DNA of 64,000 bases from Chthoniobacteraceae bacterium (GTDB taxonomy: Bacteria > Verrucomicrobiota > Verrucomicrobiia > Chthoniobacterales > Chthoniobacteraceae): NCBI GenBank assembly GCA_028293625.1, contig JAQGOL010000030.1, forward strand, positions 310,001 to 374,000, written 5' to 3'. The notes under the pieces are model-generated. The model was not told where the DNA came from and ran no database searches. It saw only the letters and a list, made by a program, of their open reading frames with translations. Of the stretch, positions 1 through 64,000 are shown one piece after another (the stretch's first letter is position 1; the number at the start of each line of letters is the position of its first letter). A program made the position numbers and the translations under genes.

Positions 1-2
1 GC

Positions 3-467
3 TACGTCGAGAGCGGCCGTGAAAACGAGTGGCCCGCTTACGCCGCTCAACGCGGATGGAATCCCAAGGAGTGGCCCGATTACGTGCAGGAACATCATCT
101 TAACCCGTTGCCCGAGGACGTTTTCGGCCAGGATAAAGTAGTTGTCCAGCTGGGCATTGCGATTATCGCAGGCTTGACCGGCTTTCTCACACTTGCCTAT
201 TGGAGCGTCCAAAGAAAACGTATCGTGCGCACCGACGAAGAAGCCGTCTATGCGCCGGCCGGCCAACGCGTTCCATTCCAGGCGATTACTGGTATCGGTA
301 AAAAGCGTTGGGACTCAAAAGGAATCGCCACGGTCCGCTATGAGCTCGATGGACGCAAAGGGGAATTTATCATTGATGATTACAAATTCGATGCCGAACC
401 CTCCCGGCAGATCCTAAAAGAGATCGAGGAGAAACTCCAAAGTCGGGACGACACGGCAGCCACGTAA
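3..467 (+). CDS. Hypothetical membrane protein, 5' end cut by window edge
   Basis: The frame is open from the first bases of the window to the TAA at 465-467, so the visible 154 codons are the C-terminal part of a longer protein. A GTG at 84 could start a 127-residue version, but the upstream codons (YVESGRENEWPAYAAQ) read like real protein. There is one hydrophobic segment (VVQLGIAIIAGLTGFLTLAY, encoded near 140-200), then a basic stop-transfer VQRKR and a soluble domain of about 75 residues rich in alternating beta-strand patterns. I do not recognise the family. It runs in the same direction as the next three genes and may form a unit with them. Confidence 0.7.
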   Translation, partial: YVESGRENEWPAYAAQRGWNPKEWPDYVQEHHLNPLPEDVFGQDKVVVQLGIAIIAGLTGFLTLAYWSVQRKRIVRTDEEAVYAPAGQRVPFQAITGIGKKRWDSKGIATVRYELDGRKGEFIIDDYKFDAEPSRQILKEIEEKLQSRDDTAAT

Positions 468-521
468 TTCAATCCCGGAGGAAGCTCCGTTTTCCCAAGC
501 CTCAACAAACGCCAAGCCCGT

Positions 522-1073
522 ATGCGTATTGTTCTGGTTTTTGCGGTTCTTTTCTCGCTTACCTTCGCCAGCGCACAAGAACCTGTCCGCCAGGTGCGAC
601 GCTCTCCGGATGGCCTCCACTTCGCTGGCTGGTTTGATCACGACGCCGGGGCGCCGTTTGGCTCGGTTCGCGCCATAGTCTTTCGCAGTGCAACCGATCC
701 TTACGACATCTTCTCTTTTGTCAGCATTCCGCGATACACTGAAGCCGCATGGAATCCCGCCTCAACCCGATGCGTGATCGCGGATGCCCCTGACAACGGG
801 GGGCCAAGGACGTGGCTGATTTACCAAAGCGGGCCAGGAAAGTGGGATTCCCGGAAATTGGATCCGTTTGCGACCGTGTATGCAGCTTTTGCCAAGTCCG
901 ACGTGCGTCATCTTTTTCGGCCATCGATCCTAAAGATCGAATGGCTTTCCGACGTGAAGGTTCGCTTTCGAGGCTACTGCAACACTGGCACCTATCTTTT
1001 CACCGTCGACACTGCTTTACCCGATAATCCGCCGGAGACAACAAAGCTTTCAGCCGAGTGGCTCGACGAGTAG
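522..1073 (+). CDS. Hypothetical exported protein
   Basis: This is a 183-residue protein with a clear signal peptide (MRIVLVFAVLFSLTFASAQ), probably cut after ASA. It is therefore periplasmic or outer-membrane bound. The mature part contains repeated short beta-type segments (SPDGLHFAGWFDH, WLIYQSGPGKWDSRKL) that resemble blades of a small propeller, but no named family can be assigned. It starts 54 bp after the previous gene and ends 37 bp before the next membrane gene, all on one strand. The function is unknown. Confidence 0.75.
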   Translation: MRIVLVFAVLFSLTFASAQEPVRQVRRSPDGLHFAGWFDHDAGAPFGSVRAIVFRSATDPYDIFSFVSIPRYTEAAWNPASTRCVIADAPDNGGPRTWLIYQSGPGKWDSRKLDPFATVYAAFAKSDVRHLFRPSILKIEWLSDVKVRFRGYCNTGTYLFTVDTALPDNPPETTKLSAEWLDE

Positions 1074-1110
1074 CCGCCTTGAGATTGGCGGATTGCAATA
1101 CAGACCGCAC

Positions 1111-1620
1111 ATGAACACTTCCTCCCCCCTGTTTAGGTTTCGGGCTGTAATGCTCCTATTTATAACGGGCCTGATCATCAGCGGCATTACCGCTTTCCCG
1201 CTCCTGGTCGAACTCAGGATTTTAACCAATCTGCTCGGCGTCGATTCCGCGCAAGGTCCGGACGGCTATACTGGGCTTACCTTCTGGATACTCACCGTTC
1301 AACACGGGCTTGAACAGACATATGCCATTTATCCTTGGCTGGCATACGGAACGGACTGGCTCGCGTTTGGTCATATTGTCATCGCCATGTTCTTTGTAGG
1401 CCCTCTGATCAATCCGCCTTCCGGCAGAGCCGTCATCTACTCCGGCATCGCGGCTTGCCTCGGCGTCATTCCTCTGGCCTTGATTTGCGGTCCGATTCGC
1501 GGGATCCCACTCTACTGGCGCCTGATTGATTGTTCATTTGGAGTTTTTGGGATACTCCCGCTGATCTACTCTCTCCGACTAATTCGACGAATCGAGCAGA
1601 CGTCGACGGCTACTTCATAA
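1111..1620 (+). CDS. Hypothetical four-helix inner-membrane protein
   Basis: The protein is 169 residues from the ATG at 1111; a TTG at 1093 would add six residues and is less likely. Four hydrophobic helices can be seen: FRAVMLLFITGLIISGITAF, LAFGHIVIAMFFVGPLI, VIYSGIAACLGVIPLALICG and a C-terminal GVFGILPLIYSLRLI. The C-terminus is basic and presumably cytoplasmic. I recognise no family or catalytic motif. Position and direction suggest co-transcription with the two genes before it. Confidence 0.75.
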   Translation: MNTSSPLFRFRAVMLLFITGLIISGITAFPLLVELRILTNLLGVDSAQGPDGYTGLTFWILTVQHGLEQTYAIYPWLAYGTDWLAFGHIVIAMFFVGPLINPPSGRAVIYSGIAACLGVIPLALICGPIRGIPLYWRLIDCSFGVFGILPLIYSLRLIRRIEQTSTATS

Positions 1621-1680
1621 ACCGCCAAATAGCCCGGCGTTCCTTGCGGCGCCGCCGGCCAACCTAACGCTTCTCCCAGG

Positions 1681-4600
1681 ATGAACCATTTACAGCGCAA
1701 TTTCTCCGGTCTGCTTCTGGCACCTTTCATCTTCCTATTCGGTCACGACGATTGCGGCGCCATCGGGGTTCCGGTTACCTATCAATTGCCTGTGAATGAA
1801 GGTGCCAAAACCTATCTGGTCTCGCTCGCAATCGTGGATTCAAAAAATCCTGACTGGATCATCAGCACTTTTGTAGCCGGCGCGGCGCGAACGGTAACGT
1901 TGGAAAACCAGGGCAGGTTTACCGAAACCTGGGATGGATTGGATGAAAACTTCATGCCGGCGGCGCCTGGCGATTACGCGCTAAAAGGAATCTATTCACC
2001 GGCAAAACAGTGGCGGGTGGATGGCGAGTGGCACGCCATTACACCGCGCTTCGCCGGCGGCGTTTCCCCGTGGCTGCCTTCGCCCGAACAATGGGATCGT
2101 CCGGTCCTCTTCGGTGGCGACCCGGTCAACGCGCCCCTGGCCGATGTAGCGGTCGGACCGAATGGTGTAGCGGTCTTCTACTACGAGTATCTGGAAAACG
2201 GCACCAATTGCCCCATGTTCGATTTGAAGAAGCCGGTCGATTATGGGCAATTCATGCGCGCCTTTGGGTCCGGTGGAGCGGGTGGCGGATCGTGCGTCGC
2301 AACCGACGGGAAAAATGTCTGGGCATTTAGCACCGATGGCGGCCCCAAGTATGTCTATCGAGCCGACGGAAAATCATTTGGAAAAAGCCCAACCGCCAAT
2401 CGCACGAATGGTTATCTGCCTGAAGGCTGGGTGACAGCAATGGCGGTTTCAAGCAACTCAGAAACCTCGAAGGCGTATCTCTATGTGGCGCAACGAGGTC
2501 GGATCGAAACAAAAGGGCCGCATGATTTTGCTGAAAGCCGCGCTGAGTTCGTCGACACGATTACAATTCACGCCGGCGAAGATGGCACTCTTCTCGATAG
2601 AATCCCACTTCCACGCCCACAGGCATTGGCAGTGCAACATAATAGACTTTACGCGCTTCATGCCGGCGGCACGGCGGTCAGTGCCATGGAACTCAAAAAC
2701 GGATTGCCTATTGGCAATTGGCACCGGCTCTTTGATGTGCCATCACAAATCACGGCGGCGGACCTGGAAGTTGATCGAGGAGGTCGCCTCTATTTGAGCG
2801 ACAGACACGCCAACAAGGTATTCCAACTGGACGCCGGCGGCCTTGTACTACGTACTTTTGGACGGCTCGACCGCCAAACGCCCGGCAATTATGATCCGGA
2901 GACACTGATGGAACCCGGAAAGCTCGCCACATGGACCGACGCGCAAGGTAAAGAGCGGCTCATTATTGTCGAATGCGCCGGCCCCAATCGTGTGAGCGAA
3001 TGGAGCGCCGACGAAGGGAAACTCCTGCGCGAATTCCCTACGTATCAAACCAAATGCAATAACGGTTATGCGGTCGATCCGGACGATACTTCCCTCATCT
3101 ATCTGCCCGGACAGGGAGATTGGCTGACGCGCTATAAAGTTAACTTTGAAAGCCGCGAATGGAAGGTGGACGCCGTCTGGCCCGGCGTCGAGAGCGGCGA
3201 GCGCAATGGATTGTCCAAACCAGTCGCCATCCGCGCCAATGGCCAGCTCTATCTTGCAAGCGAGAAAAGCCTCGCCATCTATCGGCTCGCAAAAGATGGC
3301 TGGATACAATCCGCCGGGCTTATCCAAAAGGGCAAAGACGCTTTTTTCTGGAACGACGCCAATGGCAACGGGCAGATGGAGAAGGAGGAAATGCGGCCCT
3401 GCGGCCTGCCCGCCGGAGTCATTACTTATCACGGGCAAAAGTGGCTTCCCGACTTCTCCTATATCGCGCCGGCTCAAGGTGGGAAAGATGTCTGGCGGCT
3501 CGCTCCCGAGGGATTCGATGTAAACGGCAACCCGATTTTCAATGAATGGAAAAAGACGCTGACTGACCCGATTTTTGAAGCAAGAGCAGCTGGCATGGCG
3601 GATGCCGTTCACGGTGGGAACGAGCTATCGGATGACTTCAGCAGCGACTGGATGCAGTCCGATGGCTCGATGGCGGACGGCTTCTACGTGCAGGCAAGGG
3701 GTAAAGGGTTCGATGCCAACCACGGTGCGCAGCATAAAATCTCCCGCTACGTGCCCGATGGAACGGGCGGCTATCGCTTGAAGTGGCGCGTTGGCCGGAG
3801 TGTGCTTCAGGGGAGCGGCCTTCCCGGCGAACTCCAGGGCGGCATGCGTCTATTTAAACCGCTCAACGGGCTGCTTACCATAGTGGACCAGACCCGAAGC
3901 GGGCTGCTTCTATATACCAATGAAGGTATTTATGTCGACACGCTCTTTCCGGAAAGCAGCAAGCCGAATGTGGGCATCTATGCACAACCCGGCGAGTTCT
4001 TCGCGGGAACCCTTTTTGGAAACCAAGCCACCGGAAAAATCTACTATGGTTCCGGGAAATACACACCGCTTCTATATGAAATGGAGGGCTGGTCACTGAC
4101 TGAAAACCCCGTGCTCCCGCTGACAACCCTTCAGAAAAAAGTAACGATCACCTCGGCGCAAATCGCTGTCCCTCCGGAAATGGCCATCAGCCTGCGTGGC
4201 GGCGCCGGCAAGGCCCGTGTGGTGCGATTCTCTCCCGCTCTTGGCGGCGCCGCACTGGATGGTTCATTGATCGGATGGGAGGCCACCGATCCCGTCGAGT
4301 TTTCCTCGGGATCCAAGCGCTCCGTTGAAGTGCGGTGCCTATACGATCCCGATCATCTTTTCCTGCGCTGGCATGTGCGCCTTGGCAGCACTTTCGCACC
4401 GGCAACACTCCCGCCACTGGAACGCCTTTTCACACACGATCAAGGTTCTGATACGGTTGGCTTCTACATCCAAGGCGACGTGGGGGCCGCTCCCCATGGT
4501 CCCGCCACCGGACGACCCGGCGATGCGCGCTTTGTCTTTGGACTCTTTAAAAACGGCGATGCCATCCAACCTGCCGCGGCGGCCCTTTACCCCTTCTGGG

Positions 4601-5526
4601 AAGGAAAAGACGCCCGGCCTCAGACTTATCGCACGCCGGTTGGTGAAGCCTCATTCGCCCATGTTGATGCGATCACTGGTTTAAAGTCAGGCTATGCGCT
4701 TGATGCAGATGGCCAGGGATTTGTCCTAACCGTCGCCCTCCCGCGCACTGCCATTCCCTCATTAAAAACGGCGTTTGGCAGCGATTTAAGGACATTGGCA
4801 AACTTTGATGCCAATCTTGGCGGTCACGACAAATTTTGGTGGGCTAACACCGATGGTTCGGCCAATCGGGAGACTTATGATGAACCGAGCGAAGCCCGCC
4901 TTTATACCGGTTCATGGGCGCCACTATTATTTCAAGGCATCGATGATGGCGTCACTATTCGCAACTGGCTGTTGCTTGGCCCTTTTGGCGGGCCTGGCGC
5001 GGAGAAATTTAGCTATGATCCCCGTAATAAGGAGGAAGTAAAAAAATTCTACGAAGACGCGGTCTATCCACCCGACGATGGCAAGGTTGATCCCAAAGCC
5101 CTTTTTGAAGGGAGTGCAATTGCGGGCTACTGGAAAAACAATGGCAAGCTGCATTGGACCCCGGCGTCGATCGCAGATCTTGACAGTCGAGTCACCGTGG
5201 GCGGCGGCTCACAGCTATTCTACGGCACCACCTGGATTTATGCGCCCGATCCAACGGACTTGGAGTTCGCCTTCCAAAGTCATCCAATGACCTATCTGCG
5301 CTGGTTCCTGAACCGGCAACAAATCGTCGTGGACGACAAGGATTACAAAGGCGCTGACAATCGGCCAGTGGCAGTGCGCGCGGTCACTCTTAACCAGGGA
5401 TGGAACCAGGTGCAATACCGAGGCTATGCGGTTGGCTACCCCCCATTTCGGGTCGGCCTCGTACTAAAAGCGCCGCCTGCCAAACTTTGGCCTTTACGGT
5501 TTTCCATAACACCGGATGGGCGATAG
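1681..5526 (+). CDS. Large secreted propeller / CBM9-like protein
   Basis: This is a 1281-residue protein with an N-terminal signal-like segment (LLLAPFIFLFG). Domains read in order. An FlgD-type Ig-like module (about 30-105) contains the typical GRFTETWDGLDENFMPAAPGDY turn. A long propeller-like region (about 130-850) includes an NHL-like stretch with DRHANKVFQLD. It carries an EF-hand-like calcium loop DANGNGQMEKEE near residue 557. A CBM9/DOMON-like sandwich (about 860-1070) includes VEVRCLYDPDHLFLRWHV. A C-terminal sandwich begins near NWLLLGPFGG. No catalytic residues can be assigned. A surface polysaccharide-binding or processing role is an inference from the carbohydrate-binding-type fold. 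The start is the only ATG before the signal segment. Confidence 0.8.
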   Translation: MNHLQRNFSGLLLAPFIFLFGHDDCGAIGVPVTYQLPVNEGAKTYLVSLAIVDSKNPDWIISTFVAGAARTVTLENQGRFTETWDGLDENFMPAAPGDYALKGIYSPAKQWRVDGEWHAITPRFAGGVSPWLPSPEQWDRPVLFGGDPVNAPLADVAVGPNGVAVFYYEYLENGTNCPMFDLKKPVDYGQFMRAFGSGGAGGGSCVATDGKNVWAFSTDGGPKYVYRADGKSFGKSPTANRTNGYLPEGWVTAMAVSSNSETSKAYLYVAQRGRIETKGPHDFAESRAEFVDTITIHAGEDGTLLDRIPLPRPQALAVQHNRLYALHAGGTAVSAMELKNGLPIGNWHRLFDVPSQITAADLEVDRGGRLYLSDRHANKVFQLDAGGLVLRTFGRLDRQTPGNYDPETLMEPGKLATWTDAQGKERLIIVECAGPNRVSEWSADEGKLLREFPTYQTKCNNGYAVDPDDTSLIYLPGQGDWLTRYKVNFESREWKVDAVWPGVESGERNGLSKPVAIRANGQLYLASEKSLAIYRLAKDGWIQSAGLIQKGKDAFFWNDANGNGQMEKEEMRPCGLPAGVITYHGQKWLPDFSYIAPAQGGKDVWRLAPEGFDVNGNPIFNEWKKTLTDPIFEARAAGMADAVHGGNELSDDFSSDWMQSDGSMADGFYVQARGKGFDANHGAQHKISRYVPDGTGGYRLKWRVGRSVLQGSGLPGELQGGMRLFKPLNGLLTIVDQTRSGLLLYTNEGIYVDTLFPESSKPNVGIYAQPGEFFAGTLFGNQATGKIYYGSGKYTPLLYEMEGWSLTENPVLPLTTLQKKVTITSAQIAVPPEMAISLRGGAGKARVVRFSPALGGAALDGSLIGWEATDPVEFSSGSKRSVEVRCLYDPDHLFLRWHVRLGSTFAPATLPPLERLFTHDQGSDTVGFYIQGDVGAAPHGPATGRPGDARFVFGLFKNGDAIQPAAAALYPFWEGKDARPQTYRTPVGEASFAHVDAITGLKSGYALDADGQGFVLTVALPRTAIPSLKTAFGSDLRTLANFDANLGGHDKFWWANTDGSANRETYDEPSEARLYTGSWAPLLFQGIDDGVTIRNWLLLGPFGGPGAEKFSYDPRNKEEVKKFYEDAVYPPDDGKVDPKALFEGSAIAGYWKNNGKLHWTPASIADLDSRVTVGGGSQLFYGTTWIYAPDPTDLEFAFQSHPMTYLRWFLNRQQIVVDDKDYKGADNRPVAVRAVTLNQGWNQVQYRGYAVGYPPFRVGLVLKAPPAKLWPLRFSITPDGR

Positions 5527-5565
5527 GACCGCGGGCAAGCTGTAGTCCGCCTTATCCGCACTTGC

Positions 5566-6477
5566 TCAAAAAAGCTCGCCTTGCGCGACTGTAGTTAGAT
5601 TGGCCGCTTCGGATTCAACTTCAGCCAAAAGCGATTTGAATTCGCACTTCGCCAGCGCCGCCACGAGCTCAGGATAACGCGGAGCAATAAGTAGCTTCTC
5701 AAGTTCCATAGGCACCGGCAAATCAAGATCCAAACGCACCATTTCCCTATTCTGGGAAATTTGCTCGCGTGCGGCTTTGATTTTCTCCCGAATTCTTTCA
5801 TTCTTCACAATGTCAGGATCGGCCAGGATAGCATCGAGACTTCCGTGCGCTTTGATGAGGGCGGATGCGTTTTTTGGACCAAGCCCGTTAACTCCGGGAA
5901 TGTTGTCCGCGGAATCGCCGATCAAACTGAGAACTTCGCCAATCTGTTCCGGCTCGACCCCCCATTTGGCCCGAACCGTGGAGGCGCCCAATAAGGCGTG
6001 TGTATCTTTAGGAGAAACAAGATCGGTTTTCGCGGTGGAATAAACGGTGACCTTCTCATCGACGAGTTGGAAGAGATCCTTGTCGTTGGTCGCGAGAACG
6101 ATCTGGTGGCCCAGGCTCCGGGCCATGCAGGTATAGGTGGCCATCAGATCGTCTGCTTCAGTTTCCGGCAAACCGAGGCTGGCTAATCCCAGGAGCGGAA
6201 CAATTTCCTGAATTTTCTGAAGCTGAGGGCGCATCAACTCGGGCATTTCGGCCCTTTGTTCTTTGTAGGCGGGCTGAAGCTCCGAACGCCGCCTGGGAAT
6301 TCCCATATCCCAGATCACGGCAGCCAAATCGGGTTGCAAATCCTTCAACATCCGGCGCACGGTTTTTATGAAACCATAGATCGCGTTAGTCGGTTCTCCG
6401 CGCGAGTTGCTCAGTTCGCGGATCGCGAAAAAAGAGCGGTAAACATAGTAGTGGCCATCAATGAGAAGCAATTTCAC
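5566..6477 (-). CDS. Stand-alone 5'-3' exonuclease (PolA N-domain type)
   Basis: This 303-residue protein matches the 5' nuclease domain of DNA polymerase I, without the polymerase. Metal-binding acidic motifs are present: LLIDGHYYVYRSF, VIWDMG, ETEADDLMA, TNDKDLFQLV and GDSADNIPGVNGLGPKNASALI, the last being the helix-hairpin-helix clamp. It removes flaps and RNA primers in replication and repair. The start is a GTG at 6477. It lies 95 bp after dinB on the same strand, so it is probably the third gene of the lexA-dinB transcript. That would make it DNA-damage inducible (inference). Confidence 0.9.
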   Translation of the reverse strand: MKLLLIDGHYYVYRSFFAIRELSNSRGEPTNAIYGFIKTVRRMLKDLQPDLAAVIWDMGIPRRRSELQPAYKEQRAEMPELMRPQLQKIQEIVPLLGLASLGLPETEADDLMATYTCMARSLGHQIVLATNDKDLFQLVDEKVTVYSTAKTDLVSPKDTHALLGASTVRAKWGVEPEQIGEVLSLIGDSADNIPGVNGLGPKNASALIKAHGSLDAILADPDIVKNERIREKIKAAREQISQNREMVRLDLDLPVPMELEKLLIAPRYPELVAALAKCEFKSLLAEVESEAANLTTVAQGELF

Positions 6478-6572
6478 ACAGAAACCGTAACCGCGCGCCG
6501 GCGCAAAAGGAAGCAGTGCGACGGGATCAAACCGTTAGCCCGTTAATAAATCAGGGCCGCGGCAGCCTGCGC

Positions 6573-7727
6573 TCACTCCCGGTGACGTGGCAGCGAGTGT
6601 GCGCGCATGATCGGAAGCGAACGGGCGCGCATCGCGTCGAGCAAATGGGCGGCTTGTTTCTGTTTAAATCGCTTCGCGTCCATCGGGTCGAGCAACAGTT
6701 CGCCTTGGATATTCGGATCAACAATGTTGGTCAAACGAAGCCCGGCGAGGCGCAGACTTGCTCGCCGGCTCCATGTCTCCCGAATAAGACGCGGCAGTAG
6801 CGGGTAGACGTCTGTCTCCAGGTCCGTTGGCGTCGGCAAGGTGATGCCGTGGGTAACATCGCTCATATCACTGTAACGCAATGTGATTGTCACTGTCCGG
6901 ATCGCCTTCAGGTCGCGCCGCACCTTGCTCATGAGCTCATCGGCCATGGTGATGAGCGTGCCCAGCACAAACGCCTTGTCAGTCACATTCCCCTCAAAGG
7001 TTTCCTGCATCCCATACGACTTCGCATCGCAAGGGTCGATATCGAGCGGGCGCGGGTCGATGCCGCGCGAGTAAAGCTGGAGCTGGGCGGCGTAGTTTCC
7101 GGCTACTTGAGCGAGAAATTCAAGCGGCGCCTCGGCTACTTGCGCAATGAAATGCAGCCCGACCGCCCGCAGGCGTGCTCCCAGAATTGTTCCCACCCCG
7201 GGCAGCCAATGACTGCCCAGCGGCGCCAGAAAGCCGCGCTCGGTCCCAGCCGGAACTTCCACAATAGCGTTTGGTTTACGCAGCTTTGAAGCAATCTGCG
7301 AGATGAGTTTATTGATTCCAATCCCAAGCGAGACTGTGATTCCCAACTCCATGGCAATTCTTTGCTGAAGAGCTTCCGCGGCCGCCCGTGGTGAAATCTG
7401 CCGGTTTCCGCCGACGTCAAAATACCCTTCATCAATGGAGGCGCGTTCAATCCACGGAGTCAATTGCTCGGCGAACCCGAACATTCGCTCCGAGTAAACG
7501 CGATACTTGGAAAAGTCGCCCCTTACTATAATCAGATGCGGACAGACCTGCATGGCACGGGCTGAAGGCATCGGCGTATAAACGCCCCATTTCCGCGCTT
7601 CGTATGTGGCGCTCGCAATGATGCCTCGTTGCCTACCCCCCACCGCCATTGCTTTGCCTCGCAATTCCGGGTGCTCCGCCTGCTCCACAGAGGCAAAAAA
7701 CGCGTCAGCATCAAGATGAATGATCAT
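6573..7727 (-). CDS. dinB: DNA polymerase IV (Y-family translesion polymerase)
   Basis: The protein is 384 residues. It starts with the Y-family palm motif MIIHLDADAFFASVEQ and carries the second catalytic motif ASIDEGYFDV, then the fingers, helix-hairpin-helix thumb (LPGVGTILGARL) and little-finger domain. It copies damaged templates with low fidelity. The length is slightly above the usual 350. The C-terminus (about 350-384) is basic and variable and lacks an obvious clamp-binding QxxLxLF motif. It begins 22 bp after the lexA stop, so co-transcription under the LexA box at 8364-8377 is very likely. Confidence 0.95.
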   Translation of the reverse strand: MIIHLDADAFFASVEQAEHPELRGKAMAVGGRQRGIIASATYEARKWGVYTPMPSARAMQVCPHLIIVRGDFSKYRVYSERMFGFAEQLTPWIERASIDEGYFDVGGNRQISPRAAAEALQQRIAMELGITVSLGIGINKLISQIASKLRKPNAIVEVPAGTERGFLAPLGSHWLPGVGTILGARLRAVGLHFIAQVAEAPLEFLAQVAGNYAAQLQLYSRGIDPRPLDIDPCDAKSYGMQETFEGNVTDKAFVLGTLITMADELMSKVRRDLKAIRTVTITLRYSDMSDVTHGITLPTPTDLETDVYPLLPRLIRETWSRRASLRLAGLRLTNIVDPNIQGELLLDPMDAKRFKQKQAAHLLDAMRARSLPIMRAHSLPRHRE

Positions 7728-7749
7728 TGCGACGCGTCCATTTTGAGCA

Positions 7750-8364
7750 CTAACGGAACTTGCGGATCAGAGCCACCACGACGCCTTGCACCAAAAGTTC
7801 GCGAACGGGCGTCAGGTCGGGGTAAAGCGAATTTTCGGCCCTGAGGAAAGGACGTCCTCGTTCGAGGACGTAACGTTTCAGAGTGGTTTCCCCATCAATC
7901 AGCGCCGCGACCACATCGCCGCTTCGTGGTTCACGATGCTCGAGAATGACCAGATCGCCGTGATTAATCTGGGCGCCTTCCATTGAATCGCCTCGCACTT
8001 TGAGCGCGAACACCGCCGCTTTGCGGCTGATTCCACTTGTCCCTGAATCGACGGAGATCACCCCAACGCTTTCTTCTTCCACCGCCTCGGCCATGCCGGC
8101 GGCGATCTGGCCATAGATAGGAATGTCAACGATCGACTCGCGTTTCAGCTCCGAGACGATTGAAACGGCGCGCGCCTTGCCTGCCTGCCGCTGGATAACT
8201 CCTTTGCGCTCAAGGGCTCGAAGGTGATTAACGGCGGCTGTCTGGCTGGCAAATCCAAAGTGCTCCTGAATTTCCCGAGTCGATGGAACCACGCCGCTCC
8301 GTGAGTGCGCCTCCTTGATAAACTCAAGAACTTGTTGCTGCCGCGAAGTAAGATCAAAACTCAT
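7750..8364 (-). CDS. lexA: SOS repressor LexA
   Basis: This is a 204-residue repressor-protease. The N-terminal winged helix opens with LTSRQQQVLEFI and has the recognition helix SQTAAVNHLRALERKG. The self-cleavage bond is Ala89-Gly90 in GQIAAGMAEA. Catalytic Ser127 lies in GDSMEGA and Lys163 in GETTLKRY, all in standard order. It represses DNA-damage genes until RecA filaments trigger cleavage. The ATG at 8364 is the only possible start, because upstream ATGs run into stops at once. It has no Shine-Dalgarno sequence, and the operator palindrome overlaps this ATG. It is the first gene of lexA-dinB-exonuclease. Confidence 0.96.
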   Translation of the reverse strand: MSFDLTSRQQQVLEFIKEAHSRSGVVPSTREIQEHFGFASQTAAVNHLRALERKGVIQRQAGKARAVSIVSELKRESIVDIPIYGQIAAGMAEAVEEESVGVISVDSGTSGISRKAAVFALKVRGDSMEGAQINHGDLVILEHREPRSGDVVAALIDGETTLKRYVLERGRPFLRAENSLYPDLTPVRELLVQGVVVALIRKFR

Positions 8365-8377
8365 GTTCTAGTGAACA
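8364..8377. promoter_or_regulatory. LexA box over the lexA start codon
   Basis: The sequence TGTTC-TAGT-GAACA is a perfect 5+5 palindrome with a 4-bp spacer. It equals the motif reported for Verrucomicrobia LexA. The first T of the palindrome is the complement of the A of the lexA ATG, so operator and initiation codon share a base. This predicts autorepression by blocking transcription start or early elongation. Confidence 0.85.
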
Positions 8378-8488
8378 TTAAGAACCCATAGACCGGGGAA
8401 AAACTCAAACACCACCTTCAATTTTTTTCGCTCAACGGAGCGCACCTGCCGGAACGCAGGCACCGGGTAATTCCCTCTCATTTTCCCT

Positions 8489-8516
8489 TTGCACATCGCC
8501 GTTCCCTCTTTGTAAT
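8489..8516 (+). promoter_or_regulatory. Putative sigma70-type promoter of the nucleotidyltransferase gene
   Basis: TTGCAC at 8489-8494 and TGTAAT at 8511-8516 are separated by 16 bp. The ATG at 8524 follows the -10 box by only 7 bp, so a transcript from here would be leaderless or nearly so. No Shine-Dalgarno sequence is present, which agrees. The call rests on hexamer matching only. Confidence 0.35.
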
Positions 8517-8523
8517 CAAAACC

Positions 8524-9279
8524 ATGAATATCCTCATTCTTGCCGCCGGCTACGCGACGCGCCTTTATCCTCTCACCGAGAACAAAGCCAAGCCGCTCTT
8601 GGAAGTAGCCGGAAAGCCGATGCTTGAATGGGTGATCGATAATCTCGCTCCAATTGACGGGATTGAGAAAGTCTACGTGGTGACCAACAGCAAATTCGCC
8701 GCGGCATTTCAAGCTTGGGCCGACTCGTACAACGCTGAACATCCCAAGCTTTGTTTCGAAATTATCAATGACGGCTCTAGTAGCGACACCGACAAACTCG
8801 GCGCCATCGGGGATATCAATCTGGTAGTCAATCGGGCCAATCTTGCCAACTCAGACCTGATCGTTGTTGCCGGCGATAACCTTTTCTCCCAAAGCCTCGA
8901 AGAATTTGGTCGATTCTGCCGGGAAAAAAACCAGCCCGTCCTTGGCGTCTACGACGTTGGAACCGTGGCGGAAGCGAAAAAATACGGAGTGATCGCCGTG
9001 GACGGGAAGGGTGAGATCACCAGTTTTGAAGAAAAACCGGCTGACCCGAAAAGCACCCTGATTGGGATCGCGCTTTATTATTACCCGGCCGCGACGGTCT
9101 CAACATTTGCAACTTACCTGGAGGAAGGCAACAATCCCGACCAACCCGGCCGCTTTGTACAGTGGCTATACCCGCGCACCGCAGTCCAGACCTGGACCGT
9201 GCCCGGCACCTGGTTTGACGTCGGAAGCAAAGAAACTCTCGCTGAAGCAAACCGCATCTTTGTCCAGTTCAACGATTAG
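8524..9279 (+). CDS. Sugar-phosphate nucleotidyltransferase
   Basis: This 251-residue protein belongs to the NTP_transferase family (glucose-1-phosphate thymidylyl-/uridylyltransferase type). The nucleotide-binding signature is LAAGYATRLYPLTENKAKPL, with the Gly-rich loop, Arg and Lys. The metal/sugar motif is VVAGDNLF. SFEEKP and the late GTWFDVGSKETL match the active-site lid. It would make an NDP-sugar for cell-surface glycans; the exact sugar cannot be read from sequence. It lacks the C-terminal left-handed helix of bifunctional enzymes. It is divergent from lexA and is followed after 33 bp by a methyltransferase. Confidence 0.88.
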   Translation: MNILILAAGYATRLYPLTENKAKPLLEVAGKPMLEWVIDNLAPIDGIEKVYVVTNSKFAAAFQAWADSYNAEHPKLCFEIINDGSSSDTDKLGAIGDINLVVNRANLANSDLIVVAGDNLFSQSLEEFGRFCREKNQPVLGVYDVGTVAEAKKYGVIAVDGKGEITSFEEKPADPKSTLIGIALYYYPAATVSTFATYLEEGNNPDQPGRFVQWLYPRTAVQTWTVPGTWFDVGSKETLAEANRIFVQFND

Positions 9280-9312
9280 TTGACGAACCAAGGCCGCGAC
9301 CGCGCTTGAAGC

Positions 9313-10035
9313 ATGGATGCGTCTCTGGAAGCATATGAAGCTGAACGCGCCGACTTCGAGCGCGTCCTCAGAGCCATCCATGCGATCCGGCTGGCGTCGG
9401 AGAGTCAGTTGGCAAGCTTCGACTGGTTGCTGGAGACGATTCGCCAAGTGGGGCTGGTGCCAATCCCTGAGTATGAGCAAACCTACGCGGGCGAAGAGGA
9501 GTTTATCAACGCCTCGCAGCAAGGACTCATTCAACTGCCGCGCGAGTTTGCCAGGTATCTCCTGATTGCCGCCCGGGAACGCCCGGCCACCTATCTTGAA
9601 ATCGGTTGTTTCAACGGCGCAACCGCCTCGCTTGCCACCGCTTATCTCCAGCGATTCAATTCACAGCTTCAGGCCACCACAATCGACCTCTGGCCGGCCT
9701 TCCTTTTCTATTCTGAAGTTCGCGACCTGCTCCCGCTTCATTACGAAGTAGGCAAGACTTCTTTTAATTTCCGCGACGTCCATTTTGATTCGGTTTTCAT
9801 CGACGGCGATCACTCATTTGATTGGTCGTGGGCCGATTACCAAAATGTTGGCCGCCGCGCACGGCTTTGCGCATTTCACGATATTGCGAACGCGCCTTAT
9901 CTCGATCTTCCGTTGGGCGGTGTCTGCGGCGCGTGGGAACTCCTCAAACAAACCGACAAAGGGAGTCATTTTGAGGAAATCATCGAACATCCCTCCGGGC
10001 GAATCATGGGAATTGGAATTCGCCGGGCAGTTTAA
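9313..10035 (+). CDS. Class I SAM-dependent methyltransferase (Methyltransf_24 type)
   Basis: The protein is 240 residues. An alpha-helical N-terminal extension (about 1-85) precedes a Rossmann-type core with the SAM loop YLEIGCFNGATASLATAYL. A second acidic motif ATTIDLW and the strand-4 motif FDSVFIDGDHSFDWSWADY follow. The FIDGDHS pattern is typical of Methyltransf_24 enzymes, often found in glycan or secondary-metabolite pathways. With the nucleotidyltransferase just upstream, a role in modifying a surface sugar is plausible but not shown. The true acceptor is unknown. Confidence 0.75.
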   Translation: MDASLEAYEAERADFERVLRAIHAIRLASESQLASFDWLLETIRQVGLVPIPEYEQTYAGEEEFINASQQGLIQLPREFARYLLIAARERPATYLEIGCFNGATASLATAYLQRFNSQLQATTIDLWPAFLFYSEVRDLLPLHYEVGKTSFNFRDVHFDSVFIDGDHSFDWSWADYQNVGRRARLCAFHDIANAPYLDLPLGGVCGAWELLKQTDKGSHFEEIIEHPSGRIMGIGIRRAV

Positions 10036-10054
10036 AATCGCTTCAACCGCGCTA

Positions 10055-10942
10055 CTAAATCCCCACCTTCGTCACCCGCCCAAGCAGCTTGCCCACCATG
10101 GGAGTTTCCGTTCGGAGACTCGAAATTTCCACGGCTGCGCGCTCCTCGATCCGGGCCGGATCGCCGGCCAGCGCTGCCGCCAGATCCTTCACGGAATCAT
10201 CAAGGCGCCCCCCCATTTCAATCATCGCCCTCGATAGGGAAACAAAACCGGGCACCTGATCAGCGCCGCTTTTGCGCAATTCGTAGAACGTGGCGAACTC
10301 GTGACTGATTTGGGCGAGTTGAATGACAGCGCGAAGGCGTTCGATGGAAGCATCGTAAACGGGTAGTTTTGTGTCTCCGAGCGTGAACAGTGGCGGGGCG
10401 ACCCGAAGATTTGTTGCATCTTTCTGATACAACCGAGCGTTCCTGGCCAATGTCTCCAGGCTGGCATTCAATGTGGCGAAATGGAGAACGGCTCCGTGAA
10501 TGGCATCCCAGAAGGCTCCGTACTGGCCGCTCACGAGGGCTTGCTCGGCGAAATCCAGGGCGCGCCCGGCTTCAGTCACCAGAGCAGGCAAACCGGCCGC
10601 CATCTCCCGCGAAGTTTCCAGCCTCCGATGCAGAATGCTCTCCAAGCCGCGCTGATCGGCATGGATTTGCGACTGCTCACGCAAAAGACGTTGCACTTCC
10701 GCGCGTTTCGCCTCGCGGCGACGCTTGGACTGCCTCACCGCATGTTCGCAATTTGCTTCAATGGAAGTCCACGCTTTGCGGCCGGCTACGGCCCCCGCCC
10801 CGAGCAGAACCAATCCGGCCACCACCCCCGCGTTGCGATAATCGAACGAGACCTTATCGACCAGAAAAGTCGCGATGAAAAACGTGGCAATCCAGATCAC
10901 GATTGCGACCAGGACACCGCTTAAAAAGCCAAGAAATTTCAT
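10055..10942 (-). CDS. Hypothetical two-TM protein with coiled-coil domain
   Basis: This is a 295-residue protein. It has two N-terminal membrane helices (FLSGVLVAIVIWIATFFIATFLV and AGVVAGLVLLGAGAVAG), then a strongly basic and helical stretch (VRQSKRRREAKRAEVQRLLREQ) and a long alpha-helical cytoplasmic region. No enzymatic motif is seen. It converges on the methyltransferase gene with 19 bp between stops and no obvious terminator. The family is unknown to me. Confidence 0.7.
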   Translation of the reverse strand: MKFLGFLSGVLVAIVIWIATFFIATFLVDKVSFDYRNAGVVAGLVLLGAGAVAGRKAWTSIEANCEHAVRQSKRRREAKRAEVQRLLREQSQIHADQRGLESILHRRLETSREMAAGLPALVTEAGRALDFAEQALVSGQYGAFWDAIHGAVLHFATLNASLETLARNARLYQKDATNLRVAPPLFTLGDTKLPVYDASIERLRAVIQLAQISHEFATFYELRKSGADQVPGFVSLSRAMIEMGGRLDDSVKDLAAALAGDPARIEERAAVEISSLRTETPMVGKLLGRVTKVGI

Positions 10943-11563
10943 AATGTTGCTGGTAATAGCAATCTACGCGCCGCAAGGGTTGCTCGGAGCGTCGTGAAAT
11001 GCTCGTATTTAATTTGTGACAGGCGGGCAATCCCGACACGCGGCTGCCGGTGTGCGCGGCAAATTACTCGCGCTTAAACCCCGTGCGCAATCTGCTTTTG
11101 AGCTGCCTGCAGCAAAAAATCGCATCCGCGGCGTGGAACAGGAGTAAACGCACTCTTCCTAATGGTCCGCCCCGATGCCTCAGTCATGGTGGCTCCCCGC
11201 CTTTTGCGCTTATCAGAGCGGCACAAACCGGTTACCACTCGTCCTTGTCAGACACTTCAATCGGCGGTTCCCCAATCCGCCAACAAGATGACGAACTGAC
11301 TGCCTCTCATCGCTCTACATAAACCATTACCGAAAAATCGTTAACTATTTTATGATTAGAGTGATACAGAAAATAAAAATTACACACTCATCTCAGATAA
11401 AAGATCCGAATGAGTTGCACACGGCAGATCCAAACCAAAAACCGCCCATCCGGACGGAAATAAATTTAAAATTTCCGAGCATCAATTTTTAATAAGGTGA
11501 TATCAGGCTTTCGAAACGAACAAACGCTTGTCTGCTGCCATTGATCGGCATGAAAGCCAAACA
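10943..11563. other. Gene-free stretch before the hairpin repeats
   Basis: About 620 bp hold no convincing gene. One 90-codon frame at 11050-11322 on the plus strand has a composition unlike neighbouring proteins. An AT-rich segment at about 11325-11400 could hold promoters. No CIRCE element, tRNA or terminator was seen. Confidence 0.5.
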
Positions 11564-11623
11564 ACTTTGCCAGGGGTGGTAGAATGAGGGGGCGGGCCTG
11601 GGCGTCCAGCCCGCCCCTCTCAT
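11564..11623 (+). repeat. Tandem hairpin unit, copy 1 of 3
   Basis: The unit starts with a constant block containing TTTGCCAGGGGTGGTAGAAT, which runs into a GC-rich hairpin. The main stem is GGGGCGGG against CCCGCCCC. An upper stem CTGG/CCAG is closed by loop GCGT. One unpaired pyrimidine lies between the two stems on the 5' side. A lower TGA/TCA helix is separated by a bulged C on the 3' side. The arms end in CTCTCAT. Confidence 0.85.
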
Positions 11624-11634
11624 CCACAGAAAAT

Positions 11635-11693
11635 ACTTTGCCAGGGGTGGTAGAATGAAGGGGCGGTCTGGGTCCTCCAGCCGCCCCTCTCAT
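11635..11693 (+). repeat. Tandem hairpin unit, copy 2 of 3
   Basis: The constant 5' block is the same as in copy 1. The main stem is one pair shorter (GGGGCGG/CCGCCCC). The upper stem CTGG/CCAG has loop GTCCT. The unpaired pyrimidine is T here, and the 3' bulged C is kept. It starts 71 bp after copy 1. Confidence 0.85.
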
Positions 11694-11718
11694 CCACTCA
11701 GGCGCTGAAAAAGCAGAC

Positions 11719-11780
11719 ACTTTGCCAGGGGTGGTAGAATGAAAGGGCGGGTCCGGATATCTCCGGCCCGCCCTTCTCAT
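11719..11780 (+). repeat. Tandem hairpin unit, copy 3 of 3
   Basis: The constant block is identical. The stem reads AGGGCGGG against CCCGCCCT and the upper stem CCGG against CCGG, so changes on one arm are matched on the other. The loop is ATATCT, and both bulges are retained. It starts 84 bp after copy 2 and ends 138 bp before the clpB start. A small CGCTAT-TCCG-ATAGCG hairpin (11796-11811) and a CGACA-TTT-TGTCG repeat (11842-11854) follow. Confidence 0.85.
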
Positions 11781-11918
11781 TTTCAGGAGAAGCCTCGCTA
11801 TTCCGATAGCGTCAAACCGGCGCGGCAAAACAGATAAAGAGCGACATTTTGTCGTCTTCTTTCTAATTTCTCTCTCCATCCGCAAGGCAGATTTCCTGCT
11901 TGGGTGCGAAACCTCCCT

Positions 11919-14492
11919 ATGAAGATTGACCGATTCACCCAAAAAATGCAGGAGGCTCTCCAGGCTTCTCAGGATGTTGCGGCCGAGCGGCAGCAACAGG
12001 AAATCACCAACGAGCACTTTCTTTTGGCATTGCTTGTTCAAAGCGAAGGATTGACGCGGCCGCTTCTCGAAAAGCTCGGTGTCTCGACCAGCGCGCTCAA
12101 TCAACGAATCGAGGAGCTGCTTGCCCGGCGCGCCAAGGTGCAGGGAAGCGGTCTGCAGGCCAATCTCGGCAGCGAATTGCGCGATGTCCTCGATCGCGCC
12201 GAAAAAGAGATGGCCGCAATGAAGGATGAATTCCTGAGTGCGGAACATTATCTCCTGGCACTCGCCGATTCCAAATACGACGCAGGCAAACTTCTCCAGG
12301 CAAGCGGAGTCACAAAGGCCCGTTTAATGCAGGCGCTCCAGCAGGTGCGCGGTTCGCAGCGCGTGACCGATCAAAACCCCGAAGGCAAATACCAGACCCT
12401 TGAAAAATACGGGCGCGATCTGACCGAAGCCGCACGGCGTGGAAAAATTGACCCGGTCATCGGACGCGACAACGAAATCCGGCGTGTCATGCAGGTGCTC
12501 TCCCGGCGCACCAAAAACAATCCGGTGCTCATCGGCGAACCCGGCACGGGTAAAACCGCGATTGTCGAAGGGCTCGCCCGGCGGATTGTCTCGGGCGACG
12601 TGCCTGAATCGCTCAAGAACAAAAAAATCATCGCCATGGATATCGGCTCGATGATTGCGGGTGCGAAGTTTCGCGGTGAATTTGAGGACCGGCTGAAAGC
12701 GTTTCTTAAAGAAGTGACCGATTCCCAGGGGGAGATCATCCTTTTTATCGACGAGCTTCACACCATTGTCGGCGCGGGTGCCAGCGAGGGGGCGGTGGAT
12801 GCTTCCAACATGTTGAAACCGCAGCTGGCCCGTGGCGAACTGCGCACCATCGGCGCAACCACGCTTGATGAATACCGCAAATACATTGAGAAAGACGCCG
12901 CCCTGGAGCGCCGGTTCCAACCCGTCACTGTCGATGAACCGAGTGTCGAGGATACCATCGCCATTCTCCGCGGACTTAAAGAACGCTATGAAGTGCATCA
13001 CGGCGTGCGGATTCAGGATGCCGCGCTCGTGGCCGCCGCGATGCTCTCCCATCGTTATATCAGCGACCGGTTTCTTCCCGATAAAGCCGTTGATCTGGTC
13101 GATGAAGCCGCTTCGCGCCTCAAGATTGAGCTCGAATCGTTGCCAACCGAAATCGACGTATTGGAACGCGAAATCATGCAGCTTGAAATGGAGCGGCAGG
13201 CGCTGAAAAAAGAAAAGGATGCCGCCAGCAAGGAGCGGCTTTCAAAGATCGAGCGCGATCTGGCCGACCTGCGCGAGAAATCGTCGCAACTCAAAGCCCA
13301 ATGGCAGAGTGAAAAAAGCGAGATCGATAAATCGCGCAAGCTGGCTGAAGAACTTGACCAGCTTCGGACTGAACTTGCGCAGGCCCAACGCCGCGGGGAA
13401 CTCGGCAAGGCGAGTGAAATCCAGTACGGGCTTATTCCCGAGGTGCAACGCCAGCTGGATGCGCACAATCGCCAGCTCAGCGAGGTCCAGCACGGCGCCC
13501 AAATGCTCAAGGAAGAGGTCACCGAGGAAGATATCGCCCGGGTGGTGAGCGCCTGGACCGGCATCCCGGTCAATCGCATGCTCGAAGCGGAACGCGAAAA
13601 ATTGATCCAGATGGACGAACGTCTCGGGGCCCGGGTGATCGGTCAGAAAAAGGCGATCGCCGCGGTCAGCAATGCGGTGCGGCGGGCGCGGGCAGGGTTG
13701 CAGGACGAAAACCGCCCGATCGGTTCCTTCATTTTCCTCGGACCGACCGGCGTGGGGAAAACCGAGCTCAGCCGCGCGCTGGCCGAGTTTCTCTTTGACG
13801 ATGAGCACGCCATGATCCGCATCGACATGAGCGAATACATGGAAAAACATTCCGTGGCGCGGCTGCTCGGGGCGCCTCCCGGCTACGTTGGCTTTGAGGA
13901 AGGCGGCCAGCTCAGCGAAGCGGTGCGCCGCAAGCCATACAGCGTCGTATTATTTGATGAGATTGAAAAAGCGCATCCCGACGTATTCAACGTGCTCCTG
14001 CAAGTACTTGACGACGGCCGGATTACGGATGGACAAGGCCGCACTGTCAATTTCAAGAACACCGTGGTGATCATGACCTCCAACCTTGGCGGCCAGTACA
14101 TTACCGAGACAAATAATGTCGAACAACGCGAGGCCATGGTTATGGACGCTTTGCGCGCCCATTTCCGGCCGGAGTTTCTCAATCGCATCGATGACATCAT
14201 CATGTTTGATCGACTCACCGAAGCCGACCTGACGCGCATCGTGGATATCCAGATTGAGAAGCTCACCAAGCGGCTCGCTTCCCAAAAACTGACGCTTCTG
14301 CTCAGTGACACGGCAAAAATCCATCTCGGACGCGAGGGCTACGATCCCGTTTACGGGGCGCGGCCCTTAAAGCGAGTGATTCAGCGTCAACTGCTTGATC
14401 CCCTGAGTCTGGAAATTCTCGCGGGCCGCTTTACCGAAGGGGGCACCATTCACGTTGATGAGCAGGATGGAAAACTGAGTTTCTCGCGGTGA
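11919..14492 (+). CDS. clpB: Disaggregase ClpB (Hsp100)
   Basis: This 857-residue AAA+ chaperone threads aggregated proteins through a hexameric ring together with DnaK. The N-domain has Clp repeats (about 1-145). NBD1 carries Walker A GEPGTGKT near residue 206. The regulatory coiled-coil M domain spans about 400-530 (rich in K/E/R, e.g. [19 protein letters not shown]). NBD2 carries Walker A GPTGVGKT near residue 608 and the pore loop GYVGFEEGG. The start is the ATG at 11919 ([14 protein letters not shown]); the frame also allows a GTG at 11904. No CIRCE element was found upstream. The three-hairpin array is the only obvious candidate control element. Confidence 0.97.
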
Positions 14493-14632
14493 TTTCTGTC
14501 CGCTGATATTCAATGAGGAGCAGGGGCTCGCTCAAACATTCCAGTGGCGGACCAGGCAATTGAGCTCGGGGTCTAATCCCCTCCCCTTTCCTCAGGTTGC
14601 CCCCCGTCAAGGAGAGCCGCTACAGGCAATGT

Positions 14633-15244
14633 ATGCGGCTCCCGAAAGGCTTTGAGGAAGACTATCAGACAATGCGGACCCGCCTGCGCTGGGCTGTGCG
14701 GCGCGGCGACGACATGGATATGAGGCACGCGCAAATGACGGCTGAGGAGGTTGCCGAGTTTCTTCGACGTTGGGATGGGAAGATTGCGGTGCCCGAAGTG
14801 CAGATTGAGCTTAGTAAAGTCCAGGGATGGGTCGCTCTTATGCGGCGCCATCTCGACAAAATTTTTCTAACCCAATTGCTCGAAGTGCTTGAAACCCGCC
14901 GGGAATGGCAGCTCTCGGAGCTCTTCCTCAAAGCTTCCACCGCGTTTATTCGGATCATGAAGCAGGCCCCGGCCAGACTACTTCCCCAATTGGAAGAAAT
15001 CTACCGCAGCCATACAGGCTACGATTACGATCCCACCGTTGAATATTGCACCAGCGAAGCGCAAGCCGAGCAATGCGAGGAGGTTTACAAAAAAGCGTTA
15101 ATCCAACTTGAAATCGACTGGAGCGAACGAGTAACCGCGGACTTGCAAAAGCGATTGACCGAATCTGACAGCGCGCAAATCCAGCTTTGGATGCGCGAGG
15201 TTCAGCAGAGCATGGATTCCCTCGACGAGGAACCCGGAAATTAG
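14633..15244 (+). CDS. Hypothetical helical protein
   Basis: The protein is about 203 residues from the ATG at 14633 (MRLPKGFEEDYQTMRTRLR). The frame is open further up to a TTG at 14597, and an AAGGAG at 14609 leaves the start uncertain. The product is almost all helical, hydrophilic and rich in R, E and Q, with no membrane segment and no recognised domain. It lies 140 bp after clpB on the same strand and ends just before a strong terminator. It may be transcribed with clpB or separately. Confidence 0.65.
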   Translation: MRLPKGFEEDYQTMRTRLRWAVRRGDDMDMRHAQMTAEEVAEFLRRWDGKIAVPEVQIELSKVQGWVALMRRHLDKIFLTQLLEVLETRREWQLSELFLKASTAFIRIMKQAPARLLPQLEEIYRSHTGYDYDPTVEYCTSEAQAEQCEEVYKKALIQLEIDWSERVTADLQKRLTESDSAQIQLWMREVQQSMDSLDEEPGN

Positions 15245-15263
15245 TCACCCCCTTATCAATCAA

Positions 15264-15302
15264 AAACACGGGTTTGGAAGAGTATCTTCCAAACCCGTGT
15301 TT
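15264..15302. terminator. Bidirectional terminator hairpin
   Basis: A perfect 18-bp stem (AAACACGGGTTTGGAAGA with TCTTCCAAACCCGTGTTT) has a GTA loop. It ends in T-runs on both strands and sits between two convergent genes, so it can stop transcription from either side. Confidence 0.8.
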
Positions 15303-15350
15303 GATGCATGAAAATGCGCAGCTTAATCCGTGCGCCGTATTTTTACGCTG

Positions 15351-16730
15351 CTAGTATTCGTGTTTCTTGTTCAAACCGGGCATCGGAACAGGATATCTGC
15401 CTTTTGCATCGGCCATGAGCGGAGCGTCGCTGTCGAGAGTGAGCTTATCGACGTTTGGCGCGAACTCCTGGTCACTGTTGAGCGCGTCTTCCCAGGTAAT
15501 CATTTGGCCGGTATGCGCGGCCATGCGTCCCATGACACAGGTCAGGCTCGCTTCAATGCTGCGCTTTACTTCGTTGTAAGGACGGTTCTCGCGAATGGCC
15601 GCCATGAAGTCGTCCCATTCAGTCTGATAAGGATTCGGCTCCGGCTGCTCCGCTTTCCAAAGAAGATTTTCACTCTTGATCTCCTGGCCTTTGAAAATGC
15701 GGCATTTGGCAGGGCTATGGCCGGCACTGGAAATGACCGCCATTCCTTTTGTGCCATGGACATAACTTGCGAACTCATCCTGGCACCCGGTTACATTGCG
15801 CTGCTCCATAAAGAGCCGGACCCCGTCATTGAAGATATATTCGACTGAATAGTGATCGAAGTTCTGGTCAACGTTATTGCCGCGATCGTGGCGTCCGCCA
15901 GTGGCCATCGCCTTGACCGGGAACGAATCCTTCATCCAGCAACATTCGTCGATGTTATGGATCATGTAGTCGCTGAACGAGCCGCCGCTGGCCCAGAGGA
16001 AGCTATGGAAGCGTTCAATCTGCCAGAGAAGTTCCTTCTTATCGGCAGGCTTAGGCTCGGAAAAACAGGACGCCACAGGCCCCTGCATCCGGTAGGTGCG
16101 GAAGTGGGTAATATCGCCGATCTCTCCGTTGTGAATGCGCTTGTAGAGTTCACCGCGCGCTGTGCAATGCCGGCACATCAGGCCAACCGCCACTTTCATC
16201 GGTTTTTTCAGGGACTCTTCAGCAAGCGCATACATGCGGCGCGCCCCGGGTCCATCGGTGATAAGCGGTTTTTCCATGAAGACATTGATCCCTTTCTCAA
16301 TGGCGTATTGGAATTGCACCCAGCGAAAAGCGCACGGGGTGGTGAAGATGGCAATGTCGTTGGGCTTGAGGCAGTCGATCGCTTTTTTGAAAGCATCGAA
16401 TCCAATGAATTGCCGCTCAGCGGGGACATCCATCTGGCCGGCAAACTGGCTTTTAAGACCATTGTAGCTGCTCTTAAGTTTGCTCTCTGAAACGTCCGCC
16501 ATGGCGACCAGTTTCAGCGGCGCACCCGTGACGGAAAGCGCATTGGCCACCGCACCGGTGCCGCGTCCGCCGCAGCCGATGACGGCGATATTGGAACCAC
16601 CTTCTCTCACGGCCTCCTGGCCGTGGACAAATGGCAATGTGACACCGGCAAGCGCGGACGCCGCAGCGACACGGCCGGTTGTTTTAATGAAATCACGGCG
16701 TGATGTGCCGGGAATGATAATTTCGCTCAT
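15351..16730 (-). CDS. Gfo/Idh/MocA-family oxidoreductase, Tat-exported
   Basis: This is a 459-residue protein. An N-terminal twin-arginine signal (TSRRDFIKTTGRVAAASALAG) implies export as a folded, cofactor-loaded protein. The NAD(P)-binding Rossmann loop is IAVIGCGGRGTGAVA. The family's FMEKPLITDG motif, with its conserved Lys, is near residue 150. The C-terminal half is the sheet domain that binds a sugar or cyclitol. The substrate cannot be told from sequence. Such Tat-type oxidoreductases are abundant in Verrucomicrobia and Planctomycetes. It is the second gene of a pair, 87 bp after a paralogue. Confidence 0.9.
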   Translation of the reverse strand: MSEIIIPGTSRRDFIKTTGRVAAASALAGVTLPFVHGQEAVREGGSNIAVIGCGGRGTGAVANALSVTGAPLKLVAMADVSESKLKSSYNGLKSQFAGQMDVPAERQFIGFDAFKKAIDCLKPNDIAIFTTPCAFRWVQFQYAIEKGINVFMEKPLITDGPGARRMYALAEESLKKPMKVAVGLMCRHCTARGELYKRIHNGEIGDITHFRTYRMQGPVASCFSEPKPADKKELLWQIERFHSFLWASGGSFSDYMIHNIDECCWMKDSFPVKAMATGGRHDRGNNVDQNFDHYSVEYIFNDGVRLFMEQRNVTGCQDEFASYVHGTKGMAVISSAGHSPAKCRIFKGQEIKSENLLWKAEQPEPNPYQTEWDDFMAAIRENRPYNEVKRSIEASLTCVMGRMAAHTGQMITWEDALNSDQEFAPNVDKLTLDSDAPLMADAKGRYPVPMPGLNKKHEY

Positions 16731-16817
16731 AGATTTGGGGGAATGTGGGAAGAAAAAAGAGGGTGTGGAAAAGTCGCCCGCTTAGCCAACGCTAAATCCG
16801 GGCAGGTTGTATGTGGC

Positions 16818-18221
16818 TCAGATCTTGGCCGAGGAATAATCCCAGCCATCGCGATAGTTGGTGCGTTTGATGAACTTCGCTGCCTCGGGCATTCCAACTA
16901 CGGCAAGTTCAGCCGAGTTCCATTCGATACTCCGGCCACAACGCATCGCGAGCGCCCCTAAAAGGCAGAGCTCAGTCAGCGGCACCGAGTAGTCAAACTG
17001 CGACATCCATGGAAACGCTGCGCCGTTCTTGATCGCAATCGTCCATTCCTGTTGCGGATCGCCGGGAGTGACACTCCGTGGAAGGCTCTTGGCGGGCGGA
17101 TTGGCGAGAAACGCCTTGGAACGCGCTTCAGGAAATATCTTCGGGTTCTGGCACTGATCCGCCTTGTTATAGATCACCCCTTCGCTCCCAACAATCAGGA
17201 AACCGACACTGCCAAATTTCTGGTCTCCCAATTCAGCCGGGACAGCGGGGAGCTTCTGGGAGCCATCGGCGTTTTTGCCTTCATACCAGGTCATGGTCAG
17301 GTCGCCATACTTGGGATGATTCTTCCAATGGTATTTCACCACGCAGCCGCGAGGCCAGGCGATCTCGGTTAGCTCCTCCGGCGCCGCTTCAATAGTCTGC
17401 GGCATGCCAAGTTCAAGCGCCCAGAAAAGCGGATCCATATTGTGGCATCCCATGTCGCCAAGGGCGCCGGCACCGTATTCCAAAAAGCCGCGCCAGTTGA
17501 AAGGATGGATGTCGCGAGAAAAAGGACGATCTGGAGTGGCGGCCAGCCAGAGATTCCAGTCGAGGTTTTCCGGCGCATCGCCCGGCTTCCACGAAACGAT
17601 TTGACCCTGTGGCCAGATCGGCCGGTTGGTCCAGACGTGGACTTCTTTTACTTTGCCAACCACGTCCGCCTGAAGCCATTCCTTGAGCACGCGGTTGTCC
17701 TCATAGGTATGGCCCTGATTACCCATCTGCGTGATGAGCCCTTTTTTCCGGGCCGCTTTTTGCATCTCGCGCGCCTCCCAAAGCGTGTTGGTAAGTGGTT
17801 TTTGAACGCAGACATGTTTGCCCAACGCCATCGCGTGCATTGCGGCCGGATAATGCGCGTGATCGGGAGTAGAGACGGTCACCGCGTCGATCTCCTTGAC
17901 CTCATCGAGCATTTTGCGGAAATCGCGAAATGGCTTGGCATTAGGAAACTTCGCAATGGCCTTGGCAAGGTTGTTGGAATCGACATCCGCAAAAGCGACC
18001 ACCTCGTTGTTCTTGGCGGCATTTTCCATGTCCGACCACCCTTTTCCACCGACGCCAATGCAGGCGATACCGAGTTTTTTGCTCGCAGGCACTGCACCTT
18101 GGGAGCGCACAATATTGGGAAGAAAAATCCCGCCCGCGGTCGTGGCGGCAAGTCCTTTAATAAAAGAACGGCGGCTGGGGGGAAATGAAGATGGATCGAA
18201 TGGGGAACGAGGTGAGTTCAT
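16818..18221 (-). CDS. Gfo/Idh/MocA-family oxidoreductase, Tat-exported (paralogue)
   Basis: This is a 467-residue protein with the Tat signal SRRSFIKGLAATTAGGIFLP. The nucleotide loop is IACIGVGGKGWSDMEN, and the active-site-side motif is VCQKPLTNTL (the Gln-Lys-Pro variant of EKP). TVSTPDHAHYPAAMHAM is typical of this subfamily. It probably oxidises, reduces or rearranges sugar derivatives in the periplasm. It shares layout with the following gene but is clearly divergent from it, so this is an old duplication or two recruited family members. It is divergent from the zinc-ribbon gene at 18439. Confidence 0.9.
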   Translation of the reverse strand: MNSPRSPFDPSSFPPSRRSFIKGLAATTAGGIFLPNIVRSQGAVPASKKLGIACIGVGGKGWSDMENAAKNNEVVAFADVDSNNLAKAIAKFPNAKPFRDFRKMLDEVKEIDAVTVSTPDHAHYPAAMHAMALGKHVCVQKPLTNTLWEAREMQKAARKKGLITQMGNQGHTYEDNRVLKEWLQADVVGKVKEVHVWTNRPIWPQGQIVSWKPGDAPENLDWNLWLAATPDRPFSRDIHPFNWRGFLEYGAGALGDMGCHNMDPLFWALELGMPQTIEAAPEELTEIAWPRGCVVKYHWKNHPKYGDLTMTWYEGKNADGSQKLPAVPAELGDQKFGSVGFLIVGSEGVIYNKADQCQNPKIFPEARSKAFLANPPAKSLPRSVTPGDPQQEWTIAIKNGAAFPWMSQFDYSVPLTELCLLGALAMRCGRSIEWNSAELAVVGMPEAAKFIKRTNYRDGWDYSSAKI

Positions 18222-18324
18222 TGGAGTTTGAGGGAGAAAGCCGCGTCACCCGCAGCGCTGATGATTACCCAAAATGCGCGTTCCTCTTAGCCTCGGAGGG
18301 TAGAGGAAATCACAGTCACAGCGC

Positions 18325-18390
18325 TCAAGGAGACAAATGGCAGACTGTTGAACTCCTTGAATGCAGCTTTTGCGAGCGCAATGTGCGCTC
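18325..18390. promoter_or_regulatory. Two perfect inverted repeats in a divergent intergenic region
   Basis: TCAAGGAG (18325-18332) pairs with CTCCTTGA (18353-18360). Further on, GAGCGCA (18374-18380) pairs with TGCGCTC (18384-18390) across an ATG spacer. They lie between the divergent genes starting at 18221 and 18439. They could be operators or a two-hairpin leader of the plus-strand gene. Confidence 0.45.
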
Positions 18391-18438
18391 CTGGCACGAT
18401 TCGAAGGACAAGTTCACCTTCACCCCAAAAACAAAATT

Positions 18439-18894
18439 ATGGCCGAATTTATTTCCATCGCCGCATACAACCATATCGAACCGGCCCAACAACTTGCCTC
18501 CCGTCTTCAGGAGGCCGGATTTCGCTCCGAAGTCTTTGACGAATCAGCGGAACAAAAATGGCATCTTTTTCAGCTCGATCCGCACGCTCAATTTCGAGTC
18601 CGGGTCCCGGAACCGAACCTTCAGAGTGCAATCGAGCAATTGCGCTCCTGGGAAGGAACTGATCCGGCGCTTGCTCAAGCCGTCCATTGTCCTGAGTGCG
18701 CATCGACCCTTGTCGAATATCCTCAGTTTTCACGCCGCACGATTATGGGTGCGCTTCCCGCAATCGCCGCCGCTGCCGGAATTATCGAACGCGACTATTA
18801 TTGCGAATCGTGCCATTTCACATGGCCCGCTGAAGCAGCCAAACCTGAACAGGAGATGGACATCCTGAATTGGCCCAAAAAGCCGGCGGTCTAA
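18439..18894 (+). CDS. DUF2007-like protein with zinc-ribbon cysteines
   Basis: The protein is 151 residues from the ATG at 18439 (MAEFISIAAYNHIEPAQQLASRL). The N-terminal part (about 1-70) has the ferredoxin-like pattern of DUF2007 'putative signal-transducing' proteins. The second part has two cysteine pairs, CPEC and CESC, that would bind a zinc ion. A hydrophobic stretch (IMGALPAIAAAAGIIE) lies between the pairs. The longer frame back to 18361 runs through an inverted repeat and is less likely. The function is not known. Confidence 0.7.
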   Translation: MAEFISIAAYNHIEPAQQLASRLQEAGFRSEVFDESAEQKWHLFQLDPHAQFRVRVPEPNLQSAIEQLRSWEGTDPALAQAVHCPECASTLVEYPQFSRRTIMGALPAIAAAAGIIERDYYCESCHFTWPAEAAKPEQEMDILNWPKKPAV

Positions 18895-18896
18895 AT

Positions 18897-20408
18897 TCAA
18901 CGCGGAGTCAAAACGATCGCTTGCGCCGCGTTATCCCTCCGGGCCTGCCAGGTGCGCCAGTCAAACCTGGCGAGCCGGGTGCGTTGTTCCTTGATGATCG
19001 TTTCCATGATCACCGACGCGGCAGCTGAGAGGGCCGGATCGCGGGGATTTTTAGTAACTTTCTGAAGCGCAGGCCACGCACCGGGCCCCAACTGCGCGAG
19101 ATAATGGAGGTCGAGTGTGCGCGACGGTTCCAGCTCCCAGCGCTGAACGTTGTAATTTGCCACCCACCCGGCAACATCGAGGAATTGGAGGACGAAAAAG
19201 AGGCAAAAAGCCGCGCGGCCATTTCCCAGAAGCAACGTGCCCAGGCGGGTGCCGCGCGCGACGTGCCATCCCAGTAGGATGAATCCGCAGGTGATCAGCA
19301 AAAGAAAAGCGCCCACGTAGACGCGCAGCTCGCTGAGTTGATAAGCGTCAACGTAAAGCTTGAGCCTTAATACGACTCCCGCGATCAAAATCAAATTCTG
19401 CGCGATCCAGAGCAACGCCAATCCTTTGAGCCAGCGGGACCGGGTCAGCTCTTCATTTTGTTGAAACAAAACGGTAAGCAGAGCGGCTGAGAGCAGGACC
19501 GCGCCGACCAGGCCATAAACCCCCTCGTGGACATACTGGCTGAAGCTGACATCTGACGGCAGCGCTCCATGCTGCCACAGATAGAGGACATCAATGGTGT
19601 TTACGCCGAAAAAGAGCACGTTCAGAAGTGCCAGAATCAGGCCGCTCTGCCAGAGTGCCTCAACGCGGTCGCGGCGCTGCCACCGCGGCACTTCTTTTCT
19701 CCACCAACGGATCGCCTGACGTGCTCGTGCCGGCCAGAAGATACCGAGCGCAAGCGTGCCAAATGCAAGCCAGCAGAAGCCGCGTCCGAGCGAGAGATCA
19801 ATGTGAAGGAGCCAATCGCTCAACCGCGTAAAAACCCGAACAAACGCAAAGTCGAGCACCGCATTGCCATAGCTGAGGACGACCGAGAAAACGCCCGCAA
19901 GCACCGCGGCAGGAAGGACGATTCGAAGCAGGCGTCCTACGATGGCGCCTGTCACCATTCCCGAGGCCGACGTGGTGACAGGACTGGCTGCCACGGCCCT
20001 GAATAGCGACATCCATCTAAACGGAGCGCAAAGGAGCGACCACGCCGCCTCCGAGACGCGCGACCAGGTGCCGCCCAGTCCGGGATAAAACGTATCTCCC
20101 GCAAGGATCAGTAGCAGAACCCCAATCACGGTGATGTTGGTAAAGCTGACCTCAATGGCCGATTGCACGCAGGCCAACAAAAGCAGCGCCGCGCGAAGCA
20201 TCACACCAAAGCTTGCAGGACGCGCCTCCAATCGCTCGCCCAGCAGCAACGCTCCGATAATGCCGCCGAACAACCCAATCGACACGCCAGGCACGGCGCC
20301 CCAAAACAAAAAATCAGCCAGCCACGTCAGGATCAGAACCCGGCCGGCCACCAGGACGGGACGCGGATTGATGCGAAATTCAAAAGGCTCCGCAGTGATT
20401 GCATCCAT
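18897..20408 (-). CDS. DUF4173/DUF4153-type multi-pass membrane protein
   Basis: This 503-residue integral membrane protein has about 11-12 hydrophobic helices and a soluble C-terminal tail (about 420-503). The ATG at 20408 (MDAITAEPFEFR) is chosen because it follows the ispH stop by only 4 bp. The longer frame would overlap ispH deeply. The pattern AYQLSELRVYVGAFLLL is typical of DUF4173 proteins, whose function is unknown. Tight coupling to ispH suggests one transcript. Confidence 0.75.
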   Translation of the reverse strand: MDAITAEPFEFRINPRPVLVAGRVLILTWLADFLFWGAVPGVSIGLFGGIIGALLLGERLEARPASFGVMLRAALLLLACVQSAIEVSFTNITVIGVLLLILAGDTFYPGLGGTWSRVSEAAWSLLCAPFRWMSLFRAVAASPVTTSASGMVTGAIVGRLLRIVLPAAVLAGVFSVVLSYGNAVLDFAFVRVFTRLSDWLLHIDLSLGRGFCWLAFGTLALGIFWPARARQAIRWWRKEVPRWQRRDRVEALWQSGLILALLNVLFFGVNTIDVLYLWQHGALPSDVSFSQYVHEGVYGLVGAVLLSAALLTVLFQQNEELTRSRWLKGLALLWIAQNLILIAGVVLRLKLYVDAYQLSELRVYVGAFLLLITCGFILLGWHVARGTRLGTLLLGNGRAAFCLFFVLQFLDVAGWVANYNVQRWELEPSRTLDLHYLAQLGPGAWPALQKVTKNPRDPALSAAASVIMETIIKEQRTRLARFDWRTWQARRDNAAQAIVLTPR

Positions 20409-20412
20409 AGAA

Positions 20413-21276
20413 TTAAGCCAGAACCAGCGATTGAGCCGCGGCAATTGCCTCGAGCCGTTCGCGCACCACCGCAACGGTTTCTTTTAACGTCGATGTTCCT
20501 GCTGTTAAACCAACCACATCGTTCTCGCCGAACCACTCCGGCTTAACCTCTTCGGCCCGTTCGATGTGGAAAACACGCAATCCGGCTGCGGCCGCTGCCG
20601 TCACCAATTGAAGCGTGTTATTGCTGTTGCGCCCACCGACCACGACGATGGCGTTGCACTCGTGAATGAGCTTCGCGAGCGCGTTTTGCCGGTTCTTCGT
20701 CGGCTGACAAATGGTATCGACAAATCGCACCTCCGCTGCGGGCCGCGCCAGGCGGATCGATTCAACCAGCCCCAGCACCGCCTCTTTGGGCTGCGTGGTC
20801 TGGCTGATCACGCCAAAAGGCCCGGTTTCCGGGAGAAGCGTGATATCGGCCTCGTTTTCAATCACGATGGCGCCTGGAAAATCTCCCGTCAGTCCGGCTA
20901 CTTCGGCATGGTTGCGCTTTCCGATGACGATCGGGAAGTAGCCGAGATTGACGAGCCTCCGAAGTTGTCCGTGGGCGTGTCGAACCAGCGGGCAGGTGCC
21001 ATCCGCCACATCGGCACCCGTCGCGCGCCAGGCAGCGATGGCGGTATCAGACGCGCCGTGGGCGGTGACCATGACTCGCGGAGTAGAGACACCGGCAAAA
21101 TCGGAGAGAGAGCCCTCGCGCGCGCCGATTTCAACCAGGCGCTGGCGAACCACCGGATTATGCACGAGCTCTCCCAGGATTGTTAGTGGCCCGGTTTGGG
21201 CCAGGTTCTGCGCCTGGGCGATTGCGTCGCGGACGCCAAAACAGAGGCCGTAATGTTCTGCGATCAGGATTTTCAT
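20413..21276 (-). CDS. ispH: 4-hydroxy-3-methylbut-2-enyl diphosphate reductase
   Basis: This 287-residue enzyme is the last step of the MEP isoprenoid pathway, making IPP and DMAPP with a 4Fe-4S cluster. The three cluster cysteines are in GLCFGV (near residue 12), DGTCPLV and DTICQPT. The acid-base Glu loop (VIENEAD) and the GGRNSNNT motif are also present. The length fits the short IspH class. The start is MKILIAEHYGLCFG at 21276, though a tandem ATG at 21279 is possible. It lies upstream of the DUF4173 membrane gene in a likely two-gene unit. Confidence 0.93.
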   Translation of the reverse strand: MKILIAEHYGLCFGVRDAIAQAQNLAQTGPLTILGELVHNPVVRQRLVEIGAREGSLSDFAGVSTPRVMVTAHGASDTAIAAWRATGADVADGTCPLVRHAHGQLRRLVNLGYFPIVIGKRNHAEVAGLTGDFPGAIVIENEADITLLPETGPFGVISQTTQPKEAVLGLVESIRLARPAAEVRFVDTICQPTKNRQNALAKLIHECNAIVVVGGRNSNNTLQLVTAAAAAGLRVFHIERAEEVKPEWFGENDVVGLTAGTSTLKETVAVVRERLEAIAAAQSLVLA

Positions 21277-21327
21277 CATAGGGTTTTTCGAGGATACTTT
21301 GCGGGACAAAGCTTAAGGGTAAAAATT

Positions 21328-21624
21328 TCAGGCCCGGCCGGCTTTCACGATCTGCTCGAGCACGCTGAGGTAACCGGCAAACGCTTCCCGTCCCTTTACA
21401 GTAAGCGAATAGCTTGTTTGAGGACGGTCGAGTATCTCCTTGGTAACCGCGACGTAGCCTGCCTGATGCAGCGTCCGGATATGGGTCACAAGGTTGCCAT
21501 CGCTCATGTTCAATTCCGCCTTGAGATCCTGAAACGTCCACCTGGGATGCGTCGCCAGGAGCGTCATGATGCCAAGTCGCGCTTTCTCATGGATGAGTTT
21601 GTCGAGCTTCTCGAAATCAAACAT
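21328..21624 (-). CDS. Winged-helix regulator (HTH_34 / MarR-like)
   Basis: This is a 98-residue single-domain DNA-binding protein, starting MFDFEKLDKLIHEKARLGIM. The core TFQDLKAELNMSDGNLVTHIRTLHQAGYV is the helix-turn-helix, and QTSYSLTVKGREAFAGYL is the wing and C-terminal helix. It lacks any effector domain. It overlaps the end of the upstream membrane protein gene by 8 bp. This regulator/membrane-protein pair is a common arrangement in which the regulator controls its own operon. The signal is unknown. Confidence 0.85.
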   Translation of the reverse strand: MFDFEKLDKLIHEKARLGIMTLLATHPRWTFQDLKAELNMSDGNLVTHIRTLHQAGYVAVTKEILDRPQTSYSLTVKGREAFAGYLSVLEQIVKAGRA

Positions 21625-22267
21625 GGAGTCCGGAATCCTCACTGGAATCCTTGGATTCCCTGGGGATGGTATAGAGCGCGTAGATAAGATGAAAGAGGCC
21701 GAAGGTAAAAGCCATCTCAAGGCAGCTATAAGTCACCGGCCGCGAGAACGGGGAGAAAAAAGCAGGCGTCTTCCAAGGCAGAAACCAAAGGCCAATGCCT
21801 GCTATAACAAATGACCAGCCGAGCCAGGCAATGGAGCGCGGGGCAAAATGCGACATCGCGAGCAGCCCAAGGCCATAGAATAAAATCCAGGCTTCCGGCA
21901 GATTCGTCGGGGACCGATGATTATATAGAGTGATGGCGGCGCCGCAAAGAAACGGAGGCAATACCGCGCGAATGGCCATGCGCATCCCCGGAGAAACGAA
22001 GATTTCCTTGCGGCTTACCGCAGCCCGCCAAAGGAAGTAGAAGTTGGCCAGCAGAGTAACCAGGAGCACGCTTAGCCAGGTAAAAAGAAAGCGCTCCACG
22101 GTCATCCCGCCCGCGTTGTCCACCGCAATCAAGGCGATGGCGGCCACGATTGAAATGACGCCGCCTACAGCGGCAGTCGGCGCGGAAATGGCGCGGTAGA
22201 TTGTCGAACGTTCCATCAAGGAGCGAATAACGCGGAGATGTTCCTCAGCTATGGAGCGCTCTGTCAT
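21617..22267 (-). CDS. Hypothetical membrane protein paired with HTH regulator
   Basis: The protein is 216 residues from MTERSIAEEHLRVIRSLMER. The short basic cytoplasmic N-terminus (ERSTIYRAISAP) precedes six hydrophobic helices in three pairs. No catalytic motif is present. It is translationally coupled to the winged-helix gene that follows. I infer a sensor or anti-regulator-like partner role from the pairing only. The ATG at 22267 is preferred over the longer frame from 22288. Confidence 0.75.
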   Translation of the reverse strand: MTERSIAEEHLRVIRSLMERSTIYRAISAPTAAVGGVISIVAAIALIAVDNAGGMTVERFLFTWLSVLLVTLLANFYFLWRAAVSRKEIFVSPGMRMAIRAVLPPFLCGAAITLYNHRSPTNLPEAWILFYGLGLLAMSHFAPRSIAWLGWSFVIAGIGLWFLPWKTPAFFSPFSRPVTYSCLEMAFTFGLFHLIYALYTIPRESKDSSEDSGLHV

Positions 22268-22469
22268 GAAAGTCACTTTGCACGACAAAGCATTTCCGGC
22301 AAAGAAAATTCCGCGCGTTTTTTCCCGAATTCCTGCTCAGAAAGAGAACGCTTCGGGTGTCGCCTCCTTTTGAATATTCAGTTTGATCTCTTCTGGCAAT
22401 CCCAAGGCCGCGTGTATCACTCTCTTTTTGCGCCTGTTTGAGCATTGCTGCTGATTCGGCTCACCACCC

Positions 22470-24041
22470 ATGCCTCCCCTCTCACCTCACCTGACTGTGC
22501 CCGTCAAAAAAAATCGCCGTTTCTTGTTTCCTGTCACCGTGCTTTGCCTTGCGGCCATTGGACTTGGTTACATCTGGTTAAAACCGGAACTTGAGCGCAA
22601 TATTAAAAGCTGGATCGTGGCAGGTGTTATCCTGCTGGCCCTGTTACTCAACCTGCTCTGGTATCTCTTCCTAAGCCGGGTCCGTCTCAGGACAAAACTA
22701 ATCAGCGTGCTTGCGCTCGCGGCGGTGTTCTTTGGAATAAAAGGAATGACCCGTGTCGACGGCACGCTTAGCGGCATTGGCTTTCCAAAGCTTGTCTGGA
22801 AATGGTCTCCACCGAGGGGCCACTATCTCGACCCGGCCCGGCCTGCGGAAGCGGACGCACCGATTGCGACGCCGAACCTGTTGGATGTCCCCCAGTTTTT
22901 CGGAACGAATCGCGACGGCAATTACAACGGCCCGCGGCTCGCCCGCGACTGGAAACTCTCACCGCCTAAGGAATTGTGGCGGCATCCGATCGGGCCGGCA
23001 TGGTCCGCTTTCGCCGTGGTGGCAGGACGCGCTTATACTCAGGAACAGCACGGCGAAGAGGAAGCTGTCACCTGTTACGACGTACTTACCGGCCGTCTGA
23101 TTTGGACCCACACCAATCCCGCTCACTTTTTTCAATGGCAAGGCGGAGACGGTCCGCGCGCGACACCGACGATTGATCGCGGCCAGCTTTTTTGCATCGG
23201 CGCAACGGGGATCCTTGAATGCCTCGACCCGGCCACGGGCGCCACGGTTTGGTCGCGCGACGTTTTAAAAGAAAACAACCTGGGGAACCTCACCTGGGGC
23301 ATCAGCGGCTCGCCGCTGGTCTTTGATGAAACGGTGGTGGTCACGGGAGGCGATACCAAAGGGGCGTGCCTGCTGGCATACCGCCGCACTACCGGAGAAC
23401 CGCTCTGGAAGGCTGGCGCGGACAAGGCGAGTTACGCCTCCCCTCTCCTTGCCACCATCGCGGGAAATCGGCTTATCCTTTCACCAAACGCCGGATCACT
23501 GACCGCGCACAATCCGGCGACGGGCGAAGTCCTTCTCGATTACCCATGGCCCGACGACAAACGTCCCAAGGCTTCCCAGCCTGTCGTGCTCGACGGCAAT
23601 CGCGTTTTTCTAAGCGCTGGATATGGCGTTGGCTGTCTGTTGCTTGAAATCAAACCGGCAGCCGATCGCAAGCTTGCCGCCACGCAGCTCTGGAAAAACA
23701 TGCGCATGAAAACGCAATTTAACAGCGCTGCACTCAGGGACGGCTTTTTTTACGGACTCGACGATGGGTTGCTGGCGTGTGTGGAAGTCAGCACCGGCGA
23801 TCGCAAATGGAAAGACGGCCATTACGGGTCGGGCCAAACCGTGCTCGTCAATGACCTGGTTCTTATCCAAAGCGAGCAGGGACCGATCGCCCTTGCCGAA
23901 GCCAAGCCCGACGGATTCAACGAGCTTGGGCGCATCCCGGCGCTTTCCTCCAAAACGTGGAATTATCCGACACTCGCCGGCCGTTATCTGCTGGTTCGCA
24001 ACGATCAGGAGGCAGCCTGCTATGAGCTGCCTCTCGAGTAG
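22470..24041 (+). CDS. Membrane-anchored PQQ-like beta-propeller protein
   Basis: This is a 523-residue protein with three N-terminal hydrophobic helices (about 20-100). A periplasmic propeller (about 130-523) is built of repeats such as VTCYDVLTGRLIWTH, LECLDPATGATVWSRD and LLAYRRTTGEPLWKAG, the tryptophan-docking motifs of PQQ/WD-like quinoprotein folds. The FFGTNRDGNYNGPRLA motif is common in Planctomycete and Verrucomicrobial outer-surface propellers. No PQQ-ligand set can be confirmed, so enzymatic activity is unproven. It converges with the rsmA-nudix gene with 2 bp between stops. Confidence 0.85.
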   Translation: MPPLSPHLTVPVKKNRRFLFPVTVLCLAAIGLGYIWLKPELERNIKSWIVAGVILLALLLNLLWYLFLSRVRLRTKLISVLALAAVFFGIKGMTRVDGTLSGIGFPKLVWKWSPPRGHYLDPARPAEADAPIATPNLLDVPQFFGTNRDGNYNGPRLARDWKLSPPKELWRHPIGPAWSAFAVVAGRAYTQEQHGEEEAVTCYDVLTGRLIWTHTNPAHFFQWQGGDGPRATPTIDRGQLFCIGATGILECLDPATGATVWSRDVLKENNLGNLTWGISGSPLVFDETVVVTGGDTKGACLLAYRRTTGEPLWKAGADKASYASPLLATIAGNRLILSPNAGSLTAHNPATGEVLLDYPWPDDKRPKASQPVVLDGNRVFLSAGYGVGCLLLEIKPAADRKLAATQLWKNMRMKTQFNSAALRDGFFYGLDDGLLACVEVSTGDRKWKDGHYGSGQTVLVNDLVLIQSEQGPIALAEAKPDGFNELGRIPALSSKTWNYPTLAGRYLLVRNDQEAACYELPLE

Positions 24042-24043
24042 TT

Positions 24044-25399
24044 TTATTCCAAAGCGCGGAATGTCTTCCAGCATTCCAGAAAACCGGGGGCAAAATCCTG
24101 AGGACGCGTGCTGACCCAGCGCTGAATCTGATCGAGGGCGAAAAACGCGCCGCTCTCAATCTCGGAGGGATTCAATGTAAACGGACCATCATGGGAAGCG
24201 CGGTAGATGCGCACAAACTCCCAGCCGGTCTTAGCCGTGGCGGGGAGCGCTCCGATTGGTGCAAGCTCCGCGCTGACACCCAACTCCTCCTCGATTTCAC
24301 GGCGCGCCGTCTCCTCGTAATCGTGCCCCGCGTTTACATGGCCGGCGGCGCTTGAATCCCACATTTGAGGATGTTTATCCTTCCACTTCGAGCGCTTTTG
24401 CAAAAAGAGCTGGCCGTGCTCGTCGAAGACAAAGATATGCACGGCCCGATGCCGCCAGTTATTGAGATGCACATCATGCCGCGAAGCCTGATGCCGCACC
24501 GCGTCGTTTTCATCGACCACGTCGAAAATCTCGCCGTGGATGTCCTGCGCCGTCGCTTCCGATGGCTCAGTCAGATGCGGGGTCCCGCCATGAGTCGCCG
24601 CGATATTGGTTAACTCGATCCATTGCGCCAGACTGAGCTCCTCGGCACGGACAGTCTGCTCAACCTTCAGCGCGGCGCAGACGGCCGGCCAATCGAGTTC
24701 ATAAGGGGCCAGCATTTTACGAAGCTGTTTGCGCCGCTGCGAAAAGCCCTGTTTGACCATCGTCGTGAAACGGCCTCCATCGCACTCCGGCAATTCGCCG
24801 CGTTCCCGCGGAGTCAGCATCACGACCGCGGAATCAACCTTCGGCTCGGGCGTGAACACCGTCGGCGGCAGGGTCCGCAGATATTTCACCCGCCAACGGC
24901 GTCCGACCAGCAAAGTGAGCGCGCCGTAAGCTTTGGTGCGCGGCTCCGCGGAAAGGCGTTCCGCGAGTTCCTTCTGGAGCGTAAAACTGAGCGCGCAGAC
25001 CGGACTCGGCTCGGCCGTGAACTGGAACATGATCTGGCTGGAAACGTAATAAGGCAGGTTGCCAAACACCTTGACCGGACCCCGGGCAAAAAGCTGGCGC
25101 ACGTCATATTCAGCGGCGTCGCCATGAATGATTTCAAGGTGCGGATACCGTTCGCGAAGGAAATCGGCGAGCCGGCCGTCTTTCTCAATAAGAATGCCTT
25201 TGGGCGAGCGGCGCACGGCGTACTCCGTGAGCGCGCCGAGGCCGGGTCCGAGTTCAACCCACGTTTCGCCGGGCTGAATATCGAGTTGGGCGACCATCCA
25301 TTCGGCGATGTTCTGGTCGTGAAGAAAGTTCTGACCAAGGCTGCGAGTCGGCTGGGTGCCGAGTTGCGCCAAAGTGGAACGGATGGTGGAAAGCTTCAT
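24044..25399 (-). CDS. rsmA: RsmA (KsgA) 16S rRNA dimethyltransferase fused to a Nudix hydrolase
   Basis: This is a 451-residue two-domain protein. Residues 1 to about 270 are RsmA, which dimethylates two adenines in helix 45 of 16S rRNA. The motifs are SLGQNFLHDQNI, ELGPGLGALTEYAV (SAM loop), and the catalytic NLPYYVSSQIM. Residues about 285-451 are a Nudix domain with GHVNAGHDYEETARREIEEELG, fitting GX5EX7REUXEEXGU. The HRAVHIFVFDEHGQLFLQKRS lead-in resembles isopentenyl-isomerase-like or YfcD-like Nudix proteins. The fusion is in one frame with no stop between the halves. It lies last in the rex-led operon. Confidence 0.92.
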   Translation of the reverse strand: MKLSTIRSTLAQLGTQPTRSLGQNFLHDQNIAEWMVAQLDIQPGETWVELGPGLGALTEYAVRRSPKGILIEKDGRLADFLRERYPHLEIIHGDAAEYDVRQLFARGPVKVFGNLPYYVSSQIMFQFTAEPSPVCALSFTLQKELAERLSAEPRTKAYGALTLLVGRRWRVKYLRTLPPTVFTPEPKVDSAVVMLTPRERGELPECDGGRFTTMVKQGFSQRRKQLRKMLAPYELDWPAVCAALKVEQTVRAEELSLAQWIELTNIAATHGGTPHLTEPSEATAQDIHGEIFDVVDENDAVRHQASRHDVHLNNWRHRAVHIFVFDEHGQLFLQKRSKWKDKHPQMWDSSAAGHVNAGHDYEETARREIEEELGVSAELAPIGALPATAKTGWEFVRIYRASHDGPFTLNPSEIESGAFFALDQIQRWVSTRPQDFAPGFLECWKTFRALE

Positions 25400-25457
25400 A
25401 GAGCGCGGAGAGGAGGATTTTCGAAACGCGGATTTTTGTTCCTGCGCTCCGGTGAGA

Positions 25458-26012
25458 CTAACCGCGCATTTCTTTTTGGAGACGCTTCAATTTACCCGAG
25501 AGTGCGACTTTGGTGGCGGCGTTCATCCGGTCGATAAAAAGGATCCCGTTAAGGTGATCGACCTCGTGTTGAAGCGCCCGTGCAAGGAGTCCCGTTGCTT
25601 CAAACTCGAATTCGGTGCCATCGAGAAGCAAAGCTTTGGCGGAAACGCTCTCCGAACGGCTGATCTCGGCAGTGATGTCGGGAAAACTAAGGCATCCCTC
25701 AGTTCCGCTTTCCTTTGTTTTGCCGAGCGTAAGCACCGGGTTAAGAAGGATCAGCGGCATCCATTTTTCAAGGTCCACGGGCTGTCCGCCGACGTGCATG
25801 GTGCTTGGGCGATCTTCGACATCGGCCACGTCAATCACTGTCATCTGCAGGGGGCGGCCAACCTGCTGTGCCGCCAGCCCCACGCCGTTGGCATCACGCA
25901 TGGTATCAATCATATCGAGGGCAAACTGTTTGATCTCCCCAGTGATCTCTTTAATCGCCGCGCCTTTTGCCCGCAAAACCGGGTCTCCGTAATTAACAAT
26001 ATCCAAAATCAT
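25458..26012 (-). CDS. def: Peptide deformylase
   Basis: This 184-residue metalloenzyme removes the formyl group from nascent proteins. All three active-site motifs are present: GVGLAAQQ, EGCLSFP (Cys ligand) and HEVDHLNG (two His ligands and the catalytic Glu). Its start overlaps the exbD stop by 4 bp, so translation is coupled. The rsmA-nudix gene follows after 58 bp. Confidence 0.95.
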   Translation of the reverse strand: MILDIVNYGDPVLRAKGAAIKEITGEIKQFALDMIDTMRDANGVGLAAQQVGRPLQMTVIDVADVEDRPSTMHVGGQPVDLEKWMPLILLNPVLTLGKTKESGTEGCLSFPDITAEISRSESVSAKALLLDGTEFEFEATGLLARALQHEVDHLNGILFIDRMNAATKVALSGKLKRLQKEMRG

Positions 26013-26458
26013 TTCTTAGTTTCTGTAAAAGCCGACAGGTTTCCTTGGACGCCGCCATCTTTCAAGGCATCGAGCACTTTAATCAGGAATCCGTATGAAA
26101 TACTCTCGTCGGCGCGCATGGCAAACGCCGGTTTCCCGCCTTTTTTGGCCGCGAGAATCTCTTTTAACTGATGAGTAAGCAGCAAAAGTGATACTTCCTG
26201 ATCATCCAGGTAGACCTTCTCGCCGTCCGCGGTTTTTGAGACCGCGATAATGGTCACCTTTTCGGTCTGATCGGCCGCCACCGCGCTCGACGATTCGGGC
26301 AGCTTGATGCTCACACTTGGCTGCTTGGGCGGCGGTTCCGGGACGGGCACCTTGAAGGTCATCGTCACGATCACAAAAATCAGAAGGATGGCGAAAATAT
26401 CGATCATCGAGACAATGATCACCTGCGGCATCCGGCGGCGGCGCGGATAAAAATTCAC
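26009..26458 (-). CDS. exbD: Biopolymer transport protein ExbD/TolR
   Basis: The protein is 149 residues. A single N-terminal membrane helix (VSMIDIFAILLIFVIVTMTF) carries the conserved Asp (MIDI) that takes part in proton flow. It is followed by a periplasmic domain with FAMRADESISYG and VLDALKDGGV. It forms the stator/rotor complex with ExbB that powers TonB. It overlaps exbB and def by 4 bp each. Confidence 0.92.
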   Translation of the reverse strand: MNFYPRRRRMPQVIIVSMIDIFAILLIFVIVTMTFKVPVPEPPPKQPSVSIKLPESSSAVAADQTEKVTIIAVSKTADGEKVYLDDQEVSLLLLTHQLKEILAAKKGGKPAFAMRADESISYGFLIKVLDALKDGGVQGNLSAFTETKK

Positions 26459-27195
26459 GCGCGCTCCTCCACGGTGCGTTCAACACGAGGCGCATACGAC
26501 GCTTCCTTGTAACTCGGCGGCGTGATCCGCGCGTTCATCCGGCGCGCTTTAATATGATAACATTTGGCCAGTAAATCGGCCATGAGCGACTCCATCTCGG
26601 CGGCCATGGTTTCAATCTTTTTGGAAAAATAACTGTGCGCGATCAGGCTCGGGATCGCGATGGAAAGGCCGACGATCGTGGTGCTGAGCGCCTCGGAAAT
26701 TCCCTGTGCAATCCCGCGCGGATCCTGCACCGCCGCGCTCGCGCCCAGGTTCGCGAAGACCGAGACCAATCCCGAGACAGCACCAAGCAGCCCCAGCAAC
26801 GGGGCAATCCCGACAATCACCTCCAGCACAAAAAGACCGCTGTCGAGCCGGACGATTTCATGGCGGGCCCGGGTTTGGACCGCATCCATGGTCTCGGATT
26901 TTGGCCAATGCAAATGCGTGAGCCCGGCCTGCACAATACGCCCCAGCGCGGAGAGATCATCCCGAACAAGGGCGGCAAGCGCTTCCACAGCCTCGTTGGA
27001 GTCGGGCTGCATCGCGTCAATTTCGCGTTCAATCACCGGCGGCATCACCAGGTTGCGGCGCAAGGCGAGTCCGCGCAAAAGAATGACGGCAAGGGCGGCC
27101 ACCGAGCAAATCATCAACAGGAGCATGAAGATTCCGCCTTGGGCAAAAAAATGGAAAACCGACTGCGCGGAGGCGGCGAGGAGTGGCGTAGGCAT
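26455..27195 (-). CDS. exbB: ExbB/TolQ/MotA-type proton channel
   Basis: The protein is 246 residues with three membrane helices: the first near MLLLMICSVAALAVILL, the second and third around EVIVGIAPLLGLLGAVSGLV and ISEALSTTIVGLSIAIPSLI. The conserved pore threonines lie in the last segment. With ExbD it converts proton motive force into TonB movement. Its ATG shares one base with the TAA of the tonB-like gene upstream. Confidence 0.92.
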   Translation of the reverse strand: MPTPLLAASAQSVFHFFAQGGIFMLLLMICSVAALAVILLRGLALRRNLVMPPVIEREIDAMQPDSNEAVEALAALVRDDLSALGRIVQAGLTHLHWPKSETMDAVQTRARHEIVRLDSGLFVLEVIVGIAPLLGLLGAVSGLVSVFANLGASAAVQDPRGIAQGISEALSTTIVGLSIAIPSLIAHSYFSKKIETMAAEMESLMADLLAKCYHIKARRMNARITPPSYKEASYAPRVERTVEERA

Positions 27196-28310
27196 TAGTG
27201 AGTGTCGTAAAGGGTGAAAGAATAGGTGAGTTCGAGGCGGCCGCTCCGCATCGCGTCAAGGTCAGTCGGCGGGGCCGGCACTTCTGCCTCGCGAATTGCC
27301 TGTTCGCAAATATTGGCGAAGCTTTGGTTGGAATCGTTCTGCACAATCTGCACGTTTTCCACACGGCCGTCCTGGGTCACAAAAAAACGGACTTTGGTGG
27401 TGCCGAGCGCCAGCATGTCGCTGTGTTTTTTTGTGTAATAGAGCCAGCGCGCCTGGATCTGGGTTCCCAATCGCTGCTGGTAAACTCCCAGCGGCGTCTT
27501 GATTGCATTCACACCCGCCCTGCCGCGGTTGCTGATGCTTCCTTCCACCTGCGTCTTGCGCAATTCAGGCTGGAATCCGCTCTCTTTTGGCGGCTGCGCG
27601 CGCGGGGCGGGAGTTGCCAGCATCGCGAGCTCTTTCCGCACAGGCTCGGCCTTGGGTGGCGGTTTCGGGTAAACCGCGATTTCGTTTTCAGCCGGCTTTA
27701 AAGGCGGAACTTCCGGCACACTGGCGATCATCGGCGGACTGGGGGGAGTGGGCGGATTGGGGGGAACCTCCGGAGTGGGAGGAACCGGCGGACTCGGCGG
27801 GACCGGTGGAGCTGGCGGCGTCGCATCCGGCTGGCTGGCGGGCTCGGTTTCCTTTCCCAATATCGCCGCCTGCGTCTTGAATTCGGCGAATGGGAGCTTG
27901 GCTCCATTCTGGCTCGGCAACGGTTCAATCCCATTCCCCGCCTTCTCGCTGCCCGCAAGCATGTCCTGGCTCGATTGGAAATCAGGGCGCTCAGGCGATG
28001 TATCGGCTTTTTCGAGCCCTTTCGGATCAATCACCGGCGCCGGTTCAGGCGTGGCGGCAATCTCCGGCGCTTTGGGCAGAGGCGGGATCATCTGAATTTC
28101 GATCTCCTCCAATTTTGGCGCGGACGCAGCCAGATCAATGCGGGTGGCTGGAAAGAGCCATGCGTGGATCAGAAAAAAGAGGAACCCGAGCAGGTGAAGC
28201 AACGCTGAGAATATCAGCGCACCGATCACCTGACGGCGCGGCGGGACACGGCTCAGGTCTGGCAAACGCGCCGTGATGGGGGCAATGATTCTGGTAAGAA
28301 GTTCCCTCAT
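27195..28310 (-). CDS. tonB: TonB-like energy transducer
   Basis: This is a 371-residue protein starting at the ATG that overlaps the comB stop (ATGA). One membrane helix (VIGALIFSALLHLLGFLFFLI) with the conserved His is followed by a long Pro-rich periplasmic spacer (about 120-250, repeats of PPxPP). The C-terminal TonB domain has LGTTKVRFFVTQDGRVENVQIV and REAEVPAPPTDLD. It links ExbBD to outer-membrane receptors; none lies in this window. The gene order tonB-exbB-exbD is the reverse of the frequent exbB-exbD-tonB order. Confidence 0.88.
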   Translation of the reverse strand: MRELLTRIIAPITARLPDLSRVPPRRQVIGALIFSALLHLLGFLFFLIHAWLFPATRIDLAASAPKLEEIEIQMIPPLPKAPEIAATPEPAPVIDPKGLEKADTSPERPDFQSSQDMLAGSEKAGNGIEPLPSQNGAKLPFAEFKTQAAILGKETEPASQPDATPPAPPVPPSPPVPPTPEVPPNPPTPPSPPMIASVPEVPPLKPAENEIAVYPKPPPKAEPVRKELAMLATPAPRAQPPKESGFQPELRKTQVEGSISNRGRAGVNAIKTPLGVYQQRLGTQIQARWLYYTKKHSDMLALGTTKVRFFVTQDGRVENVQIVQNDSNQSFANICEQAIREAEVPAPPTDLDAMRSGRLELTYSFTLYDTH

Positions 28311-29020
28311 TGAGGCAGCGGCCGGATCACTCCGGATTTCATTCGGCCCACGACCGTATAAATGGAGAGCTGGGCGCACCAATCGACTTCTTTGCCGCGG
28401 CCTTTTGCCAGCAGGGCACGGCCATTTTTAGCGGATTGAAGCGCAGGGAGTGGCTCGGGAAAAAGGCGCGTCACAGCGAGCGCGGCCTGGGCGGCATCGG
28501 TCAACTCGCCCTCCTTCAACGCCGCCACCAGCCAACCGGCCGCGCACGCATCTTCCAAGGCAAAATCGCCAAATGTGCCGGCGCAAACAATGAGCAGTTT
28601 GGCTGGCCGCTGTTTTTGAATCTCAAGAACAAGCGCGTCCAAATTGAGCAGAGCGCCGGCCAACACTTCATCCGCGTGCTCGCAAGCGCGCAGGGCGATG
28701 GTGCCATTGGTGGTCGTGCTGATGATGGTTTTTCCGGCAACGGCCTCCCGATACTCAAAAGGCGAATTTCCCAGATCAAATCCGGCAATCGGATCCCCAT
28801 GCCGTTCACCGCCCAAAAGCGCATCTGGGAGCTGCTTTTTTAACTCAAACGCCTCCTCGATTGTGCAGGCCGGATAAATCGCGGCCGCCCCATGCGCCAA
28901 TGCCGTGACCATGGATGATGTCGCCCGCAAAACGTCAAAAATCACGCAGGTGGTGCCCGACAAGTCGCGGCGTGACAACAACGCAATTTCAGCAGGATTC
29001 AAAACGACATCGATCAACAT
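28307..29020 (-). CDS. comB: 2-phosphosulfolactate phosphatase family (ComB)
   Basis: The protein is 237 residues from MLIDVVLNPAEIALL. The motifs CVIFDVLRATSSMVTAL, GERHGDPIAGFDLGNSP, ISTTTNGTIAL and CAGTFGDFALEDACAAG define the ComB family, a Mg-dependent phosphatase in coenzyme M or sulfolactate synthesis. No other coenzyme M or sulfolactate genes are near, so the physiological substrate is unclear. It is the third gene in the rex-led operon, 11 bp after ogg and overlapping tonB. Confidence 0.9.
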   Translation of the reverse strand: MLIDVVLNPAEIALLSRRDLSGTTCVIFDVLRATSSMVTALAHGAAAIYPACTIEEAFELKKQLPDALLGGERHGDPIAGFDLGNSPFEYREAVAGKTIISTTTNGTIALRACEHADEVLAGALLNLDALVLEIQKQRPAKLLIVCAGTFGDFALEDACAAGWLVAALKEGELTDAAQAALAVTRLFPEPLPALQSAKNGRALLAKGRGKEVDWCAQLSIYTVVGRMKSGVIRPLPQ

Positions 29021-29031
29021 AAGCAGGAGAA

Positions 29032-29940
29032 CTAGCGGCGCGGTTTGGTTTTTGGCTTTTTCCACGTTTTGCGGCCGTGATGAAAGAGATACTGTTGAGC
29101 GTATCCACCAAATGGACCAAAATAGCTCCCGCAAAATTCCCGGAGCCGTTCGACCGTTACATTCCGTTTACGGGCAAAATAAAGTTCCCGCAGAATCCGT
29201 TCGATCCAGACATCGATTGGAAAAGCGCGCAGGCGTTCGTATCCGAAAAGGAGTACGCAATTGGCCACCTTAACCCCCACGCCTGGCAACCGGCAGAGCT
29301 CGGCACGCGCGGCGTCATCGTCGAGCCGGGAGACCACGGCGAGATCGACTTTTCCTTCCATGATCATGCGCGCCGTGCCGAGCAGATTTTTGGCGCGGAA
29401 TCCGAGGCCGCACGCGCGCAACTCCTCTTCCGTGGCGAGCGCGAGCCGGTCGGGGCCCGGATAAGCAAAAAGGCGTTTCCCATTCCAATCAACCGGTTCG
29501 CCAAAAGTAGTGCGAATTGCATGGGACATCTGGGCGATGTGAGCCACCTGCTTCATCGAGGAGGTGATGAAGGTCGCCAAACATTCCCAGATCGGCTGCC
29601 GCACCAGACGCATGCCGGCACAGAACCGCGCAGCTTCCATCATCGCGGGATCCGTTGGAAACGAAGCGCAGATTTCCTCAAGCGGATGATCGAGTGCGAA
29701 ATAGTGGGAAACCAGCCGTTCGCAACCGGCGGAAACCAGAAGTTCATCGCCATGCTGCTCCAGATAAACCGCTTCCGAAGCGATCACACCCAGCCACCCT
29801 TCTCCTTCGCGAACCCAATGGAACACCTGGCCGCATCCGAGGGTTGCCGCCAGATCAAACGCCGGGGCGCGCACGCTTGCCAGCGGCAACGTCCGCGCGG
29901 AAGGCGCATCGAAAGAGGCGGGGTTTGCGGGCGGGATCAC
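29032..29940 (-). CDS. ogg: 8-oxoguanine DNA glycosylase (OGG1 type)
   Basis: This 302-residue protein has the eukaryote-like OGG fold: an N-terminal beta domain (LGCGQVFHWVREGEGWLG) followed by the helix-hairpin-helix glycosylase. The catalytic Lys is in LPGVGVKVANC and the catalytic Asp in FPIDVWIERIL. GLGFRAKNLL matches the lesion-recognition region. It excises 8-oxoG and cuts the strand. The start is a GTG at 29940 overlapping the rex stop. Placing an oxidative-damage repair gene directly behind a redox sensor is suggestive but not proof of joint control. Confidence 0.92.
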   Translation of the reverse strand: MIPPANPASFDAPSARTLPLASVRAPAFDLAATLGCGQVFHWVREGEGWLGVIASEAVYLEQHGDELLVSAGCERLVSHYFALDHPLEEICASFPTDPAMMEAARFCAGMRLVRQPIWECLATFITSSMKQVAHIAQMSHAIRTTFGEPVDWNGKRLFAYPGPDRLALATEEELRACGLGFRAKNLLGTARMIMEGKVDLAVVSRLDDDAARAELCRLPGVGVKVANCVLLFGYERLRAFPIDVWIERILRELYFARKRNVTVERLREFCGSYFGPFGGYAQQYLFHHGRKTWKKPKTKPRR

Positions 29941-30557
29941 TGAATAAAATAACTGAGGTTCTCGAGCTCAATGGCGAGATCAACATTATTGACCACCACA
30001 TTGTCGGGCACCTGCAGGATGATCGGGGCAAAATTGAGGATCGCCAGGACCCCCGCTTCAATCAGCCCATTGGCGACTTCCTGCGCGACATTGCCCGGCA
30101 CGGTCAAAATCGCCATCTTGATCCGTTGGCTGCTTAAGATCCGGCCAATCTCTTCCATCGGCAATACCGGCACGCCCAGATCACGTGACCGTTTCCGGGT
30201 GGCATCGGCATCAAATGCGGCGATGACTTCAAACCCTTCCTTGGCGAAGCCCGGGTAACGCAACAACGCCGAGCCGAGATGTCCGGCGCCAACGAGAATC
30301 ACCGGCTGCAAATGGGTGGTGCCAAGCACCTCGGTCAGCTGCGCGCTCAGGGCCAGCACATTGTATCCGAGGCCGCGCGTGCCGAACTGGCCAAAATAAG
30401 TCAGGTCCTTTCGCAACTGGGTCGGTTTGACTCCGGCCGCCTTGGCCAGTGCCGCCGAGGAGACCGTCTCAACCTTGTTCGCCTTTAATCGTGCCAGCGC
30501 ACGGTAATAAAGAGAGAGGCGGTAAACCGTTTTTCTGGGAATAACCAACTTCGACAT
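29937..30557 (-). CDS. rex: Redox-sensing repressor Rex
   Basis: This 206-residue repressor binds DNA when NAD+/NADH is high and lets go when NADH binds. The N-terminal winged helix (VSSAALAKAAGVKPTQLRKDLTYFG) is followed by a Rossmann domain with VILVGAGHLGSALLRYPGF. The C-terminal domain-swapped helix ends in DLAIELENLSYFI. The start at 30557 (MSKLVIPRKTVYRLSLYYRAL) matches the family; the longer frame does not. A Rex-type half site lies just upstream. It heads a run of eight genes. Confidence 0.95.
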   Translation of the reverse strand: MSKLVIPRKTVYRLSLYYRALARLKANKVETVSSAALAKAAGVKPTQLRKDLTYFGQFGTRGLGYNVLALSAQLTEVLGTTHLQPVILVGAGHLGSALLRYPGFAKEGFEVIAAFDADATRKRSRDLGVPVLPMEEIGRILSSQRIKMAILTVPGNVAQEVANGLIEAGVLAILNFAPIILQVPDNVVVNNVDLAIELENLSYFIQ

Positions 30558-30558
30558 T

Positions 30559-30574
30559 TTGTGAAAATAAACAC
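30559..30574. promoter_or_regulatory. Rex operator candidate
   Basis: TTGTGAAAATAAACAC lies two bases before the rex start. One half (TTGTGAA) is a perfect Rex half site; the other keeps only CAC of TTCACAA. It overlaps the likely -10 region, so it suits autorepression. Confidence 0.45.
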
Positions 30575-30596
30575 TGCGCGCGCTTTGATACCTCAA
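30568..30596 (-). promoter_or_regulatory. Putative rex promoter with very short leader
   Basis: On the minus strand TTGAGG and TGTTTA are 17 bp apart. The ATG is only 10 bp further on, so the leader would be a few bases. Weak hexamers keep confidence low. Confidence 0.3.
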
Positions 30597-30740
30597 GACG
30601 CGGACGATGCAAGAGGGATGACCGAAGCTCCAAATGCGCTCCGGCACCGGGAGAACTTGAAACCGCGCGCATTTTCGAAAAGGCTGATACCTTGGAGGCG
30701 TCCTTCGGCTCCTAGTCACTTCATTACCTTGTCAGCTCCA

Positions 30741-31577
30741 ATGCGCCTTAATCGTTTCCTTGCTTCCGCCGGCCTCGGCTCCCGCCGCAGTGTCGAAGAG
30801 ATCATCAAATCCGGCCGCGTGAAAATCAACGGCCGTCCCGTCACCGATCTCGCCACACAGGTCGGTCCTGAGGATTCCGTCAAAGTCGGCACCAAAGTAG
30901 TCCACGTTGAGCAGACCCTCACCGCGGTGCTTTATAAGCCACGCGGCTATCTTTGCACCGCCGACGATGAGCTCGAACGCCGGACCATTTTTGAACTTTT
31001 ACCCGAGGGCTGGCCCCGGGTTTTCCATGTGGGCCGGCTCGATAAAGAGAGCGAAGGGCTGCTGATTGTCACCAATGACGGCGATCTTTCCCTCTCGCTG
31101 ACTCATCCGAGCCATCAGATCGAGAAGGAATACGAAGTCGGCATCGATAAACCATTCGATTCCGAGCATCGCGAAAAGCTGCTCAAAGGAATCCGAATCG
31201 AAGGCGGCCTGGCCAAGGCGGAATACGTCAATGTCGTCACGCCACAGCTCCTTAAATTAACGTTGCGCCAAGGCATCAAACGCCAGATTCGGCTCATGTG
31301 CTACACGCTCGGATACGAGGTCACTCATCTTCGCCGGATCCGTGTCGGCCCGTTGCGGATCGGAGCGATGCGGCCAGGCGAATGGCGGATTTTGAACGAC
31401 AAAGAAATCGCGGCCCTTAAAGCAAGCAAACCGGTTCCCCGCCCGCCAAGGCCGCCGCGGCCCGCGTCCGCCGCCCCCGCGCCACCCAAATCACGGGCCA
31501 TCAAAAGGACCCGGCCGACTGCGGAAATGCGCCGCCAGGAGCACCGCAGTCCGAAACCTTCACCGGAAAGCATTTGA
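30741..31577 (+). CDS. rluB: RsuA/RluB-family pseudouridine synthase
   Basis: The protein is 278 residues. An N-terminal S4 RNA-binding domain (MRLNRFLASAGLGSRRSVEEIIKSGRV) is followed by the catalytic domain with Asp in VGRLDKESEGLLIVTNDGDL and the RQIRLMCYTLGYEV motif. The C-terminal tail (about 235-278) is rich in Pro, Arg and Lys and probably binds rRNA. The target may be U2605 of 23S rRNA as in RluB, but RluE/RluF or RsuA cannot be excluded. It is divergent from rex. Confidence 0.85.
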   Translation: MRLNRFLASAGLGSRRSVEEIIKSGRVKINGRPVTDLATQVGPEDSVKVGTKVVHVEQTLTAVLYKPRGYLCTADDELERRTIFELLPEGWPRVFHVGRLDKESEGLLIVTNDGDLSLSLTHPSHQIEKEYEVGIDKPFDSEHREKLLKGIRIEGGLAKAEYVNVVTPQLLKLTLRQGIKRQIRLMCYTLGYEVTHLRRIRVGPLRIGAMRPGEWRILNDKEIAALKASKPVPRPPRPPRPASAAPAPPKSRAIKRTRPTAEMRRQEHRSPKPSPESI

Positions 31578-31634
31578 CCAGAAGCCGTTGATCTCCTAGT
31601 CACTTTCCTCCCCTCCGCAAAAACACACGAATTT

Positions 31635-31802
31635 ATGGGCCAGCAATCTAACAAAATCATTAAACGCCGTCGCCGTGCAGCTTATCTGGAGCGCCAGAAG
31701 GTTAAGGCAGCGGATTTCGCCGCCTCCGCCAAGGCCAAGCCACGCCGCCCTGTCGCGGTGAAAAAAGCAGCACCGGTTGAAGCAGCGGCTCCAACTGCGT
31801 AA
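31635..31802 (+). CDS. Small basic protein, 55 residues
   Basis: ATG at 31635 opens a 55-codon frame: MGQQSNKIIKRRRRAAYLER, then a Lys/Ala-rich part, and a C-terminus of A, P, V and E. It has an arginine-rich helix like small ribosome- or nucleic-acid-binding proteins. It follows rluB by 57 bp, and a rho-independent terminator begins 40 bp after its stop, which supports a real gene. It does not match the 'small basic protein' family known from Chlamydia and Verrucomicrobia by its motif. The function is unknown. Confidence 0.7.
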   Translation: MGQQSNKIIKRRRRAAYLERQKVKAADFAASAKAKPRRPVAVKKAAPVEAAAPTA

Positions 31803-31842
31803 AAGCGGCTTTTTCAAAAGTCTACATCCGCATTCCAATGAT

Positions 31843-31873
31843 GCGCCGGGTTGATTTCAGCCCGGCGCTTTTT
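31843..31873 (+). terminator. Rho-independent terminator after the small basic protein gene
   Basis: GCGCCGGG pairs with CCCGGCGC, extended inward by GU and TGA/TCA pairing. Five T residues follow directly. It separates the rluB/small-protein unit from the nuclease/kinase unit. Confidence 0.8.
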
Positions 31874-31905
31874 GTGCTTTGGAGGAAGAGGCGGTTATAT
31901 TCCCC

Positions 31906-32445
31906 ATGCGCTATCTCATCGTCGACGGGCACAGCGTAATCTTTTCCTGGCCGGAATTACGAACCCTTCACGTCCGGCGAATGGTGCTTGCCCGCGACGA
32001 ACTGATCAAAACCCTTACCCAGCATCAGGATGCGAGCGGGGTGCGCGTTATCGCGGTGTTCGATGGCCAGGGCGCGAAGTTTTCCCAGGAAACCGCAGAG
32101 GGCGGAATCCAGATTTTCTATTCCGCCGCGACTCAAACCGCGGACCAGATCATTGAACGCCTTGTGGCCAAATACGGCCATGAACACGAGATCACTGTCG
32201 CCACTTCCGATCTGCTGGAGCGCCAGACCACCGCAGCGTTCGGCGCTTATACTGTCTCCACCGATGGGCTGCGCGAACTGATAGCCGAGGCCCAATCCCA
32301 TCTTCTCCGTGAATTAAAATCGCACAGGAAAAAGGATCCTGGCGAAATCAAACCGCCGGTCCGGCATGGACGACCGCAGAGCCGTCCTCAAACTTCCCAG
32401 ATCGCCGATCAGCTTCAGAAAAAACTTCCACGCAACCATCCATGA
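31906..32445 (+). CDS. NYN-domain (YacP-like) RNase
   Basis: The protein is 179 residues from MRYLIVDGHSVIFSWPELR. The PIN-like fold is marked by acidic motifs: VDGHSVIF, VIAVFDGQGAKF, TADQIIERL and TVATSDLLERQTT. Relatives such as YacP/Rae1 cut mRNA on the ribosome. The basic C-terminal tail (KSHRKKDPGEIKPPVRHGR) may contact RNA. The stop overlaps the kinase start by 4 bp. A GGAGG at 31881 lies rather far upstream, so the start is fairly but not fully certain. Confidence 0.8.
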   Translation: MRYLIVDGHSVIFSWPELRTLHVRRMVLARDELIKTLTQHQDASGVRVIAVFDGQGAKFSQETAEGGIQIFYSAATQTADQIIERLVAKYGHEHEITVATSDLLERQTTAAFGAYTVSTDGLRELIAEAQSHLLRELKSHRKKDPGEIKPPVRHGRPQSRPQTSQIADQLQKKLPRNHP

Positions 32446-33620
32446 ACTCCGGTTTCCTCGACAAACTCATCGAACGCATCGGACGCGTCCGGCCTGAAGA
32501 GGTGCAGAACTACCTGCATCGGCTCGCGGATGAAAAAGGGTTCCTTGAAACAATTTTCAACGCGATCCACGAGGGCGTCATCGTGACCGATCAGCATGGC
32601 GCCATGAATTATCTCAATCGGGCCGCGTGCGAACTTTTCGGACTTGAACGAGAGGAATGCATGGGACGCGCCCTTGGAGAACGGTTGCGCGGCCTGCAAT
32701 GGGATCAACTCATCCACGCGCAAAAAGTGGTCAGCCGTGAGATGGAAGTCTTTTATCCGAGGCACCGGTTCCTGAATTTTTACGTCGTGCCGCTGCATCT
32801 GGAAACGCCTACGGGAAAACGAACGGGCACAGTCGAACAGGAAATGGTCGGCTACGCGGTGATCCTGCGCGATGTGACCGAGCATCGGCGTTCGACGGAG
32901 GAAACCTTGCAAAGCGAGCGGCTTTCGGCGCTTACATTACTGGCCGCCGGCGTGGCCCACGAGATCGGCAACCCGCTTAATTCCCTCCATATCCATTTGC
33001 AACTCATGGAGCGGAAACTAAGGAAAGTCCCCGCGTCGATGCGCAAAGAGCTCCAATCGACGCTGGAAGTAGCCCGCGAAGAAATCGAGCGCCTTGACTC
33101 CACGGTGCAACAGTTTTTGGGCGCGATTCGGCCGGCGCGCCTTGAGCCGACCCTGGAAAGCATCAACGCGCTCGTGCAGGAATCGGTCGCGTTCCTGCGG
33201 CCTGAACTCGAAAATCGCGATATCCTAGTTGAGCAGGAGCTCCGCTCGGATCTCCCGCTCCAGGAAGTCGACCGGAACCAGTTCAAGCAAGCCATCTACA
33301 ACGTGATTAAAAACGCGTTCCAGGCGATGAAAACGGGCGGGATTCTGCGGATCCGCACCGATCTCGACGACGAATTTATCTCGATCACATTCACGGACAC
33401 GGGCGGCGGGATCTCACCGGAAAACATGAGCAAAGTTTTCGAACCGTATTTCACAACCAAAGCGAGCGGCTCGGGCCTTGGACTGCTCATCGTGCGGCGG
33501 ATCGTACGGGAGCATGGCGGGGAAATCGACCTGGTGAGCGACGAAGGCAAAGGGCTTACGCTCACCATCCGGCTTCCAATGCGCCAGCAGCGCGCCCGGA
33601 TGCTCCACGGCGGCTCCTGA
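32442..33620 (+). CDS. NtrB-like PAS histidine kinase, orphan
   Basis: This 392-residue cytoplasmic kinase has no membrane segment. A PAS domain (about 35-155, GVIVTDQHGAMNYLNRAACELFGL) is followed by HisKA with the phospho-acceptor His in VAHEIGNPLNSLHIHLQLME, and HATPase with N box NVIKNAFQAMKTGG, TDTGGGIS and SGSGLGLLIVRRIV. No response regulator gene is adjacent. Coupling to a NYN RNase gene is unusual. The partner and signal are unknown. Confidence 0.92.
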   Translation: MNSGFLDKLIERIGRVRPEEVQNYLHRLADEKGFLETIFNAIHEGVIVTDQHGAMNYLNRAACELFGLEREECMGRALGERLRGLQWDQLIHAQKVVSREMEVFYPRHRFLNFYVVPLHLETPTGKRTGTVEQEMVGYAVILRDVTEHRRSTEETLQSERLSALTLLAAGVAHEIGNPLNSLHIHLQLMERKLRKVPASMRKELQSTLEVAREEIERLDSTVQQFLGAIRPARLEPTLESINALVQESVAFLRPELENRDILVEQELRSDLPLQEVDRNQFKQAIYNVIKNAFQAMKTGGILRIRTDLDDEFISITFTDTGGGISPENMSKVFEPYFTTKASGSGLGLLIVRRIVREHGGEIDLVSDEGKGLTLTIRLPMRQQRARMLHGGS

Positions 33621-33628
33621 CAATTCCG

Positions 33629-34624
33629 CTACGGCGCTGGAACCGGCGCTGGCGCGGGCACTGGAGCCATGCCCGGGTCTCCCTTGAAGAATCGCAGAAA
33701 CCCGCTGTCCGTGGTCAAAACCACTGTCGTGTCTTTGCTAAAGGCCGTCCGATACGTTTCCAGCGCCCGGGTAAAACCATAAAACTCACGCGCCTCGGGA
33801 TTGCCGTTGTAGGCCTGCGCGTAAATCCGGGTCGCTTCGGCATCGGCCTTTCCCTGGATCCCCTGCACCGTGCGATACGCCACGGACTCGATCTCCTTCA
33901 AGTCGCGCTCCTTGCTTCCAAGAATCTTGGCCGCTTCACCCGCCCCTTCACTCCGAAAACGTTCGGCAATCTGACGGCGTTCGCTGATCATCCTCTCATA
34001 GATTTTCGAGGTCACATCCGCCTTATAATTGATCCGCTTAAAGCGCACATCGAGGAGTTCAATCCCGAAGTCGGCCAGCTTGGCGCGTGATTTTTCGGCA
34101 ATCTCAAGTTCAAGCGCCATCCGGCCCAGCTGAATTGGCGGCAACCCTGCGGCGGCCCGGCCGCTAGCATTGACGGTGGTCGCGTCGAGCACGGCAACGC
34201 GGCTCTTTGTGGTGCGAATCAATTCCACCAGCTCATGACGCGCCACCGTGTTGCGCATTTCGCTGCCCAGGATGTCGTCAAGACGGGATTGAGCGGTACG
34301 TTCGTCGCGGAGCCGTAAAAGATACGTCAACGGATCTTTGATCCGCCAGCGGCCAAAAGCATCAACGGTAATGTAAAGCTTGTCCTTGGTCGGCATCTCC
34401 GCAGTCGGTCCATCCCATTCGAGCACCCGTTTTTCGATCCGGTTGATGTCCTGGACGAAAGGCGTCTTAAAATGGAGTCCGGCAGTCGTCACCGACTTGT
34501 CGAGCGGCTTGCCAAATTGAGTGAGGATCACCTGCTCGGTTTCCGAAACGACGTAAATCGAACCGCTGAACACAATGAAAGCCACCAGCGCGACAATCAG
34601 TTTAAATAGGGTGCCGATGCTCAT
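33629..34624 (-). CDS. hflC: HflC-like SPFH membrane protease modulator
   Basis: The protein is 331 residues. One N-terminal membrane helix (LFKLIVALVAFIVFSGSIYVV) is followed by an SPFH/prohibitin domain with TEQVILTQFGKPLDK and a helical region (ERRQIAERFRSEGAGEAAKILG). With HflK it forms a cage around the FtsH protease. The last 15 or so residues are a Pro/Ala/Val repeat of unknown use. It overlaps hflK by 4 bp. It converges on the kinase gene. Confidence 0.9.
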   Translation of the reverse strand: MSIGTLFKLIVALVAFIVFSGSIYVVSETEQVILTQFGKPLDKSVTTAGLHFKTPFVQDINRIEKRVLEWDGPTAEMPTKDKLYITVDAFGRWRIKDPLTYLLRLRDERTAQSRLDDILGSEMRNTVARHELVELIRTTKSRVAVLDATTVNASGRAAAGLPPIQLGRMALELEIAEKSRAKLADFGIELLDVRFKRINYKADVTSKIYERMISERRQIAERFRSEGAGEAAKILGSKERDLKEIESVAYRTVQGIQGKADAEATRIYAQAYNGNPEAREFYGFTRALETYRTAFSKDTTVVLTTDSGFLRFFKGDPGMAPVPAPAPVPAP

Positions 34625-35601
34625 TGGGATTTTGCTTTCTGGTCGAGTGGAAGAAGCGGCAATAACTGGCCCGCTTTTTCATCGAGGATAATTTTTCGTT
34701 CCAATTGCGGGAGCACATCGGCCATCGCTTCCAGGTAAATCCGTTGCCGGGTCACCTCTGGCGCCTTCTTATACTCGCTCAATAACGCGGTAAAACGTTC
34801 CGCATCGCCCTCGGCTTCATTAACCCGTTTAAATCCGTATCCATCCGCTTCGCGAATTTTCTGATCGGCTATCCCCTTGGCGCGCGGCACCGCTTTGTTG
34901 TATTCCCCATTGGCAACATTGATTGCCTGCTCTTTTTCCTGCTGCGCTTGGTTTACTTCGTTAAATGAAGCCTGCACGTTGCGCGGAGGATGCACGTCTT
35001 TGAGCTGGATCTGCATGACGCTTAACCCGAGTCCGTACCGCTCGGAGAGCTGCTTTAAACCGGATAACGCTTCGTTTTCAATCTCCTGGCGACCAATGGT
35101 GATCACTTCATCCACGGTCCGGTCGCCGATCACTTCGCGCATGATCGATTCACTTGCATCGCGCAATGTCTCCTCCGGAGCGTGCACCTGGAACAGAAAC
35201 TTTTGCGCATCATCAATGCGATACTGAACCACCCATTCCACCAGCGCCATGTTCAGGTCGCCGGTCACCATGATTTGTTCCGCTTCCGGTTCCCGGGACG
35301 GCTGCGCGGGATTGAAGGCGCCGCGGGTGGCAAACCCGAACTCCAGTTTTAGCTGCCGTTGCACCGGAACGATAACGAGCTGATCAATCCCAAGCGGCAA
35401 TTTGAAACAAAGCCCAGGTTTGACCACATACTGAAACTTGCCGAAGCGGATCAGGACGCCCTCGGAATCGGCAGGCACACTCGAATAACAGGAGAGCAGC
35501 GCCCAAATGACAACAATCAGGACCAGGCCGCGCCAGATCCAGTTGAAATCAAAGTTCGCGCGATTCCAGTCCGGCTGGGAAAACTTTTGGGAAGGAGCCA
35601 T
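34621..35601 (-). CDS. hflK: HflK-like SPFH membrane protease modulator
   Basis: The protein is 326 residues from MAPSQKFSQPDWNRANFDFN. One membrane helix (GLVLIVVIWALLSCYS) and an SPFH domain (SEGVLIRFGKFQYVVKPGLCFKLP) are followed by the helical part LKDVHPPRNVQASFNEVNQAQQEKEQ and EADGYGFKRVNEAEGDAERF. It pairs with HflC to regulate FtsH. The long Gly-rich N-terminus of Proteobacterial HflK is absent. It is first of the two-gene unit. Confidence 0.9.
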   Translation of the reverse strand: MAPSQKFSQPDWNRANFDFNWIWRGLVLIVVIWALLSCYSSVPADSEGVLIRFGKFQYVVKPGLCFKLPLGIDQLVIVPVQRQLKLEFGFATRGAFNPAQPSREPEAEQIMVTGDLNMALVEWVVQYRIDDAQKFLFQVHAPEETLRDASESIMREVIGDRTVDEVITIGRQEIENEALSGLKQLSERYGLGLSVMQIQLKDVHPPRNVQASFNEVNQAQQEKEQAINVANGEYNKAVPRAKGIADQKIREADGYGFKRVNEAEGDAERFTALLSEYKKAPEVTRQRIYLEAMADVLPQLERKIILDEKAGQLLPLLPLDQKAKSQ

Positions 35602-35703
35602 TGATGCTTTCTTATAAGGCTGCCGGAGCCGTGGCAAAGCATCATCGGCGACACACTGGAATTTAAACGGCGGCGAAACCCTCGATGGGACAAAAAATGC
35701 GGC

Positions 35704-36396
35704 TCAATGGAACGGAGTGAGCGGCACACCACGCCCATCGTTTTGCACGGCAACCGCCCGGCGGGTTTCAACCGGTTCTGGGGGGGCTTTGGGAACTGCG
35801 GGGGCTGGGGGGCTGGTGGGAGAGGAAGCAGCGAACACGGGCGCGACCGGGTCGGCTTGGGCGAGCATGGGGAACTTTGTTCCATTCCGGCGATACTCAT
35901 CAACCATCCGCTTTACATGCTTGTACTTGGAACGGCTCTTTAAAATCGCAAGGCTTCTGTGAGGATTGCCCCAGCGCAGGTTCTGGATCGTCACCCGCCG
36001 CACGCCCCAGGCGTTCATGGCGGCCCGCGATGGCTTGTATAGATCAATCGTATTGGTGCCCGACAACGCCCAGCCGTAGTCGTTTACCTCGTAAAGTTCA
36101 CCCGTTTCCCGGATTTGAAATAGCGTGCCTGCCGGCCAGCGCGACCAATCCGCCGCGGCGCTTTTAATCCCCGACGCGCACAACTGAGTCCCGAGCGCCG
36201 ATCGGTTGCCATAAGCGACGTGATCGGCTTCCGTATGTGTATAGGCCGTCGTCCTTACATGTTGGATTTGCGTCCGCGCAAGCGGCTTCTGATACTTGGG
36301 CAATGGCCGCGAGGCGCAGCCGCCAACAAAAAGGCAAAGCGCTACAAAACCGACCGCGTGAAAAGAGTGGCGCGAGAGGGGAAAATATTCAGGCAC
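35704..36396 (-). CDS. 3D-domain lipoprotein (MltA/YorM-like)
   Basis: The protein is about 230 residues from a GTG at 36396 that gives a good lipoprotein signal: PEYFPLSRHSFHAVGFVALC, then lipobox FVGGC. The 3D domain (three conserved Asp) is seen in VNDYGWALSGTNTIDLYKPS. It is the beta-barrel part of lytic transglycosylases and Rpf-like cell-wall enzymes. The C-terminus (about 190-230) is Pro/Ala-rich. A full lytic transglycosylase catalytic domain is missing, so a cell-wall-binding or auxiliary role is inferred. The start is uncertain; the frame stays open to 36570. Confidence 0.7.
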   Translation of the reverse strand: MPEYFPLSRHSFHAVGFVALCLFVGGCASRPLPKYQKPLARTQIQHVRTTAYTHTEADHVAYGNRSALGTQLCASGIKSAAADWSRWPAGTLFQIRETGELYEVNDYGWALSGTNTIDLYKPSRAAMNAWGVRRVTIQNLRWGNPHRSLAILKSRSKYKHVKRMVDEYRRNGTKFPMLAQADPVAPVFAASSPTSPPAPAVPKAPPEPVETRRAVAVQNDGRGVPLTPFH

Positions 36397-36476
36397 GCCG
36401 ATTTGTTGAGCAGGAATCGTGTGCAAGATCGAGCACGGAGAAGCGCCGCCGCCGAAAAGTTTCAGCCGCCGGCTTT

Positions 36477-37832
36477 CTAAAATCCCCCACCGAACTGAAG
36501 CGCCTGTTCCCGCGTGGTAAAGCGGATGAATTTTCGTCCTCCGGGGCGGCCATTTCCCGAAAGGCCCCATCCACCAAAAGGGAGTGTGGAAGGTGAAAAC
36601 GTTGTTGGCAGATTTGAATAGATATTGGCGGCGGCAAGCTCATCGGCCATCCGCAAAAACCGCGCCTCGGATCGTGTGAAGACCGATGCGCTCAGTCCAA
36701 AGGGCGACGCGTTATGGAGGGAAACGGCTTCATCCGGATCCTGCACGACTTCCAGATCGATTACCGGGATAAAAAGCTCGGATTCAAGTGATGCCCGGCC
36801 GCGCCGCAGAGCTGGTTTGACGTAATAACCGCGTTTCCCGTCAGCCTCTCCCACGGCAGCTCCCGGCACGATCCACTCCCCTTTGCTTTCCAAAGAATCG
36901 GTATAACGCTCAACCGCCCGGGAATCGATCAGCGGTCCAAGCGTTGTTTCAGGCCGAAGCGGATCGCCTGGACAAAATCGCCTGAGATGTTCGACCAACA
37001 AATCGGTCAGCTCAGGCGCCACGCTTTTCTCCACCAAGACCCGGCTTGTCGCATTGCAACGTTGGCCACAAGTCAGGCAGGCTCCTTCGGCGATTGCTTT
37101 CGCCGCAAGGTCGAGGTCCGCGTCCTCGCATACAATCGCCGCGTTACGTCCGCCAAGTTCAAGCGCCAGATCTTTTGAGAAATCGCCCGCAAGCGCCTGC
37201 GCAAGGCTTCGTCCGGCGGAGAGAGAGCCCGTAAAACAAACCGCTCGCACCCGTGAATCGACCGCGATGGCCATGCCTTCCTCGGCACCGCCTTGCACCA
37301 AATTAAACACGCCGTGTGGAAAAGCGGACTCCATCAGACGGGCATACTCGCCGGCCACCCCGGCGGCCTGGGGCGATGGCTTGAAAATCACCGGATTGCC
37401 CGCAAGCAAATAGGCCAGCAACGCGCCGTGCCCGAGATGGATCGGGAAATTAAACGGCGCGATGACCGCCGCCGGGCCGCGCGCGCATTGCCGCACCATC
37501 GCCGGATGCGGACCACCCGGGATTGCCGCAGGCACCAAGTGCTCGCGGGCGTCTTCAATTGCCAGTTCGAATTTCGCCAGCACCGCCCCCAGCTCGCCAC
37601 GCGCCTCAGTAAGCGGTTTCCCCGTTTCCATCGCAATCCCCCTTTCCAGCGACTCTCTGGCTTCCTCAATGCGCTCCCTCGCTGACCAGACCAAGGCGCT
37701 CCTCTCGGCAAGCGGCGTTCGCCTCCAGCCGTGTGCCGCGAGAAAAGCCGCCGCAAGAACCGGTTCCACCGGCGTGGCCTCAATTTGCGGCAGTTCAATC
37801 GAATGATCTCCAGGAGCGCGGCGCGGTTTCAT
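36477..37832 (-). CDS. Aldehyde dehydrogenase (AstD-like)
   Basis: This is a 451-residue NAD(P)-dependent aldehyde dehydrogenase. The NAD-binding motif is FNFPIHLGHGALLAYLLAGN, the general-base Glu is in ALELGGRNAAIV, and the catalytic Cys is in CLTCGQRCNATSRV. The end LPFGGWGLSGNGRPGG resembles succinylglutamate-semialdehyde dehydrogenase, but no other arginine-succinyltransferase genes are here. Given its neighbours (HDAC-like enzyme, transaminase), oxidation of an aminoaldehyde from polyamine or diamine breakdown fits better. It overlaps the HDAC gene by 4 bp. Confidence 0.85.
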   Translation of the reverse strand: MKPRRAPGDHSIELPQIEATPVEPVLAAAFLAAHGWRRTPLAERSALVWSARERIEEARESLERGIAMETGKPLTEARGELGAVLAKFELAIEDAREHLVPAAIPGGPHPAMVRQCARGPAAVIAPFNFPIHLGHGALLAYLLAGNPVIFKPSPQAAGVAGEYARLMESAFPHGVFNLVQGGAEEGMAIAVDSRVRAVCFTGSLSAGRSLAQALAGDFSKDLALELGGRNAAIVCEDADLDLAAKAIAEGACLTCGQRCNATSRVLVEKSVAPELTDLLVEHLRRFCPGDPLRPETTLGPLIDSRAVERYTDSLESKGEWIVPGAAVGEADGKRGYYVKPALRRGRASLESELFIPVIDLEVVQDPDEAVSLHNASPFGLSASVFTRSEARFLRMADELAAANIYSNLPTTFSPSTLPFGGWGLSGNGRPGGRKFIRFTTREQALQFGGGF

Positions 37833-38764
37833 AAAATGGTCGCCCGGCCATAAACGTCACGCCAGGCTTCAAATGTGTTGAGATGCACACGAACGACTTT
37901 TTTTACGTCGCGCGTGTAGCCGCCGGCAAGCACCCACGCGATCGGAATCCGGTTTTGCCGGGCAAACTCCAGCACCATCCAATCGCGTCTTTGCAACTCA
38001 TCAAAGCCCAATGTCAGGGGTGAAAATGGGTCTTCAAAATACGGGTCCGCGCCTGCCTGGAAAAGCAACAGCTCAGGTTTGCCTTTTTCAATGATCCAGG
38101 GGAGCGCCGCGTTCATCACTTCCGTCAGGCCCGCTCCATCGCATCCCGCCGGCAGCGACCATGAACAATGATTTTCACCATCGGAATGCCGTCGCGGGAT
38201 GACGTCACGAAAGCTGACATTATCCATGTAATCGTTCCCGTAGATTGAGAGTGCCCGGATATACGGACGTGACGCGGCAAGGGCGGCTGTGCCGTTGCCA
38301 TAATGCAGATCCATATCGAGCACCGCCGCCGTGCGGATCTCACCCGCGGCCACAATGGCATCGATTGCCACAATCAATCCGTTAAACGTGCAAAAACCTT
38401 CTCCGTGATCGGCGCACGCATGATGAAATCCGCTCACCAACGCCGCCGAGACGCGTTCCCTTAAAGCATGCCGCGCCGCCGCAAGGCATCCGCCACTGGT
38501 TAGACAGACCGATGGGAAAAGTTCCGGAGTCCATGGGAACTTCTGCGATTCCGCCAATGCGCGAGGTTCCCCGCTTCGCACCGCGTCGATGTAATGGGCC
38601 TCATGGACCCGGAGCAAATCGGTTTCCGTCACCGGTGAAGGCTCAAGCAATCGGACATCGGCCGCCTGCTGAAGTTCCCGCGCGACAAGGGCGAATTTGC
38701 CAATCGGCATCAGGTGCGCTCCGATCGGCGCCGCATAACCAGGATGATAAAAAACGCTTAGCAT
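37829..38764 (-). CDS. Histone-deacetylase-fold amidohydrolase (class IV-like)
   Basis: The protein is 311 residues. The zinc and charge-relay motifs are complete: GFHHACADHGEGFCTFN (His pair), VLDMDLHYGNGTAAL (Asp/His ligands) and QAGADPYFEDPF (Asp ligand), ending with LAGGYTRDV. The pattern is closer to HDAC11-type (class IV) than to AcuC. Bacterial homologues remove acetyl from polyamines, lysine or small amides. Its place between GNAT and aldehyde dehydrogenase genes suggests deacetylation in a catabolic route. Confidence 0.9.
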   Translation of the reverse strand: MLSVFYHPGYAAPIGAHLMPIGKFALVARELQQAADVRLLEPSPVTETDLLRVHEAHYIDAVRSGEPRALAESQKFPWTPELFPSVCLTSGGCLAAARHALRERVSAALVSGFHHACADHGEGFCTFNGLIVAIDAIVAAGEIRTAAVLDMDLHYGNGTAALAASRPYIRALSIYGNDYMDNVSFRDVIPRRHSDGENHCSWSLPAGCDGAGLTEVMNAALPWIIEKGKPELLLFQAGADPYFEDPFSPLTLGFDELQRRDWMVLEFARQNRIPIAWVLAGGYTRDVKKVVRVHLNTFEAWRDVYGRATIL

Positions 38765-38776
38765 TTTGAAAAAAGC

Positions 38777-39589
38777 TTAATCCGGCTCGAAAGTAGGCGG
38801 CAGCAATTCAATCGCCGCCTCCAGCGCAGGCCAATTTTCAGAACTCAAAGCCGGATGCGCCATATCTTCCGGGCGAAACTGCGCTCCGTACATCCGATAA
38901 AGCGCCATGACGATCTGCCGGAGCGTTTGTCCCGAAATCGTCTCGCCTGCGTTCTCCGGGAATCGAAGAAGCAGTTGAAGACTTAGCGGCCGGGCTCCTC
39001 CGGTGACATCGATCTCAGACGGCGCCCGGAAATCGGGTTGATGATATTTAAAAACGCGCGGATCGACTTTCAAAAACCCTGCCTTTTCATACGCACGCAA
39101 ACGGATCGCCTGTTGCGGGTCGTTGCCGGCCGCGTACTCCATTTCCGCGGCCAGAACCATGCCGGGTGTTGTGGAAAAGCCATTTGCCAAAGCGCACTCG
39201 CGGCCGGTCCCAAGCGGAAACGTCCGCATCCATCCAGCGAGGCCGGTGCGACGCCAGTCCGGCGCGATGAGATTGTGCGAGAGATGAATAACGACCCGGT
39301 CTCCGGCCAGGATGGCCGTATGATCACGCACCGCGGCGAACTTGCCTTCGCATCGTACGAAAACAATCTCGTAAAGCATCGCCGGCTCGAGCTGAAACCG
39401 GCGTGCGAGCGTTTCCCTCGACTCCATTTCGCCTTTTTCGCCAAACTCCGCCCACAATTTTTTATAAGCAGTCTCAAAAAGAGGATCGTCAACCGAGCGA
39501 ATCCGGTCGATTTGAAAGCACGCCAGATCGAGCGACGCCGATTTGGCATCGCCGGGAGTAAGGTCATCAAGGGTCACCGAAGCATTCAC
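38777..39589 (-). CDS. GNAT-like acetyltransferase, start uncertain
   Basis: The protein is about 270 residues if the GTG at 39589 is used (VNASVTLDDLTPGDAKSASL). The frame stays open to 39982, but those residues are antisense to the transaminase gene and look random. The middle has a GNAT-like core with HNLIAPDWRRTGLAGWMRTF and an acetyl-CoA-type helix QQAIRLRAYEKAGFLKVDPR. The C-terminal part is beta- and helix-rich. It leads the HDAC and aldehyde dehydrogenase genes. The substrate (perhaps a polyamine or amino acid) is inferred from context. Confidence 0.6.
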   Translation of the reverse strand: MNASVTLDDLTPGDAKSASLDLACFQIDRIRSVDDPLFETAYKKLWAEFGEKGEMESRETLARRFQLEPAMLYEIVFVRCEGKFAAVRDHTAILAGDRVVIHLSHNLIAPDWRRTGLAGWMRTFPLGTGRECALANGFSTTPGMVLAAEMEYAAGNDPQQAIRLRAYEKAGFLKVDPRVFKYHQPDFRAPSEIDVTGGARPLSLQLLLRFPENAGETISGQTLRQIVMALYRMYGAQFRPEDMAHPALSSENWPALEAAIELLPPTFEPD

Positions 39590-39652
39590 CTGAAGAGTTT
39601 GCGCCCGCACGCGGCATTTGGCAAAGCTGCCAGGCTCTGTAAAAATCTCACT

Positions 39653-40993
39653 ATGGATTCCTTCGACGATCTCGTTCGCTTCGATCGGCAGTTTCATCTC
39701 CACCCGTTTACCAATCACGAGGAACTTCACGCGCTCGGCACGGAGATTCTTGTCGAAGGCAAAGGCGTTTTCCTTCGTGACTCGCATGGCCGCACTTTGC
39801 TTGATGGCCTCGCCGGCCTCTGGTGCGTCAACGTCGGATACGGCTGCACGGAAATCGTCGATGCCGTTGCTGATCAAATGCGGCGGCTCCCTTATTACCC
39901 CTCGTTTTTTAATTCCACGACCGAACCCGCCATTCAGCTTGCCAAAAAACTGGCGGCCCTCGCCCCCGGGCCACTCAACCATACGCTCTTTTCCAATTCC
40001 GGTTCAGAAGCGAACGAGACTGCCCTCAAACTCATCCGCGCGTTGATGAAACAGCGTGGCACGCCTGGAAAAACGAAGATCCTTTCCCGTCAATTTGCCT
40101 ATCACGGTGTTACGCTTGGCACAACGAGCATGACCGGGCTTCCCGGCTGCTATACTCCCTTTGATCTTCCGTTGCCGGGATTCATTCACGTCCCCGCACC
40201 GCATGCTTACGCTGCAAATCGCGAGGCGGATCCGGCCGGTTATGCGCGTTGGTGCCTGGAGGAAACGGCCCGCATTATCGCACTTGAAGGTCCCGACACG
40301 ATCGCGGCCATTTTTGTGGAACCGATCCAGGGGGCCGGCGGAGTGATTGTTCCACCGGACGGTTATCTCAAAGCGCTGCGGGCGCTTGCCGCCGAGCACA
40401 ACATTCTTTTTGTTGCCGATGAAGTCATTACCGGCTTTGGGCGAATCGGCGACTGGTTTGCCAGCCACCTTTGGGATCTTGCACCGGACATGATGACCCT
40501 GGCAAAGGGACTCACCAGCGGTTACCTGCCCCTTGGCGCCACCATGGTCACCGATGCCCTCGCCGACGAACTCGTTCACGCCGGTTACCTTGCGCACGGA
40601 TTTACTTACAGCGGGCACCCGGCTTCCTGTGCCGCCGCGCTGGCCAACCTGGCTGTCATTGAACGCGATCACCTCGTCGAAAGCGTTCGCGATGATCTTG
40701 GCCCATACTTTCAGGAAAAACTCACCTCATTTCGAACTCACCCCGCGATTGGAGAGGCACGCGGTTTTGGATTGATTGGCGCGCTTGAACTGCTCCCCCG
40801 GGATGGCAAAAGCGCGCTCGATCCCGCCACCCCGCTCGGGTTGCGTGGCGCAAAACTGGCCAGAGAGGAAGGCGTCATTGTCCGCGGAATCCGCGATCTT
40901 ATCGCCGTAGCGCCGCCGCTGATTATCACCCGCGCGGAAATCGACCTCCTTTTTGGCGGAATCAGCCGCGCGCTCGACCGGCTTTGGGTATAA
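39653..40993 (+). CDS. Class III polyamine:pyruvate-type transaminase (SpuC-like)
   Basis: The protein is 446 residues from MDSFDDLVRFDRQFHLHPFT. The family signature LLDGLAGLWCVNVGYG and the opening HLHPFTNHEELHALG resemble SpuC polyamine transaminases. The PLP lysine is in MMTLAKGLTSGYLPLG, with the Asp in FVADEVITGFGR and GSEANETALKLIR for PLP phosphate binding. It would turn an amine into an aldehyde for the divergent aldehyde dehydrogenase gene. Beta-alanine:pyruvate activity is the main alternative. Confidence 0.85.
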   Translation: MDSFDDLVRFDRQFHLHPFTNHEELHALGTEILVEGKGVFLRDSHGRTLLDGLAGLWCVNVGYGCTEIVDAVADQMRRLPYYPSFFNSTTEPAIQLAKKLAALAPGPLNHTLFSNSGSEANETALKLIRALMKQRGTPGKTKILSRQFAYHGVTLGTTSMTGLPGCYTPFDLPLPGFIHVPAPHAYAANREADPAGYARWCLEETARIIALEGPDTIAAIFVEPIQGAGGVIVPPDGYLKALRALAAEHNILFVADEVITGFGRIGDWFASHLWDLAPDMMTLAKGLTSGYLPLGATMVTDALADELVHAGYLAHGFTYSGHPASCAAALANLAVIERDHLVESVRDDLGPYFQEKLTSFRTHPAIGEARGFGLIGALELLPRDGKSALDPATPLGLRGAKLAREEGVIVRGIRDLIAVAPPLIITRAEIDLLFGGISRALDRLWV

Positions 40994-40999
40994 CCGGAG

Positions 41000-41215
41000 T
41001 CATATACTCGGTTTTGTGCGCTCGAGACCTGCGTATTTGCCTCTGAGCACCGCTCCGGCACATTTCAGGATGATATCGGCAACGCGCTCTTGAACGACCC
41101 CATCGTGAACATCGACCGCGCAGCCCCGACGCTCACCCTCCAGCCAGCATTCATTGTACACGATCTGACGCACGTCGGCGATTTCAGATCGGATTATTTC
41201 GCACTCAGTATCCAT
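41000..41215 (-). CDS. Hypothetical small protein, 71 residues
   Basis: MDTECEIIRSEIADVRQIVY starts a 71-residue acidic, mostly helical protein with an ECWLEGERRG stretch; 41251 would add twelve residues. TATAGA lies about 16 bp upstream of the ATG. The amino-acid composition is protein-like, unlike the overlapping plus-strand frame at 41090-41296. It converges on the transaminase. The family is unknown. The stretch from 41216 to 41398 holds nothing else that I can see. Confidence 0.5.
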   Translation of the reverse strand: MDTECEIIRSEIADVRQIVYNECWLEGERRGCAVDVHDGVVQERVADIILKCAGAVLRGKYAGLERTKPSI

Positions 41216-41398
41216 TTTCAAATCGACTCTATAAATCGTTCGTATCTGCATGCCAGAACGATCGTTGGGCAACCGGCTGGTTCACGATTCGAATAGCGGC
41301 CGGTTTGAAAAGGGCGCAGCGATCTAGTGGATTGATCGCCTCGCGGTTAATTTTCGCAGTTGCCGAGTGCGAGGCAGCCATTGAAAGTGCGCCCCCGC

Positions 41399-42448
41399 AT
41401 GATCACTCCTGAGCAAGTCCGAGAAAAACTCACCACTGTTAAATACCCCGGCTTCAGCCGCGACATCACTTCCTTTGGGCTGATCAAAGACATCCGGATT
41501 ACAGGCACGGCGGTCGTTGTGCAGATGTCGCTGACCACCAACGACCCGAAGATTCCCCAGGCAATCAAAGAGAACTCCGAGGAGGCATTGCGTTCGCTTG
41601 AAGGTGTTGAAAGTGTCAGTGTTCGCATCGACATCCTGGCGCCCGCCCAACCATCCGCAGGCGGTGCGGGCACGGGCGCGGTGCAGATTGAGGGAGTCAA
41701 ACACGTCATCGCGGTGGCAAGCGGCAAGGGCGGCGTCGGTAAATCAACCGTGGCCGCCAACCTGGCGATCGCGCTGGAGAAAACCGGGGCCAAAGTCGGA
41801 CTCTGTGATTGCGACATTTACGGGCCGAGCATCAGCCTGATGTTTGGGACCAACGAGCGGCCAATGGCGGACCAGGAAACCAACCGCATTACCCCGGTGG
41901 AACGGTATGGCATCAAACTCATGTCGATGGGATTCCTACTCGATGATGCGTCGCCGGCGATTTTGCGTGGGCCAATGGTCACCAAATATACCCAGCAGTT
42001 CCTGCGCTGGGTCGACTGGGGCGATCTGGATTTCCTGATTCTCGACCTTCCACCCGGCACCGGCGACATTCAGCTCACGATTGTTCAGACCGTGGCACTC
42101 ACCGGCGCGATCATCGTGACCACTCCCCAGGAAGTCGCTCTGATTGATGCCCGCAAGGCGTCCACCATGTTCCAGAAGGTCAACGTCCCGGTTTTGGGCC
42201 TGATTGAGAACATGAGCTATTTTCTCTGCCCAAGCGACGGCGTCCGGTACGACATCTTCGGCAACGGTGGAGGCCAGCGCGAAGCCACCCGCATCAAAGT
42301 GCCTTTCCTGGGTCAGATTCCCATTGATATCGCTACGCGGGAAGCCGGGGATCGCGGCCAGCCTGTCACCGCTGCCGAGCCGGACGGGGCTGTTTCAAAA
42401 GCCTTCCTCAGCATTGCCTCAGTATTGAAAAGCTCAGTTTCGGCGTGA
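41399..42448 (+). CDS. mrp: Mrp/ApbC-type P-loop Fe-S carrier
   Basis: The protein is 349 residues. An N-terminal MIP18/DUF59 domain (about 1-80, MITPEQVREKLTTVKYPGFS) is followed by a deviant Walker A ASGKGGVGKSTVAANLA, Walker B LDFLILDLPPGTGD, and GLIENMSYFLCPSDGVRYDIFG. The usual CxxC for binding a transferable 4Fe-4S is reduced to one Cys (CPSD). It may deliver Fe-S clusters or act in another ATPase role. The next gene starts 43 bp later. The suf genes are 4 kb away. Confidence 0.88.
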   Translation: MITPEQVREKLTTVKYPGFSRDITSFGLIKDIRITGTAVVVQMSLTTNDPKIPQAIKENSEEALRSLEGVESVSVRIDILAPAQPSAGGAGTGAVQIEGVKHVIAVASGKGGVGKSTVAANLAIALEKTGAKVGLCDCDIYGPSISLMFGTNERPMADQETNRITPVERYGIKLMSMGFLLDDASPAILRGPMVTKYTQQFLRWVDWGDLDFLILDLPPGTGDIQLTIVQTVALTGAIIVTTPQEVALIDARKASTMFQKVNVPVLGLIENMSYFLCPSDGVRYDIFGNGGGQREATRIKVPFLGQIPIDIATREAGDRGQPVTAAEPDGAVSKAFLSIASVLKSSVSA

Positions 42449-42491
42449 TACATTGACGCTGCTCTTGAAAAACCCGAAGTTCCTTCCTGCC

Positions 42492-42710
42492 ATGAGCATC
42501 AAGACCGACGATAACGCTGACCTGGTCAAGGAATCCCTGCTCTATAAGGAGTTCCTCGCCGAGCGGGAAGAGATCCTTCGCCACAAATGGATCGAGAGCG
42601 AAAAAGCGGGGCACGACATCGGCTTTGAGAAGGCGTTGTTGGACTGGATTGTCAAACACCGCTCCTCCTGGCGCAGCCAACGTCAGAGTGAGCACAAAGT
42701 GGGAAGTTAA
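42492..42710 (+). CDS. Small conserved-looking protein, 72 residues
   Basis: MSIKTDDNADLVKESLLYKE opens a 72-residue helical, charged protein; the longer frame begins at 42453. The core HKWIESEKAGHDIGFEKALL recalls the helix of DUF4032-like or LPS-kinase-associated proteins, but this link is weak. It sits between mrp and pyrR on the same strand with short gaps, consistent with an operon. The function is unknown. Confidence 0.65.
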   Translation: MSIKTDDNADLVKESLLYKEFLAEREEILRHKWIESEKAGHDIGFEKALLDWIVKHRSSWRSQRQSEHKVGS

Positions 42711-42757
42711 GCTTCTTCAACTGATTTTTCGCGTGCATTCCCGATCGTAACGGATCC

Positions 42758-43345
42758 ATGCCCCATACTCCTCACTCTGCCCGTCCAATCATCCCCCACG
42801 TTCCGCCCAGTGGCGCAGTTCTCGTCCTTGATGCCGCCGCAATTGAACGCGCCCTTAAACGGATTGCCAACGAGATCATTGAAGCCAATCCCGACCTGAA
42901 CCGGGTCGCGCTCATCGGTATTCCGTCGCGTGGAGTCGAGCTGGCCAAAAGGCTGGCCGGCTATATTCAGCAGTTCGAAAATGTGCGCCCGCCTACCGGC
43001 GTGATCGACGTCTCCATGCATCGGGACGACATTCATACCCGCCGCCGGATCTGGGCTGTCCAACCTACCCAGCTGCCCGCAGAGCTGACCGGCAAAACGC
43101 TTATCCTGATTGACGACGTCCTTTTTTCCGGACGGACATGCCGTTCAGCGATGGATGCCATCGCCAGTTTTGGACGGCCTGCCAGAATTCAATACGCCGT
43201 GCTGATCGATCGAGGTCACCGTGAATTGCCCATCCGCGCGGATTACGTCGGAAAAGATCTGCCGACCGGGGAAAATGAACGCGTTTATGTCCGGCTTCAA
43301 TCTGTGGATAACGGGCTCGATTCGGTCTGGATCGACCGGGGTTAA
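42758..43345 (+). CDS. pyrR: Pyrimidine operon regulator/uracil phosphoribosyltransferase PyrR
   Basis: The protein is 195 residues with the PRPP-binding loop [21 protein letters not shown] and [16 protein letters not shown]. In many bacteria it attenuates the pyr operon by binding nascent RNA and also salvages uracil. Only 47 bp separate it from the previous gene, and I could not find a PyrR-binding anti-antiterminator. The enzymatic role, or control at another site, is therefore open. pyrB follows after 5 bp. Confidence 0.9.
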
Positions 43346-43350
43346 AGTTG

Positions 43351-44301
43351 ATGAACGATCTTCCTTTGCCGGAATCATGGACGCACAAAGACCTTGTCAG
43401 CATCGAGTCGCTGACGGTCGCGGAAATCAATTTCATCCTCGATACCGCGTCGGCCTTCAAGCAGGTCGGTACTCGCGAGATCAAAAAAGTGCCGGCGTTG
43501 CGTGGAAAAACGCTCGTTAATTTCTTTGTCGAACCGAGCACCCGCACCCGGATTTCTTTCGAACTGGCGGCGTTCCGTTTAAGCGCGGACGTGGTGAACG
43601 TCTCCGCTTCCACCTCCAGCCTCACAAAAGGCGAGACGCTCAAGGACACCGCAAAGAATCTCGAAGCGCTTCATGCGGACATCATTGTGCTGCGCCACAG
43701 TTCGGCGGGCGCATCGAAGTTTTTAGCCGATCGCCTTGAGTCAAGTGTCATCAACGCCGGCGACGGAGCGCATGAACATCCCACCCAGGCACTGCTGGAC
43801 ACATTCACGATCCGTGAAAAACTTGGCCGCATCGAGGGGCTGCATGTCGCCATTATCGGCGACATCCTTTTCAGCCGCGTGGCACGCTCCAACATTCACG
43901 CCCTGCTCAAGCTGGGCGCCAAAGTCACGCTGGTTGGTCCCAGCACCCTGGTGCCTCGGACTTTTGAAGCGATGGGTGTGACCGTCACGCACGATCTCGA
44001 TTCCATCCTGCCCGATGTCGATGTGCTAAATCTCCTTCGCATCCAGCATGAGCGCCAGCGCAAGGAATACTTCCCGAGCCTCGGCGAATACACCTCCCTC
44101 TTTGGCCTGACAAAAAAGCGCGCCGAACAGCTTAAACCCGGCGCGCTCATCATGCATCCGGGTCCAATCAACCGCGGCGTGGAGATTGACAGCGACATTG
44201 CCGACAGCTCGCGCAGCGTCATTCTCGATCAGGTCACAAATGGATTGGCCGTGCGCATGGCGGTCCTTTACCTCTGCGCCGGAGCGAGCAGGACCTCGTA
44301 A
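43351..44301 (+). CDS. pyrB: Aspartate carbamoyltransferase, catalytic chain
   Basis: The protein is 316 residues. Carbamoyl-phosphate-binding motif [20 protein letters not shown], second motif [20 protein letters not shown] and [12 protein letters not shown] are all intact. It makes carbamoyl aspartate in pyrimidine synthesis. No pyrI regulatory chain follows, so the enzyme is probably the unregulated or PyrC-associated type. The lprI-like gene begins one base after its stop. Confidence 0.95.
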
Positions 44302-44685
44302 ATGAAGGCGCCGCCATTCTTGCTTTGCCTGGGAATCCTTCTGGTTTCGCTCGTCACAGCGTCCGGGCAGTCGCAATCGGAAATGAATCTGCAGGCGCAA
44401 AAGGATTTCGAAAAAGCGGATGCGAAGCTAAACAGCGTTTATAAAAAGCTGATTGCCGCCCTTGATGCCGGGGGGCAGGCAAAACTCAAGGCGGCCCAAC
44501 GCGCCTGGATCGCTTTCAGGGATGCGGAAGCCGAATTTCAAGCTGACGCGGAGGCGCGTGGCGGCAGCATGGCGCCACTGATCCGCGCGGCCACCGCAGA
44601 GGAACTGACCAAAAAACGGACCGAGCAACTGAGCGTCGTTATCGGGACTTTCAGCGAAAAAGACGCGCGTATTCCCAAGAAATGA
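44302..44685 (+). CDS. LprI-like (DUF1311) exported protein
   Basis: The protein is 127 residues. A signal peptide (MKAPPFLLCLGILLVSLVTAS) is followed by a short helical domain with the DUF1311/LprI pattern DAKLNSVYKKLIAALDAGGQ and RAWIAFRDAEAEFQ. Relatives inhibit lysozyme or bind the envelope. It sits between pyrB and pyrC: it begins directly after the pyrB stop and overlaps pyrC by 4 bp. This is an unexpected place for an envelope gene. Confidence 0.85.
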   Translation: MKAPPFLLCLGILLVSLVTASGQSQSEMNLQAQKDFEKADAKLNSVYKKLIAALDAGGQAKLKAAQRAWIAFRDAEAEFQADAEARGGSMAPLIRAATAEELTKKRTEQLSVVIGTFSEKDARIPKK

Positions 44686-45959
44686 AGCCCACCCTCCTCC
44701 GCAACGGCCGCGTCATCGATCCCTCCAATCACCGCGATGAAATCGCTGATATTCTCATCATCGATGGCCGCATCGCCGATCCCGCCACCACGCGCGATCC
44801 GCAATGGGAAGAAATCGACGCCCGCGGCCTGATCGTCGCGCCCGGCCTGATTGATCTTCACGTCCATTTTCGCGAGCCCGGCCAGTCGGCAAAGGAAACC
44901 ATCGCCTCCGGGGCGCGCGCGGCGGCGGCCGGTGGATTTACGAGTGTGGTTTGCATGCCCAATACCTCGCCTTCCGTGGACAATCCAAGCGTTGTCACCT
45001 GGATTTTGGAAAAAGCGAAGGCGGAGGCTTGCGTAAACATTTTCCCCACCGGCGCCATCACAAAGGGAATTGCCGGCGAGGAATTGGCGCCGATTGGTTC
45101 AATGCACAAAGCGGGCATCGTCGCGCTGACCGATGATGGGCGTTGCATCCAGAACCACGAGATCATGCGGAGAGCCCTTGAATATGCGCGCATGTTCGGC
45201 CTGACGGTGATGGATCATTGCCAGGATTACAATCTGGTTGGCAAAGGCGTCATGAATGAAGGGATTGTCAGCACCGCGCTTGGCTTGCCTGGCTGGCCGT
45301 CGGCGGGTGAAGAGATCATCGTCCAACGCAATGCGCTCCTTGCCGAACTTTGCGATACGCCGATCCATTGCCAGCACCTGAGTGCCGGCGGCAGCGTTGC
45401 CATTTTACGCGAAGCACGGGCACGCGGGATAAAAATCAGCGGCGAGATCTGTCCGCACCACATCGCGCTCACCGACGAATCGATCCGCACCTTTGACACC
45501 AATTTCAAGATGAATCCGCCTTTGCGGACCCAGCGCGACATCGACCTTCTCATTGAAGGGGTTGCCGACGGAACGATCACGGTGCTTGCAAGCGATCATG
45601 CGCCGCATTGTTCATACGAAAAGGAGGTCGAATTTGATCTCGCTCCGTTTGGCATTCTGGGACTTGAGACAGAGCTCGGCTTGTTCATCGACATCCTGGT
45701 TCACAAAAAGAAGGCAATCGATCTGCCGCGCCTGATCGCCATGTTCACGATCGAACCGGCCCGGCTGCTTGGGCTCGATCGCGGCACCTTGAATCTCGGC
45801 GCCCCGGCCGATATCACGCTCATTGATCCCGGTCTGGAATGGACAGTCGATAAAAATGCGAGCGCCTCCCGCAGCCGCAATACGCCATTCCACGGATGGG
45901 AACTCAAGGGCCGGGCCGTGCGCACGATCGTGGCCGGACAAACCGTCTGGGCGCTTTAA
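44682..45959 (+). CDS. pyrC: Dihydroorotase
   Basis: The protein is 425 residues of class I (long) dihydroorotase. Metal-binding motif LIDLHVHFREPGQSAKETI (His pair), DHCQDY, ICPHHIALTDES and LASDHAPH give the complete set. It closes the pyrimidine ring and often forms a complex with PyrB in bacteria of this type. It is last gene of the pyrR-pyrB-lprI-pyrC unit. Confidence 0.95.
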   Translation: MKPTLLRNGRVIDPSNHRDEIADILIIDGRIADPATTRDPQWEEIDARGLIVAPGLIDLHVHFREPGQSAKETIASGARAAAAGGFTSVVCMPNTSPSVDNPSVVTWILEKAKAEACVNIFPTGAITKGIAGEELAPIGSMHKAGIVALTDDGRCIQNHEIMRRALEYARMFGLTVMDHCQDYNLVGKGVMNEGIVSTALGLPGWPSAGEEIIVQRNALLAELCDTPIHCQHLSAGGSVAILREARARGIKISGEICPHHIALTDESIRTFDTNFKMNPPLRTQRDIDLLIEGVADGTITVLASDHAPHCSYEKEVEFDLAPFGILGLETELGLFIDILVHKKKAIDLPRLIAMFTIEPARLLGLDRGTLNLGAPADITLIDPGLEWTVDKNASASRSRNTPFHGWELKGRAVRTIVAGQTVWAL

Positions 45960-45973
45960 TCGCGGCAGATGGC

Positions 45974-46777
45974 CTATTTACTCGCCACAGGCCGCGGCTC
46001 GGAGCGCGTGATCAGCTCTTTTTGAGCAGCCTGTTGCCGCTGGCTTGTTAAACGCAGCGTTTCCTGGAGCGCCATGTATTCGGACAGCGCCGAATCGTGT
46101 TCAAAAGCGAGTTCACCGGCCGGCTGCACCTTCCATGCACCCCATTCGCGATCAAGAAATTCCAAAATCTGAAGGCGGGTTGTCTGAATCTGTTCGTCGC
46201 ATTCACGGACAGCCAGATTCGCCTCAATACTTGCACCGCGGCGAAACCCTCCCATCGCGTCCTTCTTCACTTCCAAAGGAAGCTTCTCCTTACCGAGTTC
46301 CTGTTGGTAATTTTTCTCGATGTTCCGATAAAACTCCAGGAGCGCGTGATTGGCTTGCTTAAGCCGTTTGATCATCGTGATCCGTTCCCGAAGTGTTTCC
46401 TGGGAAACAAGCGTCGCCGGCGAAGTAATGCCCGCGTCGTTGAGCATTTTGACCGCCCCTTCGTAAGCCGCCATTTTTGGAACCAGCGGTGCAAAGACAC
46501 GTTGCGTGGCCAAAAGCGCCTTCCGCTCGTTGGGATTCATTGCCGTCGCCGCCTCGCTGATTCGCGCGGTGAAATCCTTGATTCGGGCGGCAACATCTTC
46601 AGGCACCTGACTCGGTTCCACCAGCTTGCCTGGCGGCTGCTCGGATTGCCTCCCGGTCGCATGGGAATAATTTCTCCATGGCAACAGCTCCCGGCGATCG
46701 AGTTCCATGCCAACGAAACCGAGGCATGTGACGAACAAGATCGTCACCACAATCCGGGAACGTTGCTGGGCGGTCAT
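45974..46777 (-). CDS. Hypothetical membrane-anchored protein
   Basis: The protein is 267 residues. One N-terminal membrane helix (IVVTILFVTCLGFVGMEL) is followed by a long, helical, charged domain outside the membrane or in the periplasm. A middle part FRRGASIEANLAVRECDEQIQ is not recognised. It begins 14 bp after sufD and is probably transcribed with the suf genes. No direct link to Fe-S work is visible. Confidence 0.75.
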   Translation of the reverse strand: MTAQQRSRIVVTILFVTCLGFVGMELDRRELLPWRNYSHATGRQSEQPPGKLVEPSQVPEDVAARIKDFTARISEAATAMNPNERKALLATQRVFAPLVPKMAAYEGAVKMLNDAGITSPATLVSQETLRERITMIKRLKQANHALLEFYRNIEKNYQQELGKEKLPLEVKKDAMGGFRRGASIEANLAVRECDEQIQTTRLQILEFLDREWGAWKVQPAGELAFEHDSALSEYMALQETLRLTSQRQQAAQKELITRSEPRPVASK

Positions 46778-46791
46778 TCAGAAACAACGGT

Positions 46792-48141
46792 TCAGCGCGC
46801 TTTGGCGTCGAACTTCGCGTGCACCATCTCGCTGAGTAATTCCGCGATTGCCGCATGCCCTAGCCGATCGAGAACTTCCTGCAGAAATCCATGCACGATC
46901 AGTTTCCGGGCTTCCTTTGGCTGAATCCCCCGGGAAAGCAGATAGAAAAATTCCTCCGCATCGATCTGGCCGGTCGTCGCACCATGCGTGCAACGCACGT
47001 CGTCCGCTTCAATCTCCAGGCCCGGCGCGCTGTTGGCTTCGGATTCGTCGCTTAAAAGCAGGTTGCGCACTTTTTGATACGCATCGGTCTGATGCGCGCC
47101 GGGATCGACCCGGATCAGCCCGGCAAAAATCGTCCGCGCGGTATCATCGAGCGAGTTCTTATAAAGCAGATCGCTTGAAGTATTGCGCACCTCATGAATC
47201 TGGAATGTGCGCTGGTCAAGCTCCTGCGTTTCATCGGCAACGCTCACCGCAAGCATATCGCTGCGACCGCCCTGCCCGCGCAATCGGCTCACGCTTTCAG
47301 TCCGCGCCAGGGACGCGCCCAGATTCAAATTAAGCGCCACCGCACGTGCATCGCGGCCCACCACCGTCGAGTTGATCTGGAACGCCAGCGCCTTGGAACT
47401 CCATTTCTGGGCGCAGACATACGTCACGTTTGCGCCGGCTCCGAGCCAAAGATCATTCATCCCGCAGGCGAATCCCTCGGAATCCTCGGAGTCCGATTGA
47501 AAATAATCGACGACCGTCACCTTGCTCATCTCCTCGGCGACGATCAGCGTATGCGGAAAACACGATCCGCCCGCGCCGTGCAGCCAATGAAAGGATTCCA
47601 CAGGCAGCTCAATCTCCACACCGCGCGGCACATAAAGGAATGTTCCGGCGCGCACCTGGGACTGATGCAAGGCCGCGAATTTCTGGCCCCCGAGGATCGC
47701 CTCTTCACGCATGAAATACTTGCTGAAGAGCTCCGGGTGCTCAGTCGCAGCCTGCTCCAAGGGAAGCCAGATCACCCCTTTTTGGCGGAGCGATTCTGAA
47801 AAAAGCTCGTTGGAAAGCAGTTCGTCGTTTCCGAAAACCAACCGGCCGGCGGCTTTTTCCAAACCTTTGGAACGCGCCACGAGGCTTTCGGCAGCAGCCT
47901 GATCCAGCGCCACGGGCTGTGTGTAAACGCTGAGATTGATCCGTTTAAGATTGGAAAAGCGCCACTCTTCATTCGTGCGCAACGGCATCGGGATCGACTC
48001 AAAGCGCTCCCAGGCTTTGGCCTGGAGCGGAGCAAGTCCGTCACTGGTCTCGCGGGTCAAAGGCCCGGCGGTTAAAAGATTGGCGGGCGGGGCGGCGATA
48101 GTTTGTTCCATTCGTTCTGCTTCGAGAATTGCTGAACTCAT
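46792..48141 (-). CDS. sufD: Fe-S assembly protein SufD
   Basis: The protein is 449 residues with the family's right-handed beta-helix core ([41 protein letters not shown]) and C-terminal helices. It forms the SufBC2D scaffold with SufB and the ATPase SufC. It overlaps sufB by 4 bp. The sulfur donors SufS and SufE are not in the window. Confidence 0.93.
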
Positions 48142-49550
48142 CCCACCGAACCTTCCATTTCCATGTCAATCAGGCGTTTGAGTTCAACGCTGTATTCCAT
48201 TGGGAATTGACGCACCAGATCGTTGACGAATCCGTTGACTGAGAGGCTCATGGCCTGCGCTTCAGTCAATCCGCGCTGCTGCATGTAGAAGATCTGCTCG
48301 GCGCTGATCTGCGAAACGCTCGCCTCATGCTGCGCCGCGTTGCCGGTGCCGCGTACGGTGATGGCGGGATAAGTATCGGTGCGGCTCGTCGGACTGATCA
48401 GCAGCGCATCACATTCGGTGTTGTTCTTGCACCCTTTGAGATGCTTCGGCATGTGGACCAGGCCGCGATAGGTCGAGCGTCCCGTCCCGACTGAGATCGA
48501 CTTGGAAACAATGTTCGAAGTCGTGTCATCGGCGGCGTGCACCATCTTCGCACCGGTATCCTGATGCTGCCCATCACTGGCCAGCGCAATGGAAATGACT
48601 TCGCCGCGTGCCTTGCGTCCTTTCAGAACCACGCCGGGGTATTTCATCGTGAGCCGGGAACCGATATTGCAATCGATCCATTTCACCTCGGCTTCCTCAT
48701 GGGCAATCGCCCGCTTGGTCACGAGATTGAACACGTTGGCAGACCAGTTCTGCACAGTCACGTATTGGATTTTGGCCCCTTTCATCGCCACGAGTTCCAC
48801 CACCGCCGAATGCAGCGTGGCGGTCTCAAACTTCGGCGCCGTGCACCCTTCCATATACATCACTTCGCTCCCTTCATCGGCAATGATCAGCGTACGCTCA
48901 AACTGCCCGAAGTTCTCCGCGTTGATCCGGAAATAGGCCTGGAGCGGATGCTTTACCTTCACACCCGGCGGCACGTAAATGAATGAGCCGCCGCTGAATA
49001 CCGCCGAATTGAGCGCGCTGAATTTGTTGTCGCCGGTCGGAATGACTTTCCCAAACCATTTGCGGAAAATCTCCGGGTGATTCATCAACCCATCGGTCGA
49101 GCCGACAAAAATGACACCCTGATCGCCCACCGCCTTCTTGATGTTCGAATAAACCGCCTCGCTATCGAACTGCGCCTCAACCCCGGCCAGAAACTTGCGC
49201 TCCTGTTCCGGAATCCCAAGGCGCTCAAAGGTGCGCTTTACATCTTCAGGAACCTCATCCCAGGAACGCGTCGCCTTCTGGCCGTTGGCCAGATAATAGC
49301 GGATCTTGTCGAAATTAATCGCCTCAAGATCCTTCGACGCCCAGTTGGTCGGCATCGGCTTTTTTTGGAAAACGTCGAGCGCGCGAAGCCGAAACTCGCG
49401 AATCCATTCCGGCTCGCCCTTCACGTCGGCGATATAATTGACGGTGTCGCGCGTCAGACCGACACCGGCATCAAACTGATGCTTTTCGGGATAGGAAAAA
49501 TCGCCGACGCTGCGGTCGATATCAAATTGTTCAACAGTTTCTGTAGACAT
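48138..49550 (-). CDS. sufB: Fe-S assembly scaffold SufB
   Basis: The protein is 470 residues. [29 protein letters not shown] and [22 protein letters not shown] are SufB hallmarks. C-terminal [20 protein letters not shown] is shared with SufD. It builds Fe-S clusters on the SufBC2D complex. It starts 98 bp after sufC, longer than the other gaps in the operon, and that gap holds only a weak CGGCC/GGCCG hairpin. Confidence 0.95.
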
Positions 49551-49648
49551 ACGAATACTGAGTTAAAACTACCAAATAGAGATGAAAACGGCCTGGGCCG
49601 GCATCCGTCATTTGCAACGGACCAAAAAATCGCAGGGAAAAATCCCGT

Positions 49649-50419
49649 TTAAAGAACTGCTGAAGCTGATTCTTCAATGCCTTCGCGGATAAAATCGTAT
49701 CCCTTCTCTTCAAGCTCAAGAGCGAGCTCTTTGCCGCCGCTCTGCACAATGCGCCCGGCAACCATCACATGGACGTAATCGGGCACGATGTAATCAAGAA
49801 GGCGCTGATAATGGGTGATCAGCAGGACGCCCAGGTTGGGACCGCGCAATGCATTCACGCCATTGGAAACGATTTTCAGCGCGTCGATATCGAGGCCCGA
49901 ATCGGTTTCATCCAAAATCGCGTACCGCGGCTCGAGCATCGCCATTTGGAGGATCTCGTTGCGTTTTTTCTCACCGCCGGAAAAGCCTTCATTGACCGAG
50001 CGCGAAGTAAACGTGCGCGGGATTTCGAGAAAATCCATCTTCTCATACATGGCCGCGTAGAATTCCGTGGCTTCAAGTTCTTCGCCCTCGGGCAGGCGCG
50101 CCTGCACGGCTGCGCGCAGGAAATTGGCATTGGAAACCCCGGGAATTTCCATCGGATACTGGAACGCGAGGAAAAGCCCCTTGCGAGCGCGGACATCGGG
50201 CTCCATGCCGATGATGTTTTCTCCGTCAAGAAGCACTTCGCCACTGGTAATCGTGTAATCGGGATGGCCGCCGATCGCCTTGCTCAGCGTGCTTTTGCCG
50301 GAACCGTTTGGTCCCATGACGGCATGCACCTCGCCCTTCGGAATCTCCAGGGAAAGTCCGCGGATGATTTCTTTGTCTCCGATGCTGACGTGAAGGTCTT
50401 TGATGACGAGTGAACTCAT
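49649..50419 (-). CDS. sufC: Fe-S assembly ATPase SufC
   Basis: The protein is 256 residues. ABC ATPase motifs are: Walker [15 protein letters not shown], signature [17 protein letters not shown], Walker [17 protein letters not shown] and the H-loop [10 protein letters not shown]. It drives changes in SufBD. The gene begins right after the fur-family stop. The order is fur-sufC-sufB-sufD. Confidence 0.95.
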
Positions 50420-50890
50420 TTACGAATTAAGATTTTCAGTTTTGGATTTTAATTTGGCGGCGGCCGCGCACTTCGGACAGAGACCGCGGAAAGAAACTTC
50501 GTGATGGGATACCACCACGTCGGAAGGCAGATCCCAGATCTCGCTTGCGGGCCGGTTCTGACGCATCGGCAGATCGTGCACGGAGCCGCACCCCTCGCAG
50601 AAAAGATGGGCGTGATCCTCAAGATTCGGGCAATAACGCGACGGTTCGCGGTGATGATTCACCAGCCGCACCAGCCCGCATTCGGTGAGCGTCTCCAGGC
50701 AATTGTAAACCGTCGCCAGCGAGATGGATGCCATCTTGGTTTTAACCCGCATGAAGACCTCCACCGCAGTGGGATGATCCGGATTGCCCATCAGCGCGTC
50801 GTAAACCTGGCGCCGTTGCTCAGTGAAACGAAATCCGTTCAAGGAAATCGTTTCGCCATAAGAGCGGGCAGGTTCAGCTTTTCGAGACAT
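50420..50890 (-). CDS. Fur/PerR-family metal-dependent repressor
   Basis: The protein is 156 residues from MSRKAEPARSYGETISLNGF. The helix-turn-helix (TVYNCLETLTECGLV), metal site HHREPSRYCPNLEDHAHLFC and two zinc cysteine pairs (CEGC and CPKC) are present. Whether it senses iron, peroxide or zinc cannot be decided by sequence. As first gene before sufCBD it probably controls Fe-S cluster assembly and itself. An operator-like repeat lies 38 bp upstream. Confidence 0.88.
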   Translation of the reverse strand: MSRKAEPARSYGETISLNGFRFTEQRRQVYDALMGNPDHPTAVEVFMRVKTKMASISLATVYNCLETLTECGLVRLVNHHREPSRYCPNLEDHAHLFCEGCGSVHDLPMRQNRPASEIWDLPSDVVVSHHEVSFRGLCPKCAAAAKLKSKTENLNS

Positions 50891-50927
50891 TGTGGGTAGG
50901 CAAAGAACCACGGCCCCGCATCCTTAT

Positions 50928-50942
50928 CAAGAATTGTTCTAA
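50928..50942. promoter_or_regulatory. Fur/PerR box-like inverted repeat
   Basis: On the minus strand TTAGAACAATTCTTG has an AGAA...TTCT core around a CAA centre and resembles a degenerate Per box (TTATAATNATTATAA). It sits in an AT-rich segment upstream of the fur-family gene. Confidence 0.4.
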
Positions 50943-50976
50943 ATAAAAAGAGCGCCGCTAATACTCAAACGGCTCC

Positions 50977-51543
50977 TTAGCCCGCAAACCGCTCCTGAAG
51001 TTCGCGCAGACATTCCCGCAGGTTGCCGCTATGGCGTCCATAAATGACGGCGGCCTCGCCGGAGGGAAGCTTCGCGCCGGTCAGTTCAAGGACAATTTCC
51101 TCCAGAAGCGCCGGCGTGGTCGCCGCCTCAATCACGGTCGGCAACCGGCTCGTCCGATGCACCGAGACGACGCAGCCGGCTAATTGCGCAATCGCCACGC
51201 GCAACGGCAGCCATTGCCGGGTCGTGAGCCGCTCCGCCCCATCGAGAAGGAGAAAGTCGGGCGCTCGAAAATTGCGAGCCTGGGCCAGCAGCGACTCTTT
51301 TTCAGCCATGTCGCTTTCCGAACTTAGCCGCAGGAGATGCGGCACAAACCCGCGCTCCTGGAGACGCGGCACGAGTTGTTCCAAAAGAATGGATTTTCCC
51401 GAGCCAGGGGGACCGACGATTGTCCCGCGCCAGGTTACCGCTTCCAGACGTTCAAGAAGCGTTTCCCAGGAGCCGTCGATAAAACGGTAACGAATCTGGG
51501 CCAGGCGGTCGGGAGCAAAAGGATTATCACAGGCGAGTGTCAT
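50977..51543 (-). CDS. Small P-loop ATPase
   Basis: The protein is 188 residues from MTLACDNPFAPDRLAQIRYR. Walker A GPPGSGKSILLEQLVP and Walker B APDFLLLDGAERL are clear. The rest looks like an AAA/STAND-type ATPase without extra domains. It might load or position something at DNA or membranes, but the sequence alone gives no role. It lies upstream of the fur-family gene with 86 bp between, and 234 bp separate it from ssrA. Confidence 0.8.
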   Translation of the reverse strand: MTLACDNPFAPDRLAQIRYRFIDGSWETLLERLEAVTWRGTIVGPPGSGKSILLEQLVPRLQERGFVPHLLRLSSESDMAEKESLLAQARNFRAPDFLLLDGAERLTTRQWLPLRVAIAQLAGCVVSVHRTSRLPTVIEAATTPALLEEIVLELTGAKLPSGEAAVIYGRHSGNLRECLRELQERFAG

Positions 51544-51777
51544 GGGAAAAATAAGGGGTGGTGAAAGGTTCCGGGAACGCAGCCGAAACAGGCCACGCAA
51601 AGAGTCGGTAAAACCGGGAGAGCATTTAAAGATGCACGGAAATCCGGTAGCCGAAAGAGAGAGCAGAACACACGCCAGCTCTTATCCGCGCGAATCGCCC
51701 GCGCATCAATCCCCGTTTCCTCGCATTTTGGGGCATTCCATGGTGCCACCCTCGCCGGGGTTCTGTTTTGAAAAAGC

Positions 51778-52156
51778 TGGACCTGCCGGGAATCGAACCC
51801 GGGTCTCAAAAAATCTACCTCGAACTTCTACATGCTTAGTCCCTCCCTGGATTTAGGGGTTGTGCAAGAGTGGGACAAAAATACCCACAACCCCGATTCT
51901 CTTTCCCAGAAACGCTGGGTTGAGAAGGTAACCGCTTTTACCTGCTGTTACCCTCCGACTAGCAGGCGTCTATCGGAGGGGCGAACATGACTGCAATTAA
52001 GCGGCCATGGCGAGTTCGCCGCCTGTGAAGGCGTCGGTCGCGTCAACAATGTTGTTGGCTTTTGATTTTTGCCCCTGTTGATAAAGCGGAACAATGGGCG
52101 TCCGCTGCATGCGGTCCTAAAGGAAACGATCTTCTGATCGAAACCAAGTCAGGCCC
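51778..52156 (-). ncRNA. ssrA: Transfer-messenger RNA (tmRNA)
   Basis: The 379-nt RNA reads on the minus strand. The 5' end GGGCCTGACTTGGTTTCGAT pairs with the 3' acceptor CAGGTCC plus discriminator A. The T-arm CCGGG-TTCGATT-CCCGG is perfect. CCA is not encoded. The tag frame at about 52057 downward reads ANNIVDATDAFTGGELAMAA then TAA, ending in the hydrophobic AA degradation signal. Pseudoknot-type complementary stretches (e.g. GGGGTTGTG with CACAACCCC) fit. It rescues stalled ribosomes. Confidence 0.93.
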
Positions 52157-52461
52157 GTAACTTTCTTTTCAAAAAAGCAAGTTCGACGGCGTTCCGTCCA
52201 AGTCTCCTCGGAAATGGCCGCCGCCGAACTCTCTGACACTATGGGATGAACTTCCGATGCCGTCAATGGTCCCTTGGAGGATCTTTTTTTGATCCGGAAA
52301 AAGAGAGGCCCTCAATGTCCAAGCCGATTAAAAACGCATTATGTATTCACAAAATGCAAGTTCGACAGTAATCCGCTAAACAACCACGACATCCCATTTG
52401 TTCCCGTCTTAATTGTTTATTTAAACCGTTTAGTTAAATCGCACTCTCCCTTCCTTACGCC
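52157..52461. other. Intergenic region between ssrA and the glycosidase gene
   Basis: No gene is seen in 305 bp. The 11-mer GCAAGTTCGAC occurs twice (52177-52187 and 52356-52366), each preceded by an A-rich run. The right part is AT-rich and should hold the glycosidase promoter; the left part should hold the ssrA promoter, for which no convincing hexamers were found. Confidence 0.5.
52420..52439. promoter_or_regulatory. LacI-type operator-like palindrome
   Basis: TTTAAACCGTTTAGTTAAAT contains the AAAC-C-GTTT palindrome typical of LacI/GalR-family operators. It ends 22 bp before the start of the secreted glycosidase gene. No LacI-family gene is in the window. Confidence 0.4.
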
Positions 52462-54726
52462 ATGTTTCTCCGGCTCCTGCTTCTCGTCCTCCTCCTCGGC
52501 GGCGCCGCGCTTGCCGGCCAGCCTGTTACCACTGACACACTCAAATGGTTTACCCCGGATCGCGATTTTAAGCCGATCGAACCGGCTGCCTGGGTCTATG
52601 AAGGGGTGCAGAAAGCGTTCGCGGGCGATTTTGCCAATCCCAAATCGCTTCCTTATGTCGATGAACTGGCTGCCGCCGGCGTGACAGTCATCCATACGGG
52701 CGGCCCGGAACCGTATTACCCGCTTCGGCGCGATGGCGGCCCCGGCATGGAAGAGAGCGCGCTTATGCGTGCCGTATTTGAACGGATGCGCAGCCATGGG
52801 ATACGCATTGTCATCGGCGTCTCGCCGTATGCGCCCACGGAGTACGTGAAAGCGCATCCCGAGTGGCGGCTTAAATCTTCGCCAGATGAAAAGCCGCTCG
52901 ACCCGGCCCTTGATTTTAATGCGCCCGCCAACATCCCGTTCCGCAGTCTGAGCCTCAACACGCCGTATGGCGATTACCTCATTGAAAATCTCGCGGAAAT
53001 CTTCGCCGATTACCACGTCGACGGCATCTCGTTTGATGGGAACTACCATCCGCCGCTCAATTACACCCCCTATGACATGGAACTTTACGTCCGGGAAACC
53101 GGGCGGGCGTTTCCGCGAAAAATCGACATCGCCGATGACGACTACAAAATCTACCTCCTCTGGGCGGATACCAAACTGGAAAACTGGTATCGCAAACTCC
53201 ACGCCCGGCTTCGCGAGGTCAACCCGCAGGCGGCCGTCTATACATGGACCACCAACGCCGGCCGCTATGGCCATTTCCTCACCAACCCGCGTGTCATGTC
53301 GGCGCGCATGAATCTCCTTTTTGATTCACCTGTCCAGGAATGGTGGCTCGATGAAGTCAACCTCGGGGCGAGCGTCGTCCCTGCTTTTGGGGCCGCCTAT
53401 GTGCGCGCCCTCACCGGTGGCCGCACCGGCGCCAGCGAGCCTTACATCATCTCGCGCGGGAACCCTTACAGCAGCTCCAGTTTCCCGCGCCATGAACTCT
53501 TTGTCCGTTGCATGATGGCCATGACCAATGGCTCCATCACGCCGCTCGCCGTGCCGACCGCGGCGGGAAAAGTCGCTGGCGACGACACATTACGGGAGAT
53601 CGGCCGCCGCAAAAAATGGTTCATCCGCTCCACCCCTGAACCTTGGGCCGCACTCCTTGTCAGCGAACAAACGCGGCAGTTTTACGCCGGCGGTCATATC
53701 ATGGAATGTTTCCTCGCACACGCGCTCGGAGTCTTCCGGGTTGGCTGCGAGGAACATCTTCCCATCACGCTCATTACCGATCTCGACCTGGGTCCGGAGA
53801 GGCTTGCTCCTTATAAAGTGCTCATTCTTCCCAATGCCGCCGCCCTTTCGGATGCGCAGGTGGCCACGATCCGCGACTATGTAAAAAGCGGCGGCGGCCT
53901 GGTAGCCACCTGCGAGACCTCGCTTTTCGATGAACTCGGCCATCCGCGGCCCAATTTCGCGCTCTCGGACCTCTTTGGAGTCGATTATCATGGCCGCCCT
54001 AAAGCGCCGGCCCAACGCGCTGAACTCGACGCCAATTTTGCCATTGTCGTGAATGAGAGCTACTGGGCAAATCGCCAAGGGACGGCCGAGATGCGGTGGG
54101 GCGCCGGCGATATTCTAACCAGTGAACTGATCGCCGATCCGCGCATGGAGCGTCTTACCAACGGGGTTCAAGCCAGTTTTAAAGGGCCGCTCGTTCTTAT
54201 GAGCCCGGAGCGACCTCCAATGAAGCGGGCCATGATCATGTTCCCCGAAGGGAAGGATCCCGTCCCCGCCGTGGTGATGGGAGAACACGATAAAGGCCGT
54301 GTCGTCTACATGGCCGCGGGATTTGATGCCGCCAACTACAGCTACGGTTACCCGTATGAACGCGTCATCTTTTCCCGGGCGATCCAATGGGCGGCCAATG
54401 CGCCGATGCCCGTGACGGTGCAGGCGCCGATGTGCGTTCAAAGCACCCTCTTTCGGCAAAAGGATGCCGCGGGCGAGCGGCTTGTTCTCCACCTATTCAA
54501 TGGGATCAACACGACAAGCGATCACGGACTGCCCGAAGCGGACGTTCCATTGCGCGAGGAAGTGCTCCCGATTGCCGGAATCAAAGTCCGTTTTCACCAG
54601 CTCAACCTGAAACGCGTGCATCTGGAGCCCGAAGCGATGGAGCTTCCCGTGGTAACGGAAGGGGAATGGAGCGAGGTTTGCGTCCCCTCGCTGTCAGTGC
54701 ATTCCATGGTTGTCGCGGAGTTCTGA
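52462..54726 (+). CDS. Secreted glycoside-hydrolase-like protein (GHL6 plus GH42M-like)
   Basis: The protein is 754 residues. A signal peptide (MFLRLLLLVLLLGGAALA) is followed by a TIM-barrel-like domain (about 40-370) of the GHL6 type: GVTVIHTGGPEPYYPL, RSHGIRIVIGVSPYAP, VDGISFDGNYHPP. A beta-galactosidase-trimerisation-like domain follows (about 380-620) with LPNAAALSDAQVATIRDYVK and GGGLVATCETSLFDE. A C-terminal sandwich is last. Asp in SFDGN may be catalytic. It probably processes a plant or algal glycan outside the cell. The substrate is unknown. Confidence 0.8.
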   Translation: MFLRLLLLVLLLGGAALAGQPVTTDTLKWFTPDRDFKPIEPAAWVYEGVQKAFAGDFANPKSLPYVDELAAAGVTVIHTGGPEPYYPLRRDGGPGMEESALMRAVFERMRSHGIRIVIGVSPYAPTEYVKAHPEWRLKSSPDEKPLDPALDFNAPANIPFRSLSLNTPYGDYLIENLAEIFADYHVDGISFDGNYHPPLNYTPYDMELYVRETGRAFPRKIDIADDDYKIYLLWADTKLENWYRKLHARLREVNPQAAVYTWTTNAGRYGHFLTNPRVMSARMNLLFDSPVQEWWLDEVNLGASVVPAFGAAYVRALTGGRTGASEPYIISRGNPYSSSSFPRHELFVRCMMAMTNGSITPLAVPTAAGKVAGDDTLREIGRRKKWFIRSTPEPWAALLVSEQTRQFYAGGHIMECFLAHALGVFRVGCEEHLPITLITDLDLGPERLAPYKVLILPNAAALSDAQVATIRDYVKSGGGLVATCETSLFDELGHPRPNFALSDLFGVDYHGRPKAPAQRAELDANFAIVVNESYWANRQGTAEMRWGAGDILTSELIADPRMERLTNGVQASFKGPLVLMSPERPPMKRAMIMFPEGKDPVPAVVMGEHDKGRVVYMAAGFDAANYSYGYPYERVIFSRAIQWAANAPMPVTVQAPMCVQSTLFRQKDAAGERLVLHLFNGINTTSDHGLPEADVPLREEVLPIAGIKVRFHQLNLKRVHLEPEAMELPVVTEGEWSEVCVPSLSVHSMVVAEF

Positions 54727-54837
54727 AAAGGCAGGCGAAAGCGGCCTGAAATCAACCAGGCCCGGGCGGCGTCAATTTAGTATACCGGTGCAATATCCAT
54801 TACACTGAGGAAATCTGTTATCGGCCCGCAAAAGGCG

Positions 54838-54866
54838 TTGCACTCGCTCAGACGCATTGCTATCCA
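54838..54866 (+). promoter_or_regulatory. Putative promoter of the porin gene
   Basis: TTGCAC (54838-54843) and TATCCA (54861-54866) are 17 bp apart, 69 bp before the porin ATG. The -10 match is weak. The rest of the 209-bp gap between the glycosidase and porin genes shows nothing else. Confidence 0.3.
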
Positions 54867-54935
54867 CGCCCGGCGCAAGGTTACATTCCTGAAACAATTG
54901 CGTATCAGCTCACCGACTTCCCCTACCAAATCACT

Positions 54936-56366
54936 ATGAGATCAAATCTGCTTCTTTCCGCCGGCGCCCTTGCACTTGGCGTCATGACCGCGTCCGGCCA
55001 GGATAGCGCGCTGGTGGACATTCTCGTCCGCAAAGGCGTTCTGAGCACAAAGGAGGCAGCCGATGTGCGCCGTGAACTCAAGGAGGAGCAGGCCAGCATC
55101 CCCGCCAATCGGATCAGGATCAGCGATTCGACCTCGGAGCTGAGGATCTACGGCGATATCCGGTTTCGTTATCAGTACGACACAAAGGATTTGCAGGAAA
55201 ACCCGCCCGGGGTCGGCGTCAATTTCCCCACTGAGGAACGGAGCCCAACAGGTTCCCAGCGTTCGCGCCTTCGTTTTCGGCTTCGCCTGGACGCCGATTT
55301 TAAACTGGGCGAAAATTGGTTTGGCGGCGCTGAACTCCAGACCAACAACGCTTCCGATAGCGCCAACCAGACATTTGAAAACGGGTTTACCGATTACAAC
55401 ATCTATATAAGCCGCGCTTTCCTGGGATGGAAAAATGACTGGCTGACAATCACCGGAGGCAAGCTTCCCAATCCATTCTATTCCACGGAACTCGTGTGGG
55501 ATCCGGATATCAACCCGACCGGGTTCACCCAGAGCATCCGGCTCAGCAAACTCTTTGGCGGCACGGAGGAAGCCGGTTACTCCAAGGACGGCAAGGTTTT
55601 AAAACCGGTGGAGAGCCCGTGGGAATGGACGCTGAACCTGGGTGAGTTTATTTTTGACGACAACCCGGAGAGCGCTTTTGACAACGACGCATCGACCGAT
55701 CCGTGGATCTTTGAAGCGCAGTTGGTCGGCAGCTACAAGTTCGCCAACGGGATCAAAGTCACGCTCGCTCCCGGTTACATGGTCTATACCGCTGGCGATG
55801 TTTCCGACGCGATCAACGAGAACCCGTTCAGTGATGCGCCCGGCGTTTCCGGCGAAACACGCAACCTCTCCATCGTGATGCTGCCCGGCGAAGTCGGCTT
55901 CAAACTCTTTGGGATCTCTTCCAAATTTTACTGGGATACCGCTTACAACCTGGAAGGGAGGAAACGGGCGGAGAATATCTACGGCCTTGCTTTCAACGAC
56001 CTCGCGGGACGCAAACATTCTCAATACACGCGTGAAGACAGCTTCGCTTACCTCGTCGGCGTGCAGGTCGGCGAGAACAAGAAAAAGGGCGATTGGGCAT
56101 TGCTGGCCAACTGGCGCCAGACCGGCATCGCAGCCGTCGATCCCAACATCAATGAAAGCGATTTCGCAAGCGGCGAACTAAATACACGCGGCGTCCAGCT
56201 CAGAGCCTCCTATAACTTCACCAACTTCGCAGTTGGCACGATCACCTACGCCCATGCCTGGAACTTCAAGGACAACCTGGTCGGCGGCCAGGCCACCGGG
56301 GGCGCCGCGATCGCCGATGAGAACTCATTTGATCTCATCCAGGTCGATCTCAACGTGAAATTCTAG
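54936..56366 (+). CDS. Outer-membrane porin (Porin_5-like)
   Basis: The protein is 476 residues. A signal peptide (MRSNLLLSAGALALGVMTASG) is followed by a short helical oligomerisation part (VDILVRKGVLSTKEAADVRRELKEEQ). A beta-barrel follows with alternating strands (LRIYGDIRFRYQYDT, WLTITGGKLPNPF) and a C-terminal Phe (VDLNVKF), typical for outer-membrane proteins. It probably allows diffusion of sugars or other small solutes, matching the secreted glycosidase just upstream. Confidence 0.85.
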   Translation: MRSNLLLSAGALALGVMTASGQDSALVDILVRKGVLSTKEAADVRRELKEEQASIPANRIRISDSTSELRIYGDIRFRYQYDTKDLQENPPGVGVNFPTEERSPTGSQRSRLRFRLRLDADFKLGENWFGGAELQTNNASDSANQTFENGFTDYNIYISRAFLGWKNDWLTITGGKLPNPFYSTELVWDPDINPTGFTQSIRLSKLFGGTEEAGYSKDGKVLKPVESPWEWTLNLGEFIFDDNPESAFDNDASTDPWIFEAQLVGSYKFANGIKVTLAPGYMVYTAGDVSDAINENPFSDAPGVSGETRNLSIVMLPGEVGFKLFGISSKFYWDTAYNLEGRKRAENIYGLAFNDLAGRKHSQYTREDSFAYLVGVQVGENKKKGDWALLANWRQTGIAAVDPNINESDFASGELNTRGVQLRASYNFTNFAVGTITYAHAWNFKDNLVGGQATGGAAIADENSFDLIQVDLNVKF

Positions 56367-56369
56367 CCG

Positions 56370-57260
56370 TTACCGCAACCGCGCATCGACCCAGGCGCGC
56401 CAGGCCGGATGCCGGAAAACAAAACCGGCAGCCATCGCGCTCCGCGGCACGACGCGCTGGTCGTCCAGCAGCGTGCAGGAAAATTCCCCAAGCACCCCGC
56501 GCAAGAGCCAGGCGGGAATTGCGCCCCGCAACCGGCGTCCGAAATGCGTGGCCAGCGTGACGGCAAATGCGCGATGGGAAAGCGGATTTGGGGCGACAAC
56601 GTTGAACGGACCGTTGAAGCGCTCTGTTTCAAGCGCAAACGCGATCAGCCGCACACAATCCTCCATGGAAACCCACGGGATCATCGAGGCGCCATTGCCA
56701 AATACAAACGGCAGCCCCGCACGGAAGATTTTTCCCAAACGCGCGAAGTAACCGTCATCGGGATCCACCACATTGCCGATGCGCAGCTTTACAACCCGCA
56801 TCCCAAGCCCGCGCGCTTCGTCCGCCGCCGCCTCCCACGCCACGCAGACTTTCGAACGAAAACTCCCCTGCCCATCCGTGGGGGATGATTCGTCCAATTC
56901 TTCCCCCGGCCGGTTTCCATAAATCCCCACAGCAGACGCGCAGAGAAAAATCCGGGGCCGTTTTTCCGCGTCCGCCATGGCGCGCACGATCCGGCGGGTC
57001 CCTTCGACGCGGCTCGCCATGATGGCGCGCCGTTTGCCGGCGGTCCACAATCCGGCCACGTTTTCCCCGGCAAGATGAATGACGGCGTCAATCCCCGCCG
57101 GTATCCCGACTTCGGCAAAGCGCACCCCGGCGGGAAAATCGCATGCGGCGGCATGCAAAGGATCGCGCGAAAAAACCGTGCATTGATGTCCGTGTGCCTG
57201 CAAATGGGCAACGAGCGCCCGTCCGATAAAGCCCGTGGCTCCTGTGATAAGCACGTTCAC
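56370..57260 (-). CDS. TIGR01777-family NAD-dependent epimerase/dehydrogenase (YfcH-like)
   Basis: The protein is 296 residues from a GTG at 57260. The Rossmann motif is NVLITGATGFIGRALVAHLQ. The active-site region AVGIYGNRPGEELDESSP carries the SDR Tyr in the YxNR form seen in TIGR01777 proteins, which lack the usual YxxxK. It ends with a DUF1731-like C-terminus (NPLSHRAFAVTLATHFGRR). The function is not settled. It overlaps the shortened DUF2071 gene by 4 bp as last gene of the operon. Confidence 0.88.
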   Translation of the reverse strand: MNVLITGATGFIGRALVAHLQAHGHQCTVFSRDPLHAAACDFPAGVRFAEVGIPAGIDAVIHLAGENVAGLWTAGKRRAIMASRVEGTRRIVRAMADAEKRPRIFLCASAVGIYGNRPGEELDESSPTDGQGSFRSKVCVAWEAAADEARGLGMRVVKLRIGNVVDPDDGYFARLGKIFRAGLPFVFGNGASMIPWVSMEDCVRLIAFALETERFNGPFNVVAPNPLSHRAFAVTLATHFGRRLRGAIPAWLLRGVLGEFSCTLLDDQRVVPRSAMAAGFVFRHPAWRAWVDARLR

Positions 57261-57496
57261 GCGGCCACCTCCCAGGTCTCTCCGCGGTTCCACTGATATT
57301 CAATCGGATCGACTTCAAAACAGAGTTCAAGCTTCGCGCCCGCTCCCAGCAGAGCCGGCCATTCGGCCGATTCTCGATGAGTGACCAAGCTTAATGGAAC
57401 CAATGCGCCCACGGTTTCGATGGGGACCCGATAGGAAAAGAGCCAGCATCGTTTTAGCAAACCGCGGATTGTCAGCGGGTTCTTATTTATTTTCAT
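57257..57496 (-). CDS. Internally shortened DUF2071 protein
   Basis: The protein is 79 residues. The first 40 (IRGLLKRCWLFSYRVPIETV) match the start of DUF2071/YqjF proteins, usually about 230 residues. The last 40 (KLELCFEVDPIEYQWNRGET) look like the end of the same family. The middle seems absent with the frame kept. It overlaps both neighbours by 4 bp, so the deletion left operon coupling intact. It may be a remnant or a reduced functional protein. Confidence 0.55.
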   Translation of the reverse strand: MKINKNPLTIRGLLKRCWLFSYRVPIETVGALVPLSLVTHRESAEWPALLGAGAKLELCFEVDPIEYQWNRGETWEVAA

Positions 57497-57666
57497 AAGC
57501 TATGCAGGAAGCGAAGTAAGAAGGTGAAAAAGAGGGCGCCACTCCCGTTGAGGGCAAGCATCCACGCGCCGTAAATCAAAGAGCCCACCACCGCAATCGC
57601 GGTCAGTCCGCTCCAGAGCCGCCAGGGGATCCGCTGCGCACGCGCTGTCAGGAATGAAGCGCTCAT
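57493..57666 (-). CDS. Small single- or two-TM protein, 57 residues
   Basis: MSASFLTARAQRIPWRLWSG starts a short basic cytoplasmic part, followed by LTAIAVVGSLIYGAWMLAL and a second hydrophobic piece ALFFTFLLRFLHSL. It overlaps the DCC gene and the DUF2071 gene by 4 bp each, which supports translation. The family is unknown. Confidence 0.7.
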   Translation of the reverse strand: MSASFLTARAQRIPWRLWSGLTAIAVVGSLIYGAWMLALNGSGALFFTFLLRFLHSL

Positions 57667-58100
57667 ACCGGACGGCAGTAGCCCGTGCTCTTGCATGGCT
57701 CGGAAAGGGCGGCCAGTTTTTCCCCGACCTCAATCGTTGAGTGTCTTTCAAACCAGCCGGAGAGCGCATGCCGGTTCTCGGAAATAAGCGCGCACGCCCG
57801 GCGCGAAAAGGGGAGCAACGCCGGATGCGCGAGACGCTGGGACCATTCGCGGTATTCTTTGAGAGCCCAAAGACAGGTAATCCATGCCCGTGCCCCCTGC
57901 CAAAGCTCCCCTTCATCGCTGATCACCAAAAGCTCTTCCTCGGGATGCAACTCCCGGATTCCTGGAAAGCGGCGCTCCAGATCCGGAGCCTGCAACGGGA
58001 TAAACGCAAGCGGCACATAAGCAATCTGCTGGCCAAGCCAGACGCGCAACCGCCGGCAAATCTCGCACTTCCCGTCGTAGAGAACATAAAGCGTTTTCAT
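57663..58100 (-). CDS. DCC1-like thiol-disulfide oxidoreductase (DUF393)
   Basis: The protein is 145 residues. The DUF393 signature DGxCxxC is present in LYDGKCEICRRLRVWLG, and IPLQAPDLERRFPGI matches the family. It probably acts as a thioredoxin-like redox protein. Four bases separate it from the upstream membrane gene. Pairing with DUF2071 proteins is known from other bacteria (YuxK/YqjF types). Confidence 0.88.
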   Translation of the reverse strand: MKTLYVLYDGKCEICRRLRVWLGQQIAYVPLAFIPLQAPDLERRFPGIRELHPEEELLVISDEGELWQGARAWITCLWALKEYREWSQRLAHPALLPFSRRACALISENRHALSGWFERHSTIEVGEKLAALSEPCKSTGYCRPV

Positions 58101-58104
58101 CGCC

Positions 58105-58506
58105 TCAGGGAGTCACGACGGCCACACGCGCCTGGGCGGGAATCGGAGGAGGCGCGCCATGGAGCAGCGCCCGTTTACGCATCCGGTTAAAGATATAGAG
58201 ATTAAAGAAATGCATGCCGCCGAGCACCAGTAGGACGAGCCCGACCTTGCTGCTGAGCACCTCGAGCAGGCTCTGAAAGTCGGCCGGTTTCTCGCCGCTC
58301 TTCATTGCCAGCGTGATAAATCCGACGTTGATCAGATAAAAACCGGCCAGCAACAGGTGGTTGACGGAATCGGCCATTGCTTCATTGCCCAGGAAACTAT
58401 CGACCAGAAAGATCCGCCCATTCCTGTGCAAGGTCCTGCCAACCCAAGCGGTCATAGTGATGCCGATAGCGAGATAAGAGAGATAAGTATAGACGGTGGC
58501 GTTCAT
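58105..58506 (-). CDS. Hypothetical membrane protein, first in the DCC operon
   Basis: The protein is 133 residues with three hydrophobic helices (YTYLSYLAIGITMTAWVG, NHLLLAGFYLINVGFITLAM, KVGLVLLVLGGMHFFNLYI) and a short C-terminal tail. It is not recognised beyond a general membrane type. Its upstream region has an inverted repeat like the one before the GbsR-type gene. It is first in a five-gene overlapping operon down to 56370. Confidence 0.8.
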   Translation of the reverse strand: MNATVYTYLSYLAIGITMTAWVGRTLHRNGRIFLVDSFLGNEAMADSVNHLLLAGFYLINVGFITLAMKSGEKPADFQSLLEVLSSKVGLVLLVLGGMHFFNLYIFNRMRKRALLHGAPPPIPAQARVAVVTP

Positions 58507-58532
58507 GGTTTTGTTTTTTTCTGGTTCTTTTG

Positions 58533-58556
58533 TTTTTTCAGGAATCTTTGAAAGTT
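58533..58556. promoter_or_regulatory. GbsR-type operator, second site
   Basis: On the minus strand AACTTTCAA-N6-CTGAAAAAA is the same length and position pattern as the site at 59143-59166. It sits 27 bp upstream of the operon's first start codon. Core halves CTTTCA and TGAAA are kept. Confidence 0.6.
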
Positions 58557-58593
58557 CATGGCAAAAAAATGGCGCTTTGATTTCGCCGTTTTA

Positions 58594-59139
58594 TTATCTG
58601 GCCAGATAATTAAGCGCCCACGGCAGCACCGTGCTCTCCTCCGAACGCGCCACCCGGCTCAGCACGCTGTCGGCCGTCTCCATGAACTTGCAGAGCGCCT
58701 TGGTTTGGGTGCTGAAAGCCTCGGCTTCATCGGACTTGAGGGCGTTCACTCGCTCGATGCACCCTTTTAAGACGGCGATGGCAGGCTGAATCTCGCGCCG
58801 CTTGCGTTCCCGGATAATGATGCAGAACATTTTCCAAACGTCTTTTTCCGCCTCGAAAAACTCTTTGCGTTCCCCCTTGCGAATCACGCTTCGGACAAGC
58901 CCCCAGCCGACTAATTCACGCAGGTTCATATGCGCGTTGCCACGGCTGATCCTGAGATCCTCCATGATGTCATCAGTGGAAAGCGGGCGCGTGGTGATCA
59001 TGAGCAGCGCATGGATCTGGGCCATGGTGCGGTTGACTCCCCAAGCGCTCCCCATCGTCCCCCATTGCGCCACGAACTCGTCGCGCGCCTCCTGTAATTT
59101 GAGGGCTTCCTCGGATTGGGATGGGGTTGGCTTGCTCAC
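58594..59139 (-). CDS. GbsR/MarR-type transcriptional regulator
   Basis: The protein is 181 residues from a GTG at 59139 (VSKPTPSQSEEALKLQEARD). The winged-helix core (STDDIMEDLRISRGNAHMNLRELVGWGLVRSV) and long C-terminal helix are typical of GbsR-family repressors. The frame goes further up to 59478, but that part is antisense or out of frame inside bioB. A perfect operator-like repeat lies 3 bp upstream of the start. It likely controls itself and the next operon. Confidence 0.88.
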   Translation of the reverse strand: MSKPTPSQSEEALKLQEARDEFVAQWGTMGSAWGVNRTMAQIHALLMITTRPLSTDDIMEDLRISRGNAHMNLRELVGWGLVRSVIRKGERKEFFEAEKDVWKMFCIIIRERKRREIQPAIAVLKGCIERVNALKSDEAEAFSTQTKALCKFMETADSVLSRVARSEESTVLPWALNYLAR

Positions 59140-59142
59140 AAC

Positions 59143-59166
59143 AACTTTCAGTATTTCCTGAAAGTT
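59143..59166. promoter_or_regulatory. GbsR-type operator, perfect inverted repeat
   Basis: AACTTTCAG-N6-CTGAAAGTT is a perfect 9-bp inverted repeat (spacer TATTTC) that ends 3 bp before the regulator's GTG. The chance of a second 24-bp relative in front of the next operon is low, so it is probably the regulator's own operator. Confidence 0.75.
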
Positions 59167-59212
59167 CTGATCCTCAAGAAAATTCCACCGGTTTTTTTTA
59201 AAACCCGATCCC

Positions 59213-60181
59213 TTAGCACGAAACGGCTTCCGCCAGGCACGCCGCCCGCGGCTGCTGCGGCACCAGATCGAGTTCTTCCAAAAGCGAACGATCTTCATCC
59301 ACCCCGGGGTTTTTTGCCGTAAGCAATTTATCGCCGTAAAAAATCGAATTGGCTCCCGCAAAAAAGCAGAGCGCCTGGCCTTCCCGGGAAAGCCGGGTGC
59401 GGCCCGCACTGAGACGGACCTTCGCTTTGGGGAGCGCGATCCGCGTGACGGCGATAAGGCGCACGAGCTCAAACACATCGACAGGCGGTTGCGCTTCCAT
59501 CGGCGTCCCGGGCATCGCCATCAGGCAATTGATCGGGACACTTTCCGGCGCGGGATCAAAGCCGGTGAGCACTTCAAGCATCCGGAGCCGGTCGCCGATG
59601 CTTTCGCCCATCCCGATGATTCCCCCGCAGCAGACATCCATGCCGGCGTGCTGGACAGCGGCGATCGTGTTAAGCCGATCCTGAAAAGTGTGGGTGCTGA
59701 CCACCTCGGGATAAAACTCCGGCGACGTATCGATATTATGATTGTAGGCCGTCACACCGGCGTCCTTGAGCTTCCGGGCTTCGGTTAAAGAAAGCTGTCC
59801 AAGCGTCACGCACACTTCCATTCCAAGCTTGCTCACCTCGCGGATCGTGCCGAGCACCTGCTCAAATTTCGCGTCTCCCTCGCGAACACCTTTCCAGGCG
59901 GCGCCCATGCAAAAGCGGGTTGATCCGTTGTCGCGGGCGCGCTGGGCGACTTCGAGAATTTCCTCGGTTTCCATGAGGCGCCCGGCTTTGACATCGGTTT
60001 TGTAGCGGGAACTTTGCGCGCAATAACCGCAGTCCTCGGAGCAGCCGCCCGTCTTGATGCTTAGCAACGTGCAAAGCTGCACCTCGCCTCCAGCCCAATT
60101 GGCAAGATAGGCATTGCGGCCTTGTTGAATGAGTTCAAAGAAGGGCTGTTCGTAAAGGGATTGGAGCTCGGCGAGTTTCAT
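59213..60181 (-). CDS. bioB: Biotin synthase
   Basis: The protein is 322 residues. The radical-SAM cysteines are in GGCSEDCGYCAQSSRY, followed by FCMGAAWKG, YNHNIDTSPEFY (substrate contacts), and CCGGIIGMGE. The Arg in LSAGRTRLS binds the 2Fe-2S cluster. It turns dethiobiotin to biotin. No other bio gene lies in the window, and no BirA-type operator is evident. It lies 47 bp after the CHAD gene stop. Confidence 0.95.
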   Translation of the reverse strand: MKLAELQSLYEQPFFELIQQGRNAYLANWAGGEVQLCTLLSIKTGGCSEDCGYCAQSSRYKTDVKAGRLMETEEILEVAQRARDNGSTRFCMGAAWKGVREGDAKFEQVLGTIREVSKLGMEVCVTLGQLSLTEARKLKDAGVTAYNHNIDTSPEFYPEVVSTHTFQDRLNTIAAVQHAGMDVCCGGIIGMGESIGDRLRMLEVLTGFDPAPESVPINCLMAMPGTPMEAQPPVDVFELVRLIAVTRIALPKAKVRLSAGRTRLSREGQALCFFAGANSIFYGDKLLTAKNPGVDEDRSLLEELDLVPQQPRAACLAEAVSC

Positions 60182-60228
60182 CGGCGCGCAGAGTCAACGG
60201 GGGAAAACGAAAACTTCAAAGCCAAACT

Positions 60229-61152
60229 TTATCTGGCGGCAAGAGAGCGGGCTCCAACCCCGGCCGCGCGCCACTTTTTCCAGCACCGCCCCATGACCTT
60301 TGGAAAGGCGCCCGACATCGCTTCAATCATCCTGGCTCCGAGCCGGGCCGCTTTTTTTTGAATCCGATTCTGATGCCGCGCGATTTTTTCGCACACATCG
60401 CCAAGGGCTTCGGAAGGGATCCCCTGCCGGTTTTTCAGATTCTCGCAAAGCAAACCGAGGTCGCGTTCATCTCCCAGCAGTTCTCCCAACTTCTTTGCCA
60501 TCTGCTCGATTTTCTTCAGCTCCGGGCTGAAAGCGCCGCCCACGAGATCGAGCTGATAATAGAGATCTTTAACCCGTTTACGGCACGTATGCAGCGTTTC
60601 CACTTTCGGTTCCGTGGCAAACGTGATTTCAAAGTTTTTACAAGTTCGCCGGAAACTTCTTCGCAGACCGGGCTTCAATACTTTCCAGCCCTCTCCGGGT
60701 TCCAATAAACGCATCCGGACCCGGGCGTTTTTCATGGCCCGGTTAATTGCCGTGCGCTTTTTTTCGGTAAAGCCGCCACGCCGCGCAGCGCGGACATCGT
60801 TTAAAAGCATCTCGCGAATCATCGCGCTTCCCTCAACCGATGAATCAACGTCCGCCAAAGAATCGAATATCGCCAGCCGCACATCGGCATCGCGAGTCAT
60901 TGAGAGCAACCGGCCGGCATCGCGGCAACAGGCCGTTTCCCGGAGAAAAACTTCCTCGCCGATCTGCTCGCGGAGCAGACGCAACAGCGCGCGTAATTTT
61001 TTGAGCGCCTTGCGGGCGGTATGCACCGCTACCGCATCAGGCTGCGCGGATTTGGATGCGCCGACCGCTTCCAGCACCGCATCGATTTCCTCCTCCGCAA
61101 TACGCCGCACCCCATCGGGAAGTGATTCGCGTTTTAAGAAGCGGTAAGCCAT
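60229..61152 (-). CDS. CHAD-domain protein
   Basis: The protein is 307 residues from MAYRFLKRESLPDGVRRIAEEE. CHAD proteins are all-helical with conserved His that bind polyphosphate; here these include VHTARKALKKLRALLRLLRE and LHTCRKRVKDLYYQLDL, with RDADVRLAIFDSL between. It is very basic, as expected for a polyphosphate ligand. No polyphosphate kinase is close. It is followed by bioB on the same strand. Confidence 0.9.
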   Translation of the reverse strand: MAYRFLKRESLPDGVRRIAEEEIDAVLEAVGASKSAQPDAVAVHTARKALKKLRALLRLLREQIGEEVFLRETACCRDAGRLLSMTRDADVRLAIFDSLADVDSSVEGSAMIREMLLNDVRAARRGGFTEKKRTAINRAMKNARVRMRLLEPGEGWKVLKPGLRRSFRRTCKNFEITFATEPKVETLHTCRKRVKDLYYQLDLVGGAFSPELKKIEQMAKKLGELLGDERDLGLLCENLKNRQGIPSEALGDVCEKIARHQNRIQKKAARLGARMIEAMSGAFPKVMGRCWKKWRAAGVGARSLAAR

Positions 61153-61251
61153 GGCAGCGGTTGACCCACCATAGCCAATCACGCCTTAAACGACTTTGAA
61201 AGGCCACGATTGCGCCAATAACAGGGACTGAACCGAAGCTCGGTGAATAAG

Positions 61252-61950
61252 TCAGCGCCAGGAGCCGCCCGGTGTGGAAACAATGGGAAGTTCGTCGGTT
61301 TGATAGGCGGTCTTGCCGTTGGCGCCGATCATTTTTACTCCGGTAGCGCTTCTAAACTTGCTGCTCATGCTCTCGCCGGTATGGCAGCCCCAGCTTTTCA
61401 CAAAAGCATCCCGGGCAAAAATGCCGCGTTGGATCTTTTTGAGATCATCCTCATGGAGCCAGACCTTGGAAGCGCTGTCGATGTTGTTGGAGTAATCGAA
61501 CATAAAACACGCTTTGTTTGAGTGGCCGAAGTATTCGAGATCGGCAATCTTCACCATCTCGCGGGGCCGTCCGTAATTGATGTAACTGAGCAACTGCTCG
61601 GTGCGATCGAAGTAGACAAGTTTGACCTTAAAAGCGTCCCGCACTGAATCGATAAGGCTGATAAGATCTTTGCCATCCTGTTTGGAGCGGCTCAGGTAAG
61701 CGGGCCGATAGACCAGCCAGGCGATCTGCGCCTCGGGGTCCTGCGCCCTGATTTCTTCGATGCGAATCCGCGAGGCGCGCACAAAATTCATCCACCAGTT
61801 GTCGTGCGGTTCGGCTTTGAATTTTTCCCAGGCCCAGAGCGAAACGCCGCCTGTGATGATGATGTATTCGCGTGCCGGTTCAGGCGCGGCATGCATCGGG
61901 GTATTCAGGAAACAAAGCAGGAGGGCAAAAAGGAGGGCAAACTTTCTCAT
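61252..61950 (-). CDS. Secreted protein with caspase-like His/Cys pair
   Basis: The protein is 232 residues from MRKFALLFALLLCFLNTPMH, a signal peptide; 62010 is another start. The fold, judged from EYFGHSNKACFMFDYSN and SWGCHTGESMS, has a possible catalytic His (GHS) and Cys (GCHTG). This spacing is like clan CD (caspase/gingipain/CHAT) proteases. It is an inference, not a family match. Nothing in its surroundings explains its job. Confidence 0.6.
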   Translation of the reverse strand: MRKFALLFALLLCFLNTPMHAAPEPAREYIIITGGVSLWAWEKFKAEPHDNWWMNFVRASRIRIEEIRAQDPEAQIAWLVYRPAYLSRSKQDGKDLISLIDSVRDAFKVKLVYFDRTEQLLSYINYGRPREMVKIADLEYFGHSNKACFMFDYSNNIDSASKVWLHEDDLKKIQRGIFARDAFVKSWGCHTGESMSSKFRSATGVKMIGANGKTAYQTDELPIVSTPGGSWR

Positions 61951-62034
61951 GGAAACACTGGAATTTTTGGTTGGGCTTGAAGGCAGTGGCGGCGAAAAGG
62001 ATTCGCTCATGGTTTTGAATCGTGCAAATAGCAA

Positions 62035-64000
62035 TCACACGTTTGATTCAGCCAATTCTTTGCATCGTTTGAGATCGAGCTTCCCGCTGGCAAGCACCGG
62101 GATGGCGTCAACGCGCTGGAGCTTTTTTGGGATCCAAAGATTTGGCAGCCCGGTTGCGGCGAGCTTCTCGCGTAATGCCGCCATCTCAATGTCGCAGGCG
62201 GCCAGCACCACGAGCGCTTCGCCTTTGGCTTCATCGGGAATGGAGGTGATGGCGATGTGCCGCTCGTCACTCGCCAGGCCGAGCACCTCATAAATTTTTG
62301 CCTCAAGCGTTTCGTGCGGCACCATTTCGCCGCCGATTTTCGAAAAACGTGAAAGGCGCCCTTCAATAAAAAGAAAGCCATCCTCGTCGAACCGGCCAAG
62401 ATCGCCTGTTTTAAACCAGTTGTCGCGCAACACATCGGCGGTGCGGACCGGGTCATCGAGGTAACCGTTGAAAATGTTCGGCCCGCGCAACCAAAGCATG
62501 CCGGTGTCGTGCAGGGAGAGGATCGCATCGCTCTCCGGATCGCGAATTTGAGCCGCAAGACCCGGAGCGAGTTTGCCAACCGATCCGCGCCGGCTGCTCG
62601 GCTGCACGTCCTCCCCTTTTTTTGCCACCGGCTCGGGCAAATTGACGCTGACCACCGGGGAAGTTTCCGTCAGGCCGTATCCTTGCAGCACTTCCTTGCC
62701 AAAGCGCGCATGGAACGCCTCGGCCAGTTCGTTTGGAAGTTTCTCAGCACCGGTGACGATCAGCTGCAGGGATTGAATCTGGGCCGGTTCGACCTTTCGC
62801 AAGTAGCCGCGAAGGAAGGTCGGGGTGGAACAGAAAAGCGTGATTTTATAACGATGAATCAGCTCGGCATTTTTTACGATATCGAGCGGATTGGGGAACG
62901 TCACGGCGCGCATCCCTTCAATGAGCGGGTACCAAAGCGTGACGGTGCAGCCGAAGCTATGGAAAAACGGGAGGCAGGCCAGAAGCGAATCGCGCCGGGT
63001 AAGATTGAGCATGAGCGCAAACTGGCTCACGTTGCCGAGCAGGTTGCGATGGCTGAGCACAACGCCTTTGGGATCGCCTGAACTCCCGCTCGTAAAAAGC
63101 ACCACCGCTTCGTCGTGATCGCCAATCCGCGGAATGCCGAGGAGCCGCGCGAGAATCCACGACGGCGTCAATGCCACCGCCATTCGCCACGCCACGATAT
63201 GCGGTTTAAGGCCGGGCATCACGGTCTCCAGCTCAACGCAATGGGCCGGCCACGGGAAATCGGGCAGACGTTTCATCACGAGACGCGCCGTGATGCAATG
63301 TTCGATGGAACCGATCCGCAACGCTGCTTCAATCGCCGCGCGGCCGGCCGTGAAGTTAAGGTTTACAGGCACCTTTCCGGCAAGGACGACAGCCAGGTTG
63401 GCAATGATGGCCGCCTTGCCGGCCGGCATCACGATGGCGATCCGGTGATGCGGACATTCCCGGGCGATATACCGGCTCAAGGCGATACCCGCGGCCAGGA
63501 GCGTGCCGCGTGAGATCTGGCTGTGATCCATCCCATCAATGGCCGCCACGCTGAACTGCCGTCGCCTGAGCCCTCGAATACAGGCCTCACCCAAATGGGC
63601 GCGCAAGGTTTCCCGTTGTTGAAAACAGAACTCGCCGAGTTCAAGCATGCGCGCTCGCACGATCGCGATGCCGGCGTTCTCGGTCGCAATCGGTTCCCCA
63701 AACGCCACGGTCACCGGATAAGGAATGCGTTTGGGCCATTTGAAAAAGAATTTGCCGCCTTCAAATGAAAAAATGGATCCCCAGAGCTGATCCATCCAAA
63801 CCGGCACCACCGGGCATTTGGCGGTCCGTGCGATGAGTTCATAACCGCGTTTGAGCCGAAGCAGGATGCCGCTGCGGGAGAGTTCGCCCTCGGGGAAAAT
63901 GCAGACGATTTCGCCGCGTGCAATCAGGTCACAAGCCACTTTGACCGCCTCTTTGGCGTGCTTGGGCGAAATCGGAATCGCCTGCATGACTTCAAAGACC
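62035..64000 (-). CDS. aas: Acyltransferase / acyl-ACP synthetase (Aas-like), 5' end cut by window edge
   Basis: The open frame continues past the ATG at 63987 to the window edge, so at least 655 residues are seen and the true start is outside. The PlsC part has motif III VCIFPEGELSRSG; the NHxxxxD motif would be further upstream. Then an AMP-binding domain follows: LFTSGSSGDPKGVVLSHRN, LQGYGLTETSPVVSVN, GWFKTGDLGRF-like NWFKTGDLGRFDEDG, and a C-terminal lid with Lys in SGKLDLK. It probably re-acylates lysophospholipids. Longer Aas versions may have an N-terminal lysophospholipid transporter. Confidence 0.9.
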   Translation of the reverse strand, partial: VFEVMQAIPISPKHAKEAVKVACDLIARGEIVCIFPEGELSRSGILLRLKRGYELIARTAKCPVVPVWMDQLWGSIFSFEGGKFFFKWPKRIPYPVTVAFGEPIATENAGIAIVRARMLELGEFCFQQRETLRAHLGEACIRGLRRRQFSVAAIDGMDHSQISRGTLLAAGIALSRYIARECPHHRIAIVMPAGKAAIIANLAVVLAGKVPVNLNFTAGRAAIEAALRIGSIEHCITARLVMKRLPDFPWPAHCVELETVMPGLKPHIVAWRMAVALTPSWILARLLGIPRIGDHDEAVVLFTSGSSGDPKGVVLSHRNLLGNVSQFALMLNLTRRDSLLACLPFFHSFGCTVTLWYPLIEGMRAVTFPNPLDIVKNAELIHRYKITLFCSTPTFLRGYLRKVEPAQIQSLQLIVTGAEKLPNELAEAFHARFGKEVLQGYGLTETSPVVSVNLPEPVAKKGEDVQPSSRRGSVGKLAPGLAAQIRDPESDAILSLHDTGMLWLRGPNIFNGYLDDPVRTADVLRDNWFKTGDLGRFDEDGFLFIEGRLSRFSKIGGEMVPHETLEAKIYEVLGLASDERHIAITSIPDEAKGEALVVLAACDIEMAALREKLAATGLPNLWIPKKLQRVDAIPVLASGKLDLKRCKELAESNV

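Follow-up and report, generated by a model that had tools for sequence, protein, structure and literature searches.

Control of clpB is usually described at the level of the promoter, through heat-shock sigma factors or repressors. RNA thermometers of the ROSE/FourU kind have a structure in which the ribosome-binding site or the start codon is paired. Tandem arrangements of structured leader RNA are exemplified by the triple-tandem c-di-GMP riboswitch of B. thuringiensis (PMC4759541), and IbpA represses itself through the 5' UTR of its own mRNA (PMC10474464). The locus considered here, an array of repeats upstream of clpB in a 64,000-nucleotide window of a Chthoniobacteraceae genome, resembles riboswitch and protein-binding leaders in that conserved structured units, with both invariant and covarying parts, are lined up in tandem and in sense ahead of a single gene. 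Unlike the known leader classes, it matches none of them, has no recognised ligand or expression platform and is restricted to a genus. With the IbpA system (PMC10474464) it shares a chaperone gene whose own leader RNA is the proposed control point; however, the gene and the phylum are different and the binder is only hypothetical.

A repeat search confirmed the three tandem units claimed in an earlier note on this DNA: they are direct repeats of roughly 60 nt each, at 11566-11623, 11637-11693 and 11721-11780 of the forward strand, with start-to-start spacings of 71 and 84. Each unit comprises an invariant block (P1) followed in the sequence without any gap by a GC-rich hairpin (P2). The sequence TTTGCCAGGGGTGGTAGA opens every unit and is identical in all three; folded alone it gives UUUGCCA-GGGG-UGGUAGA, a 7-bp hairpin with a GGGG loop, and the block retains 5 of these 7 P1 pairs when the whole of unit 3 is folded. 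The letters of TTTGCCAGGGGTGGTAGAAT are likewise the same in the three window copies, and a 17-nt core allowed up to 3 mismatches has 3 matches in the window against 0.07 expected from shuffles. P2 starts from a lower stem AUGA/UCAU, above which a C bulges from the 3' arm. The main stem, built around GGGCGG/CCGCCC, has 8-9 pairs; a pyrimidine bulged on the 5' side separates it from an upper stem of four pairs, which carries a 4- to 6-nt loop. In unit 1 (block 11566-11583, P2 11584-11623) the 5' and 3' bulges are both C and the loop is GCGT; in unit 2 (block 11637-11654, P2 11655-11693) P2 is shorter than the others by one entire G-C pair and has the loop GTCCT; in unit 3 (block 11721-11738, P2 11739-11780) the stems are of the AGGGCGG/CCGCCCT and CCGG/CCGG variants and the loop is ATATCT. 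The earlier description was thus accurate for the window copies with respect to the stem variants, i.e. (G/A)GGGCGG against CCGCCC(C/T) and CTGG/CCAG against CCGG/CCGG, the two bulges (a 5' pyrimidine where the main stem meets the upper one, and a C in the 3' lower arm), the loop lengths of 4, 5 and 6 nt and the distance of 138 nt from the end of the array at 11780 to the ATG at 11919. That ATG, where the aligned homologues begin, was taken as the start of clpB (11919-14492, forward strand), the mechanical ORF opening at a GTG at 11904; the gene was identified by homologue search and by its Pfam domains Clp_N, AAA, AAA_2 and ClpB_D2-small. The next long ORF upstream in the window, of 295 aa, is divergent and has no Pfam match.

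Relatives of the unit were sought with covariance models built from the three window copies only (R1), from five copies (R2) and from six copies (R3); the E-values of these models are rough, and each search scores only the top candidates of a first look, e.g. the best 130 of 1992 in the window's own genome. Beyond the window, R1 searched against 40 family genomes recovered single copies in two of them, namely G002:C61:5873-5939 (55.9 bits, E 2.7e-9) and G001:C38:16570-16638 (48.4 bits, E 1.0e-7). Both genomes belong to the genus of the window, and both copies lie directly 5' of clpB in the sense orientation, the match ending 143 nt (G002) and 124 nt (G001) before the clpB ATG. In the alignment of the three genomes the 16-nt core is identical at 16/16 positions in every pair, the P2 identities by pair are 34/46, 30/47 and 31/48, and the stretch from P2 to just past the ATG is poorly alignable, with identities of 59/138, 29/116 and 60/128. 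Downstream of the unit, in what corresponds to the remainder of the putative leader (11781-11918 of the window, forward strand), no word of 7 nt or more is common to the window's genome (G000), G001 and G002. The upstream genes differ between the genomes, and BLASTP shows no relationship between them in the two pairs that were compared; since these neighbors are unrelated while clpB stays, the link of the element is with clpB. A relaxed 18-mer pattern, picked after the G001 and G002 copies and the probable copy on contig C25 (see below) were known, matched 8 genome contigs, with the hairpin present only in L043, labelled as a Chthoniobacter flavus MAG, whose element sequence is that of G001.

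A clpB match is present in 38 of the 40 family genomes, and reading 30 of the clpB upstream regions revealed the element in three genomes only, with R2 finding nothing more at the remaining 27 loci. A fourth genome of the genus, G003, has a clpB gene (N-terminal region of the protein 77% identical to that of the window, with 76% for G002), but model searches and the reading of its clpB upstream region recovered no unit near it or elsewhere; therefore clpB can do without the element. Within the window's own genome (6.83 Mb) the block occurs in 3 exact copies and in one with 3 mismatches of 20. The search of Verrucomicrobiota genomes for which the earlier note had called yielded strong relatives only 5' of clpB, in sense and with the pairing kept. 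Of the three options offered there, the comparison strengthens that of a clpB leader, whereas a genome-wide mobile repeat fares poorly with three copies and one probable further copy in 6.83 Mb.

Folds of the single units have z-scores of -4.0, -3.9 and -5.8 for units 1 to 3, and in no case was any of 200 shuffles as stable. In an alignment of the five clpB copies, made to fit the structure and with the upper stem of copy 2 out of register, 96.4% of the cells are paired and 5 P2 pairs are changed on both sides, against 0-1 double-changed pairs when the partner is slid by 1-3 columns as a control. The observed values were reached by 3/500 shuffles for the covariation score, 3/500 for cells paired, 10/500 for pairs changed on both sides and 21/500 for such cells; the number of further pair types, reached by 113/500, is ordinary. 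The foot of the main stem is G-U, A-U or G-C in these copies, the next pair goes from G-C to A-U, and the upper stems read CUGG/CCAG, CCGG/CCGG, UUGG/CCGG and UCGA/UCGA. All five copies retain the 5' bulged pyrimidine next to the upper stem; the 3' bulge is a C in three and is read as a U in the other two, where the energy model leaves no bulge. Over the same copies P2 varies but the 16-nt core does not; P1 pairs without any double-sided change and thus rests on energy and one U-G/U-A alternation. The earlier proposal of a selected structure is hence sustained for P2, whose pairing appears to be kept by paired changes, with modest support from 5 covarying pairs in five sure copies from three genomes.

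Folding energies also differ between the strands. With the C25 copy included as the sixth, the sense-strand block has a folding energy of -5.8 to -6.8 kcal/mol versus -1.1 in antisense, and the whole unit one of -33.7 to -40.9 versus -23.4 to -37.6; the clpB-sense strand is the stronger RNA folder in 6/6 copies, most strongly in the block. It folds better because its G-U pairs become A-C on the opposite strand. This modelled asymmetry favours an RNA read from the clpB strand, although mismatches of the opposite kind also exist, in the lower stem of G002.

The probable sixth copy, C25:7815-7882 of the window's own genome, has the 16-nt core with one mismatch followed by a 14-pair hairpin and does not lie beside clpB. 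Scored by models made without it, it is borderline (R1 E 0.26; R2 E 0.011). As a control, the core was matched with at most one mismatch in 14 of 382 class-sample genomes outside the genus, and the chance odds of one such match in a genome of this size are about 6%, as estimated from genome sizes. Three one-mismatch block matches were found among 57 relatives, with hairpins of -15.3 to -24.7 kcal/mol after them; taking these together with the 14 of the class control and 7 relaxed-pattern contigs, the hairpins after 24 chance block matches range from -3.0 to -24.7 kcal/mol. The C25 hairpin, at -27.6 kcal/mol, falls in the range of the clpB copies (-27.2 to -33.5), with a small margin over the chance matches. 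It is thus probably a real copy of the unit, and its position away from clpB means that the clpB link is not absolute. Adding it to the alignment, again fitted, raises the pairs changed on both sides to 11, with 0/500 shuffles reaching the observed value on each of five measures. The contig (L011, 12 kb) is phage-like and codes for a terminase small subunit, IrrE-like, Mrr-like and non-specific endonuclease proteins and a transposase-like fragment; given this gene content, the unit may have travelled with a mobile element, or the contig might be misbinned. Read on the other strand, the C25 hairpin precedes a T-run and could be a terminator. A tRNA reading on C25 did not hold up.

Wider searches detected no further clear copy. 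As stated earlier for named RNA families in general, none in Rfam 15 accounts for the element: the best sub-threshold match over 11000-12400 scores 20.7 bits against a gathering threshold of 58.7, and at gathering thresholds the window and the loci L011, L028 and L029 gave no element match, only a tmRNA elsewhere in the window. This tmRNA (51775-52156, reverse strand; RF00023, 115.2 bits) was not reported by ARAGORN. Under stricter filters, R2 over 213 genomes of the order added only two terminators without the block and no clear copy, and 387 genomes of the phylum likewise gave no clear copy, the weak R1 hairpin hits being at chance level. The weak hits were judged by reading, G431 and the remaining weak rows lying outside those read; hits in the family (G022, G017, G007, G033, G019, G021, G031, G003, G014, G028 and G011) and in the phylum (eight with R1; G250, G093, G228 and G102 with R3) proved to be hairpins without the block. 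A loose likeness to the block in G274 (5 mismatches of 16) has an E of 0.011 per genome, which over 387 genomes is at chance level. The hit of R3 in G140 (38.7 bits, E 2.2e-5) has a block-like 5' flank with 1 mismatch of 16, but this likeness is probably due to chance and not to distant kinship, the hit belonging to a family of palindromic repeats in that genome; its sister copies, in the 0.8 of 5.73 Mb covered, are without the full block, the flank of L157 being partly similar. That repeat, GCGAGGGGGCG...CGCCCCCTCGC on G140:C1, folds at -38.5 to -52.1 kcal/mol (loci L125, L131, L137 and L157) and is present at no fewer than 11 sites within 0.8 Mb, eight of which fall in one 20-kb stretch. Another palindromic family was observed in the window's own genome, where a 161-aa Y1-transposase ORF (G000:C14:118494-118826, locus L012) is accompanied by repeats of the GGCACCCCTGCCGGGGTGC type and is likely to be a RAYT with its REPs. 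No exact match to the 22-mer was present in genome and viral contigs (a set that may omit the window's own genome), none to the relaxed 18-mer in viral contigs and none to the element in plasmid and phage records. Among open-licence papers, nothing was found that joins clpB, leader RNA and Verrucomicrobia, and the literature matches listed contain no description of the element itself.

A scan of 10900-12000 yielded no sigma-70 type promoter, so that transcription might start downstream of the element. Neither sigma32-like sites nor CIRCE turned up when the final 420 nt of the 30 clpB upstream regions were scanned for such patterns. There is no T-run after P2 in the window, and the 4 terminator-like sites detected over 10900-12000 all fall outside the array. 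When 11530-11920 is folded as one leader, the P1 probabilities of units 1 to 3 are 0.55, 0.03 and 0.004, respectively, with units 2 and 3 using the block in other pairings; given these low values in units 2 and 3, the P1 hairpin in the intact leader is uncertain.

An invariant block joined to a hairpin conserved in shape, placed in sense ahead of a single gene, is what a leader-RNA binding site looks like. The reading to which we give a probability of about one half is that the units constitute a cis-acting RNA element of the clpB 5' leader, confined to one genus and triplicated here, with the block bound by a trans-acting factor. Under this proposal, the array would be transcribed together with clpB, and the factor, either a protein or a C-rich small RNA, would recognise the block as P1. 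P2 might then serve both as a scaffold holding the block in place and as a barrier that slows the polymerase or ribonucleases. Binding of the factor would set the read-through or the lifetime of the clpB message, and three copies may give a steeper response.

Other readings share parts of this evidence. That the units are separate small RNA genes, or one precursor, acting in trans and near clpB by synteny only, is doubtful: an invariant block with a scaffold hairpin would suit a small RNA with its seed, tandem copies of small RNAs exist, and the C25 copy is not next to clpB, but none of the three window units has a terminator-like site, and it is clpB that stays constant as the upstream neighbors change. 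The block might alternatively act as DNA, with TTGCCA-GGGG-TGGTAA as an imperfect dyad for a dimeric regulator of clpB and P2 as a cruciform or by-product. Its 6-4-6 near-palindrome is of the right form, and with no promoter placed it may precede the start site. However, its GGGG centre is identical in 6/6 copies, which is unusual for the spacer of a dimer site, its G-U pairs would be mismatches in DNA, with one of them kept in 6/6 blocks, P2 changes in pairs, and the scans for heat-shock sites were empty; we regard this possibility as unlikely. Quite improbable is a mobile hairpin of the REP/MITE type, inserted ahead of clpB in an ancestral genome and then retained or multiplied on the spot. 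Such an origin would be in keeping with the GTAG directly 5' of the imperfect hairpin P2 in the three window copies, as in the GTAG-tagged REPs (PMC3733652), with six Y1-transposase matches in the genome and with the mobile-looking contig of the C25 copy. Unlike those REPs, the units are few (3-4 in the 6.83-Mb genome and a single one in each of G001 and G002), direct rather than opposed, linked to one gene and tagged by GTAA in G001, G002 and C25. In single-unit folds the GTAG of the window copies falls inside P1. The block is also absent near all six Y1 matches, the best likeness in those loci having at least 9 mismatches of 22, and the best match, on C14, has different palindromes of its own, repeats having been read at 4 of the 6 loci.

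The hairpin could also be considered by itself, as a terminator or insulator against upstream transcription with the block as a mere flank. The G002 match starts 3 nt past the stop of a co-directional upstream ORF, the tails of P2 are pyrimidine-rich, and three relatives from one other genus have terminators that share GGGCGGG/CCCGCCC; yet those terminators have a T-run and lack the block, whereas P2 in the window has no T-run, the upstream ORF here points away, and the invariant 16-nt core is left unexplained, making this role very improbable. Comparison with RNA thermometers raises the question of a switch at the start site, whereby the block of the nearest unit would pair before the clpB ATG and control ribosome access, with P1 as the competing state. 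In the fold of 11530-11920, GGGGUGGU of unit 3 (11728-11735) does pair almost always with ACCUCCCU (11911-11918), although the units end well short of the ATG. This pairing is no better than that of shuffled letters, the best duplex between block and start region being equalled in 103, 360 and 233 of 500 shuffles for G000, G002 and G001, respectively, and it is not kept in the relatives. Start-site masking is thus less likely than a factor-binding leader, and the switch has at best an outside chance. A more specific form of control through the clpB leader, which we consider a long shot, is autoregulation: the GGGG hairpins would be bound by ClpB or by one of its partners, for instance a small heat-shock protein, and the triple array would allow the disaggregase to rise sharply when aggregates titrate the binder away.

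Structured leader RNA as such is a known kind of regulator; the element, its host gene and its triplication appear to be new. If the cis-acting reading of the clpB units is true, the leader RNA would add an extra RNA layer to the control of the disaggregase in these bacteria. The occurrence of one-copy and three-copy versions within one genus offers a natural comparison, in which the effect of dosage is directly testable.
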